Source of the DNA: Bacteroidales bacterium
Lineage (GTDB): Bacteria > Bacteroidota > Bacteroidia > Bacteroidales > VadinHA17
Direction of reading: 5' to 3'
Assembly (NCBI GenBank): GCA_024762655.1
Contig: JANTHB010000001.1
Location: 84,015 to 124,400, forward strand
Length of the DNA stretch: 40,386 nucleotides
Both the position numbers and the translations under genes were made by a program. This document shows, piece after piece, positions 1-40,386 of the stretch (positions are counted from its first letter, which is position 1; the number at the start of each line of letters is the position of its first letter). The notes under the pieces are model-generated. The model did no database searches, was not told where the DNA came from, and worked only from the letters and a program-made list of their open reading frames with translations.

Positions 1-880
1 CCGCAAGGATACGTTTGCCGCACTGCCTGTGGTCCCTCTGGTGTACAGTCCGGTGCTGATGAAGAGTGTCTTCCGGGACGATTACCTGGAAGAGCACTTT
101 GCCAATTACCTGGATAACCTAAACCTGCTGTATGTGGCATTTACCCGGGCAAAGGAACGGCTTTATATCTGGTCGGCCGGAGGCAGGTCCGGCGACACCG
201 GCCGTTTGCTCAACCAGACGGTGAAAAGTATCCTGGAGAAAAAGGAGAACGGGGGCCTGCCAGAGCTGCCTGTACGTTGGGACAACCAGGAAAAAGTCTT
301 TGAGGCGGGCGCCCCGCGTAAAAACCGGGAAGAGAAAGCACCCGCCGGCGTACGCGTAGACAGTTATCCTGTCTATACGGCTTTTGACCGTTTGCGCATT
401 GCCCGCAAGGGACAAAGGTTTTTTATTCTGCAGGCTGCGGGAGCACAGGAAAAAATCGACAGGGGGACGCTGTATCACACTATTTTGTCGGGGATAAAAA
501 CAAAAGCGGATGTCGAGCCGGTATTGCTCAGGAATGTGGCAGAGGGGCTCATTCAAAAAACGGATATGGCTGCCATGCTAAAGGAGATAGCGTCATTTCT
601 GGAACAGCCGGGTGTGGCCGGATGGTTCTCGGGCGACTGGGACGTTCGCAATGAAGCGACCATTATCCATCCCGGCGGGCGGATGCTGCGCCCCGACAGA
701 GTAATGATCCGGCAGGAGGAACTGGTGGTAGTGGATTATAAGTTTGGGGAGACGGAAGAACCTGCGTACATCAGGCAGGTGCGGCAATATATGGAAAGCC
801 TGCGGGCCATGGGGTATGCCTCTGTTACTGGGTGGATATGGTATGTTACATTGAATAAAAGGGTGAAAGTGGATGGCTGA
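1..880 (+). CDS. addA: AddA/RecB-like helicase-nuclease, C-terminal part (5' end outside window)
   Basis: The frame is open from the left edge, so only about 292 C-terminal residues are visible. Near the start is LLYVAFTRAKERLYI (about 127-171), a good match to motif VI of UvrD/Rep-type superfamily 1 helicases. The rest resembles a PD-(D/E)XK nuclease of the RecB/AddA type: GTLYH (about 463-477), a PDR aspartate at 695-697, VDYK at 731-742 with metal-site Asp and Lys, then a Q-x3-QY motif. By family, AddA is the helicase-nuclease subunit that resects double-strand breaks for RecA loading. The stop overlaps the next gene by 8 bases, so the two are probably translationally coupled. The AddB-like partner lies one gene downstream. 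The N-terminal Walker A motif cannot be checked here. Confidence 0.85.
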   Translation, partial: RKDTFAALPVVPLVYSPVLMKSVFRDDYLEEHFANYLDNLNLLYVAFTRAKERLYIWSAGGRSGDTGRLLNQTVKSILEKKENGGLPELPVRWDNQEKVFEAGAPRKNREEKAPAGVRVDSYPVYTAFDRLRIARKGQRFFILQAAGAQEKIDRGTLYHTILSGIKTKADVEPVLLRNVAEGLIQKTDMAAMLKEIASFLEQPGVAGWFSGDWDVRNEATIIHPGGRMLRPDRVMIRQEELVVVDYKFGETEEPAYIRQVRQYMESLRAMGYASVTGWIWYVTLNKRVKVDG

Positions 881-1856
881 GACAGAAAAACAGAATCAGC
901 AAGTGTTTCCCTGGGGTACCGGACACCGGTATTATCAGGCGGCGGTTTACTATCGTTCGGTGTTCGGTGAGCGGGTGCAGAAACTCTCACTGGATGCCGG
1001 GTTCACCTGTCCCAACCGGGACGGAAAAGTGGGCCGCGGCGGATGTACCTATTGTAATAACAGTGCTTTTAATCCTTCTTATTGTCATCCTGCCAAACCG
1101 GTGGCACAGCAGCTTAGGGAAGGAATGGAGTTTCACCGGAAACGCTACCGCCGCGCCGGTAAGTACCTGGCTTATTTCCAGGCCTATACCAATACGTATG
1201 CTCCGCTGGAAACACTAAAGAAAAAATATGAAGAGGCCTTGTCGGTGGAAGGGGTAACGGGGTTGATCCTCTCCACACGGCCCGATTGTGTAGATGAGAT
1301 CATCCTGGATTACCTGGAAAAAATGTCCCGCAAAGTGTTTGTGGGGATCGAGTATGGAATAGAGTCCTGTTATGACCGCTCGCTGGAACGTGTTAACAGG
1401 GGGCATACTTTTAACCGGAGTGTCCGCGCCATTCAGGCAACAGCCGAACGTGGCCTGCCTGTGGGCGCACACCTGATCCTGGGACTGCCCGGCGAAAGCA
1501 AAGAAGAGATGCTGGCGGAAGCAACGATCCTTTCCGGATTGCCCCTGGATATGATTAAACTGCATCAATTACAGATCATTGTGCAAACAGCTATGGCAAA
1601 GGAATATCAACATCATCCGGAGCTTTTCCATCTGTTCGGATGGGAAGAATACCGGGAACTGGTAATTGATTTCCTCGAACGGTTACGGCCGGATATAGCG
1701 GTCGAACGGCTGGTCAGCGAAGCCCCGCCACGGTATCTGGCAGCTCCCGGTTTCGGGAGGAGAAGACCGGATGTATTGATGCAGGATATCCTGCAGAGGA
1801 TGGAAGAAAGGGATACATGGCAGGGAAAATATTTTGAAGGGAGAAGTGATAAGTGA
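873..1856 (+). CDS. TIGR01212-type (YhcC-like) radical SAM protein
   Basis: 327 residues. The N-terminal part carries VQKLSLDAGFTCPNRDG and GRGGCTYCNN, giving cysteines 46, 58 and 61 in a C-x11-C-x2-C arrangement. This is the cluster motif of the TIGR01212/YhcC subfamily rather than the usual CxxxCxxC. The following TIM-barrel segments fit the fold (STRPDCVDE, VGIEYGIES, GAHLILGLPGE). The cluster would bind [4Fe-4S] and cleave S-adenosylmethionine; the substrate is not known to me. The ATG at 873 overlaps the stop of the AddA-like gene by 8 bases. A 188-base spacer with two hairpins separates it from the AddB-like gene. Whether it takes part in repair or is simply embedded in the operon cannot be decided from sequence. 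Confidence 0.88.
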   Translation: MAETEKQNQQVFPWGTGHRYYQAAVYYRSVFGERVQKLSLDAGFTCPNRDGKVGRGGCTYCNNSAFNPSYCHPAKPVAQQLREGMEFHRKRYRRAGKYLAYFQAYTNTYAPLETLKKKYEEALSVEGVTGLILSTRPDCVDEIILDYLEKMSRKVFVGIEYGIESCYDRSLERVNRGHTFNRSVRAIQATAERGLPVGAHLILGLPGESKEEMLAEATILSGLPLDMIKLHQLQIIVQTAMAKEYQHHPELFHLFGWEEYRELVIDFLERLRPDIAVERLVSEAPPRYLAAPGFGRRRPDVLMQDILQRMEERDTWQGKYFEGRSDK

Positions 1857-1922
1857 TAAGGCAAAAGGGTTTGTAGCACTGGATGTAATGCATAGGTGAT
1901 GCGGGACACAGGAAGGGGCATC

Positions 1923-1949
1923 CTGACCGTTCCGGCAGGAACCTGTCAG
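1923..1949 (+). other. Interrupted stem-loop in the spacer before the AddB-like gene
   Basis: CTGAC (1923-1927) pairs with GTCAG (1945-1949), and GTTCC (1929-1933) pairs with GGAAC (1938-1942), around a GGCA loop with a small internal bulge. No T tract follows, so a simple intrinsic terminator is unlikely. It could be an RNA-processing or translation-control structure. Confidence 0.4.
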
Positions 1950-2018
1950 CGTGGAGAGTGTTGAGGGAAAGATGGAATTGCCGGGGAAAAAGAGGAGTAA
2001 TATATTAATACTGGTAAA

Positions 2019-2036
2019 GACAAGGGTTGCCTTGTC
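2019..2036 (+). other. Perfect 7-bp hairpin just upstream of the AddB-like start
   Basis: GACAAGG, a GTTG loop and CCTTGTC form a perfect stem ending 8 bases before the ATG at 2045. It would occupy the region where an initiating ribosome binds, so it could restrain translation of the AddB-like gene. There is no T tract. Confidence 0.4.
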
Positions 2037-2044
2037 GCGGGAAT

Positions 2045-4948
2045 ATGATGGAAAATACATTTATATATAAAGTTGCAGAGTATGTGTTTGCGGCACACCG
2101 GGACGATCCGGGCCGGGTGAAGGTGGTCTTTCCCAACCAGCGGGCGGGACTGTTCTTTAATCATGCACTGGCCGGCCTGACCGGACATCCCATATGGGCT
2201 CCGGAGGTGCTTACCATCCGCGGGTTTGTAGAGGAGCAAACCGGAAAGAAGGTGACCGATACCCTGTATCTGGTGATGGATCTTTACGGTGTGTACAAAG
2301 AGATCACCGGCAGCATGGAGTCTTTTGAGGATTTCTATCCCTGGGGGGAAATGCTGCTGGGAGATTTTGATGACCTGGATAAATACCTGGTGGATGCACG
2401 GGATCTCTTCCGTAATCTGAAAGCCGAGAGAGAGCTTGCTCAGGATCTTTCTTATCTGTCGGAAGAACAGGTGGACCTGCTCAGGCGTTTCTGGGATCAT
2501 TTCCCGGAAACACCGGGGAAAGGGGAGGCTGGAAGGTTTCTGGCTGTGTGGGAGAAACTGTATGCGGTGTATGAAAAATTGAGGGGTGTGCTGGTCCCCA
2601 GGGAGATGGCATATGAAGGGATGCTCTACCGCGAGCTGGCAGAAAAGATTGCCCGGGGAGAATGGACCCTGCCTGGGGCCTCGCCGGTTTATCTGATCGG
2701 TTTCAACGCATTGACGCCGGCGGAAGAGAAATTGTTTGAGGCCCTGAAAAACAGTGGACAGGCCTTTTTCTTCTGGGATTATGATGAAGCTTATGTTACT
2801 ACCCGTGCCGGGGCCAGTCTGCCGGGGCATGATGCCGGCCGTTTTACCCGGAAGTATATTCGTCGTTTTCCGCCGCCTGCCGGGCTGAACATCTTTGATA
2901 ATTTGCTGGACAAAGAAAAAGAGATCAGGGTGTATTCCGCTCCCAACAGAATCGTACAGGCGTGGGTGGTGCATAACTTGTTGGAAAAATGGACAAAAGA
3001 AGAGGATGTACAGAAGGAAAGGATCGCAGTGGTGCTGGCTGACGAGTCTTTGCTGTTGCCCGTATTGCATGCCATGCCGGAGAAAGCAGGCGATATTAAC
3101 GTGACCATGGGATATCCCCTGAAGGACTCCCCTGTATTCGCTTTCTTCGGGTCGGCCCTGGCAATGCTGAAAAACAAAACGGAAGACAAAGACGGGAAAA
3201 CGCTCTTTTACTATAAGGATGTGCTGAATATTCTGCATAACCCGCTGTTGACGGGGCATAGAAAAACCGGCTGGCACGAATGGGAGAAAAGTCTTATCCG
3301 GCAAAACAGGATCTATCTTTCTGCCGACGGGATATCGGCGGAAGAAGGAATAATGCCGGTATTTGATATTCCGGAAGATCCCATGCAATACGTTCAGGTA
3401 CTACTGGATGTCCTTCATAAGGTATTATCTTTTTCCTCCGGGGAGGAGGCGCGGAAAGACGGCGGGCTGAACATAGAGGTTTACTATCAGCTTTATCTGC
3501 TGGTGAACAGGCTGAATGATTTCCTGGAAGAGAAAGACTTACAGCTGCCGCTGACAGGTTATCTGAATCTGCTGTTGTACCTGGCAGAACAGTCGACCGT
3601 TACTTTTTACGGGGAACCTCTTACCGGCATACAGGTGATGGGCGTGCTGGAAACCCGCCTGCTGGACTTTGACAGGGTGATCATTCTTTCCGTAAACGAA
3701 GGGAACCTTCCGAAACCTTCGGCAACAGCTTCTTTCATTCCTTACTCGTTACGGAAAGGGTTTGGGCTGCCTACTTATGAACACCGGGATGCGGTGTATG
3801 CTTACTATTTCTACCGTTTGATACAACGGGCCCGCCATGTGGCGCTGGTATGGCATACCGAATCCGATGCCGGACAAAAGGGCGAGAAAAGCCGTTTTAT
3901 CAGCCAGTTGCAGTATTTGACGCAAAAAACACCGGAGATCACAAACCTTTATTTTAGTCCGGGAATGGGGGTGACGGGGGAGCTCAGCGTGCAGAAGGAT
4001 GATACGGCCTTGTCACGTCTGCAGGATTTGGCGACCGGTGAGGATCACTATCTTTCCCCCAGTGCGTTGAATACGTACCTTACGTGCCGGCTGCGGTTTT
4101 ATTTCAAATATGTGGCCGGCATCAGGGAGCTGGAGGAGATGGAAGAAGAAATGGACGCAGCCCTGTTCGGCAGTCTGCTGCATAAAGCCATGGAAAAGGT
4201 TTACACACCCTGGATAGGGAAGGAAGTAACGGTGGAACATCTGGATGAAATACTGCGGAAGAAACGGTATCGTAATGCAGTGGACGATAGCTTCCGCGAT
4301 GAGCTGTATGGCGGACAGGAGGCCCCGCCGACAGGAACAGTCAACGGGGTGCATTTGGTCATCCGGTCGTCCCTGGAGAAATATGTCCGTAAAATTCTGG
4401 AGTATGACCGGAAATATATAGCCCCGTTTGTGGTGAAAGGACTGGAAGAGAAAGTGACCCGTGAACGGATGATCACGATCAACGACAGGAAGGTGCCGGT
4501 ACGGTTAGGAGGAAAGATAGACCGCAGGGACAGATCCAGGGGCAGGATGCGTCTGGTGGATTATAAAACGGGTCTGAAAAAAACGGATTTTGAAAGCATC
4601 GGGCAGTTGTTTGACCCGGAAGATAAGAACCGTAATGTTGCAGCTTTTCAGATCCTGATGTATGTCTGGATCAGAGGCGGAGAGGTGCCTGCACTGCCGG
4701 AGTTGTATTTTGTGCGCGGGATGTTCGGAAACGATGCGCGGCAGGCATTGCGCATGGGCCCGGCACGACAGAAAGTGCCTTTTGTGCCGGACAGGGAAGA
4801 GATGCTGAACTTTGAAGAGAACCTCGACAGCTTGCTGGATGAGCTGTTCGACGCGCAAGTCCCTTTCGAACAGACCCCCCATGTCGATTTTTGTACCCAT
4901 TGTCCCTACAATGTAATATGTCAGAGGGACAGGAATTCAGAAAATTGA
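2045..4948 (+). CDS. addB: AddB-like exonuclease subunit, PD-(D/E)XK nuclease with Fe-S cysteines
   Basis: 967 residues from the ATG at 2045. A TTG at 2027 in the same frame lies inside a hairpin loop and is less likely; 2048 is an equally possible ATG. The C-terminal nuclease has FGSLLHKAME, GKIDR, VDYKTG and AAFQILMYVW, the expected RecB-like motif order. Cysteines 681, 950, 953 and 959 give C-xn-C-x2-C-x5-C, the spacing of the [4Fe-4S] staple in AddB nucleases. The N-terminus reads VKVVFPNQRAGLFFNHAL, with no GxGK(S/T) P-loop where many AddB proteins have one, so this subunit is probably not an active ATPase motor. It should work with the AddA-like protein two genes upstream in break resection. 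Confidence 0.85.
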   Translation: MMENTFIYKVAEYVFAAHRDDPGRVKVVFPNQRAGLFFNHALAGLTGHPIWAPEVLTIRGFVEEQTGKKVTDTLYLVMDLYGVYKEITGSMESFEDFYPWGEMLLGDFDDLDKYLVDARDLFRNLKAERELAQDLSYLSEEQVDLLRRFWDHFPETPGKGEAGRFLAVWEKLYAVYEKLRGVLVPREMAYEGMLYRELAEKIARGEWTLPGASPVYLIGFNALTPAEEKLFEALKNSGQAFFFWDYDEAYVTTRAGASLPGHDAGRFTRKYIRRFPPPAGLNIFDNLLDKEKEIRVYSAPNRIVQAWVVHNLLEKWTKEEDVQKERIAVVLADESLLLPVLHAMPEKAGDINVTMGYPLKDSPVFAFFGSALAMLKNKTEDKDGKTLFYYKDVLNILHNPLLTGHRKTGWHEWEKSLIRQNRIYLSADGISAEEGIMPVFDIPEDPMQYVQVLLDVLHKVLSFSSGEEARKDGGLNIEVYYQLYLLVNRLNDFLEEKDLQLPLTGYLNLLLYLAEQSTVTFYGEPLTGIQVMGVLETRLLDFDRVIILSVNEGNLPKPSATASFIPYSLRKGFGLPTYEHRDAVYAYYFYRLIQRARHVALVWHTESDAGQKGEKSRFISQLQYLTQKTPEITNLYFSPGMGVTGELSVQKDDTALSRLQDLATGEDHYLSPSALNTYLTCRLRFYFKYVAGIRELEEMEEEMDAALFGSLLHKAMEKVYTPWIGKEVTVEHLDEILRKKRYRNAVDDSFRDELYGGQEAPPTGTVNGVHLVIRSSLEKYVRKILEYDRKYIAPFVVKGLEEKVTRERMITINDRKVPVRLGGKIDRRDRSRGRMRLVDYKTGLKKTDFESIGQLFDPEDKNRNVAAFQILMYVWIRGGEVPALPELYFVRGMFGNDARQALRMGPARQKVPFVPDREEMLNFEENLDSLLDELFDAQVPFEQTPHVDFCTHCPYNVICQRDRNSEN

Positions 4949-4958
4949 TTTTTTTCCT

Positions 4959-4966
4959 TATTTTTG
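4959..4966 (+). promoter_or_regulatory. Candidate -7 box TATTTTTG for the channel gene
   Basis: The octamer fits the Bacteroidota -7 consensus TAnnTTTG and lies 33 bases before the ATG at 4992. A TTC at 4936-4938, 20 bases upstream, is one mismatch from the -33 TTG. The same octamer precedes the next gene. Confidence 0.35.
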
Positions 4967-4991
4967 AGGACTACCTGTCAACCCTCGCAGC

Positions 4992-6737
4992 ATGCGTTTC
5001 GACTATTTTCAGTACAAGATAGAAGTTAAAAATCTGAAGTTTACTACCGACGAGGGGATGGTTCATCCCAGGACCGCCCTCATCACACTGCTGGGTGAGA
5101 AAGGGGAAACGCTGGGGGTGGAGATATTCGGATACCGGGAGGTCAGTGACTGGTACCGGCAGATCGAAGCAGGAGAACCGCTCAATATGAACCAGTGCTA
5201 TGTCCGGGATTTCTCGCTGGCAGCTTACCGGAGCGCCCGGAAAATGGACAAGAAAGAATATGTTAAGATCGCCGGCATTGCAGCCCGGAATGCTTTTTTC
5301 GAATCCCGTATGATTACGGACTTTTCGTTTGCCGAATTTGCAGGCGGTGATGCTGACTTTGAATTTACCCATTTTTCCGGCGGACCGGTCTCTTTCGCTT
5401 CAGCCCGTTTCGGAGACGGGAACCCGGTGTTCAACAATGTGCTGTTCCGCAACGGCAATGTGGATTTCGGTAATGCGGTGTTCGGTGCCGGGATCAAAGG
5501 ATTTAAAAATTCAGTCTTCCGGAACGGTAAAAAGGATTTCCAGTATTGCGATTTCGGTCCCGGGGAGGTGAGCTTTAACAATACGGAGTTTAATTCGGGG
5601 GAAGTGTCTTTTATCAATGCCGTTTTCGGAGAGGGGAATGTGAGTTTCAAGATTGCCCGCATCAAAGGAGGAAAGGTGGATTTTCACTATGCCAAGTTCG
5701 GAAAAGGAAACATTAGTTTCGAGCGGGTGGAATTCGGAGATTCACGGGTCGATTTCCGGGCGGTGGAGTTCAACCAGGGACGGGTGAACTTCAACCGTTC
5801 GCTTTTCGGGGAAGGGGATATAACGTTTGAAGGCAGCGAACTGCCTTCGGGCCGGTTTAGCTTCAAACGGGCCGACATGGGAAAAGGAATGGTCAGCTTT
5901 GAGCTGGTTAACTATGCCGGCGCCGAGTTGTTTTTTGAGAAAACCAGCTTCGGGGAGGGGAATGTCTCTTTTCTGGGCGGACAGTTCGACTTGTTGTCGT
6001 TGCAATCGTGCCATCTGGATCACTATTTCGACCTGCGTGTGGCGTACTGCCGTTACCTGGACCTGTCCGACACCATTGCCCGGGATATTATCGATCTGAA
6101 ACCCTACGACCAGGATGTGAAGGTCCGTGTGCTTAACCTTTCCGGTATGCGTCTGCTGGGACGGATATACATCGATTGGGAGGAAAACCATGTGAAGGAT
6201 ATTATCCGGAACCAGGACTCCGGCCATAAGCTCAAATCCGAGCAGTTCAGAATCCTGAAGGAGAATTACAGCGTTACCGGTCAGTATACCGACGAAGACA
6301 AGGCTTATGTGTGGTTTAAGCGCTTTGAAGCCCTGGATGAACTGGAGTCGCAAAAGAAAAAGGGCTTTTTCCCTGCCCTCGGGGCATATCTGCAGTATGC
6401 CTTCAAGTGGGTGGTGTTTGATAAAATCGGCCTGTATGCCACCGACCCGGTGCGGGTGTTGGGCTCGATGATTGTGGCTTACGTGATATTTTCATTGATT
6501 TATTATGTTCTCCCTTTTGTTGCCAATACGCGGATCGTTTCATCCCTGGGAGATCCCGACAAACTTTCCCGTGTGGCGGTGGCTTTTTACCACAGCGCCA
6601 TCACTTTTCTGACCATTGGCTACGGCGACTATTACCCGTCGGGGGCCATCCGCTGGATCTCTGGCATTGAGGGATTTATCGGACTGTTTATGATGTCTTA
6701 TTTTACGGTGGCTTTTGTACGTAAAATACTTCGTTAG
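4992..6737 (+). CDS. Two-TM potassium-channel-like protein with a 12-residue Phe/Gly repeat solenoid
   Basis: 581 residues. Residues 1-109 are a mixed N-terminal region. Residues 110-337 are 19 consecutive 12-residue units of approximate form [S/D]F-x4-F-G-x-G-x-V. Further beta-helix-like sequence (YLDLSDTIARDI, LNLSGMRLLG) leads to an amphipathic linker (EQFRILKENY, WFKRFEALDEL) of the kind seen before the membrane part of pentapeptide-repeat channels. The membrane part has TM1 at about 487-510, the selectivity filter TIGYGDY at 541-547 and TM2 at about 556-578, then ends. This is an Ion_trans_2-type pore that would assemble as a tetramer. The solenoid is presumably cytoplasmic and may sense or dock a partner. 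The repeat period of 12 differs from the classical 5. Confidence 0.85.
   Translation: MRFDYFQYKIEVKNLKFTTDEGMVHPRTALITLLGEKGETLGVEIFGYREVSDWYRQIEAGEPLNMNQCYVRDFSLAAYRSARKMDKKEYVKIAGIAARNAFFESRMITDFSFAEFAGGDADFEFTHFSGGPVSFASARFGDGNPVFNNVLFRNGNVDFGNAVFGAGIKGFKNSVFRNGKKDFQYCDFGPGEVSFNNTEFNSGEVSFINAVFGEGNVSFKIARIKGGKVDFHYAKFGKGNISFERVEFGDSRVDFRAVEFNQGRVNFNRSLFGEGDITFEGSELPSGRFSFKRADMGKGMVSFELVNYAGAELFFEKTSFGEGNVSFLGGQFDLLSLQSCHLDHYFDLRVAYCRYLDLSDTIARDIIDLKPYDQDVKVRVLNLSGMRLLGRIYIDWEENHVKDIIRNQDSGHKLKSEQFRILKENYSVTGQYTDEDKAYVWFKRFEALDELESQKKKGFFPALGAYLQYAFKWVVFDKIGLYATDPVRVLGSMIVAYVIFSLIYYVLPFVANTRIVSSLGDPDKLSRVAVAFYHSAITFLTIGYGDYYPSGAIRWISGIEGFIGLFMMSYFTVAFVRKILR
5319..6002 (+). repeat. 19 tandem 36-base units encoding 12-residue repeats
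   Basis: Every unit keeps Phe or a hydrophobic residue at positions 2 and 7 and usually V/I at 12, with Gly around positions 8 and 10; examples are DFGNAVFGAGIK, SFINAVFGEGNV and NFNRSLFGEGDI. There is no insertion or deletion over 19 units. The DNA has diverged between units, so the register is kept by selection on protein structure rather than by recent duplication. Confidence 0.9.
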
Positions 6738-6745
6738 AATTTTTT

Positions 6746-6753
6746 TATTTTTG
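6746..6753 (+). promoter_or_regulatory. Candidate -7 box TATTTTTG for the DUF819 gene
   Basis: The octamer fits TAnnTTTG and lies 39 bases before the ATG at 6785, just after the stop of the channel gene. I do not see a good -33 TTTG at the right distance. Confidence 0.3.
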
Positions 6754-6784
6754 GGCAACCGAAAACCATACAACCTGATATCCT

Positions 6785-8050
6785 ATGATGATTTTACTGC
6801 TGGTTCTTTTTTATATTTTGTTTCCTGCCCTGATCATCTATGCCACCTGTAACAATACGCTGCTCAACCGGATCGGCTCGGTGGTGATCGCCTATGCCGT
6901 AGGTCTGCTGATGGGTAACATCGGCTTGTTGCCGGGGATGACCGATGCTTACCATCTCCTGCTGCAGGGGAATGTGGCTCTTCCCGCCGGTCAGGCCCAG
7001 GCATTGTTCGAACAGGGGAAGATCACAGCCGGTGATCTGATGCATAACAAAGTTGCTAACGTACAGGATATGATTACCACCATCACCATTCCGCTGGCGA
7101 TCCCTTTGCTCTTGTTCTCCCTGAATGTGAAAAAATGGTTACGCCTGGCCGGGAGCACTTTTCTGTCCCTGGTGCTGGCGCTCACGTCGGTTTTTGTGGT
7201 GGTGGTAGCGGGCTTTTTTATTTTTAAGGATAAGATCCCCGAGTTGGGGAAGATTGCAGGGATGTTGATCGGCATTTATTCGGGTGGGACCCCAAACCTG
7301 GCATCTATCAAGGAAGCCCTGAATGTGGATCCGGATATATTCATCATGACCCATACGGCCGATCTGGTGATCGGCGCCATCTGCCTGTTGTTCCTGCTGA
7401 CGGTGGCCCAGCGGTTTTTTCTGCTGTTTTTGCCCCCCTTCCGGCAGTCTGCCGATAAAGAAACCACCGAGCGTCTTACCCGCGAAGCACAGGAGATGGA
7501 TCGTTACAAAGGGATCTTTTCACGGGAAGTGTTCCCGAAGCTGTTGTTGGCTGTTCTCCTGTCGGTACTCATCCTTGCCATAGGCGCCGGACTGGGCATG
7601 CTGGTACCCAAAAGATCCATGATGGCCGTCGTGATCCTGACCATCACCACCCTGGGCATTCTCTTCTCCCTGATCCCCTATGTCAACAAAATCAAAAAAA
7701 CCTTCCAGACGGGCATGTACCTGATCATTGTGTTCTGTCTGGTGGTTTCTTCCATGGCCAACCTCCGGGGTATGATCAATGTTGAATACCTGGACCTGTT
7801 GTTGTATGTGGCCCTGGTTTATTTCGGTTCCCTCTTTATTCACATCCTGCTTTCCATGATCTTCCGGCTCGATGCCGATACGGTCATTATCACTTCAACA
7901 GCCATGATCTATTCCCCTCCCTTTGTGCCGGTAGTGGCTGCCGCCCTGAAAAACCGCGATATCATTATCTCGGGACTTACCACCGGAATTATCGGATATG
8001 TGGTCGGGAATTACCTGGGGATCTTTACTGGATTTCTGCTGGGAGGATAA
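6785..8050 (+). CDS. DUF819 family integral membrane protein
   Basis: 421 residues, almost wholly hydrophobic, with roughly ten to twelve predicted membrane spans in two halves around a charged loop at about residues 220-245 (RQSADKETTERLTREAQEMD). The motif IYSGGTPNLASIKEAL, at the end of the first half, and the pattern DADTVIITSTAMIYSPPFVPVVAAALKN in the second half (only fragments of it count as motif: TVIITSTA and PPFVPVVA) match what I know of DUF819/YjcL-like proteins. These are presumed transporters of unknown substrate. It stands alone between the channel gene and a long non-coding stretch; a -7-like box precedes it. Co-transcription with the channel is possible because only 47 bases separate them. 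Confidence 0.75.
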   Translation: MMILLLVLFYILFPALIIYATCNNTLLNRIGSVVIAYAVGLLMGNIGLLPGMTDAYHLLLQGNVALPAGQAQALFEQGKITAGDLMHNKVANVQDMITTITIPLAIPLLLFSLNVKKWLRLAGSTFLSLVLALTSVFVVVVAGFFIFKDKIPELGKIAGMLIGIYSGGTPNLASIKEALNVDPDIFIMTHTADLVIGAICLLFLLTVAQRFFLLFLPPFRQSADKETTERLTREAQEMDRYKGIFSREVFPKLLLAVLLSVLILAIGAGLGMLVPKRSMMAVVILTITTLGILFSLIPYVNKIKKTFQTGMYLIIVFCLVVSSMANLRGMINVEYLDLLLYVALVYFGSLFIHILLSMIFRLDADTVIITSTAMIYSPPFVPVVAAALKNRDIIISGLTTGIIGYVVGNYLGIFTGFLLGG

Positions 8051-8151
8051 TGGATGCCGGAAAACCCGGAAATACGGATTTTCAGGGAGCAGAAAACATC
8101 AGAGATTTTTCACCTTTCGGCATGAAAATAAAACAAGTTGGAAAGAAAAAT

Positions 8152-8183
8152 ATATGTATTTAAATAAATAATTAAATACATAT
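8152..8183 (+). repeat. 12-bp AT-rich perfect inverted repeat
   Basis: ATATGTATTTAA (8152-8163) and TTAAATACATAT (8172-8183) flank an 8-base AT spacer. It lies about 100 bases after the DUF819 stop. It could be a weak transcription end point or a protein-binding site; the stem has one GC pair. Confidence 0.5.
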
Positions 8184-8292
8184 TTAAATATTTATATTTT
8201 GATTTCAATTCAGAATTAGGGGACTAACACAGAAAGGTGTAATAAAAGAAATTTCTTTAATTAATTAAATTCGGAAAGTGATGGATGGTTTT

Positions 8293-8334
8293 CCCCCCTC
8301 CCACACCGGGGGAGGGGGGGTATGGGGGTGGGGT
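8293..8334 (+). repeat. C/G-run hairpin overlapping a G-quadruplex-type motif
   Basis: CCCCCCTCCC (8293-8302) pairs perfectly with GGGAGGGGGG (8310-8319). The G strand continues as four runs of at least four G separated by A, TAT and T (8308 to about 8334), satisfying the usual G3+N1-7 quadruplex pattern. Either fold could form in DNA or RNA. Confidence 0.6.
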
Positions 8335-8360
8335 GATAACCAGGTTCGGGAGGAACGGTT

Positions 8361-8443
8361 GATCCCCTTCGGGGATCGGAGTCTGTTGGGTTTTGTACCA
8401 CCCCGTAACCGGGGTGGTTATTCATGTTTAGCCACTTCGTGGC
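8361..8443 (+). repeat. Cluster of three short perfect hairpins
   Basis: GATCCCC-TTC-GGGGATC (8361-8377), ACCACCCC-GTAACC-GGGGTGGT (8397-8418) and GCCAC-TTC-GTGGC (8431-8443) follow one another within 83 bases. Two share a TTC loop. Such clustering resembles REP-like intergenic elements; a genome-wide copy number is needed to confirm it. Confidence 0.5.
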
Positions 8444-8733
8444 AGGCTCAAAATGAGAAATCTTTTGACCGGCCGAATGGCTTCGTTCAGTCAGGACGTA
8501 CTGCTTCGGGAACCTTTCGTTTTAAAAAATTTCTTTATTAAAATCATGAGGTCTTCTCCTTGTAAAATCAAAAATCCTTGTTCCTTGTTCGATATTCTTC
8601 AATTCCTGGGGGACCGTTTGTTTTAGGAAATCAGGAGTGTCCGGTAAAAAAATATATGATTGAATAAATTGAATAATTTATGGAATAAAGTATTTTTTAG
8701 GTATTCCCCCCTCCTGCCAACAGCAGAAAAATA

Positions 8734-8790
8734 TCACCGGTGAAAACTCCCTCTCCGCCAGCTGGCGGAGGAGGGTTGGGAAGGGGGTTA
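8734..8790 (+). repeat. TCACCGGTGA palindrome and 18-bp palindrome with G-rich tail
   Basis: TCACCGGTGA (8734-8743) is a perfect 10-bp palindrome. CTCCGCCAGCTGGCGGAG (8753-8770) is a perfect 18-bp palindrome, followed by a purine tail with GGG, GGG and GGGGG runs to 8788. The palindrome-plus-G-run layout resembles the element at 8293 and the hairpin at the right edge of the window. It may also end transcription of the minus-strand operon that finishes at 8851. Confidence 0.55.
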
Positions 8791-8850
8791 AACAAAAAAC
8801 GGTGGACAGGAACAGGAAACCTCAGATATTCCCCATTCAGCAATCCCCGT

Positions 8851-9732
8851 TCATAATTTTCTTAATACTTCTTCAGCCATGTGCCGCATGAGGGTCTGAT
8901 CCTTAAGATTTCTGAATCCGAAAATAACATGGTCCTGCCAGATGAGAAATATGTCTCCGTTGTAACCGTCCTTGATGACACGGTCTCCTTCTTTCAGGGG
9001 TTGGGGTACCTGTCCGGTAGCGTTCTTGTAAAATGTTTCAAGAAGTTTTTTGGCGTTTTCAGGGGTTGAACGACGGGTAAGGAACATCGAGAAGGAGACC
9101 TCTCCGGTCTGGTATCGGGCGGTAAAAACACTATCGAAAAATTCATGTCCCAAAAAGGCCGAGGCGATGAAGCGTTCGGAATTGGCGATTTTGTTGTTTT
9201 CCGGAAACAGTGCCAACTCCGGAGGGAAACGGGTTGTGCCTGCAAGCATGGCCTCCAGTTTATGAGCCAGCACTTCAATATCCCTTTCAGCTCTTTTGCC
9301 TTCCTGCTGGGTAAGGATCTTTACATAGTAAGGCCCTTTCAGAAAATAGATCAGGGACTCTTCCTGAAAACCCTGAACGCCCAGGTGGATGAAATGATAA
9401 TCCGGGGACCGTTCCGAGCTATAGATCCCAAAAGCATACAAAGGAGATTCATGACGATATATCTCTGCTTTGAAAAAAACCTTTTTATTTCCCTTATAAT
9501 ATTCGGCAATGTGCAGATTCACAAAATGATAGTTCAGATAGTTGTCCGCAGCACCGTCAATATAATCCCACAGATTGTCCGGGGTATATACGGGGTAGTC
9601 AAAATGCAGGCTGTATCCTTTCATTTCCGGAAACCGGATGCTGTCCTGCGCTGAAAGAACTGCCGGGGCAAAAAAGAGCACCAGGAACAGGAATAACCCG
9701 GTGCTGGATGAAGATAAGTTTTTAGGCTTCAT
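8851..9732 (-). CDS. DUF6599-like secreted protein
   Basis: 293 residues. An N-terminal hydrophobic stretch (LFLFLVLFFAPAVLSAQ) looks like a Sec signal peptide cleaved near residue 29. The mature part has WDYIDGAADNYLNYHF, YRHESPLYAFGIYSSER and a C-terminal region FLIWQDHVIFGFRN. I recognise this as the pattern of DUF6599 proteins, for which no activity is known to me. It lies 19 bases downstream of the Tat-exported aldo/keto reductase on the same strand, so the two form an operon and probably act together in the periplasm. No catalytic motif is evident. The assignment to DUF6599 rests on the YIDGAA region and should be checked by profile search. Confidence 0.7.
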   Translation of the reverse strand: MKPKNLSSSSTGLFLFLVLFFAPAVLSAQDSIRFPEMKGYSLHFDYPVYTPDNLWDYIDGAADNYLNYHFVNLHIAEYYKGNKKVFFKAEIYRHESPLYAFGIYSSERSPDYHFIHLGVQGFQEESLIYFLKGPYYVKILTQQEGKRAERDIEVLAHKLEAMLAGTTRFPPELALFPENNKIANSERFIASAFLGHEFFDSVFTARYQTGEVSFSMFLTRRSTPENAKKLLETFYKNATGQVPQPLKEGDRVIKDGYNGDIFLIWQDHVIFGFRNLKDQTLMRHMAEEVLRKL

Positions 9733-9751
9733 GGGTAATTACATTCGGGTA

Positions 9752-10969
9752 TTACGTTAAGAATTCCTGCGGAACATCTGCCAGCCGTGTGATATCGGTA
9801 ATTTTCGCGGCAACGGCAAAATCCTTGACGCAGTTGACGGTGCATTCATCGCAGGTAGCACAGGCATCGGGGGTAACGGCGAGCTCGTCAAGGAGGTCGC
9901 GTGCTTTACGGGTTTCCCGGTAGCCGTAAGTATACATGTACGCACGCATCAGGTCGGGGATAGGCAGAGACTTTTTGCATTGGGCCACACATTGGGCACA
10001 TCCGTCGCAATAGAGTGTGTCATGGGTAGCCAGGGCCAGTTCGTTTTTCTCTTCTTCGGATAAGGCAACATCCCGGGCCACAGCCAGGTCTTCTTCCAAC
10101 TGGTCGAACGTGGTGAATCCGGGGATGCTGGTGGTAACATTAGGATTCTGTAATGCCCATTTCAGGGCCGTTCCGGCTTTTACCGGATGTTCTTTGTTTT
10201 TATTCATTCGTCCGCCGGCCATGGTCTTCATGGCAATAATTCCCAGTCCTGCTTTGGCCGCATTCTCAATGGCTTTATCCATAGCTTCACGATGGGTCTG
10301 CTGGAAATTGTAAGCTACCAGCACCACATCGTACACGCCACTGTCTATGGCTGCCTGGATCACCTCCGGCTCATGGCTGTGGGTGGAGACTCCCAGGTAG
10401 CGGGTGCGCCCTTCTTTTTTCAGTTGCTGCATCACTTCCAGCACAGGTTTGGAAAGCGTGGCTTCGCGGGTGGAAATGGCATGAAGATAAAGGATGTCCA
10501 CATACTCCAGTCCCAGTCGTTTCATACTGATGTTGAACTTATTCAGGAAAGAAGATTTTACTTTTTCCGCATCCGTAAACGTCCCTTTCTTTTTGTCATA
10601 TCCGTCAGGTTTTACTTTGGTGGCAAGGTAATAGGCATTGCGGGGATAATCTTTCAGCAATTTCCCCAGCATCTCTTCATTACGACCTCCCTGGTAGACA
10701 TGAGCCGTGTCCAGAAGTTTCATGCCTTTGTCGAGGGCGGCTTTTACCAGGCCGGGGTTGTCGGCACGCATCACTCCCATGCTGACAACCGGTACAACGA
10801 TATCCGTTTTCCCCAGCTTCCGGGTGATGAATCTTTGTTCGTCCTCAGGATTTTCTTTCAGGAGGACAGGGTTCCCGCGAACCAATCCCGTAGCAGCAAC
10901 AGAACCGGCAGCCCCCAATAATGTGGTGCGAAGAAACCCTCTGCGGTTTACGTGTCCCTGGGTTTTCAT
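9752..10969 (-). CDS. Tat-exported aldo/keto reductase with C-terminal double Fe-S motif
   Basis: 405 residues. The N-terminus NRRGFLRTTLLGAAGSVAA is a twin-arginine signal, so the folded, cofactor-loaded protein should be exported. The aldo/keto reductase barrel has a plausible catalytic tetrad: Asp87 and Tyr92 in DTAHVY, Lys118 in LATKV and His163 in LYLHA. The C-terminus has two identical cysteine arrays, C321-x2-C324-x2-C327-x3-C331 and C370-x2-C373-x2-C376-x3-C380, consistent with two [4Fe-4S] clusters. By inference it is an NAD(P)H-type reductase fold adapted to electron transfer outside the cytoplasm. NADPH is scarce there, so the real donor is unclear. The DUF6599-like gene follows after 19 bases; the barrel/RND operon is divergent. 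Confidence 0.88.
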   Translation of the reverse strand: MKTQGHVNRRGFLRTTLLGAAGSVAATGLVRGNPVLLKENPEDEQRFITRKLGKTDIVVPVVSMGVMRADNPGLVKAALDKGMKLLDTAHVYQGGRNEEMLGKLLKDYPRNAYYLATKVKPDGYDKKKGTFTDAEKVKSSFLNKFNISMKRLGLEYVDILYLHAISTREATLSKPVLEVMQQLKKEGRTRYLGVSTHSHEPEVIQAAIDSGVYDVVLVAYNFQQTHREAMDKAIENAAKAGLGIIAMKTMAGGRMNKNKEHPVKAGTALKWALQNPNVTTSIPGFTTFDQLEEDLAVARDVALSEEEKNELALATHDTLYCDGCAQCVAQCKKSLPIPDLMRAYMYTYGYRETRKARDLLDELAVTPDACATCDECTVNCVKDFAVAAKITDITRLADVPQEFLT

Positions 10970-11124
10970 GATTCATGTTTTTAAAATGGAACATAGAACA
11001 GCCTCTAAAATAGGAAAAAAGTAAAAGCCGACCAACTTACAGTATGAATTTAGAATGATTATAAGTTATTCATCTGTTGCTGATTCACTCCCGAAAATAA
11101 CCGGGATCTCCATGTCCGGGCTTA

Positions 11125-11155
11125 GCGGTTTGTACATATAAACCGTACAATCCGC
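11125..11155. promoter_or_regulatory. Long inverted repeat between divergent operons (candidate operator)
   Basis: GCGGTTTGTAC (11125-11135) and GTACAATCCGC (11145-11155) are inverted copies with one mismatch in 11 bases, separated by a 9-base spacer. The site lies in the 239-base region between the minus-strand reductase operon and the plus-strand barrel/RND operon, so one bound regulator could affect both. A transcribed hairpin is the alternative. Confidence 0.45.
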
Positions 11156-11187
11156 GTGGTTTAAACGACGCAGGAGGATGGGTACGG

Positions 11188-11195
11188 TATTTTTG
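11188..11195 (+). promoter_or_regulatory. Candidate -7 box TATTTTTG for the barrel/RND operon
   Basis: It matches TAnnTTTG and lies 21 bases before the ATG at 11209, which would give a very short leader. No good -33 element is visible, so this is tentative. Confidence 0.3.
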
Positions 11196-11208
11196 AAGAA
11201 AAAAAAAT

Positions 11209-12543
11209 ATGGTCATCAGAAAAAAAAGATGGATGCGCTTGATGATATGGATCTGGCTGGCGGGGCCTGTTCCGCTGTTTTCGCAGGGTTTATTTGAGCA
11301 GGCGTTAAGCCCTGTAGAATCCAAAGGATATGTATTGAACGGCTATGTGCGGGGAATGGAATGGGTGGGAGAAAAAGCAGGGGCTTCTGTGTGGGAGCAG
11401 AAAAGCCTGTATGCCGAAGGTGCCCTGAAACTGAAAGCAGGTCTGGGGAAAACGGGAGATGCTTTTGTAGATCTGCGTTTTCGGGGCGGACTGCCCGGGT
11501 CCATTGAGGGCAACGGCGCAGATTTGCGGGAAGCCTACGTAAACCTCCGTTTTGGAAAGTTGAGCTTCCGGGTGGGAACGCAGATCGATGTATGGGGCCG
11601 TGCAGACAGCTATAACCCGACAGACAATATCACCCCGGTGAACCCTTTGTTCCATTCTCCCAATCCTGATGATATGAGGTTGGGGAATTTTTTGTTTAAG
11701 GGAACGATGGCCCTTACCCCGAGTCTTTCGCTCGAGGGGGTGTGGATACCTCTGTATAAAGAATCCGTGCTGCCGGTAAACAAAGATATGGATACGCGTG
11801 TGAATTTTATGGGGACGCAACTTCCTTCTGTTGAACTGAAAAACAGCGGATATGCTTTCAGGCTTAATCTGGACCGGCCTGCCGGCGGGATTTCACTGTC
11901 GTGGTTTGACGGCTTTGAGCCGTATCCGGGCTTGCAGTTCGGCGGGGTCTCACAAGACGGGGAAGGGAACTTCCGGGTGGATATTGCTCCGGTACCTTTC
12001 CGGGAACAGGTGGCCGGACTGGATTTTGAGACGATACTGGGATCTTTTGGTTTGCGGGGAGAATTTGCCTGGCGGAGAACCGTGAACCATGAGGAGTATT
12101 ACAACAGGGCCTGGCCCGGCCTGCGGTATGTGGTCGGTGTGGACCGTACCTTTGGCTCCTTTACTTTCCTTCTGCAGTATGTGGGACATTATGTCCTGGA
12201 ATATACCGAACCGGCCGATCCCGATGACCCGGCCGCTTCACCGGTGTTGCTTATTCAATATTTTAACCGGATGATGTTCCGGCAACTGGACCGGGTGAGC
12301 CACCTGGTCTCGTTGCGTCCCTCCGTGTCTTTGCTTCATGGTGAGTTGCAGGCTGAAGTTTACGGAGAGTATAACTTTACGACAAAAGAATACCTCCTGT
12401 ATCCCAAAGTGCAATGGAAAGCATCGGACCAGACCCAGTTGTCACTGGGCGGGAATATTTTTCATGGGAGAAAAAATACGCTTTATGATATGGTCAGGCC
12501 TCTGATGAATGGTGTGTTTCTGGAATGCAGGTTAACATTTTAA
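11209..12543 (+). CDS. Outer-membrane beta-barrel protein of an export set (DUF1302-like)
   Basis: 444 residues. A basic start (MVIRKKRWMR) and hydrophobic core ending LFSQ form a signal peptide cleaved at about residue 26. The rest is alternating hydrophobic/polar beta-strand sequence with barrel-type turns (DAFVDLRFRGGLPG, LREAYVNLRFGKLSFRVGTQIDVWGRADSYNPTDN), and the last residue is Phe (GVFLECRLTF), the usual outer-membrane barrel ending. The GRADSYNPTDNITP region recalls DUF1302-type barrels that sit next to RND exporters. The downstream RND/MMPL gene begins about 14 bases later, so they are an operon. By inference this is the outer-membrane part of a lipid or hydrophobic-compound export route. 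Confidence 0.75.
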   Translation: MVIRKKRWMRLMIWIWLAGPVPLFSQGLFEQALSPVESKGYVLNGYVRGMEWVGEKAGASVWEQKSLYAEGALKLKAGLGKTGDAFVDLRFRGGLPGSIEGNGADLREAYVNLRFGKLSFRVGTQIDVWGRADSYNPTDNITPVNPLFHSPNPDDMRLGNFLFKGTMALTPSLSLEGVWIPLYKESVLPVNKDMDTRVNFMGTQLPSVELKNSGYAFRLNLDRPAGGISLSWFDGFEPYPGLQFGGVSQDGEGNFRVDIAPVPFREQVAGLDFETILGSFGLRGEFAWRRTVNHEEYYNRAWPGLRYVVGVDRTFGSFTFLLQYVGHYVLEYTEPADPDDPAASPVLLIQYFNRMMFRQLDRVSHLVSLRPSVSLLHGELQAEVYGEYNFTTKEYLLYPKVQWKASDQTQLSLGGNIFHGRKNTLYDMVRPLMNGVFLECRLTF

Positions 12544-12557
12544 ATAGAAACAGGATT

Positions 12558-14879
12558 ATGCGTGACGGAGAATTTCTGGACAGATACAAAGGGTGGATCA
12601 TTGGTTTGTCGTCGGCCATAACCTTGTTTTTTGCCGCCTGGCTGCCAAAACTGGGAATCGACCCGGATGTTACCACGATGATCCCGCCGGATATGGAGGC
12701 ACGTATCAATACAGACACCATCAACAGGATGTTCGGCGGAACAGAGACGGTGATCCTTCTTTTCAGGGATGATGACATCCTGAAACCGCCCACCCTCCTT
12801 CGTGTACGGAAAATTACACGGGCGCTTAAGCAGCTGGACGGGGTCACACGGACCATGTCCCTGTTTGATGCAAAAAATATCCGGGGAGAAGGGGGAACCC
12901 TCGTGGTCGATCCGGCCGTCCCCGGGATACCGCAGACCCCTGCAGAAACAGAAAGACTGCGGAAATCCCTCTTGTCTAATGACGGGGTGAGGGATGTCGT
13001 GTTAACGCCCGATTGTTCCATGACGGCGGTGTATGCTACGATCGCAGAGAAAGCTGACCCGAATCAGGTAGTGAAAGAGATAGAGAAAGTGGTAAATGAT
13101 AATCCGGGGGAGGCAATGGTTTTTTTGGGTGGGATGCCTGTGCTGATGGAAAAGATAACCATGTATATCAACCGGGACATCAGCATCCTGATGCCGGTGG
13201 CAATATTGCTGATGATCCTGATGCTCTACGGATTTTTCCGTCAGTTCAGGGGGGTGTTGCTGCCCCTGCTGGTAGTGGCCATGACGATCGTGGTTACGAT
13301 GGGGTTGATCCCCGTGATGGGATGGAAGATGACCGTTATCACGGTACTGTTGCCTGTGATGATGATTGCCATTGCCAATAACTACGGGATCCATCTGGTG
13401 GCCCTGTACCAGGAGCTAAATGCGGAAGGGAAATGCCGTTCCCGGAAAGAACTGGTGGGGACGATTTTTTACCGGCTCTACCGGCCGGTATTGCTTACGG
13501 GCCTGACCACCGTGGCGGGAATTCTGGGATTGTTGTCTCATGTTTTAATTCCGGCCAAACAACTGGGAGTCCTGGCAGCTTTCGGGATAGCGTTTGCTCT
13601 GATGATGAGCCTTCTGCTGATCCCGGCTATTATGTTATTGCTGAAAGTGCCTCTGCCGAAGCTGGCCAAAGGAAACGGGGGGAAACACTTCCTGGAACAC
13701 GGACTGGAGGTTGTGGCCCGGGGAGTGGTACGGCATCCCAAAAGAGTCATTCTGGGTTTTGTCATACTTTTTCTGATTTCCGGCATAGGCATCCTGTTTC
13801 TGAAAGTAGATGCCAATGTAGAGAATTTCTTCCCGAAGAAGAATCCTGTCAGGGTAAGTACCGATCTGATCAATAAATATTTCGGAGGGTCGGAGGCGGT
13901 TTCGGTCTGGTTTACCGGTGACTGTAAGGACCCGGTCCTGCTCAACCGGCTGAACAGCTATGCGGAAACCCTGAAAAAGGAACCGGATGTGGGATATGTG
14001 ATCTCTCTGGCTGATGTAGTGAAACAAATGGCTAAAGCCGTCTACGATCCGGGCGAAGCGTCTTACAACCGGATCCCTGCCGGCAGGAACGCGATTGCCC
14101 AGCTTTTTGAGTTATACAATATGGGGGGCGATCCGGAAGATTTTGAGCAGATCGTGGATTTTGATTACCGGAATACACAGATGCTGGTGCGGGTGAAAAG
14201 TGGTAGTACGGCAGTCATCAATGAGGTAGTACGCCGGATCAGGGAACTGACCAAAAACGACCCGGCCTTTGCCGGGATAGGAGGCTACGGGTATATAAAT
14301 GCACGTCTTTCCGATCTTATCATCCGGGGTCAGAAAAGATCCCTGGTTTTGGCAGTGATCGTGGTGGCCCTGTTGGTAATGTTAATATTCTGGTCGGTAC
14401 GATCGGGGATATTCATCTCTGTCCCTCTGACAGGGGCAATGATCATCCTGTTCGGTTTGATGGGCTATGCACATATCTATCTGGATACAGCCACCGCCAT
14501 GCTCTCTTCCATCATGATCGGCGTAGGAGTTGATTATACCATTCACTTTCTATGGAGATACAGGCTGGAGAAAGCTTCCGGTAAATCTTATCAGGAGGCT
14601 GTATACACTACGATCACCACCACGGGCCGAGGGATCACTTTTAATGCCTTTTCTGTGATGGTGGGCTTCATGGCGCTGCTGATTTCCTCGTTTACCCCCA
14701 TACGGTTTTTCGGTTTCCTCGTCGTGGTTTCTATCGCTTCCTGTCTGGCAGGAGCCATGGTACTGGTTCCGGCACTGATTCTGCAGTTTAAGCCGGCATT
14801 TCTGGAGGAAAAACAAAGACCGCCAAGAAGAAAAAAAAGGATTAGAACGGAGAGGAAAGAACCGGTGCTGGAATGTTGA
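12558..14879 (+). CDS. RND superfamily (MMPL/COG1033-like) exporter
   Basis: 773 residues from the ATG at 12558, which lies after the stop of the barrel gene. An in-frame ATG at 12525 would overlap that gene by 19 bases and add 11 polar residues. The protein has two repeated halves, each with one membrane span, a periplasmic domain of about 170-200 residues and a bundle of about five spans (VAILLMILMLYGFF, VTMGLIPVMGW; then LAVIVVALLVMLIFW). Motifs typical of MMPL domains include GVGVDYTIHFLWRY in half two and IANNYGIHLVALYQE in half one. The C-terminus is a basic tail. It is likely proton-driven and moves hydrophobic substrates out of the inner membrane, working with the flanking barrel and LolA-like proteins. 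Confidence 0.88.
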   Translation: MRDGEFLDRYKGWIIGLSSAITLFFAAWLPKLGIDPDVTTMIPPDMEARINTDTINRMFGGTETVILLFRDDDILKPPTLLRVRKITRALKQLDGVTRTMSLFDAKNIRGEGGTLVVDPAVPGIPQTPAETERLRKSLLSNDGVRDVVLTPDCSMTAVYATIAEKADPNQVVKEIEKVVNDNPGEAMVFLGGMPVLMEKITMYINRDISILMPVAILLMILMLYGFFRQFRGVLLPLLVVAMTIVVTMGLIPVMGWKMTVITVLLPVMMIAIANNYGIHLVALYQELNAEGKCRSRKELVGTIFYRLYRPVLLTGLTTVAGILGLLSHVLIPAKQLGVLAAFGIAFALMMSLLLIPAIMLLLKVPLPKLAKGNGGKHFLEHGLEVVARGVVRHPKRVILGFVILFLISGIGILFLKVDANVENFFPKKNPVRVSTDLINKYFGGSEAVSVWFTGDCKDPVLLNRLNSYAETLKKEPDVGYVISLADVVKQMAKAVYDPGEASYNRIPAGRNAIAQLFELYNMGGDPEDFEQIVDFDYRNTQMLVRVKSGSTAVINEVVRRIRELTKNDPAFAGIGGYGYINARLSDLIIRGQKRSLVLAVIVVALLVMLIFWSVRSGIFISVPLTGAMIILFGLMGYAHIYLDTATAMLSSIMIGVGVDYTIHFLWRYRLEKASGKSYQEAVYTTITTTGRGITFNAFSVMVGFMALLISSFTPIRFFGFLVVVSIASCLAGAMVLVPALILQFKPAFLEEKQRPPRRKKRIRTERKEPVLEC

Positions 14880-15029
14880 AAGAGGATGGGGGAAAGACCT
14901 GCGGGACGCTGTCTGCTTTGTGTCTGCCTATAAAAGATAAACAGGTCCTGTGTATTCTGTGGGTTTATTCTCCCCCACAAAACCATAAAGGGCTTATAGA
15001 ACAGTACGAAACATTAAAAGAATAAGATT

Positions 15030-15824
15030 ATGAAAAAGCTGAATTATTGGATTACGGGCGTGGCCTGCCTCTTTTTGATGGAGATGCCGGTGCATGCACA
15101 GGATGGTATAAGTGCAAAAAAAATTATGCAGAAATCAAGGGATGTGTCGAAAATGCCCGGTATGGAATCGGTGACGCTACTGCGCATCGTGGATGCCAAA
15201 GGCCGGGAAAGGATCCGGAAAATCACCATGGCTTCCCGCGACGAAGGCAATGTGGAAAAAAGAATTATTAAATTTCTGGAGCCTGCAGATGTGAAAGGGA
15301 CCGGATTGCTGGTATTCGATTATGAGGATAAAAATGATGAGATGTGGTTATATCTGCCGGCCCTCCGGAAAACCCGGAAGATCGTCAGCTCGGAAAAAGG
15401 CAGGAACTTTATGGGGTCGGAATTCAGCAATGCCGATATGGCTGCTCCCAATCTTCCGGATTTTATGCTGAAAAGGCTGCCGGATGAAAAAACCGGGGGG
15501 GTGGATTGTTATAAAGTTGAAATGACGCCTCGCAGTGAAGCCCTGGCGCGTGAATACGCTTTTGCCAAAAAAATCGTATGGATCGGGAAGAAGGATCTCG
15601 TAATGCGGAAAGCGGTTTATTATGATCGGGACGGAGAGATATATAAGGTGCTCACGGCCGGCGATGTGGTCGAACTGGATCCGGTACACAAAAGATATAT
15701 AGCCCGGGAGATGACCATGGTAAATAAACTAAACGGACGGAAATCCTATATCAAAATGCTGCAGGTACAATACAACTCCCAAGTCAATCCGGAGTACTTT
15801 ACCCTGACTTATTTGCAGAAATAA
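15030..15824 (+). CDS. LolA-like outer-membrane lipoprotein-sorting family protein
   Basis: 264 residues. MKKLNYWITGVACLFLMEMPVHAQ is a Sec signal split here as MKKLNYWITG plus CLFLMEMPVHAQ, cleaved after HAQ. The mature protein has the pattern of the LolA-like family PF17131: MWLYLPALRKTRKI, GSEFSNADM, PGVDCYKVE-type core (here GGVDCYKVEMTP) and a C-terminal YFTLTYLQK strand. These proteins have a half-barrel that shields acyl chains. It lies 150 bases after the RND exporter gene, in a spacer with a short hairpin, and is probably co-transcribed. The set of barrel, RND exporter and LolA-like carrier suggests a trans-envelope lipid path. Substrate unknown. Confidence 0.82.
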   Translation: MKKLNYWITGVACLFLMEMPVHAQDGISAKKIMQKSRDVSKMPGMESVTLLRIVDAKGRERIRKITMASRDEGNVEKRIIKFLEPADVKGTGLLVFDYEDKNDEMWLYLPALRKTRKIVSSEKGRNFMGSEFSNADMAAPNLPDFMLKRLPDEKTGGVDCYKVEMTPRSEALAREYAFAKKIVWIGKKDLVMRKAVYYDRDGEIYKVLTAGDVVELDPVHKRYIAREMTMVNKLNGRKSYIKMLQVQYNSQVNPEYFTLTYLQK

Positions 15825-15837
15825 CAGGAATTTCTTC

Positions 15838-16419
15838 TTACGGCCATCTTGAGCCCATCAGGATCAGGGACACGCCTATACCGGCACCCGAAAGAACCAG
15901 CTTCCAGTCATGTTGTTTCAAGGAAAAGAAACGGATGAGCAGGTAATTCATCAGGATGATCAGCGTTACGATCCCAAGCTGTCCGATTTCCACACCCAGG
16001 TTAAAGGAAAAAAGCGGCACTACGATAGAAGATTCTGTACCCAGTAGGGAACGCAGGTAATTGGAGAAACCCAGCCCGTGGATCAGTCCGAAAAATAATG
16101 CCAGAGAATACTTAAAAAGATGAATTCCGGGACTAAAATTGTCCGATTTTTGCAGTAAGTTTGTGATGGCGGTAAGAAAAATGGTTACGGCGATCAGGAA
16201 CTCGATCAATGCGGAAGGGACATTGATAACGCGCAGGGTGGCCAGAGCCAGTGTGGTGGTATGGCCCAGGGTAAAAGCCGTGACCAGGATGATGATCTTT
16301 TTCCAGTGTTTTAACTGGTAAACGGCAACCAGGGTGATAATAAAAAGAATATGGTCGTAAGCTTCAAAATTGATGATGTGATGAATGCCCAGATTTAAGT
16401 ATAAAGAGAAGAAGTTCAT
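15838..16419 (-). CDS. HupE/UreJ_2-like membrane protein
   Basis: 193 residues, with about six or seven membrane spans. Conserved features of the HupE/UreJ_2 family are visible: LGIHHIINFEAYDHILFI at the N-terminus, TAFTLGHTTTLALA, GLIHGLGFSNYL and FNLGVEIGQLG. The histidines and acidic residues inside the membrane could bind metal or protons; no function is established that I know of. It is convergent with the LolA-like gene (13 bases apart). Its start codon lies only 9 bases from the start of the divergent DUF6702 gene, a pairing I know from other Bacteroidota, so the two are likely functionally linked. The N-terminus matches the family, which supports this start. Confidence 0.85.
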   Translation of the reverse strand: MNFFSLYLNLGIHHIINFEAYDHILFIITLVAVYQLKHWKKIIILVTAFTLGHTTTLALATLRVINVPSALIEFLIAVTIFLTAITNLLQKSDNFSPGIHLFKYSLALFFGLIHGLGFSNYLRSLLGTESSIVVPLFSFNLGVEIGQLGIVTLIILMNYLLIRFFSLKQHDWKLVLSGAGIGVSLILMGSRWP

Positions 16420-16428
16420 AATGGAATA

Positions 16429-16935
16429 ATGGATTTGACGATGTTGACAGTTAATTTTTTATTGTTTGTTTCTTTGCTTTTTGCGCCTCCGGCCCATCCT
16501 GTACATGTGGCACTGACGTCTATAGAATACCGGAAAGAGAACCGGGAATTTAATGTGGCTTTTAAAATATTCTGGGATGATCTGGAAAAGGTCATAGCTG
16601 AGAAGTATAATGTGGGCCTAAAATTAGAAAAACCGGACGAGAATCCGGAAGAAAAAAAGTTCCTGGATAAATATATCGGAGAAAATTTCAGGTTTGTGGT
16701 AAACGGAGACCGGGAGATTCGCTTGGTTTATGATCATAAAAAGCTCAGTGAGACGGCTATCTGGTTATATTTTAAAGGGCCCTGGGAAGGGCCGGTACAG
16801 AAAGTATACATTTATAATACGGTGATGATGGATATGTATGGTGACCAGACCGACCTGGTGATTTTCAAGTACGGAACATTCGAAAAAGGAATGTCACTGA
16901 ATACAAAACACTATGAAATTAATCTGAAACTGTAG
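16429..16935 (+). CDS. DUF6702 family secreted protein
   Basis: 168 residues, or 164 if the second ATG at 16441 is used. A hydrophobic N-terminus (LTVNFLLFVSLLFA) is a signal peptide, followed directly by HPVHVALTSIEY, the hallmark start of DUF6702 mature proteins. The body is a compact beta-rich domain (FKIFWDDLEKVIAEKY, WLYFKGPWEGPVQKVYIYNTVM). No catalytic motif is seen. It is divergent from the HupE/UreJ-like gene with almost no intergenic DNA, so promoters must lie within the neighbouring coding sequences. The surface-protein gene begins 33 bases after its stop and may be co-transcribed. Confidence 0.78.
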   Translation: MDLTMLTVNFLLFVSLLFAPPAHPVHVALTSIEYRKENREFNVAFKIFWDDLEKVIAEKYNVGLKLEKPDENPEEKKFLDKYIGENFRFVVNGDREIRLVYDHKKLSETAIWLYFKGPWEGPVQKVYIYNTVMMDMYGDQTDLVIFKYGTFEKGMSLNTKHYEINLKL

Positions 16936-16968
16936 TAAAAAAGTTGTAACTTCGTAAAGAATTTGAAA

Positions 16969-19620
16969 ATGAGGGACATCACTGGGAAAATGAGTGGGAT
17001 AAGATGGTTATTGTTACTGGCAGGGGTGTTGATTGTGTTTCCGGCCCATGCAACGCACAACAGGGCAGGGGAGATTACCTGCAAACAAATCTCGGATTTT
17101 ACCTATGAGGTTACACTTACGACGTTTACCTATACCCTGAGTATGGCCGACCGTCCGCAACTGGAGTTCCAATGGGGGGACAATACCACGTCCATCGTAA
17201 ACCGTGTCGGGAAGGTGGAACTTCCGAATTATTACCGCCGGAATACATACGTTGCCAGGCATACCTACCCGGGACCGGGCGTATACAAAATTGTTGTTCA
17301 GGATCCGAACCGTAATTTCGGGGTAAAGAATATTCCGAATTCCGTCAATGTGATCTTTTCCGTGCAGACCGTGCTAATGATCAATCCGGCGCTGGGTCAC
17401 AACAGCACCCCTGTTTTGTTGAATCCGCCTTTTGATAAGGCTGCTGTGGGGCATATCTTCATACATAATCCTTCCGCCTATGATCCTGACGGTGATAGCT
17501 TGTCCTATAGTCTGACCGTTTGCCGGAAAGAAAACGGGGACCCTATTGAGGGATACACTTTCCCGCCTGCCAGTGATACCCTGTATGTGAATCCGGTGAC
17601 AGGGGATCTGATTTGGGATTCTCCCGTGGACAGTGGGATATATAACCTGGCTATCAATATCAGTGAATGGCGTGACGGGATAAAAATCGGGAACATCGAA
17701 AGGGATATGCAGGTGAACGTTTACACCACCGATAACCATGCCCCGCAAAACCAGCCGGTACCGGATATGTGTGTTATGGCAGGTGATTCGATCCATGTGG
17801 AGGTGACCAGCACGGATGCGGATATGGATTCGGTGTATCAGCAGGCCTTCGGGGGACCTTTTGCCGTGGAGGATCATAAGGCTGTTTTTACCCGCATCGC
17901 TGCCGATACGGGATTTTCCAGGTCTTTGTTTGCATGGCGGACGACCTGCATGCATGTGCGCAAACAGCCTTATCAGGTTGTGGTAAAGTCGTGGGACAAC
18001 AATCCTCAGCTCAGCCTGGTGGACATGACCAACTTTCACATTCGTGTCCTGGGGCCTCCACCGCAACATGTGAGACTGCGTTCATCCAGCAATTTTATCA
18101 GAGTGAGCTGGTCGCCGGGGGTTTGTGATACGGCCGTTGTCGGATACCGGATTTATCGTAAAACAGGATATTCGGGATACACCCCCGACAGTTGTGTGGC
18201 GGGCATCCCCCCCGGGGTAGGCTATACCCTAGTAGGAAAAACCAATGCTCCCACCGATACCTTGTTCATTGATGATAATAACGGACAGGGTCTCCTCCAG
18301 GGAACCGATTATTGCTATATGGTCGTTGGTGTTTATCCCGACAACTCCGAGAGTGTCCCTTCCGAAGAGGTGTGCGGCACGCTTATTCAGGGTACGCCGG
18401 TGCTGCTCCATGTGAGTGTCCTGAAAACGGATCCCGTCGAAGGAAAGATATTTGTTTCCTGGGCCAAACCTACACGTCTCGATACGATCCCGGCCAACGG
18501 ACCTTACGAATATAAGATCTATCGTTCTACGGGAATATGGGGAGAGGATTTTACGGAGATATACTCCTTTACTACTGCCGACCTTAATGATACCACCTTC
18601 GTCGATTCTCTGTTCAATACAAAAGATTTTGCTTATACCTACAAAGTAGAGTTATATAATAATGAGCCGGGCAACCGTTTTCTGATCGGGACCCCTGATG
18701 AGGCCTCCTCAGTCTTTCTCTACCCCGAGCCCAATGACCGGCGCCTCACCCTGCATATACGGAAAAATGTACCGTGGATCAATAAAACCTACGTGGTGTA
18801 CCGTCAGAATAAAAGTACGATGCAATTTGATTCTGTGGGTGTCACCAGTGACAGTCTGTTTACCGATACCGGTCTGATCAACGGGGAAGAATACTGTTAC
18901 CGTGTGATCAGTTACGGGTCTTACAACAAATCCGGGTTGCCGGATCCCATAGTGAACGTGTCTCATGATAACTGTGGTATGCCGGAGGATCTTACCCCTC
19001 CCTGTCCCCCTGACCTTACGGTGGTCTCGTTTTGTGACAGTCTGTACAATCAACTTATGTGGACCAACCCCCAACATACCTGTGGGGATGATGATGTAGC
19101 CTATTACACGGTTTACTACAAATCTACCATAGATGGCGTAATGCAGAAACTTACGGACATTCAGGATCCGGATGACACATCTTATATTCATTATCCTGAA
19201 AGTTCCATGGCGGGATGTTATGCCGTGTCGGCTACTGACAAAGTGGGTAATGTGAGTGATTTGTCTGCTGTCAACTGTGTCGATAATTGTTCCTACTATG
19301 AGATCCCCAATGTCTTTACCCCAAACGGGGATAATATCAACGATGTCCTGCGTGCGAAAACGCACCGCTTTGTGGAAAAGGTAAATATGCGGATATACAA
19401 CAGGTACGGGATGCTGGTTTATCAGACCGAGGATCCCCTGATTAACTGGGATGGTAAATATAAGGGTAAAAATTCCTTGGTGTCCCCCGGTGTGTATTAT
19501 TATCTGTGCGATGTATATGAAAAAAGACTTACCGGTACGGAAGTCAGGAATATTACCGGATTTATTCATGTGATCACGGAAAAAGGAGCGAAGGTTTCTA
19601 CTGAAACAATAGGAAAATGA
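16969..19620 (+). CDS. Type IX-secreted surface protein with fibronectin-like domains and type B sorting domain
   Basis: 883 residues from the ATG at 16969; a TTG at 16963 is less likely. A signal peptide (IRWLLLLAGVLIVFPAHA) is followed by HNRAGEITCKQI, a PKD/Ig-like region (about 40-350), and at least three fibronectin type III-like domains (about 360-770: VRLRSSSNFIRVSW, YRIYRKTG, YEYKIYRSTG, TYVVYRQNK). The last 105 residues, from IPNVFTPNGDNINDVL to the end, are a gliding-motility-associated type B sorting domain, including MRIYNRYGMLVYQT and NWDGKYKG. The protein should be exported by the type IX system and displayed or released. The TPR gene overlaps its stop by 4 bases (ATGA). The secretion machinery itself is not in the window. 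Confidence 0.9.
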   Translation: MRDITGKMSGIRWLLLLAGVLIVFPAHATHNRAGEITCKQISDFTYEVTLTTFTYTLSMADRPQLEFQWGDNTTSIVNRVGKVELPNYYRRNTYVARHTYPGPGVYKIVVQDPNRNFGVKNIPNSVNVIFSVQTVLMINPALGHNSTPVLLNPPFDKAAVGHIFIHNPSAYDPDGDSLSYSLTVCRKENGDPIEGYTFPPASDTLYVNPVTGDLIWDSPVDSGIYNLAINISEWRDGIKIGNIERDMQVNVYTTDNHAPQNQPVPDMCVMAGDSIHVEVTSTDADMDSVYQQAFGGPFAVEDHKAVFTRIAADTGFSRSLFAWRTTCMHVRKQPYQVVVKSWDNNPQLSLVDMTNFHIRVLGPPPQHVRLRSSSNFIRVSWSPGVCDTAVVGYRIYRKTGYSGYTPDSCVAGIPPGVGYTLVGKTNAPTDTLFIDDNNGQGLLQGTDYCYMVVGVYPDNSESVPSEEVCGTLIQGTPVLLHVSVLKTDPVEGKIFVSWAKPTRLDTIPANGPYEYKIYRSTGIWGEDFTEIYSFTTADLNDTTFVDSLFNTKDFAYTYKVELYNNEPGNRFLIGTPDEASSVFLYPEPNDRRLTLHIRKNVPWINKTYVVYRQNKSTMQFDSVGVTSDSLFTDTGLINGEEYCYRVISYGSYNKSGLPDPIVNVSHDNCGMPEDLTPPCPPDLTVVSFCDSLYNQLMWTNPQHTCGDDDVAYYTVYYKSTIDGVMQKLTDIQDPDDTSYIHYPESSMAGCYAVSATDKVGNVSDLSAVNCVDNCSYYEIPNVFTPNGDNINDVLRAKTHRFVEKVNMRIYNRYGMLVYQTEDPLINWDGKYKGKNSLVSPGVYYYLCDVYEKRLTGTEVRNITGFIHVITEKGAKVSTETIGK

Positions 19621-20831
19621 AGAAAATAGGGTTTATAGGGATAGGTATCTGGATGGCCGCGGTAGTGGGGTTGCCGGCAGTGGCACAAACCGGAGATAAT
19701 CTGAACCGGGGGCTGGCCGACCTGAAACAGAAAAAATACCGGCAGGCAGAGACATTGTTTGCCGGCATGATCCGGCAGCAACCGGATAATCTGGAGATTC
19801 TTATGTTGCGGGGTGAGGCTTTGTTTTTGCAAAAAGATTATGATAAAGCCCTGATGGACTTTTACCGGGTGGAACAGAAAAAACCCGGGATGGCTTCTCT
19901 GTGGATCGCACGGACGTATTCGCAGACAGGGGATACCGAAAAAGCAATCCGGGCACTTGAAGAGCATCTGAAGTCATCTTTCCGACGGCCGGAGAGCGAG
20001 ATTAAACTGGATACCCTCCTGCGGCCGTTGGAAAACACCTCCCCCTGGAGGGCTCTTTGGAAAAAGGAATGGTACGGTTATCTTGAGAAAGGGATGGCGG
20101 AGGCCCGCTTTGAAATAAAAGGGAACCATCCCGAAACAGCCCTGGACGGGCTGTCCCGTTTGCTGGATCAATATCCGGATAAAGCAGCGCTGTGGGCTCT
20201 GAGAGGCAGAGCCTGCCTTCTCACTGGAGATCTGAGGAGAGCAGAACAGGATATCAACCGGGCGCTGGCTCTGCAGCTGGAAGATACCGTCGCCCTTTAT
20301 TCTGCTGCGCAACTCGCCCTGAAAAAAGGAAAGTATACAGAGAGTGCCGGATATCTTTTGAAACTTTACCGGAAAGTGCCTGCACGGTTTTCCCTGTTGT
20401 TGAAGAGCTCGGATCGCCAGGCACTGGCTGGAAATTATACGGAGGCGATGACTCCGTTGTTGGAGTATATGAGATACTTTCCGGAGGATCTGAAAGCGGT
20501 GTTCCGGGCAGGGGAACTGGCCGGTAAGACAGGAGATTACAGAAATGCCCTGAAGTATCTCTCTGTGGTGGTTGAGAAAGACCCTTCCACCCCGGTACAT
20601 TTTGTAGCCCGTGCCGATATGTATGTTAAAGTGCATACGTATCGCTATGCGGTGGATGACTATGCCATGGCCCTGGACCTGGATCCTACCAACGGGGATA
20701 TTTATTTTAGGAGGGCGCAGGCTTATCTGAAGATGGGGGATACAAAGAATGCATGTTTTGACCTGCGACAGGCACTGCACTACGGCAGGAAAGAGGCCGT
20801 ACCTTATCTCCAGAAATATTGCGGATATTGA
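19617..20831 (+). CDS. Secreted tetratricopeptide-repeat protein
   Basis: 404 residues. The signal peptide (FIGIGIWMAAVVGLPAVAQ) is cleaved near residue 24. The rest is helical TPR sequence: NRGLADLKQKKYRQAETLFAGM... style repeats are visible as KYRQAETLFA, DYDKALMDFYRV, DTEKAIRALEEHL, DLRRAEQDINRAL, DYRNALKYLSVVV and RYAVDDYAMALDLDP, giving about nine or ten units. The final unit (GDIYFRRAQAYLKMGDTKNA) is the best match to consensus. It is a periplasmic or outer-membrane-associated scaffold by inference. The ATGA overlap with the surface-protein gene suggests translational coupling and a shared task. Its stop abuts the stop of the convergent histidine kinase gene with no spacer. Confidence 0.85.
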   Translation: MKKIGFIGIGIWMAAVVGLPAVAQTGDNLNRGLADLKQKKYRQAETLFAGMIRQQPDNLEILMLRGEALFLQKDYDKALMDFYRVEQKKPGMASLWIARTYSQTGDTEKAIRALEEHLKSSFRRPESEIKLDTLLRPLENTSPWRALWKKEWYGYLEKGMAEARFEIKGNHPETALDGLSRLLDQYPDKAALWALRGRACLLTGDLRRAEQDINRALALQLEDTVALYSAAQLALKKGKYTESAGYLLKLYRKVPARFSLLLKSSDRQALAGNYTEAMTPLLEYMRYFPEDLKAVFRAGELAGKTGDYRNALKYLSVVVEKDPSTPVHFVARADMYVKVHTYRYAVDDYAMALDLDPTNGDIYFRRAQAYLKMGDTKNACFDLRQALHYGRKEAVPYLQKYCGY

Positions 20832-23800
20832 TTACTTCTTCTTATTTACCGTAAGGTCATAGATCATCTTTTGCAGCTCCTCGGGCTTGAAGGGCTTCAT
20901 CAGCACGTTGTTCATACCGTATTCATATACCTGTGAACGTACATCCAGCAAAGCGGAAGCGGTCAGGGCAACAATAGGTATCTGACTTTTCTTTTTATCC
21001 TGGAGTTGTCGTATGAGACGGGTTGCTTTGTAGCCGTCCATTACCGGCATCTGCAGATCCATCAGCAGGATGTCGTAATCCTCCTGCATGACTTTATCCA
21101 CCGCTTCCTGCCCGTCTTCCGCTTCGTCAACGATGATTCCCCATTCTTTCATGTTCTGCTTGACTACTACCCGGTTCAGCATGTTGTCTTCTGCAATGAG
21201 GGCTTTTTTTCCTGCCAGTAATGCGGGGTTAAAATCGGTTTCTTTTTTCTGGACATCCAAAGGAAGCGCTTTTTTGAGCGTAAGGGCAAAGGAGAAGGTT
21301 GTTCCTTTGCCGATGGTGCTTTTTACATTTATGTCAGAGTGGAGCAGCCTGGCAATTTTCTGGCTGATGGCTAGTCCCAGACCCGTACCCCCGAACTGAC
21401 GGGTAGTGGATTTTTCGGCCTGTGAGAAACTCTCGAAGATAGAACGGAGTTTATTGTGGGGAATCCCGATGCCCGTATCGCTGACCGAATATTCCAGAAC
21501 GACCTTTTCCTTATCTTCCCGGAGGGTTTTGATACGGACTGTTACCCCTCCTTCCTGAGTGAATTTAATAGCATTTCCGATCAGATTGGTAAGGACCTGG
21601 TTGATCCGGGTGGGGTCCCCGATAAGTGTATCAGGAATATTGGGGTCCACCTCAAGCTTCAGGGAAAGTCCTTTTTCTTTGGCGCTGAAAGTGTAGGTTT
21701 GCACCAGCGCTTCAATTTGATCTCTCGGGTTAAACTCAATACGCTCAGTAACCATTTTCCCTGCTTCCAGTTTGCTGAAATCCAGGATATCGTTTATCAG
21801 GCGGAGCAGATTCTCTCCTGAGACCTTCAGTGCTTTGATATATTCTACCTGGGCATCCGTGGGATCCGTTTTGGAGAGCAGTCTGGACATGCCGATGATG
21901 GCATTCAGGGGTGTCCGTATCTCATGGCTCATGGTAGAGAGAAACTGTTCCTTGAAGCGGGCATTTTCTTCTGCCTTTTCTTTGGCGATGCGCAACATCT
22001 CATTGGCCCGGATATGGTTAATAGCCAGTGCGATCTGGTTGGAAATGATCTTCAGGATATTCAGATCCTGCATGGTCAGGGCCTTTTCATCCTCATAATC
22101 CTGTATGCTGATGATCCCTATGGTATTCCCGCCCACGCTCAGCGGAACCCCCAGCCACACTTTCGAGGCGGTTCCGATCATCTCAATTTCTCCCTGTTTC
22201 TCCAGCTCTTTCATGTCTTTGGCCCTGAGCAGGAGGGACGTTCCTTTGCGGATAACAAAGCCGGAGAGGGTCCCGTCGGCAGAGACATCTCTGAATGTTT
22301 CTTTTCCGTCTTTTTCGTCAACATGATAGGGGAAGTGAAGTGTATTCTTTTCCTTATCATACATGGCTACAAAAACATTCCTGGCATTCACGATTTTTTC
22401 CAGTTCGCTTTTTATGACCAGGAAAAAATCATCCAGAGAGGCAGTAGCCAGGGCAGCTGTGGAGATATTCAGGATTACTTCGGTAACTTTTTCGTTTCTT
22501 TTCTGCTCTGAGATGTCCCTGTATATGGTATAAGATCCGATTAGGCGGCCTTCAAAGATAATGGGAGAAGAAAGCAGGGAAACATGTACAGGGGACCCGT
22601 CCTTGCGATACCGGATGGTGTCTTTTATGATCTTATTACCTCTGGAGACGGTATCCCTTATATCAAGCGCTTCTTTCAGGGTCTGGTCATCCTTTCCTGA
22701 GATAAGTTCATCGATGACCATCCCTTGTATTTCTTTTGCTTCAAAGCCGAACAGGTGGGTAAACTCATTATTAATACTCAGCACAGTACCGTCTTTATAG
22801 GTCTGGACAATGGCTTCGGGGGCCAGTTGGATCAGTTGTTCCAGATAGCTTTTATCCCTTTTCAGGTGTTCTTCGATGATTTTCTGATTGGTCAGATCTG
22901 TCAGAATGCCGCGTATTCCCTGAAGTTTCCCATTTTTGATGATCGGACTTACCTTGAAAGAGACCGGGAAAAGGGAGCCGTCTTTACGTAAAGCCTTAAA
23001 TTCTTCGGGGCGCTTGGGGTATTCTCCCCGCAGCTGGCGGAGAATCTCACGGCGTGCCCTGAGCCTGTCTTCGGGAGCGATCATCTCCCACAACCGCACT
23101 TTGCGTAAGGACTCTTTTTGAGGATATCTGAAAGTTTTCAATGCCATTTTATTGACATAAGTAAAATGGGCCTCTGCATCGGATTCAAAAACAACTTCAG
23201 GTAACAAGTCCGCCATTTCCCGGAATTTATTCTCATTTTCCCGGAGCTTTTCTTCATATTGTTTTTCCTGGGTACGATCCTCATACGTTACCAGGACCTC
23301 CTCTTCCGACAGTTTGTAAACATAATTTTCTCTCCAGCCTGTGATCCGGTTATCCTGATAGAAGGTAACAGGGTGTTTTTGGGGGCGACCGGTACGATAT
23401 ACTTCCCTGAGAACCTCCAGCAGACCAAACTCTTCCACGCCGGGAAAGACTTCCAGGATCTCTTTGCCAAGAACATTTTCTTTTTTGATCTTTTCCGTTT
23501 TTTCAGCTGCTTTGTTGAAATCGGTGAATACAAACTTTTCCCCTTGATCTAACACCTGATAAATGACCACACACGTGTTGATATGTCTGACAATATTCCG
23601 GTAACGGTTATAGAGGGCGTCGTGAGAACCGGTCAGGGTTACTTCTTTGGTGATATCTCTGATCTGTATCAAAGACAAGTCGTTTGCCGCTTCGACCGGG
23701 ATGTAGGAAAGGAGAACCGTAAGTTCTTTTTTGTTTTGAGATAAAAGAGGTCCCCGGGCATTTAGAAATTCTGTATTATCCCGTATCTTATCCTTAATTT

Positions 23801-24032
23801 CTTTTATTTCAAACAGTTTATTGAAAACCGGGATATCGAATAACCGATGGTTTACCAGGTCTTTGCGTTTGTATCCGGTAAGCTTAAGAAATGATTTGTT
23901 TACATCTGCTACCACGCCGGTAGAAGGGGTATACAAAAGATTGCTGCAGGGACTGTGGTGGAAAGTATACAGGACAATATCCGTTCCCGGAGTATTTTCT
24001 TTCATATTATGATTTGAAGATACAGTCATCAT
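20832..24032 (-). CDS. Soluble multi-PAS/GAF hybrid sensor histidine kinase with receiver domain
   Basis: 1066 residues, no membrane span. Domains by reading: PAS at about 16-130, 140-255, 262-385 and 390-510, GAF at about 515-675, then HisKA with MSHEIRTPLN and phospho-acceptor His703. The ATPase domain has an N box around 811-823, DTGIGIP at 852-858 and GGTGLGLAIS at 881-890. The receiver domain carries Glu948/Asp949, phospho-acceptor Asp992 (LLMDLQMPVMDG) and Lys1046. No HPt or output domain follows, so phosphate must go to another protein. It senses a cytoplasmic cue. Starts at residue 1, 2 or 10 are possible. It is the third gene after nth and selD but has its own -7-like box. Confidence 0.92.
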   Translation of the reverse strand: MMTVSSNHNMKENTPGTDIVLYTFHHSPCSNLLYTPSTGVVADVNKSFLKLTGYKRKDLVNHRLFDIPVFNKLFEIKEIKDKIRDNTEFLNARGPLLSQNKKELTVLLSYIPVEAANDLSLIQIRDITKEVTLTGSHDALYNRYRNIVRHINTCVVIYQVLDQGEKFVFTDFNKAAEKTEKIKKENVLGKEILEVFPGVEEFGLLEVLREVYRTGRPQKHPVTFYQDNRITGWRENYVYKLSEEEVLVTYEDRTQEKQYEEKLRENENKFREMADLLPEVVFESDAEAHFTYVNKMALKTFRYPQKESLRKVRLWEMIAPEDRLRARREILRQLRGEYPKRPEEFKALRKDGSLFPVSFKVSPIIKNGKLQGIRGILTDLTNQKIIEEHLKRDKSYLEQLIQLAPEAIVQTYKDGTVLSINNEFTHLFGFEAKEIQGMVIDELISGKDDQTLKEALDIRDTVSRGNKIIKDTIRYRKDGSPVHVSLLSSPIIFEGRLIGSYTIYRDISEQKRNEKVTEVILNISTAALATASLDDFFLVIKSELEKIVNARNVFVAMYDKEKNTLHFPYHVDEKDGKETFRDVSADGTLSGFVIRKGTSLLLRAKDMKELEKQGEIEMIGTASKVWLGVPLSVGGNTIGIISIQDYEDEKALTMQDLNILKIISNQIALAINHIRANEMLRIAKEKAEENARFKEQFLSTMSHEIRTPLNAIIGMSRLLSKTDPTDAQVEYIKALKVSGENLLRLINDILDFSKLEAGKMVTERIEFNPRDQIEALVQTYTFSAKEKGLSLKLEVDPNIPDTLIGDPTRINQVLTNLIGNAIKFTQEGGVTVRIKTLREDKEKVVLEYSVSDTGIGIPHNKLRSIFESFSQAEKSTTRQFGGTGLGLAISQKIARLLHSDINVKSTIGKGTTFSFALTLKKALPLDVQKKETDFNPALLAGKKALIAEDNMLNRVVVKQNMKEWGIIVDEAEDGQEAVDKVMQEDYDILLMDLQMPVMDGYKATRLIRQLQDKKKSQIPIVALTASALLDVRSQVYEYGMNNVLMKPFKPEELQKMIYDLTVNKKK

Positions 24033-24062
24033 CTGCTATTGGGGATACATCCCATAAGAATA

Positions 24063-24070
24063 CAAATATA
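24063..24070 (-). promoter_or_regulatory. Candidate -7 box TATATTTG for the histidine kinase
   Basis: Read on the minus strand it matches TAnnTTTG and lies about 30 bases before the kinase start, in the 48-base gap after selD. The -33 region has no exact TTTG. The same octamer is used by the strong promoter at 35181-35211. Confidence 0.4.
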
Positions 24071-24080
24071 ATTTATTTTT

Positions 24081-25145
24081 TTATCTAACACGGATTTTTC
24101 CTGTTCCTGTTTGGGTAAATTCTCCGATTATGTGTGCATTTATATTCTTTTTGACAAGGTCGTTGAGCAGGGGATGTGCCTGTTTACCGGGGATGGCAAT
24201 CAGCAACCCGCCGGACGTCTGCGCGTCATTGAGAATCAGTTTTTGATAAAAAGCAATGTTTTCGGCGTAATCGACAAAAGGGGAGGTGTATTCGTAGTTG
24301 TTTTTTGTTCCTGCCGGGATCACATTTTCCATGGCCAGTTTTTCCGTGTGGGGCAGCAGTGGTATCTTTTCATATCTGACGGTGGCGTCTGTTTTGCTGG
24401 CACGGGTCATTTCACTGAGATGACCCAGTAAACCGAACCCGGTGACATCCGTACAACTGCTGACCGGGTACGCAAGCATGACCTCCGAAGTTTGTTTGTT
24501 AAGTGTGGCCATTTGCCGGATGACCTGATCCATGACGCTGTCCGGAGTGAGTTGTTTTTTTATACCCGAAGTAAGGATGCCTGTGCCAAGGGGTTTGGTC
24601 AGGATAAGTAAGTCTCCGGGTTTGGCGTTGCCGTTGGTAAGGATTCTGTCCGGACGGATCCTGCCGGTGATTACCAGCCCGTATTTCGGGTCTTCATCAT
24701 CGATGGTATGACCTCCGAGGATGGGGATACCGGCCTCTTCACATTTTTGTTGTGCACCTGCGAGGATCTCTTTCAGTACCTCCATAGGCAGCGTTTTGGA
24801 GGGAAACCCCACAATATTAAGAGCAAACAGCGCCCTGGCGCCCATGGCGTAGATGTCACTGAGGGCGTTGGCGGCAGCAATGGCTCCAAACCAATACGGA
24901 TCATCCACCACCGGTGTAAAAAAATCCACGGTTTCTACCAGTGCGGTTTCATGGTCGATTTTATATACGGCTGCATCATCGTGGTTGTCAGGTCCCACCA
25001 GTACATGATCATTGTGGAGAACCGGGATTTGTACCAGTACTTTTTCCAAATCCTGCGGACGCAGCTTGCAGGCACATCCCCCTCCCGTAGTAAACTGTGT
25101 CAGACGGATTGCTGTGGAAGAGTTTTTTGGGTTTGTTTTATTCAT
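24081..25145 (-). CDS. selD: Selenide, water dikinase
   Basis: 354 residues. The N-terminal active-site loop TTGGGCACKLRP carries Cys24 (equivalent to catalytic Cys17 of the E. coli enzyme), Cys26 and Lys27, so this is the cysteine form rather than the selenocysteine form. Also typical are GPDNHDDAAVYK, VDFFTPVVDDPYWFG, ALSDIYAMGA, GGHTIDDEDPKYG and SCTDVTGFGLLGHL. The enzyme makes selenophosphate from selenide and ATP, for selenocysteine tRNA, 2-selenouridine tRNA or selenium-dependent hydroxylases. None of the user pathways is encoded in this window. Its start overlaps the 3' end of nth by 8 bases, so translation is probably coupled. Confidence 0.95.
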   Translation of the reverse strand: MNKTNPKNSSTAIRLTQFTTGGGCACKLRPQDLEKVLVQIPVLHNDHVLVGPDNHDDAAVYKIDHETALVETVDFFTPVVDDPYWFGAIAAANALSDIYAMGARALFALNIVGFPSKTLPMEVLKEILAGAQQKCEEAGIPILGGHTIDDEDPKYGLVITGRIRPDRILTNGNAKPGDLLILTKPLGTGILTSGIKKQLTPDSVMDQVIRQMATLNKQTSEVMLAYPVSSCTDVTGFGLLGHLSEMTRASKTDATVRYEKIPLLPHTEKLAMENVIPAGTKNNYEYTSPFVDYAENIAFYQKLILNDAQTSGGLLIAIPGKQAHPLLNDLVKKNINAHIIGEFTQTGTGKIRVR

Positions 25146-25785
25146 TTTTATGATTTTTAATATAGTATTTACAAAATTCTCTTAGCCCGCATTCTTCGCA
25201 TCTGGGTTTGCGTGCCAGGCAGACGTATCTTCCGTGAAGGATCAGCCAGTGGTGAGCCAAAGGGATCAGATCATCCGGGATATATTGGACCAGTTGTCGT
25301 TCTGCTTCCTCCGGTGTTTTGGCGTTGCGGGTGAGTCCCAGGCGGGCGGATACACGGAAGACATGGGTGTCTACAGCCATGGCCGGCTTATTGAAAATAA
25401 CCGAAGCTATGACATTGGCGGTTTTCCGTCCTACCCCGGGCAGCTTTTGGAGATCATCTACCGAACCGGGCACTTTGCCTCCGAAGTGCTCGACGAGCCC
25501 CTGCGCCATACCCTTCAGATAACGGGCTTTGCTGTTAGGATAAGAACAGCTTTTGATATACTCCAGGATCTCTTCCTGTGTGGCCTGTGCCATTTTTTCC
25601 GGGGTCGGATATCTTTGCAGTAGTGCGGGAGTAAGCAGGTTAACACGTTTGTCGGTGCACTGTGCCGAAAGAATTACGGCCACCAGCAGATGAAACGGTT
25701 CGTCGTAATGTAGTTCGGTGGTAGCCACAGGACGATGCTCCTGAAACCAGGCAATGATCTTCTCAAATCTCTCTGTACGGGTCAT
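25138..25785 (-). CDS. nth: Endonuclease III (DNA glycosylase/AP lyase)
   Basis: 215 residues from the ATG at 25785 (MTRTERF). A TTG at 25803 would add six residues but overlaps a -7-like sequence. The helix-hairpin-helix LPGVGRKTAN (115-124) contains catalytic Lys121, and Asp139 lies in AVDTHV. The C-terminal iron-sulfur loop has Cys189-x6-Cys196-x2-Cys199-x5-Cys205, exactly the family spacing. It removes oxidised pyrimidines and nicks abasic sites in base excision repair. Length and all key residues are intact. It is the first gene of the minus-strand nth-selD group; the link to selenium metabolism is likely only positional. Confidence 0.96.
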   Translation of the reverse strand: MTRTERFEKIIAWFQEHRPVATTELHYDEPFHLLVAVILSAQCTDKRVNLLTPALLQRYPTPEKMAQATQEEILEYIKSCSYPNSKARYLKGMAQGLVEHFGGKVPGSVDDLQKLPGVGRKTANVIASVIFNKPAMAVDTHVFRVSARLGLTRNAKTPEEAERQLVQYIPDDLIPLAHHWLILHGRYVCLARKPRCEECGLREFCKYYIKNHKNE

Positions 25786-26046
25786 GGTGAAAAAATTTCC
25801 CAAAATTAGTGAAAGTTCATGGTTTTTCTTTGCCGGAAAGGTTACAAAGTATTATCACGACCCTGGAAACATGGATTCACAAGTAAAACGGGCAATGTGT
25901 AAAACAGACCGGAAGGCGCAAACCATGAACCGGTTTTTAAATTGTGAAACAGGGAAAGATTTGAAATTGCAAAGGTATAACCTGCAATACGGATGCCCCC
26001 CAAAATCATATAATTTTAAGATACACAGAAAAAAAACAATATTTTC
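25786..26046. other. Intergenic region between nth and the aromatic operon promoter
   Basis: There is no supportable gene in these 261 bases. TAATTTTG on the minus strand (25801-25808) fits the -7 consensus and could drive nth, but no -33 element is seen. An imperfect hairpin, ATTGCA/TGCAAT with an inner GGT/ACC, lies at 25966-25988, about 60 bases upstream of the aromatic promoter, and could be an operator. A 104-codon open frame across the region shows no protein-like character. Confidence 0.5.
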
Positions 26047-26077
26047 TTGCTTAAAAAAGGATTATTAAATATGTTTG
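26047..26077 (+). promoter_or_regulatory. Promoter of the aromatic amino acid operon
   Basis: TTG at 26047-26049, 20 bases, then TATGTTTG at 26070-26077. This fits the Bacteroidota consensus TTTG-N19/20-TAnnTTTG apart from the first T. Transcription would begin near 26083-26086, leaving about 10 bases before the leader-peptide ATG at 26096. Confidence 0.7.
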
Positions 26078-26095
26078 CATTGTAAAACAATTTTT

Positions 26096-26146
26096 ATGGC
26101 TTTTGGTTTTACATATTTTTATTTTTACTACAGATTGATCGTCTGA
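26096..26146 (+). CDS. Phe/Tyr-rich leader peptide of the aromatic operon
   Basis: A 16-codon frame encodes MAFGFTYFYFYYRLIV and ends in TGA at 26144-26146. Codons 3, 5, 8 and 10 are Phe (TTT) and codons 7, 9, 11 and 12 are Tyr (TAT, TAT, TAC, TAC), so half of the peptide consists of the two amino acids whose committed enzymes, prephenate dehydratase and prephenate dehydrogenase, begin and end the operon. It lies between the promoter and a terminator directly before pheA. There is no Shine-Dalgarno sequence, which is normal for the phylum. The role is regulatory: ribosomes would stall on these codons when charged tRNA-Phe or tRNA-Tyr is scarce. Chance occurrence in AT-rich DNA is the alternative, but position and structure argue against it. 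Confidence 0.85.
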   Translation: MAFGFTYFYFYYRLIV

Positions 26147-26182
26147 CGGGATTTTTATATGTTTTATTGAAACACAATCCCG
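26147..26182 (+). promoter_or_regulatory. Antiterminator of the aromatic-operon attenuator
   Basis: CGGGATT (26147-26153), starting at the base after the leader stop codon, is complementary to AATCCCG (26176-26182), the 5' arm of the terminator. A ribosome stalled at codons 3-12 leaves it free to pair and block the terminator. A ribosome that reaches the stop codon covers it, so the terminator forms. Confidence 0.75.
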
Positions 26183-26207
26183 GTCATACACCGGGATTTT
26201 TTTTTTT
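26176..26207 (+). terminator. Intrinsic terminator of the aromatic-operon attenuator
   Basis: AATCCCGG (26176-26183) pairs perfectly with CCGGGATT (26191-26198) around a 7-base loop, and T residues run from 26197 to 26207. It ends 13 bases before the pheA ATG at 26221, so it cannot serve an upstream gene on this strand and must be a leader terminator. Confidence 0.9.
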
Positions 26208-26220
26208 AACAGGAACGATC

Positions 26221-27072
26221 ATGGAGATAAGAAAAAAAAAGAGGATTGCAATACAAGGAGGTTTCGGAGCTTTTCACGAAATGGCGGCAATCTATTACTT
26301 CGAGCCTGAAGAGATAGAGGTCATTCCAAGGAATACCTTTGATGACCTTCTGAAGTCGCTGAAGGAACGCCAGGCCGACTATGGAATTCTGGCTATAGAG
26401 AACTCCATTGCGGGGAGTATCCTGCCGAATTATAACCTCCTCCGTGAGTCCAATAAAAAGATTGTGGGAGAGATTTTCCTGAGGATCCGGCACAATCTGG
26501 TGGCCTTACCCGGCCAGAAAATCGAAGATCTCCGGGAAGTGTATTCTCATCCGATGGCGATTCTGCAGTGCCAGACTTTTTTTGAGAAATATCCCGGGAT
26601 CCGTTTGATCGAAAGTGTTGATACGGCCTTATCGGCCATGGATATACATGAAAAACAATTACGGGGCATAGGGGCTATTGCCAGTGAGCTGGCAGCACAA
26701 AAATATGAATTGAATATCCTGGCCTCCGGCATTGAGACCAACCCGGTGAATTATACCCGTTTTCTGGTCGTGAGTGAAAACGGAAACCATACGCTCGATG
26801 AAAATGTGGACCATAAATCATCCTTATATTTTACGTTATCCCACAAAATAGGAAGTCTTTCCAAGATCCTTTCCATTTTATCTTTCTATGATATGAACCT
26901 GACCAAAATACAATCCCTGCCGGTGATCGGAAAAGAATGGGAGTATCAGTTTTATATAGATCTGGTATTTGATGATTTCGAATTGTATCAGCAGGCTTAT
27001 CATGCCATTAAACCCTTTACGGGTGAGTTGGGTGAACTGGGGATATATCCTGTAGGCAAAAAAATTATCTGA
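26221..27072 (+). CDS. pheA: Prephenate dehydratase
   Basis: 283 residues from the ATG at 26221. Longer frames starting in the terminator are not credible. The catalytic domain (about 8-183) has QGGFGAFHE, AIENSIAGS and the hallmark TRF triplet at 179-181 (NYTRFLVV). An ACT domain follows (about 200-280: GSLSKILSILSFYDMNLTKIQSLPV), implying feedback inhibition by phenylalanine. It converts prephenate to phenylpyruvate, the committed step to Phe. There is no chorismate mutase domain, which is fused to the DAHP synthase two genes downstream. It is first in a seven-gene operon and sits directly behind the Phe/Tyr attenuator. The aminotransferase gene begins 2 bases after its stop. Confidence 0.96.
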   Translation: MEIRKKKRIAIQGGFGAFHEMAAIYYFEPEEIEVIPRNTFDDLLKSLKERQADYGILAIENSIAGSILPNYNLLRESNKKIVGEIFLRIRHNLVALPGQKIEDLREVYSHPMAILQCQTFFEKYPGIRLIESVDTALSAMDIHEKQLRGIGAIASELAAQKYELNILASGIETNPVNYTRFLVVSENGNHTLDENVDHKSSLYFTLSHKIGSLSKILSILSFYDMNLTKIQSLPVIGKEWEYQFYIDLVFDDFELYQQAYHAIKPFTGELGELGIYPVGKKII

Positions 27073-27074
27073 TC

Positions 27075-28226
27075 ATGGAACGGGCCAGACGTTTGCAGAA
27101 AACACAGGAATACTACTTCTCACGGAAACTCGAGGAGATAAGAAGGATGTCGGAGACCGGCACACCGGTGATCAACCTGGGTATAGGGAACCCTGATCTG
27201 CCTCCTCCTGAAAAAGTGATCCGGAAATTGCTGGAGATAGCCGTTATGCCGGATGTGCACGGGTATCAGTCTTACCGGGGGCTTGGGGCTTTGAGAAAAG
27301 CATATGCCCGCTGGTATGAAAAGGCCTATGATGTATCGTTGGATCCCGACCGCGAGGTGATCCCTCTGGTAGGTTCCAAGGAAGGGATATTTTACCTTTC
27401 CATGGCTTTTCTCAACCCCGGAGACAAAGCCTTGGTGCCCGATGTGGGGTATCCTGCCTATCGGTCGGTGACAGAAATGGTGGAGGCCATACCTGTCACG
27501 TATAATATTTCGGAACATACAGGATGGTATCCTGATTTCAGGGAACTGGAACAACTGGATCTGACGGGGGTGAAGCTCATGTGGGTTAATTATCCCAATA
27601 TGCCCAGCGGGAAACCGGCCGGCCGGGAACTGTTCCGGAAACTGGTGGATTTCGGAATGGAGCATGATATCCTGATCTGTCATGACAACCCCTATAGCTT
27701 TATTCTGAATGATAAGCCCCTGAGCATCCTTTCGGAGCCCGGAGCGCGTAAAACGGCTGTAGAACTGAATTCCATGAGCAAGGCGTACAACATGGCCGGG
27801 TGGCGCATGGGTATGCTGGCTGGTGATCCCGGGTTCCTGGATCCGGTGTTTACCGTGTTGAGCAATGTTGAATCCGGAATATTCAAACCGCTGCAACTGG
27901 CCACGGTCGAGGCGATACAGGCCCCGGACGAATGGTTCGGAGCATTGAATAAGGAATACCGTAGAAGGAAAGAACTGGTGTTTGCCCTGTTTGACAAACT
28001 GGGATGTACCTATGAGACGGAATCCCACGGATTGTTTGTGTGGGCCAAAACCCCTGGAGGAGTGGATGCTTTTGATTTCACGGACAGAATGCTGTATGAT
28101 GTCCGGGTTTTTATCACCCCCGGAGGTATTTTCGGCAACAACGGAAAGAGCTTTGTCAGGGTGTCCCTTTGTGAGGAGACACGTGTATTGCAGGAAGCAT
28201 TGGAAAGAATTGAAAATATTATTTAA
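27075..28226 (+). CDS. PLP-dependent class I/II aminotransferase, likely aromatic
   Basis: 383 residues. Family motifs: INLGIGNPDLPPP at the N-terminus, VNYPNMPSG with Asn175, CHDNPYS with Asp204, and the PLP-binding lysine Lys236 in NSMSKAYNMAGWRMG, followed by the phosphate-binding Arg. The fold is type I, of the aspartate/tyrosine aminotransferase group. From its place between pheA and the DAHP synthase, the likely job is the last step to Phe and Tyr, transamination of phenylpyruvate and hydroxyphenylpyruvate (or of prephenate to arogenate). Substrate choice cannot be read from sequence. The spacer to the next gene is 11 bases. Confidence 0.93.
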   Translation: MERARRLQKTQEYYFSRKLEEIRRMSETGTPVINLGIGNPDLPPPEKVIRKLLEIAVMPDVHGYQSYRGLGALRKAYARWYEKAYDVSLDPDREVIPLVGSKEGIFYLSMAFLNPGDKALVPDVGYPAYRSVTEMVEAIPVTYNISEHTGWYPDFRELEQLDLTGVKLMWVNYPNMPSGKPAGRELFRKLVDFGMEHDILICHDNPYSFILNDKPLSILSEPGARKTAVELNSMSKAYNMAGWRMGMLAGDPGFLDPVFTVLSNVESGIFKPLQLATVEAIQAPDEWFGALNKEYRRRKELVFALFDKLGCTYETESHGLFVWAKTPGGVDAFDFTDRMLYDVRVFITPGGIFGNNGKSFVRVSLCEETRVLQEALERIENII

Positions 28227-28237
28227 TTTATAGGATC

Positions 28238-29323
28238 ATGGAATACGAAATTGAACTGGAAGAACTGGATTGCACGAAAGAACTGGGTGAGAAACCGGTT
28301 ATCGTGGCAGGTCCCTGCAGTGCCGAGTCGGAGAAGCAGGTCATGGAGACGGCGGGTAAACTGAAAGAGATGGGGATCTCGATTTATCGCGCCGGGGTGT
28401 GGAAGCCGCGGACACGACCCGGAAGTTTCGAAGGAATGGGGCCGAAAGCCCTGCCCTGGCTCAGAAAAGTAAAAAGAGAACTGGGGCTGAAAATTGCCAT
28501 CGAAGTGGCACAGCCTGCACATATCTTCGAAGCGCTGAAATACGATATTGATATCTTCTGGATCGGCGCCCGGACAACGGTCAACCCGTTTTTCGTGCAG
28601 GATCTGGCCGATGCGATGAAGGGCCTGGATAATCCGGTATTTGTTAAGAACCCGGTCAACCCGGATCTGAACCTGTGGATCGGCGCTTTTGAACGCCTCA
28701 GCCGTGCAGGGATCAAAAAACTGGCTGCCATCCACCGGGGTTTTTCCTACTTCGGCCTGACAAGATTCAGGAATGTGCCCCAGTGGGAAATTCCCATCGA
28801 ACTGCACAGACGGTTGCCCAAACTGCCTATCCTGACGGACCCCAGCCATATCTGCGGCCGGCGTGATCTGCTGAAAGAAGTGTCTCAGGAAGCCATGGAC
28901 CTTAACTTTACCGGTTTGTTCATTGAATCGCACATCAACCCCGATGTGGCATTGAGCGACAAAGATCAGCAACTGACGCCGGACGGTCTGAAAAAAATGC
29001 TGGACGAACTGGTGATCAGAAAAGAGGAAATCCTTGATAAAGATCTGTTAAGTAAGCTGCAGCGTTACAGAAAACAGATAGACATGCTGGATGACGAACT
29101 GATGGATGTGCTGGAGAAAAGGATGCAAATCGCCGAAAAGATCGGAGCGTATAAGAAAGAGAACGATATCACCATTTTCCAGACTACCCGCTGGAATGAG
29201 ATTGTCGGAAAGAGATTGATACAGGCTGTGGAGAAAAGACTGAGTGAAGAGTTTGTGGATAAAGTGTTTCGGGCCATTCACCAAGAGTCTATCAAGAAAC
29301 AGAATAAGATCATGAACGAATAA
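28238..29323 (+). CDS. Bifunctional DAHP synthase / chorismate mutase
   Basis: 361 residues. The N-terminal domain (about 18-262) is a DAHP synthase of the KDO8P-synthase-like type: AGPCSAES with metal-binding Cys27, KPRTRPGSFEGMG (56-68), KNPVNPD and DPSHICGRRD (201-210). It condenses phosphoenolpyruvate and erythrose 4-phosphate, the first step of the shikimate pathway. The C-terminal domain (about 268-355) is an AroQ-type chorismate mutase with RYRKQIDMLDDELMDVLEKR and AEKIGAYKKE. It makes prephenate for PheA and TyrA, and such fused mutase domains can also serve as the feedback sensor. The order of first and branch-point steps in one chain is normal for this phylum. Next gene 14 bases away. 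Confidence 0.95.
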   Translation: MEYEIELEELDCTKELGEKPVIVAGPCSAESEKQVMETAGKLKEMGISIYRAGVWKPRTRPGSFEGMGPKALPWLRKVKRELGLKIAIEVAQPAHIFEALKYDIDIFWIGARTTVNPFFVQDLADAMKGLDNPVFVKNPVNPDLNLWIGAFERLSRAGIKKLAAIHRGFSYFGLTRFRNVPQWEIPIELHRRLPKLPILTDPSHICGRRDLLKEVSQEAMDLNFTGLFIESHINPDVALSDKDQQLTPDGLKKMLDELVIRKEEILDKDLLSKLQRYRKQIDMLDDELMDVLEKRMQIAEKIGAYKKENDITIFQTTRWNEIVGKRLIQAVEKRLSEEFVDKVFRAIHQESIKKQNKIMNE

Positions 29324-29337
29324 ATGATCCGGGAGGC

Positions 29338-30378
29338 ATGAAAACATATCAGCTACATACCGCGACGGGATCGTCGGATATCCTGATCGGTGAACCTTTT
29401 GAGAATCTGCAGGAGTACACTGCCGGGAAAAGGACCGTGATCCTTACCGATGATCAGGTCTTCGCCCTCCACGGGGAACGTTTCCCCGATATTCCCGTTG
29501 TTCGGATTCCTCAGGGAGAACAGGCAAAATCTCTCGGAAGAGCCACCTTGCTCTATCAGGAGCTTATTCGTCTCGGGGTAGATCGTTCTGATATGTTGGT
29601 GGCTGTCGGCGGAGGAGTGATCTGTGACCTGGGAGGTTTTGTTGCCACTACTTTTCAGCGGGGTATAGGTCTCTCGTTTGTACCGACCACCCTGCTGGCA
29701 CAGGTAGATGCTGCCATAGGCGGAAAAAACGGCATTAACCTGGGGGAGTATAAAAATATGGTAGGCACCTTCAGACAACCTTCTTTTGTGCTGATTGATC
29801 CGGCTTTTCTGAAAACCTTGCCGGAAGACGAGTTTGTTTCAGGCCTGGCAGAGATCGTGAAATACGGGTTGATCAGTGATCCCGGCATACTGACACTTAT
29901 AGAAGGGAAAACGCCCCGCGAGATATCCCGGGATGCGGGTCTGCTGGGCGAACTGATAGAGCGGAGTGTCCGGGCCAAAGTGGCGGTGGTCAGCCAGGAT
30001 GAAGAAGATCATGGTATGCGCCGCATTCTTAATTTCGGACATACCTACGGTCATGGGATTGAACGGTTATATGATCTGCCGCACGGGAAAGCGGTGGCCT
30101 ATGGCATGGTGGTGGCAGCGGATATCTCCATACAACTGGGACTGGCAGAGGATATGCTTGGAAAACGTATCTTTGCCTTGCTGAAAAACCTGGACTTGTT
30201 GCCGGATATTAAGCCTGACCAGGAAAAAGTGATGGGTCTTATCAGCCATGATAAGAAAAAGAAAGGTGAGGAAATTCCTTTTGTATTACTGAAAGATGCC
30301 GGAGAGACCGTCATCAGGCCGTTGTCACCGGAGGAAATTATGGATCTGTTGAAAAATATCAGGTTGTTTACAATATAA
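29338..30378 (+). CDS. aroB: 3-dehydroquinate synthase
   Basis: 346 residues. NAD-binding and catalytic motifs are all present: VAVGGGVICDLGGFVAT (about 88-103), PTTLLAQVDAAIGGK (116-130), NMVGTFRQP, GLAEIVKYGLI with metal-ligand Glu172 and Lys175, and NFGHTYGHGIE with metal-ligand histidines. It cyclises DAHP to 3-dehydroquinate with NAD+ and a divalent metal. It lies 14 bases after the DAHP synthase/mutase gene and 3 bases before aroA. The length is normal for the family. Confidence 0.96.
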   Translation: MKTYQLHTATGSSDILIGEPFENLQEYTAGKRTVILTDDQVFALHGERFPDIPVVRIPQGEQAKSLGRATLLYQELIRLGVDRSDMLVAVGGGVICDLGGFVATTFQRGIGLSFVPTTLLAQVDAAIGGKNGINLGEYKNMVGTFRQPSFVLIDPAFLKTLPEDEFVSGLAEIVKYGLISDPGILTLIEGKTPREISRDAGLLGELIERSVRAKVAVVSQDEEDHGMRRILNFGHTYGHGIERLYDLPHGKAVAYGMVVAADISIQLGLAEDMLGKRIFALLKNLDLLPDIKPDQEKVMGLISHDKKKKGEEIPFVLLKDAGETVIRPLSPEEIMDLLKNIRLFTI

Positions 30379-30381
30379 ACT

Positions 30382-31632
30382 ATGAATATCACGGTAGAAC
30401 CTTCTTTTCTGAAAGGCACGGTACGTGCCCCGGCATCCAAGAGTGTGATGATACGGGTGCTGGCTGCCGGATTACTGAGCAGGGGAGAGACGCGGATTCG
30501 TTATCCCAGCACCTGTGACGATGCCCTGACAGCCCGCCAGGTGATCCGTTCGCTCGGAGCGGAGGTGTCGGAAGAGACCGATGAATGGTTAATAAAGGGA
30601 GGGATCTCTTTGCTGGAAGATGTGCTGGATGTCGGAGAATCGGGACTCACGGCCCGTCTTTTTACCCCGTTGGCAGCGGTGTTATCACAACCCATGACCA
30701 TAACGGGCAGGGGATCCCTGATGAAACGCTCCATGGACATGATGACTGAACCGTTGCAACAGTTGGGTGTGACGGTGGAAACAAACAAAGGTTATTTGCC
30801 TGTCAAGGTACATGGGCCTCTGCAGGGAGGGAGGGTCCGGGTGGACGGCTCGAAAAGTTCACAGTTCCTCACAGGCCTGCTTATGAGCCTGCCGCTGGCA
30901 GAAAAGGATTCAACAATCCTGGTGGATAATCTGAGGAGCTTGCCTTACATTGACCTGACCCTGCGCGTGATGGAACAATTTGGTGTGAAATGCGAACACA
31001 CCGGCTATGAACATTTTTTCGTGCCTTCAAACCAGGAATATCAGGCTGCGGAAACGGATATTGAAGGCGACTGGAGCGGGGCTGCTTTCCTGCTGGCAGC
31101 GGCAGCCATCGCCGGAGACCTTAAGGTGACGGGCCTCGATCCCGAAAGCCGTCAGGCCGACCGGAAGATTATGGAAGCCTTGGGCGCAGCAGGTGTGGAA
31201 GCCGGCATGACACAGGAATACGTGTACATAAAAAAAAGTGACATACATCCTTTCTCGTTTGATATTACCCATTGTCCCGACCTTGCTCCACCGCTGGTAT
31301 GCCTGGCGGCTTATGCGCAGGGGGAGACCGTGATACGGGGTGCCGGCCGCCTGTACGAAAAAGAAAGTAACCGCGCGCTCACCTTACGGGAAGAAGCAGG
31401 CAATCTGGGCGTGCGTATCGATTTGGACGGTGACACGATGGTGATCCATGGAGGCCGCGTGGCAGGCGGTGGGAGCCATGCTCATCAGGATCATCGCATA
31501 GCCATGTTTGCCGCCACCATGGCCCTCCGCGCAGAAAATCCCGTGACGATACACGGAACAGAGTGCGTGAGTAAATCCTATCCGAACTTCTTTAATGATC
31601 TGAAAAAACTGGGAGGAAAGCTCTATGAATAA
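30382..31632 (+). CDS. aroA: 5-enolpyruvylshikimate-3-phosphate synthase
   Basis: 416 residues. APASKSVMIRVLAAG near the start holds the PEP/shikimate-binding Lys20, DGSKSSQFLTGLLMS matches the second conserved loop, and CPDLAPPLVCLAAYAQG and HQDHRIAMFAA carry the catalytic Asp and the DHR triplet. The loop that is LxGNAGTAMR in common class I enzymes reads VGESGLTARLF here (84-94). That is a variant I associate with Bacteroidota and archaea; it may affect glyphosate binding. It transfers enolpyruvyl to shikimate 3-phosphate. The 3' end overlaps aroC by 8 bases, suggesting coupling. Steps from dehydroquinate to shikimate 3-phosphate (aroD/Q, aroE, aroK) are not in the window. Confidence 0.95.
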   Translation: MNITVEPSFLKGTVRAPASKSVMIRVLAAGLLSRGETRIRYPSTCDDALTARQVIRSLGAEVSEETDEWLIKGGISLLEDVLDVGESGLTARLFTPLAAVLSQPMTITGRGSLMKRSMDMMTEPLQQLGVTVETNKGYLPVKVHGPLQGGRVRVDGSKSSQFLTGLLMSLPLAEKDSTILVDNLRSLPYIDLTLRVMEQFGVKCEHTGYEHFFVPSNQEYQAAETDIEGDWSGAAFLLAAAAIAGDLKVTGLDPESRQADRKIMEALGAAGVEAGMTQEYVYIKKSDIHPFSFDITHCPDLAPPLVCLAAYAQGETVIRGAGRLYEKESNRALTLREEAGNLGVRIDLDGDTMVIHGGRVAGGGSHAHQDHRIAMFAATMALRAENPVTIHGTECVSKSYPNFFNDLKKLGGKLYE

Positions 31633-32608
31633 ATTCGGCAGATTATTTTCAGTGACTATCTTCGGAGAATCGCATGGTGCCGGCGTCGGTATCGTGATCG
31701 ATGGGGTCCCACCGGGAATTTCTCTTGTCCCGGAAGATTTCCTGGAGGACATGGCCCGCCGCCGTAGCGGTGCTAAAGGAACTACCCCACGCAGCGAACC
31801 GGATGTGCCGGAGATACTCAGTGGGGTGTTTAAGGATAATACCACCGGCGCCCCGCTGACGATCCTGATAAAAAATACGAATGTGCGCTCCGGCGATTAT
31901 GACCGACAGGTTGAAATGCCCCGGCCCGGACATGCCGATTTTGTGGCGATGAAAAAATACAAAGAATTCAGTGACTATCGTGGGGGAGGGCATTTTTCCG
32001 GACGGTTGACGGCTTCTCTTGTGGCGGCCGGTGTGATCGCAAAAAAAATATTGAATGGAGTGGAGATCAGTGCAACGCTGACAGAAGCAGGAGGATCCGC
32101 AGACATAGAGACTGCAGTTCAAAAAGCTGTGGCGGAAAAGGATTCGATAGGAGGGATCGTGGAGTGCCGGGTGAAGGGATTGCCCGCAGGCCTGGGAGAG
32201 CCTTTCTTTGATTCGACAGAGGCATTACTCAGCCATGCGGTTTTTTCCATCCCGGCCATCAAGGGCATAGAGTTCGGAGCGGGCTTTGCTGCGGCAAAAA
32301 TGAGGGGTAGCGAACACAATGACCCGATCGTGGATGAGACCGGAAAAACGGCAACCAATCATGCCGGAGGAATCAACGGAGGCATTACCAACGGCAATGA
32401 ACTGGTGTTCCGCATTGTCGTGAAACCAACCTCCAGTATCGGGAAGACACAACATACCCTGAATGTGAAAACAGGGAAAACGGAAGATCTCCTGATCGAA
32501 GGCCGGCATGATGCCTGCATCGCCCTGCGGGTGCCTCCCGTCCTTGAAGCCGTGACAGCCATCACCCTGGCCGACCTGTGGCTGGTGAATAAAGCATATA
32601 ATGAATAA
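31625..32608 (+). CDS. aroC: Chorismate synthase
   Basis: 327 residues, a little shorter than the usual 350-390. The signature FGESHGAGVGIVIDGVPPG, with catalytic His17, opens the protein. Also present are MARRRSGAKGTTPRSEPD, NTNVRSGDYD, DYRGGGHFSGRLTASLVAAG, EHNDPIVDE and NHAGGINGGITNG. It removes phosphate and a proton from EPSP to give chorismate, using reduced FMN. No flavin reductase gene is nearby. It overlaps aroA by 8 bases. The 137-base gap to tyrA is the longest in the operon. Confidence 0.95.
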   Translation: MNKFGRLFSVTIFGESHGAGVGIVIDGVPPGISLVPEDFLEDMARRRSGAKGTTPRSEPDVPEILSGVFKDNTTGAPLTILIKNTNVRSGDYDRQVEMPRPGHADFVAMKKYKEFSDYRGGGHFSGRLTASLVAAGVIAKKILNGVEISATLTEAGGSADIETAVQKAVAEKDSIGGIVECRVKGLPAGLGEPFFDSTEALLSHAVFSIPAIKGIEFGAGFAAAKMRGSEHNDPIVDETGKTATNHAGGINGGITNGNELVFRIVVKPTSSIGKTQHTLNVKTGKTEDLLIEGRHDACIALRVPPVLEAVTAITLADLWLVNKAYNE

Positions 32609-32745
32609 CAGGCATGAAACTTTGTGAACAGAGCGCCTGCCCTCCGGGCTTTGCTGCTGCCCCACAGAGATTAGTTGGAATTCTTTAAGATCACGGGGGG
32701 AAGATAAATGTTAATAAACCCTTACCTGAAAAAAAAAAAACGGGC
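32609..32745 (+). other. 137-base gap between aroC and tyrA
   Basis: No gene and no TAnnTTTG promoter is seen. It has a small GCCC-TCC-GGGC hairpin near 32640 and an A12 tract shortly before the tyrA ATG, which may aid ribosome binding. An internal start or weak termination is possible. Confidence 0.4.
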
Positions 32746-33573
32746 ATGAGTGAGACACAGAAGCAGAAAACGGAAAAACATAATATTAAAAAGATCCTGA
32801 TTCTCGGGGCCGGGAAAATGGGGCTCTGGCTGGCCGAATCTTTGTGCCTGGATTATGAGGTGGCTATCTATGACAAGGTTCCCGAAAAGATGAAATATGT
32901 CTTCCGTACCGTACGCATTAACGGGCCGGAAGAGATCACGGAGTTCGACCCGGATCTACTCATCAATGCCGTTAACCTGCAAAAAACCGTAGCTGTCTTT
33001 GACTGGGTAATTCCTTATCTGCCGGAAAAGACCATCCTGTCTGATATTGCCTCGGTGAAAAACGGACTGAAAAAATATTATGCCGGATGTGCCCGCCGTT
33101 TTGTTTCAACCCACCCTATGTTTGGACCTACCTTCGGGAATATCAAGGATCTGAGCAGGGAGAATGCGGTGATTATTTCGGAGTCTTGCGAAGAAGGAAA
33201 GGCTTTTTTCCGGTCTTTTTATGAAAACCTGCATCTGCATATCTTTGAGTATTCTTTTGATCAGCACGACCAGACCATTGCCTATTCCTTGTCGGTACCT
33301 TTTGCCTCTACCATGGTTTTTGCTGCCTGTATGGTGAAGATGGAAGTGCCGGGGACAACCTTTAAAAAACATCTGAATATTGCAACAGGCCTGCTGTCGG
33401 AAGATAAATACCTGTTGTCTGAAATTTTACTGAATCCGTTTACCCTGCCGCAGTTGGAAAGAATTCATGAGAGCCTTGCCGACCTGATGGAACTGATTAA
33501 AAATCGTGACAACGCTGGCATTCATGCATTTCTTCAGATGCTTCGTGAAAATGTTGGCTTGGAAAAGGAGTAA
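32746..33573 (+). CDS. tyrA: Prephenate dehydrogenase
   Basis: 275 residues. After a charged N-terminal tail comes the Rossmann motif ILILGAGKMGLWLAE (about 17-31) and an acidic residue at the end of strand two (AIYDK), which favours NAD over NADP. DIASVKNGLKKY and STHPMFGPTFGN are the typical TyrA active-site segments, and DQTIAYSLSVPFAST with its downstream helices fits the dimerisation domain. There is no ACT or mutase domain. It oxidises prephenate to 4-hydroxyphenylpyruvate for Tyr synthesis. It is last in the aromatic operon and convergent with the CGGC gene, whose stop is 17 bases away. Confidence 0.93.
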   Translation: MSETQKQKTEKHNIKKILILGAGKMGLWLAESLCLDYEVAIYDKVPEKMKYVFRTVRINGPEEITEFDPDLLINAVNLQKTVAVFDWVIPYLPEKTILSDIASVKNGLKKYYAGCARRFVSTHPMFGPTFGNIKDLSRENAVIISESCEEGKAFFRSFYENLHLHIFEYSFDQHDQTIAYSLSVPFASTMVFAACMVKMEVPGTTFKKHLNIATGLLSEDKYLLSEILLNPFTLPQLERIHESLADLMELIKNRDNAGIHAFLQMLRENVGLEKE

Positions 33574-33590
33574 GCCAGAAAGCTTTGTGC

Positions 33591-34037
33591 TTAGTCATAA
33601 GCTAATCTGGTTTTTTCGTCGGATAAGGTGGGGCGGATAAATTCTTCCCATTCCTTCGTATTCCATGTATCAAGATTTTTATGTGTAAGATAATATTTCT
33701 GAGGGATGGGATGTGTACCGATAACCACTTTCAAACCGTACTTATCTTCAATAAAGTCCTTAAAATATTTTATGTAAGGACAAGGTGGATACCCTACCAC
33801 AAAACCTGTGGCAAAATGGATCACTTCGGCCCCGTTGTTTTTCATTTCTTCCGGGGCGTATTCAATATTTCCGCCGGGACATCCTCCGCAAGAGGTATAG
33901 CCCACGATCTCGACAGGCTCATCTTCGGGATAAATGTCAAAAGCCCCTTCACGGTTTTTAAGCGCCCTGAAACATTTTCCTCCGGCGCAATTCCTGTAAC
34001 GGTCGCAAATGATAATACCGATTTTTGTTGTTTTCAT
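33591..34037 (-). CDS. CGGC domain protein
   Basis: 148 residues. Cysteines 11, 17 and 22 (CDRYRNCAGGKC) and the motif SCGGCPGG with Cys50 and Cys53 define the CGGC domain (PF08821), a putative metal- or redox-binding family; another Cys lies in YPPCPYIKY. The central segment EEMKNNGAEVIHFATGFV resembles the family's conserved core. No enzymatic role is established that I know of. It is the last gene of a three-gene minus-strand operon with a zinc-ribbon protein and a DUF89 protein, with 22 bases to the DUF89 gene. The context suggests metal or thiol handling. Confidence 0.85.
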   Translation of the reverse strand: MKTTKIGIIICDRYRNCAGGKCFRALKNREGAFDIYPEDEPVEIVGYTSCGGCPGGNIEYAPEEMKNNGAEVIHFATGFVVGYPPCPYIKYFKDFIEDKYGLKVVIGTHPIPQKYYLTHKNLDTWNTKEWEEFIRPTLSDEKTRLAYD

Positions 34038-34059
34038 GATAATGCTGGGATTTGGTTTG

Positions 34060-34908
34060 TTAATGGTTCTTTTGTTGTTTCAGAATGATGCTGTCTTCTG
34101 TTACACCCAGGTCTCTTGCGATAACCTGGCATTTTACCTTTAGAAGGAAAAAAACCGGGAGAGGCTCCTCTGAGAGACCTTCATAATTTCCTTGTCCTTT
34201 GCTGATGATCATATCTGCCCGTCGTAACCTCTTCATAAATCCGGGATCACATAAAGCCGGCACATTCCCCGGGGCTGTGGACCCTGATGAGACAATTTCT
34301 GCAACTTTGTCCAGTCCTGCCATGATGGCATCTTTGTAGGTAACATCATTGATTAACGGGATGCCCCGCACAACAAAAATAACGGGTTTACGGATCTCTT
34401 CGATAAGAATACGGTCAAAAACAGCTTCCCCCGCATTGTCTCCCAGAAAGTAAATGTTTTTTGCCGTTTCCAACCGGCTGCGGAAAGCAGCATAGTCAAA
34501 AATGGAAAAATCCTGTTTTAAGATCTGTTTAATGTCTTTCTTCAGATCGAATGTCCTGTTTACTCCAAAATCTATCACATTGCCTGCAATAGCCAATCTT
34601 ATGGCTGTAAGCAAAGGATCTTTGGCATTTCTTACCTCTTCTTTCAGATAAGGATATAAATCAAGTGCTTCACGGGTGTTTTTTTCTTTAATCTTTTTAA
34701 ATGGATCATCAATGCCCGTAATCTCTCTGATTTTTTGATAAATAACGGCACCGGTTTCGGGCGGGGTGTTTTCCATCGGAAGATCACGGATCATGGCACC
34801 GACTTCATCCAGCAATGTCTTGATCTGTTTATCTTCCAACCCTGCCGAGCGTCCCGCCCGCAGTGCCTGTGTCATGAAACAGGGAATGCAGTCCAGGTAG
34901 GTTTTCAT
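34060..34908 (-). CDS. DUF89/ARMT1-like metal-dependent phosphatase family protein
   Basis: 282 residues. The N-terminal CxxC motif (YLDCIPCF, Cys7 and Cys10) marks the DUF89 subgroup found in many prokaryotes. AGNVIDFG (108-115), FLGDNAGE with metal-site Asp157 and Asn158, PLINDVTYKDA and SKGQGNYEGL follow in the expected order. DUF89 proteins are metal-dependent phosphatases, several acting on damaged or side-product sugar phosphates; the substrate here is unknown. The start codon overlaps the stop of the zinc-ribbon gene by 4 bases (ATGA-type junction), so translation is coupled. It is likely cytoplasmic. Confidence 0.9.
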   Translation of the reverse strand: MKTYLDCIPCFMTQALRAGRSAGLEDKQIKTLLDEVGAMIRDLPMENTPPETGAVIYQKIREITGIDDPFKKIKEKNTREALDLYPYLKEEVRNAKDPLLTAIRLAIAGNVIDFGVNRTFDLKKDIKQILKQDFSIFDYAAFRSRLETAKNIYFLGDNAGEAVFDRILIEEIRKPVIFVVRGIPLINDVTYKDAIMAGLDKVAEIVSSGSTAPGNVPALCDPGFMKRLRRADMIISKGQGNYEGLSEEPLPVFFLLKVKCQVIARDLGVTEDSIILKQQKNH

Positions 34909-35132
34909 TTCTTCCTGCGGTCTTCCAGCAATTCCTCCCTAACCATTACATGCCCGCACTTGGGACATTTCATTTCTGTACAGGGCGTTCCCTGCTGATG
35001 CGGGACACGGGTTCCGCATTTGGCGCAGATACAATATCCTCCGGTACCGTACCCTCCTCCGTTATTGCGACCGCGGCCACCCCCGCGTCCCAATCCTTTT
35101 CCATGTCCGAATAACCCTTCTCCGTGTGTCAT
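34905..35132 (-). CDS. Small Gly-rich zinc-ribbon protein
   Basis: 75 residues. The first 33 are Gly/Arg/His-rich (HGKGLGRGGGRGRNNGGG). The C-terminal half has CICAKCG and MKCPKCGH, giving two CxxCG knuckles (Cys36/39 and Cys56/59) plus Cys34 and Cys51, which reads as a zinc ribbon or rubredoxin-like site. AGGAGG lies 9 bases upstream of the ATG, an unusually strong ribosome site for this phylum. It is first in the operon with DUF89 and CGGC genes, under a promoter with a palindromic operator. I do not recognise a characterised homologue. Similar small proteins occur near Fe-S or metal cofactor genes in anaerobes, as far as I recall. Confidence 0.75.
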   Translation of the reverse strand: MTHGEGLFGHGKGLGRGGGRGRNNGGGYGTGGYCICAKCGTRVPHQQGTPCTEMKCPKCGHVMVREELLEDRRKK

Positions 35133-35180
35133 AATTCTTTCCTCCTAATTTTTAAATGATTAAAATTAATCTTTCTTTGG

Positions 35181-35211
35181 CAAATATAATGAACATATGT
35201 TCATAAACAAA
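35181..35211 (-). promoter_or_regulatory. Consensus promoter of the cysteine-rich operon
   Basis: On the minus strand TTTG (35211-35208), 19 bases, then TATATTTG (35188-35181): an exact match to the Bacteroidota consensus. The -7 box lies 48 bases before the ATG at 35132. Confidence 0.75.
35189..35204. promoter_or_regulatory. Perfect 16-bp palindrome in the promoter spacer (candidate repressor operator)
   Basis: ATGAACATATGTTCAT is a perfect palindrome lying wholly between the -33 and -7 boxes, where a bound dimer would block RNA polymerase. The half-site TGAACA-N2-TGTTCA resembles operators I know from ArsR/SmtB-family metal sensors. No regulator gene is in the window. Confidence 0.65.
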
Positions 35212-35316
35212 ATGCATGCCAATTTTTAGATAAAAGTATGCATCTTTGTGGGGAACCTGACTTATACGGTACTGTAAAACGGCCCTGTCATTTTCCCGGG
35301 CCGGGAGGTGGTAATT

Positions 35317-36453
35317 ATGAAAGAAGGTGAAAAGAAATTTCTGCGCTATTTCGGACTGGAGGTAGGTTTAAGCAATCGTCCGGCGGATGATATCCTGGGA
35401 TTTCTGGAAAACTATGTGCTTGGGACCGAGGGGGCGTTGCGATACCGGCAGATGGATATCCGGGAGCGGCTCGCGGCGATCCGGGAGATATGGTTTATGA
35501 CACTGCGAAAATCCGGCCGGGTGCTGGGAACCGTCGGCTTTGTCAGAAGAAAAGCCTGTAACGGGAACCAGCCGGTCAACTCCTATTATATTCGATATTT
35601 TTCCATCAGATTGTCATGGGCAAGGAAAAGCAGACAGGCAGGATCTGCGAAAAAATCGTTGAAAAAAAAGAATACACGGGGCAATGTTCTCAAGGACCGG
35701 GTGGCCGGTTTCATGGGGCACATAGAGCGGTATCTGAAAGGAGCGGATCAGGAAGCATCCGTCCTGTATGCCTATATTGAAAAGGAAAACACTCCTTCCT
35801 TGCAGATGAGCGAAAGAATGGGATATGACACGGTCCGCTGGATGAGTCATACCTATTTCAGCCGTTTTTTTCCAGAACAACACCCGGGGGTTTCTGTGAT
35901 ATGGGAAGAAGAAGAAAAAAAGGAGGTCCTTGAAAAAATCAGGGATTTCTACCGGGATTATACCTTGTTTCAGGAAGAGCCGTTGTTTTACCGGAACGGG
36001 TACCTGGGGTACCGCAATGCGCAGGGAGAGATTGTGGCCGGGGTACAGACGCTTCCGGTCCACTGGGAGATTGTGGAGATGCCCGGGATTACGGGTTGGT
36101 TTTTTCTTAAAGCGGTGCCTTATATTCCGTTGTTGAGAAAGTTTTATGAAGGTCACAGGTTCCGGTTTGTGGCTTTTGAAGGCCTGTTTTTTAAAGAAGG
36201 ATACGAATCGGTGTTGCCATTTTTATTTGAGACAGCCCTGCACAGATACGGGATGTCACTGGGAATAATCTGGTATGATACCCGGTGCCCCTTGGCAGAA
36301 GTGATGCATGCCATGCCTCATAGAGGACTTTTTGGAAAAATGGTGCATCCTGTTCCAGCTGAGGTACGTATGCGTTTCCTGAATATGGCTCCCGGGCGTG
36401 TAAAAACGTATTATAGAAAGCCGGTATATGTCTCGGCATTCGATATCACCTGA
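35317..36453 (+). CDS. GNAT-fold-like protein, two-domain
   Basis: 378 residues from the ATG at 35317, which has GGGAGGTGG six bases upstream; a GTG at 35308 lies within that site. The first half ends with YAYIEKENTPSLQMSERMGYDTVRWM (key part EKENTPSLQMSERMGY), the asparagine-serine-glycine pattern of the acyl-CoA side of GNAT acetyltransferases. The second half (ETALHRYGMSLGIIWYD) looks like a second, degenerate copy. A basic stretch (about 105-125: RKSRQAGSAKKSLKKKN) interrupts domain one. I know no close characterised relative and see no substrate clue in its neighbours. A CGGCCC/GGGCCG hairpin at 35279-35302 precedes the ribosome site. Confidence 0.6.
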   Translation: MKEGEKKFLRYFGLEVGLSNRPADDILGFLENYVLGTEGALRYRQMDIRERLAAIREIWFMTLRKSGRVLGTVGFVRRKACNGNQPVNSYYIRYFSIRLSWARKSRQAGSAKKSLKKKNTRGNVLKDRVAGFMGHIERYLKGADQEASVLYAYIEKENTPSLQMSERMGYDTVRWMSHTYFSRFFPEQHPGVSVIWEEEEKKEVLEKIRDFYRDYTLFQEEPLFYRNGYLGYRNAQGEIVAGVQTLPVHWEIVEMPGITGWFFLKAVPYIPLLRKFYEGHRFRFVAFEGLFFKEGYESVLPFLFETALHRYGMSLGIIWYDTRCPLAEVMHAMPHRGLFGKMVHPVPAEVRMRFLNMAPGRVKTYYRKPVYVSAFDIT

Positions 36454-36538
36454 GCCTGGTTTCAGAGAGCCGGGTAAAATTTTAAAGGGAATTTTCTTAT
36501 CTTTCCGTCCTCATAAATTACCGGAAAATATTTTTATC

Positions 36539-38029
36539 ATGACACGGATAAAAGGCTTGTTTTTTTTGTTTACAATGATCTTCATAGGGGGTGTTTCCTG
36601 TTCTCAGAAAACAGAATCTCCGGCGCCTGTGGGTCCTGTGCCCTCGCCCCGGCAACTGGCCTGGCAGCAGATGGAGTTTTATGCTTTTGTCCATTTTAAC
36701 ATGAATACTTTTACTGACAAGGAATGGGGGTACGGAGATGAATCCCCCGGCCGCTTTAATCCGGCAGCCCTGGACTGCCGGCAGTGGGTACAGGTGTTTA
36801 AGGAAGCCGGTATGAAGCAGGTCATCCTGACGGCCAAGCACCATGATGGCTTTTGTCTGTGGCCTTCAAAATACACCGAACATTCCGTGAAAAATTCCCC
36901 CTGGAAAAACGGCAAGGGGGATGTCGTAAAAGAGTTGGCGGAAGCCTGTAAGGCATACGGGCTGAAGATGGGGCTGTATCTCTCGCCATGGGACCGCAAC
37001 AGCAAACTCTATGGTACACCCGCATACATAACCTATTACCGCAACCAGCTCCGGGAATTATTAACGAATTACGGACCCGTATATGAGGTGTGGTTCGACG
37101 GCGCCAACGGCGGTACCGGATATTACGGGGGTGCTCGTGAAAACAGGAAAATAGACCGCAAGACCTATTATGACTGGCCAAACACCCGAAAGATTGTCAG
37201 GGAGTTGCAGCCTGATGCCGTGATGTTCAGCGATGCCGGCCCGGATGTGCGTTGGGTGGGTAACGAAAAAGGGATTGCCGGAGAAACCAATTGGTCTATG
37301 ATCAATAAGGATGAGTTCGCGCCGGGCGTGGCCAAACAGGATGTGCTGAATCACGGGCTGGAGAACGGCAAAGACTGGGTCCCTGCCGAATGCGACGTAT
37401 CCATACGACCGGGATGGTTTTATCACGGGAAAGAAGATGACCGGGTAAAAACCGTGGACCAGCTGCTGGATATCTATTTCAAATCGGTAGGACGCAATGC
37501 AACTTTGAACCTGAACGTGCCCCCCGATGAAACAGGCAGAATCAACGAACATGACGTCCAGCGTCTGAAAGAGTTCCGCAACGCACTGAATGCCATCTTT
37601 GCCGTCAATCTGGCGGCCGGAAAGAAAGTGCATGCAGACCGCTGGAGAGGCAGAAACCCCCGGTTTGCACCGGACCAGATTACCGATGCCGTATATGATA
37701 CCTACTGGTGCCCGGAGGATTCGGTGAAAACAGGGGCGTTGACCATTGACATGGATAAACGGCAGGAAGTAAATCTGCTGCTGGTGCAGGAATATATTCC
37801 GCTCGGTCAACGGGTGAAAGCATGGAAGGCGGAAGCCCTGCAAGGGGGTACGTGGAAAGAACTGGCCCGCGGAACCACTATAGGCTACAAGAGGATGGTT
37901 CGTTTCCCCACCGTAAAAACGGACAAGATCCGCCTGTCCATCGTTGATGCCAGAGCCTGCCCCGTGATAAACAATCTCGAGCTCTACAGAATCCCGGATC
38001 AATATCTTCCGGAGAAAAATAAAAAGTAA
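36539..38029 (+). CDS. GH29 alpha-L-fucosidase, lipoprotein
   Basis: 496 residues from the ATG at 36539; upstream in-frame ATGs (36428) overlap the previous gene and lack a signal. The signal MTRIKGLFFLFTMIFIGGVS ends at Cys21, a lipoprotein cleavage site. The catalytic domain has WQQMEFYAFVHFNMNTF, LTAKHHDGFCLWPS and YEVWFDGANGG with the nucleophile Asp187; Glu284 in AECDVSIRPGWF is the likely acid/base. The C-terminal ~130 residues (from about 360) look like a discoidin/F5-8C-type beta domain. It removes terminal fucose from glycans at the cell surface or periplasm. The GH3 lipoprotein gene begins 30 bases downstream, so they are an operon. Confidence 0.93.
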   Translation: MTRIKGLFFLFTMIFIGGVSCSQKTESPAPVGPVPSPRQLAWQQMEFYAFVHFNMNTFTDKEWGYGDESPGRFNPAALDCRQWVQVFKEAGMKQVILTAKHHDGFCLWPSKYTEHSVKNSPWKNGKGDVVKELAEACKAYGLKMGLYLSPWDRNSKLYGTPAYITYYRNQLRELLTNYGPVYEVWFDGANGGTGYYGGARENRKIDRKTYYDWPNTRKIVRELQPDAVMFSDAGPDVRWVGNEKGIAGETNWSMINKDEFAPGVAKQDVLNHGLENGKDWVPAECDVSIRPGWFYHGKEDDRVKTVDQLLDIYFKSVGRNATLNLNVPPDETGRINEHDVQRLKEFRNALNAIFAVNLAAGKKVHADRWRGRNPRFAPDQITDAVYDTYWCPEDSVKTGALTIDMDKRQEVNLLLVQEYIPLGQRVKAWKAEALQGGTWKELARGTTIGYKRMVRFPTVKTDKIRLSIVDARACPVINNLELYRIPDQYLPEKNKK

Positions 38030-38058
38030 GTATTAAAATGATAAAAATTTTTAAATAG

Positions 38059-40329
38059 ATGAAAAAACACATTTTAGTCACTACCCTGGCCGGCCTGGTG
38101 CTGGTGTTTGCTTTTTCGTGTCAGGATATTTCGTCACATAGGAAAAAAACACAAGGAACCGATCCGGCATTAGAGAAGAAGGTTTCCGCCCTGGTGTCCC
38201 GGATGACTCTGGAGGAAAAAGTGGGACAAATGACTCAGATCACGCTGGACAAGTTTTACAAAGAGACCCTGGATACCGCGCTGCTGCATGAGTACATTGT
38301 GAAATACGGGTTAGGGTCCGTACTGAATTCTCACCATGACAAAAGCGGCATGACGGTGGCGTTGTCAATGCAGGAATGGCGGGCTTTGCAGACCAGGATA
38401 CAAAAGTATGCAAGAGAGACCCGCCTGAAAATACCGGTACTGTATGGCATAGATGCCATCCATGGAGTGACGTATCTGAAAGGGGCCACCCTGTTTCCTC
38501 AGAATATTGCCCTGGCGGCTGCACGCGATCCGTCGGTGGTGCATGCAGCGGCAAAGATCACCGCCAAAGAGGTGCGTGCCTGCGGCATACGCTGGAACTT
38601 CGATCCGGTGGTGGGGGTGGGGCGTCAGCCTCTGTGGTCCCGTTTTGAAGAAACCTTTGGCGAAGATCCTTATCTGGTAGGAGAATTGGGCGAAGCCGTT
38701 ATCCGAGGTTATGAGGAAGACGGTCTGGATAAACCTACCGCCGTGGCTTCCTGTATGAAGCATTATCTGGGTTATCCGGTGCCGCTGACGGGAAAGGACC
38801 GTACCCCCGCGTATATACCGGAAATTGTCCTGCGGCAGATTTTCCTGCCTCCTTATAAGAAAGCTGTAGAGGCAGGCGCTTCTACCGTGATGATCAACTC
38901 GGGCTCCATCAACGGCATCCCGGTGCATGCCAGCAGGTATCTGATTACGGATGTGCTGAAGGAAGAACTGGGTTTTACGGGGCTGGTGGTGACCGATTGG
39001 CAGGATATTATCTATCTCCGGGACCAGCATCATGTGGCCAAAGACAACAAGGAAGCCGTGATGATGGCCGTGAATGCCGGGATTGATATGAGTATGGTGC
39101 CGTATGACCTTTCTTTTTATCATGATCTGATTGCTCTTGTGCGGGAGGGGAAAGTGCCCATGTCCAGGATTGACGATGCCGTGACCAGAATATTGCGCGT
39201 AAAATACCGTCTGGGTCTGTTCGACAATCCTTTTCCCGAAAAAGGAACGGAGGATTATTATGAAAAACCCGGATACAAAGAGGTGGCCCTGCAAGCCGCC
39301 CGCGAAGCGGTTACTCTGTTGAAGAACGACACCCTGCAGGGAAACCCCGTATTGCCATTGTCAAATAAGATGCGCTTGCTGGTGGCCGGCCCCGGAGCAA
39401 ATTCCCGGGCAATGCTGAACGGCAGCTGGTCGTATTCCTGGCAGGGGAAAGATGAATCCCTGTATCCGGCAGAGGTACCTACCATCCGACAGGCGCTGGA
39501 AGAGAAATTCGGAAAAAACAAGGTGATCAACATCGCTCCCGATGGTTTTCAGAATGTTTCCCCGCAACAGGTCAGCATGCTCCGGAAATATGCCCCTCAG
39601 GCCGATGCCATTATCCTCTGTCTGGGCGAAAATAGTTATGCCGAGAGTCCGGGAAGTATCGATGACCTTACCCTGCCGGAGGATCAGCTGCTACTGGCCG
39701 AAGCTGCTGCCAAAACAGGTAAGCCGGTTATCCTGATCCTCACTGAAGGAAGACCCCGTATCATCAACCGTATCGTACCCTCCATGAACGGGATCCTGCT
39801 GGCTTATCGTCCCGGAAATATGGGCGCGCCGGCCCTCGCTGAAGTCCTCGAGGGAGAAGTAAACCCTTCAGGGAGATTGCCATACACCTATCCGCGCTAT
39901 ACCGGTAACCTCATGACCTATGACATGCCTGTCAGAGCTGCCCAGTATTACCGTCCGCAATGGCCTTTCGGCTTCGGATTGAGTTATACCACCTTCAGGG
40001 TAACCTCGCTGAAAGCGGATAAGGACACCCTGCAGTCCGGGGATACCCTTCTGGTTACGGCTGTGGTTAAGAATTCCGGACCTCGTGACGGAGCAGTGGC
40101 ACTGGACTTGTTTGTCAGAGATATGACAGCGACCGTGGCCCCTCCGATGCGAAAACTCAGAAAGTTCACCCGGCTTGCACTAAAATCCGGCGAAACGAAA
40201 AAGGTGACCTTTGCCCTGACCGACGAGGACTGGACGTTTATCGATCCCTCTCTGAAACCCCGCATCGAGGCGGGAAAGATGAGGGTGTTGCTGGGAAACA
40301 AAGAAGTAGAATTCTTTTTGAAAAAATAA
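38059..40329 (+). CDS. GH3 beta-glycosidase, lipoprotein
   Basis: 756 residues, complete. The signal MKKHILVTTLAGLVLVFAFS ends at Cys21, a lipoprotein site. The first domain is a GH3 barrel: MTLEEKVGQMTQ, LYGIDAIHGV, EETFGEDPYLVGE, SCMKHYLGYP and VVTDWQDI with nucleophile Asp313. The second domain carries the likely acid/base in LCLGENSYAESPGSID. A C-terminal fibronectin III-like domain begins near PFGFGLSYTTF. Specificity (beta-glucosidase, xylosidase or other) cannot be read from sequence. With the GH29 gene upstream it suggests breakdown of a fucose-containing polysaccharide; no SusC/SusD pair is in the window. Confidence 0.94.
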   Translation: MKKHILVTTLAGLVLVFAFSCQDISSHRKKTQGTDPALEKKVSALVSRMTLEEKVGQMTQITLDKFYKETLDTALLHEYIVKYGLGSVLNSHHDKSGMTVALSMQEWRALQTRIQKYARETRLKIPVLYGIDAIHGVTYLKGATLFPQNIALAAARDPSVVHAAAKITAKEVRACGIRWNFDPVVGVGRQPLWSRFEETFGEDPYLVGELGEAVIRGYEEDGLDKPTAVASCMKHYLGYPVPLTGKDRTPAYIPEIVLRQIFLPPYKKAVEAGASTVMINSGSINGIPVHASRYLITDVLKEELGFTGLVVTDWQDIIYLRDQHHVAKDNKEAVMMAVNAGIDMSMVPYDLSFYHDLIALVREGKVPMSRIDDAVTRILRVKYRLGLFDNPFPEKGTEDYYEKPGYKEVALQAAREAVTLLKNDTLQGNPVLPLSNKMRLLVAGPGANSRAMLNGSWSYSWQGKDESLYPAEVPTIRQALEEKFGKNKVINIAPDGFQNVSPQQVSMLRKYAPQADAIILCLGENSYAESPGSIDDLTLPEDQLLLAEAAAKTGKPVILILTEGRPRIINRIVPSMNGILLAYRPGNMGAPALAEVLEGEVNPSGRLPYTYPRYTGNLMTYDMPVRAAQYYRPQWPFGFGLSYTTFRVTSLKADKDTLQSGDTLLVTAVVKNSGPRDGAVALDLFVRDMTATVAPPMRKLRKFTRLALKSGETKKVTFALTDEDWTFIDPSLKPRIEAGKMRVLLGNKEVEFFLKK

Positions 40330-40364
40330 GGTTAATCTAAAGAATTCCCTGGGGCTCCACCTAT

Positions 40365-40385
40365 ACCTCTCCCTTCAGGAGAGGT
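40365..40385 (+). repeat. 8-bp perfect hairpin at the right edge
   Basis: ACCTCTCC (40365-40372), loop CTTCA, GGAGAGGT (40378-40385), 35 bases after the GH3 stop. It resembles the C/T-arm then G/A-arm palindromes at 8293 and 8753 and may be the start of the same kind of element or a terminator; the sequence ends before a T tract or G-run tail could be seen. Confidence 0.5.
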
Positions 40386-40386
40386 C

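Follow-up and report, generated by a model that had tools for sequence, protein, structure and literature searches.

Comparative sequence evidence for a probable classical attenuator with a mixed Phe/Tyr leader peptide upstream of pheA in a Bacteroidales bacterium and its relatives

To our knowledge, the pheA leader of enteric bacteria carries Phe codons and no Tyr codons. Enterobacterial thr and ilv leaders read the codons of more than one end product, and the Bacteroid-trp RNA motif is linked to trp genes. The E. coli and Salmonella pheA leader (RF01859, Phe_leader) shares with the locus described here a leader peptide, a terminator and an antiterminator in front of pheA, and pheA is named among the operons under attenuation (PMC1183508). 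Bacteroid-trp (RF01692) is, like our element, a candidate cis-regulatory RNA of Bacteroidetes (PMC2864571). Merino's predictions, tabulated in 2005, include a putative attenuator before the B. thetaiotaomicron run pheA > hisHb > aroA-aroQ > tyrA (PMC1173090, Table 7), which shares its gene-order type and phylum with our locus; in the accessible part of that source the entry is a listing, without leader peptide, codons, spacing or comparison. For Flavobacterium psychrophilum, a 2021 study described 5' elements preceding both pheA and hisG, the pheA element being conserved in other Flavobacteriaceae and having no Rfam hit, and 'strong clues' of leader-peptide attenuation were seen for amino-acid operons; a Phe/Tyr leader and its geometry are absent from the accessible part of that description (PMC9723704). 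Short frames in B. thetaiotaomicron 5' UTRs have also been called reminiscent of leader peptides (PMC7366714). We found nothing on a Bacteroidetes Phe leader in the accessible parts of PMC4833913 or PMC10272879, and the accessible parts of the open-access literature searched describe neither a mixed Phe/Tyr leader nor the spacing ruler set out below.

We followed up a sequence-only reading of a 40,386-nucleotide stretch of a Bacteroidales genome (the window), which had proposed a Phe/Tyr-responsive, ribosome-mediated attenuator in front of an aromatic operon. Its coordinates for the leader, the CGGGATTTTT repeats, the complementary arm, the 11-T terminator and the 13-base gap before pheA proved exact base for base. 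The features of the locus are as follows.

26047..26077, + strand: Bacteroidetes-type promoter, with TTG at 26047-26049 and the -7 box TATGTTTG at 26070-26077, which fits TANNTTTG
26096..26146, + strand: leader ORF, MAFGFTYFYFYYRLIV plus TGA (from the sequence and similar leaders in relatives)
26111..26116, + strand: region 1, ACATAT within the leader codons, with 26157-26162 as pairing partner (MFE folds)
26147..26156, + strand: region 2, the predicted antiterminator 5' arm, CGGGATTTTT (sequence and pairing measurements)
26157..26162, + strand: ATATGT, partner segment of region 1 (folds)
26176..26184, + strand: region 3, AATCCCGGT, with region 2 (antiterminator) and region 4 (terminator) as alternative partners
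26190..26207, + strand: predicted intrinsic terminator, comprising region 4, ACCGGGATT (26190-26198), and an 11-T tract at 26197-26207 (sequence, terminator scan and fold)
26221..27072, + strand: pheA, prephenate dehydratase (PF00800, E 2.2e-55)
27075..28226, + strand: class I/II aminotransferase, its specificity left broad (PF00155)
28238..29323, + strand: DAHP synthase fused to a type II chorismate mutase (PF00793 and PF01817)
29338..30378, + strand: aroB, 3-dehydroquinate synthase (TIGR01357, above cut-off)
30382..31632, + strand: aroA, EPSP synthase (TIGR01356, above cut-off)
31625..32608, + strand: aroC, chorismate synthase (TIGR00033 and NF003793, above cut-off)
32746..33573, + strand: tyrA-like prephenate dehydrogenase, 137 nt past aroC (PF02153, above cut-off)

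pheA is the first gene of this seven-gene shikimate/Phe/Tyr run. The best NCBIfam models for the aminotransferase were those of LL-diaminopimelate aminotransferase, all under cut-off, and aroC matched its family models as two separate segments, some profile positions being passed over around residue 157. We infer that all seven genes, including the tyrA-like gene, lie on one transcript; given such a transcript, a single promoter would supply the common pathway and both its Phe and Tyr ends. The promoter, which the sequence-only reading had called a consensus promoter, deserves that name as a Bacteroidetes type but not as a sigma-70 type, for which a scan found no promoter at 26047-26077.

The leader runs from an ATG at 26096-26098 through 26143 and ends at a TGA at 26144-26146. 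Eight of its 16 codons specify Phe (codons 3, 5, 8 and 10) or Tyr (codons 7, 9, 11 and 12), forming a run at 26102-26131, and the ORF is presumably translated. Region 2 starts directly 3' of the stop, with 15 nt between the last Tyr codon and the arm. A search of both strands of the window found two copies of CGGGATTTTT, at 26147-26156 and 26192-26201 (at least two matches also appeared in 4/100 whole-window shuffles, a comparison that ignores their arrangement), and the arm complementary to both, AATCCCG, occupies 26176-26182. The terminator scan called a hairpin at 26176-26198, the terminator fold (26165-26210) had a z of -4.1, and 13 bases separate the T tract from the pheA ATG at 26221. 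The competing hairpin of regions 2 and 3 (2:3; 26144-26182) folded at z -2.4 and reached -8.9 kcal/mol, its small inner hairpin included, compared with about -13.4 for the terminator; since 2:3 is the weaker of the two, the switch would have to be kinetic. Tested against shuffles of its own linker, the window's 2:3 pairing was borderline (p 0.06), and its 1:2 helix was weak (fold z -1.0).

To place the locus among its relatives, we read the regions upstream of pheA in three samples of genomes. The family sample comprised 79 genomes searched, 61 with a pheA match and 57 read (four left out), the order sample 118 searched, 49 with a match and 44 read (five left out), and the named sample 80 genome records, of which Bacteroidales are the nearest to the window. 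From the 180 family, order and named loci we removed L001, a duplicate of L002, and six with less than 200 nt upstream, leaving 173; L235, L260-L265 and L291-L295 lie outside the analysed set. A dense leader, defined as a short frame with at least six Phe/Tyr per 10 codons, stood 5' of pheA in 154/173 loci compared with 66/3,460 dinucleotide shuffles (1.9%), as expected from the sequence-only reading, which had proposed looking for such a frame in relatives. Removal of eight near-identical regions, some of which came from overlap between the named records and the other samples, left the leader in 147/165, and other intergenic upstream regions of the named loci had a dense frame in 8/225 cases. 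With the terminator detector used, leader and terminator were found together in 144/173 loci, and 14 leader frames had no terminator. The TANNTTTG motif, known as the sigma-A -7 box (PMC9723704), lay within 70 nt 5' of the leader start in 121/152 elements, compared with 113/1,520 shuffles.

At the phylum scale, 118 genomes were searched and 102 had a match, the best 30 loci of which were read, 29 of them new. Among these best loci, leader and terminator occurred together in 22/29, made up of 20/22 loci of the same class and 2/7 of other classes; judged from the named records, the class in question is probably Bacteroidia. The arrangement had been thought unusual in Bacteroidota, a view that we abandon: it is widespread across the class, and it was foreshadowed by the accessible parts of PMC1173090 (Table 7) and PMC9723704.

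The leader also follows the composition of the gene run. Scoring 76 named loci for a dense leader and for an aminotransferase/DAHP gene adjoining pheA, we found 65 with both, eight with neither and three discordant (L123, L174 and L149). In L149, the aminotransferase starts barely past the distance limit set. The leader of L123 (Prevotellaceae; 5859-6990), one of the eight control intergenic positives, precedes a methyltransferase gene that itself precedes pheA, in an aromatic run whose first gene is not pheA; this arrangement indicates a leader tied to the beginning of the run, not to pheA as such. The 'neither' class is not clean, because three of its eight loci (L107, L128 and L140) do carry a Phe/Tyr frame, either a weaker one or one farther away.

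Most of the 19/173 regions without a dense leader have a recognizable circumstance; L123, described above, is one of the 19. L062, L076, L107 and L128 carry frames of 5/10 Phe/Tyr, just under the threshold, and L140 has a leader-like frame (8/10) with a terminator-like tail about 320 nt upstream, beyond the stretch scanned. L075, L080, L081, L082 and L084 belong to a single family genus and make up part of it; in these loci, pheA has no leader and lies 3' of a gene that we take from its sequence to be leuB-like, which suggests capture of pheA by a leucine gene run. Another frame ends shortly before pheA in L174, L178 and L180, and the aminotransferase or DAHP match is absent downstream in L117, L119 and L160. 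For L088 and L097 we found no explanation. The contig of L107 is labelled Lentisphaerae, while its pheA is 55% identical to that of the window and the 5/10 frame lies upstream of it, a combination suggesting mis-binning or transfer.

We next considered which amino acids such leaders would read. Within the clusters of 90 dereplicated elements, the leader frame holds 779 Phe/Tyr codons and the other two frames 234 and 241, a bias that T-richness alone fails to explain. At least two Phe and at least two Tyr codons occur in 137/142 elements, with means of 5.1 and 3.9, and in four aligned leader groups exchanges between Phe and Tyr make up 34/55 of the changes at Phe/Tyr columns (15/27, 7/13 and 12/13 in three groups and 0/2 in the window genus). 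A leader sensing one amino acid only, or translation in general, could have gained its second residue through the one-base kinship of Phe and Tyr codons (TTY/TAY) in a T-rich stretch, and the lack of Tyr in 3/142 elements is in keeping with this. We consider such a reading unlikely, if the most serious of the alternatives, since nearly all elements hold both residues in numbers and since prephenate dehydrogenase is part of the window's run, was matched 3' of pheA in 42/80 named loci, and was confirmed in seven more where an extra ORF was checked. Codons and gene content together thus point to dual control by Phe and Tyr, the response that the sequence-only reading had proposed.

To evaluate the alternative helices across relatives, we asked whether region 2 fits its own region 3 more stably than those of other loci. 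In the 90 dereplicated elements, the own partner gave a mean of -11.7 kcal/mol compared with -8.3 for other loci's (0/5,000 permutations) and fell in the best tenth in 41/90. Measured from the last Phe/Tyr codon, 2:3 pairing reached p 0.05 by linker shuffling in 110/152 elements and fell short of it in 42/152. An earlier measure that began 9 nt before the stop (p 0.05 for 2:3 in 68/142 and for 1:2 in 23/142) was dropped because arms lying inside the leader frame escaped it, and for 1:2 the shuffle test was superseded by the cross-locus test and by individual helices. Sequences of the window genus pair in 98% of the 2:3 arm, with zero double changes, and are thus too invariant for covariation to be read except across loci.

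For 1:2, the pairing of leader codons with a segment at or after region 2, own partners gave -14.1 compared with -10.1 (0/5,000; best tenth in 35/90); a reversed-sequence control also differed (-11.7 vs -10.5, 0/5,000, best tenth in 13/90), so part of this cross-locus signal is not pairing. The helix taken from L027 and followed in the 17 sequences of one genus (A2) pairs in 97.8% of cells, and 2/8 of its pairs are doubly changed, with double changes in eight cells covering six different sequences; 221/500 shuffles reached that number of doubly changed pairs and 0/500 reached eight cells. Sliding this helix by -2 left 82% of cells paired with zero double changes, and sliding it by +2 gave four doubly changed pairs at 57% paired. 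The helix taken from L020 and followed in eight sequences of another genus (A3) has double changes in 3/12 pairs (0/500 shuffles), and for two of the three it is L020 that differs from all the other sequences. The six-pair helix of the window genus (A4, seven sequences) is 83% paired with one double change, and 205/500 shuffles did as well. L013 and L053, relatives chosen for strong 1:2 pairing, fold at z -5.6 and -5.3.

Covariation of the stems in relatives, which had been proposed as a check, is borne out by the cross-locus 2:3 partner test, and the double changes in A2 and A3 are in keeping with it for 1:2. The description of the element as a minimal two-structure switch needs amendment: the comparison points, at the level of predicted pairing, to the classical three-helix design (1:2, 2:3 and 3:4) in relatives. 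The third helix that they add, 1:2, is weak in the window and its genus, where the two-structure description may still apply.

The position of region 2 follows a simple rule. It starts 5-17 nt past the last Phe/Tyr codon in 148/152 elements, compared with 27% of shuffles, and in the 90 dereplicated elements the standard deviation of its distance is 3.0 nt from that codon and 12.0 nt from the stop. The stop codon, which the sequence-only reading had used as the reference, does not serve as one in general; in 72/152 elements it lies over 3 nt downstream of the point where region 2 begins. Judged from these distances, the antiterminator arm keeps its spacing to the last Phe/Tyr codon and not to the stop codon. 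This ruler was not seen in trp and his leaders analysed with the same code, where 2:3 reached p 0.05 in 1/21 and 7/23, respectively, at scattered distances.

We then modelled a stalled ribosome in 87/90 elements, using an 11-nt leading edge, which is the E. coli value, and transcription that has just passed region 3. While the A site was still at earlier codons in the run, mean 2:3 pairing was 88-95% of its maximum; it was 76% at the last Phe/Tyr codon, 46% one codon on and 12% two codons on. In 57/87 elements, the first codon at which less than half of the pairing was left lay one or two positions past the last Phe/Tyr codon; it lay at or before that codon in 20/87 and later in 10/87. In the window, modelled 2:3 stayed intact with the A site at codons 3-13 and was nearly lost from codon 14, the expected number of pairs dropping from 6.7 to 0.5 between Arg13 and Leu14. 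By this computed geometry, a ribosome at the regulatory codons would leave 2:3 free to form and a ribosome past them would block it. Attenuation theory predicts higher sensitivity when the control region consists mostly of regulatory codons (PMC1183508); most codons in the control region of the pheA leader are of this kind.

We also considered that the terminator and antiterminator could be run by a riboswitch, a T-box or an RNA-binding protein, with the leader frame incidental. The earlier B. thetaiotaomicron listing, at least in the accessible part of its source, rested on a predicted attenuator structure alone and would fit such control (PMC1173090, Table 7). Yet neither the window nor nine related loci gave an Rfam match at gathering threshold, and relatives retain the codon type, the frame and the distance to the last Phe/Tyr codon, whereas their stop positions and linkers differ; we regard control of this kind as very improbable. 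Against RF01859 itself, the best score in the window was 15.8 bits (gathering score 55), and RF01692 had no gathering match in the window or the nine related loci, three of which are trpE loci. A permissive E-value gave 16 weak window matches, all below gathering and discounted as evidence, the best being PsrR1 (E 0.0089), followed by Trp_leader (0.012, 23.4 bits) and including Phe_leader (3.8, 15.8 bits). Least probable of all is a gene for a functional small protein that simply ends at an ordinary terminator: a promoter and a terminator of its own would suit such a short frame, but it is mainly the Phe/Tyr cluster that is kept, with ends and lengths varying and region 2 lying inside or outside the frame, and the leaders track the downstream gene run.

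Together, the conserved leader and covarying stems support the reading of the element as a classical transcription attenuator, mediated by the ribosome, that would read charged tRNA-Phe and tRNA-Tyr, to which we assign a probability of roughly 0.93. In the proposed mechanism, transcription would begin just past the TANNTTTG box, and a ribosome would load on the leader ORF almost immediately. When Phe or Tyr is scarce, the ribosome would pause at a Phe or Tyr codon, of which the leader has eight, and its leading edge would halt just before region 2 (26147-26156), which would be free to pair with region 3 (26176-26182) once this is transcribed; the 3:4 terminator would then come too late, and pheA to tyrA would be transcribed. 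When both amino acids are ample, the ribosome would move one or two codons beyond the last Tyr codon and cover region 2, so that the terminator forms. If the leader were untranslated, region 1 could pair with the segment past region 2, leaving region 3 free for the terminator. We infer both the stalling response and the sufficiency of either amino acid alone from codon content and geometry.

We further propose, as the somewhat favoured general account, that the element is a two-input switch used across the class Bacteroidia. Every Phe/Tyr codon of the run would be an equivalent stall site, so that a shortage of either Phe or Tyr alone would open the operon. The length of a ribosome footprint between the last Phe/Tyr codon and the antiterminator arm would act as the ruler that sets the switch point, and the stop codon would therefore be free to move, often past the start of the arm. 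Some lineages would use the unit in tandem: two Phe/Tyr leader-terminator units in series were found in 9/169 scanned pheA loci, the window having one, and such pairs may act as a two-stage switch. The tandem loci are L014, L017, L025, L029, L032, L090, L098, L121 and L171; the first unit of L014 is weak, and L017 and L025 are near-identical.

Matching leaders often precede his and trp genes in the same bacteria. His-rich leaders (at least four His per 10 codons, within 500 nt) were found in 22/25 hisG regions (shuffles, 0/500), and Trp-rich leaders (at least three Trp) in 21/25 trpE regions (shuffles, 1/500). The genome of the window itself has the Trp leader MNRTHTCWWWLNENRMLS and a terminator 5' of trpE (L272; G000:C5, reverse strand), and, some 510-560 nt 5' of hisG (L232; G000:C87, reverse strand), the His leader MIRTCHHHHFFVSCR with a terminator after it; this leader lies beyond the 500-nt limit and hence outside the 22/25. 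Among 24 leuA regions, members of the window genus had no Leu/Ile/Val-rich leader, and a few order members did (such as L253 and L256; a count without shuffle control).

On the comparative evidence, the aromatic gene run of the whole class, gut Bacteroides included, is very probably under the control of mixed Phe/Tyr leader translation. The natural variants offer a clean test of attenuation theory, as the last regulatory codon closes the control region and the stop moves freely. An attenuator of this type implies coupling of transcription and translation in Bacteroidia, a group in which Shine-Dalgarno sequences go unrecognised by the ribosome (PMC9976891).

Compared with the enteric pheA leader, the window's leader mixes Phe and Tyr codons, its genes span the shikimate, Phe and Tyr branches, and its promoter is of the Bacteroidetes type. 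Reading several end products, as the thr and ilv leaders do, would be common to both settings; the amino acids and pathways differ. The Salmonella mgtCBR leader resembles the tandem relatives in its two short ORFs and serial attenuators, although mgtCBR is not an amino-acid biosynthesis operon and the window has one copy (PMC3641672). The attenuator listed for B. thetaiotaomicron, as far as the accessible part of its source describes it, is probably the same element as the window's (PMC1173090). Because the arrangement recurs in many related bacteria, we regard it as a well-supported new example of a classical switch and not a new kind; the pheA leader is new as a described member, with a neat geometry.
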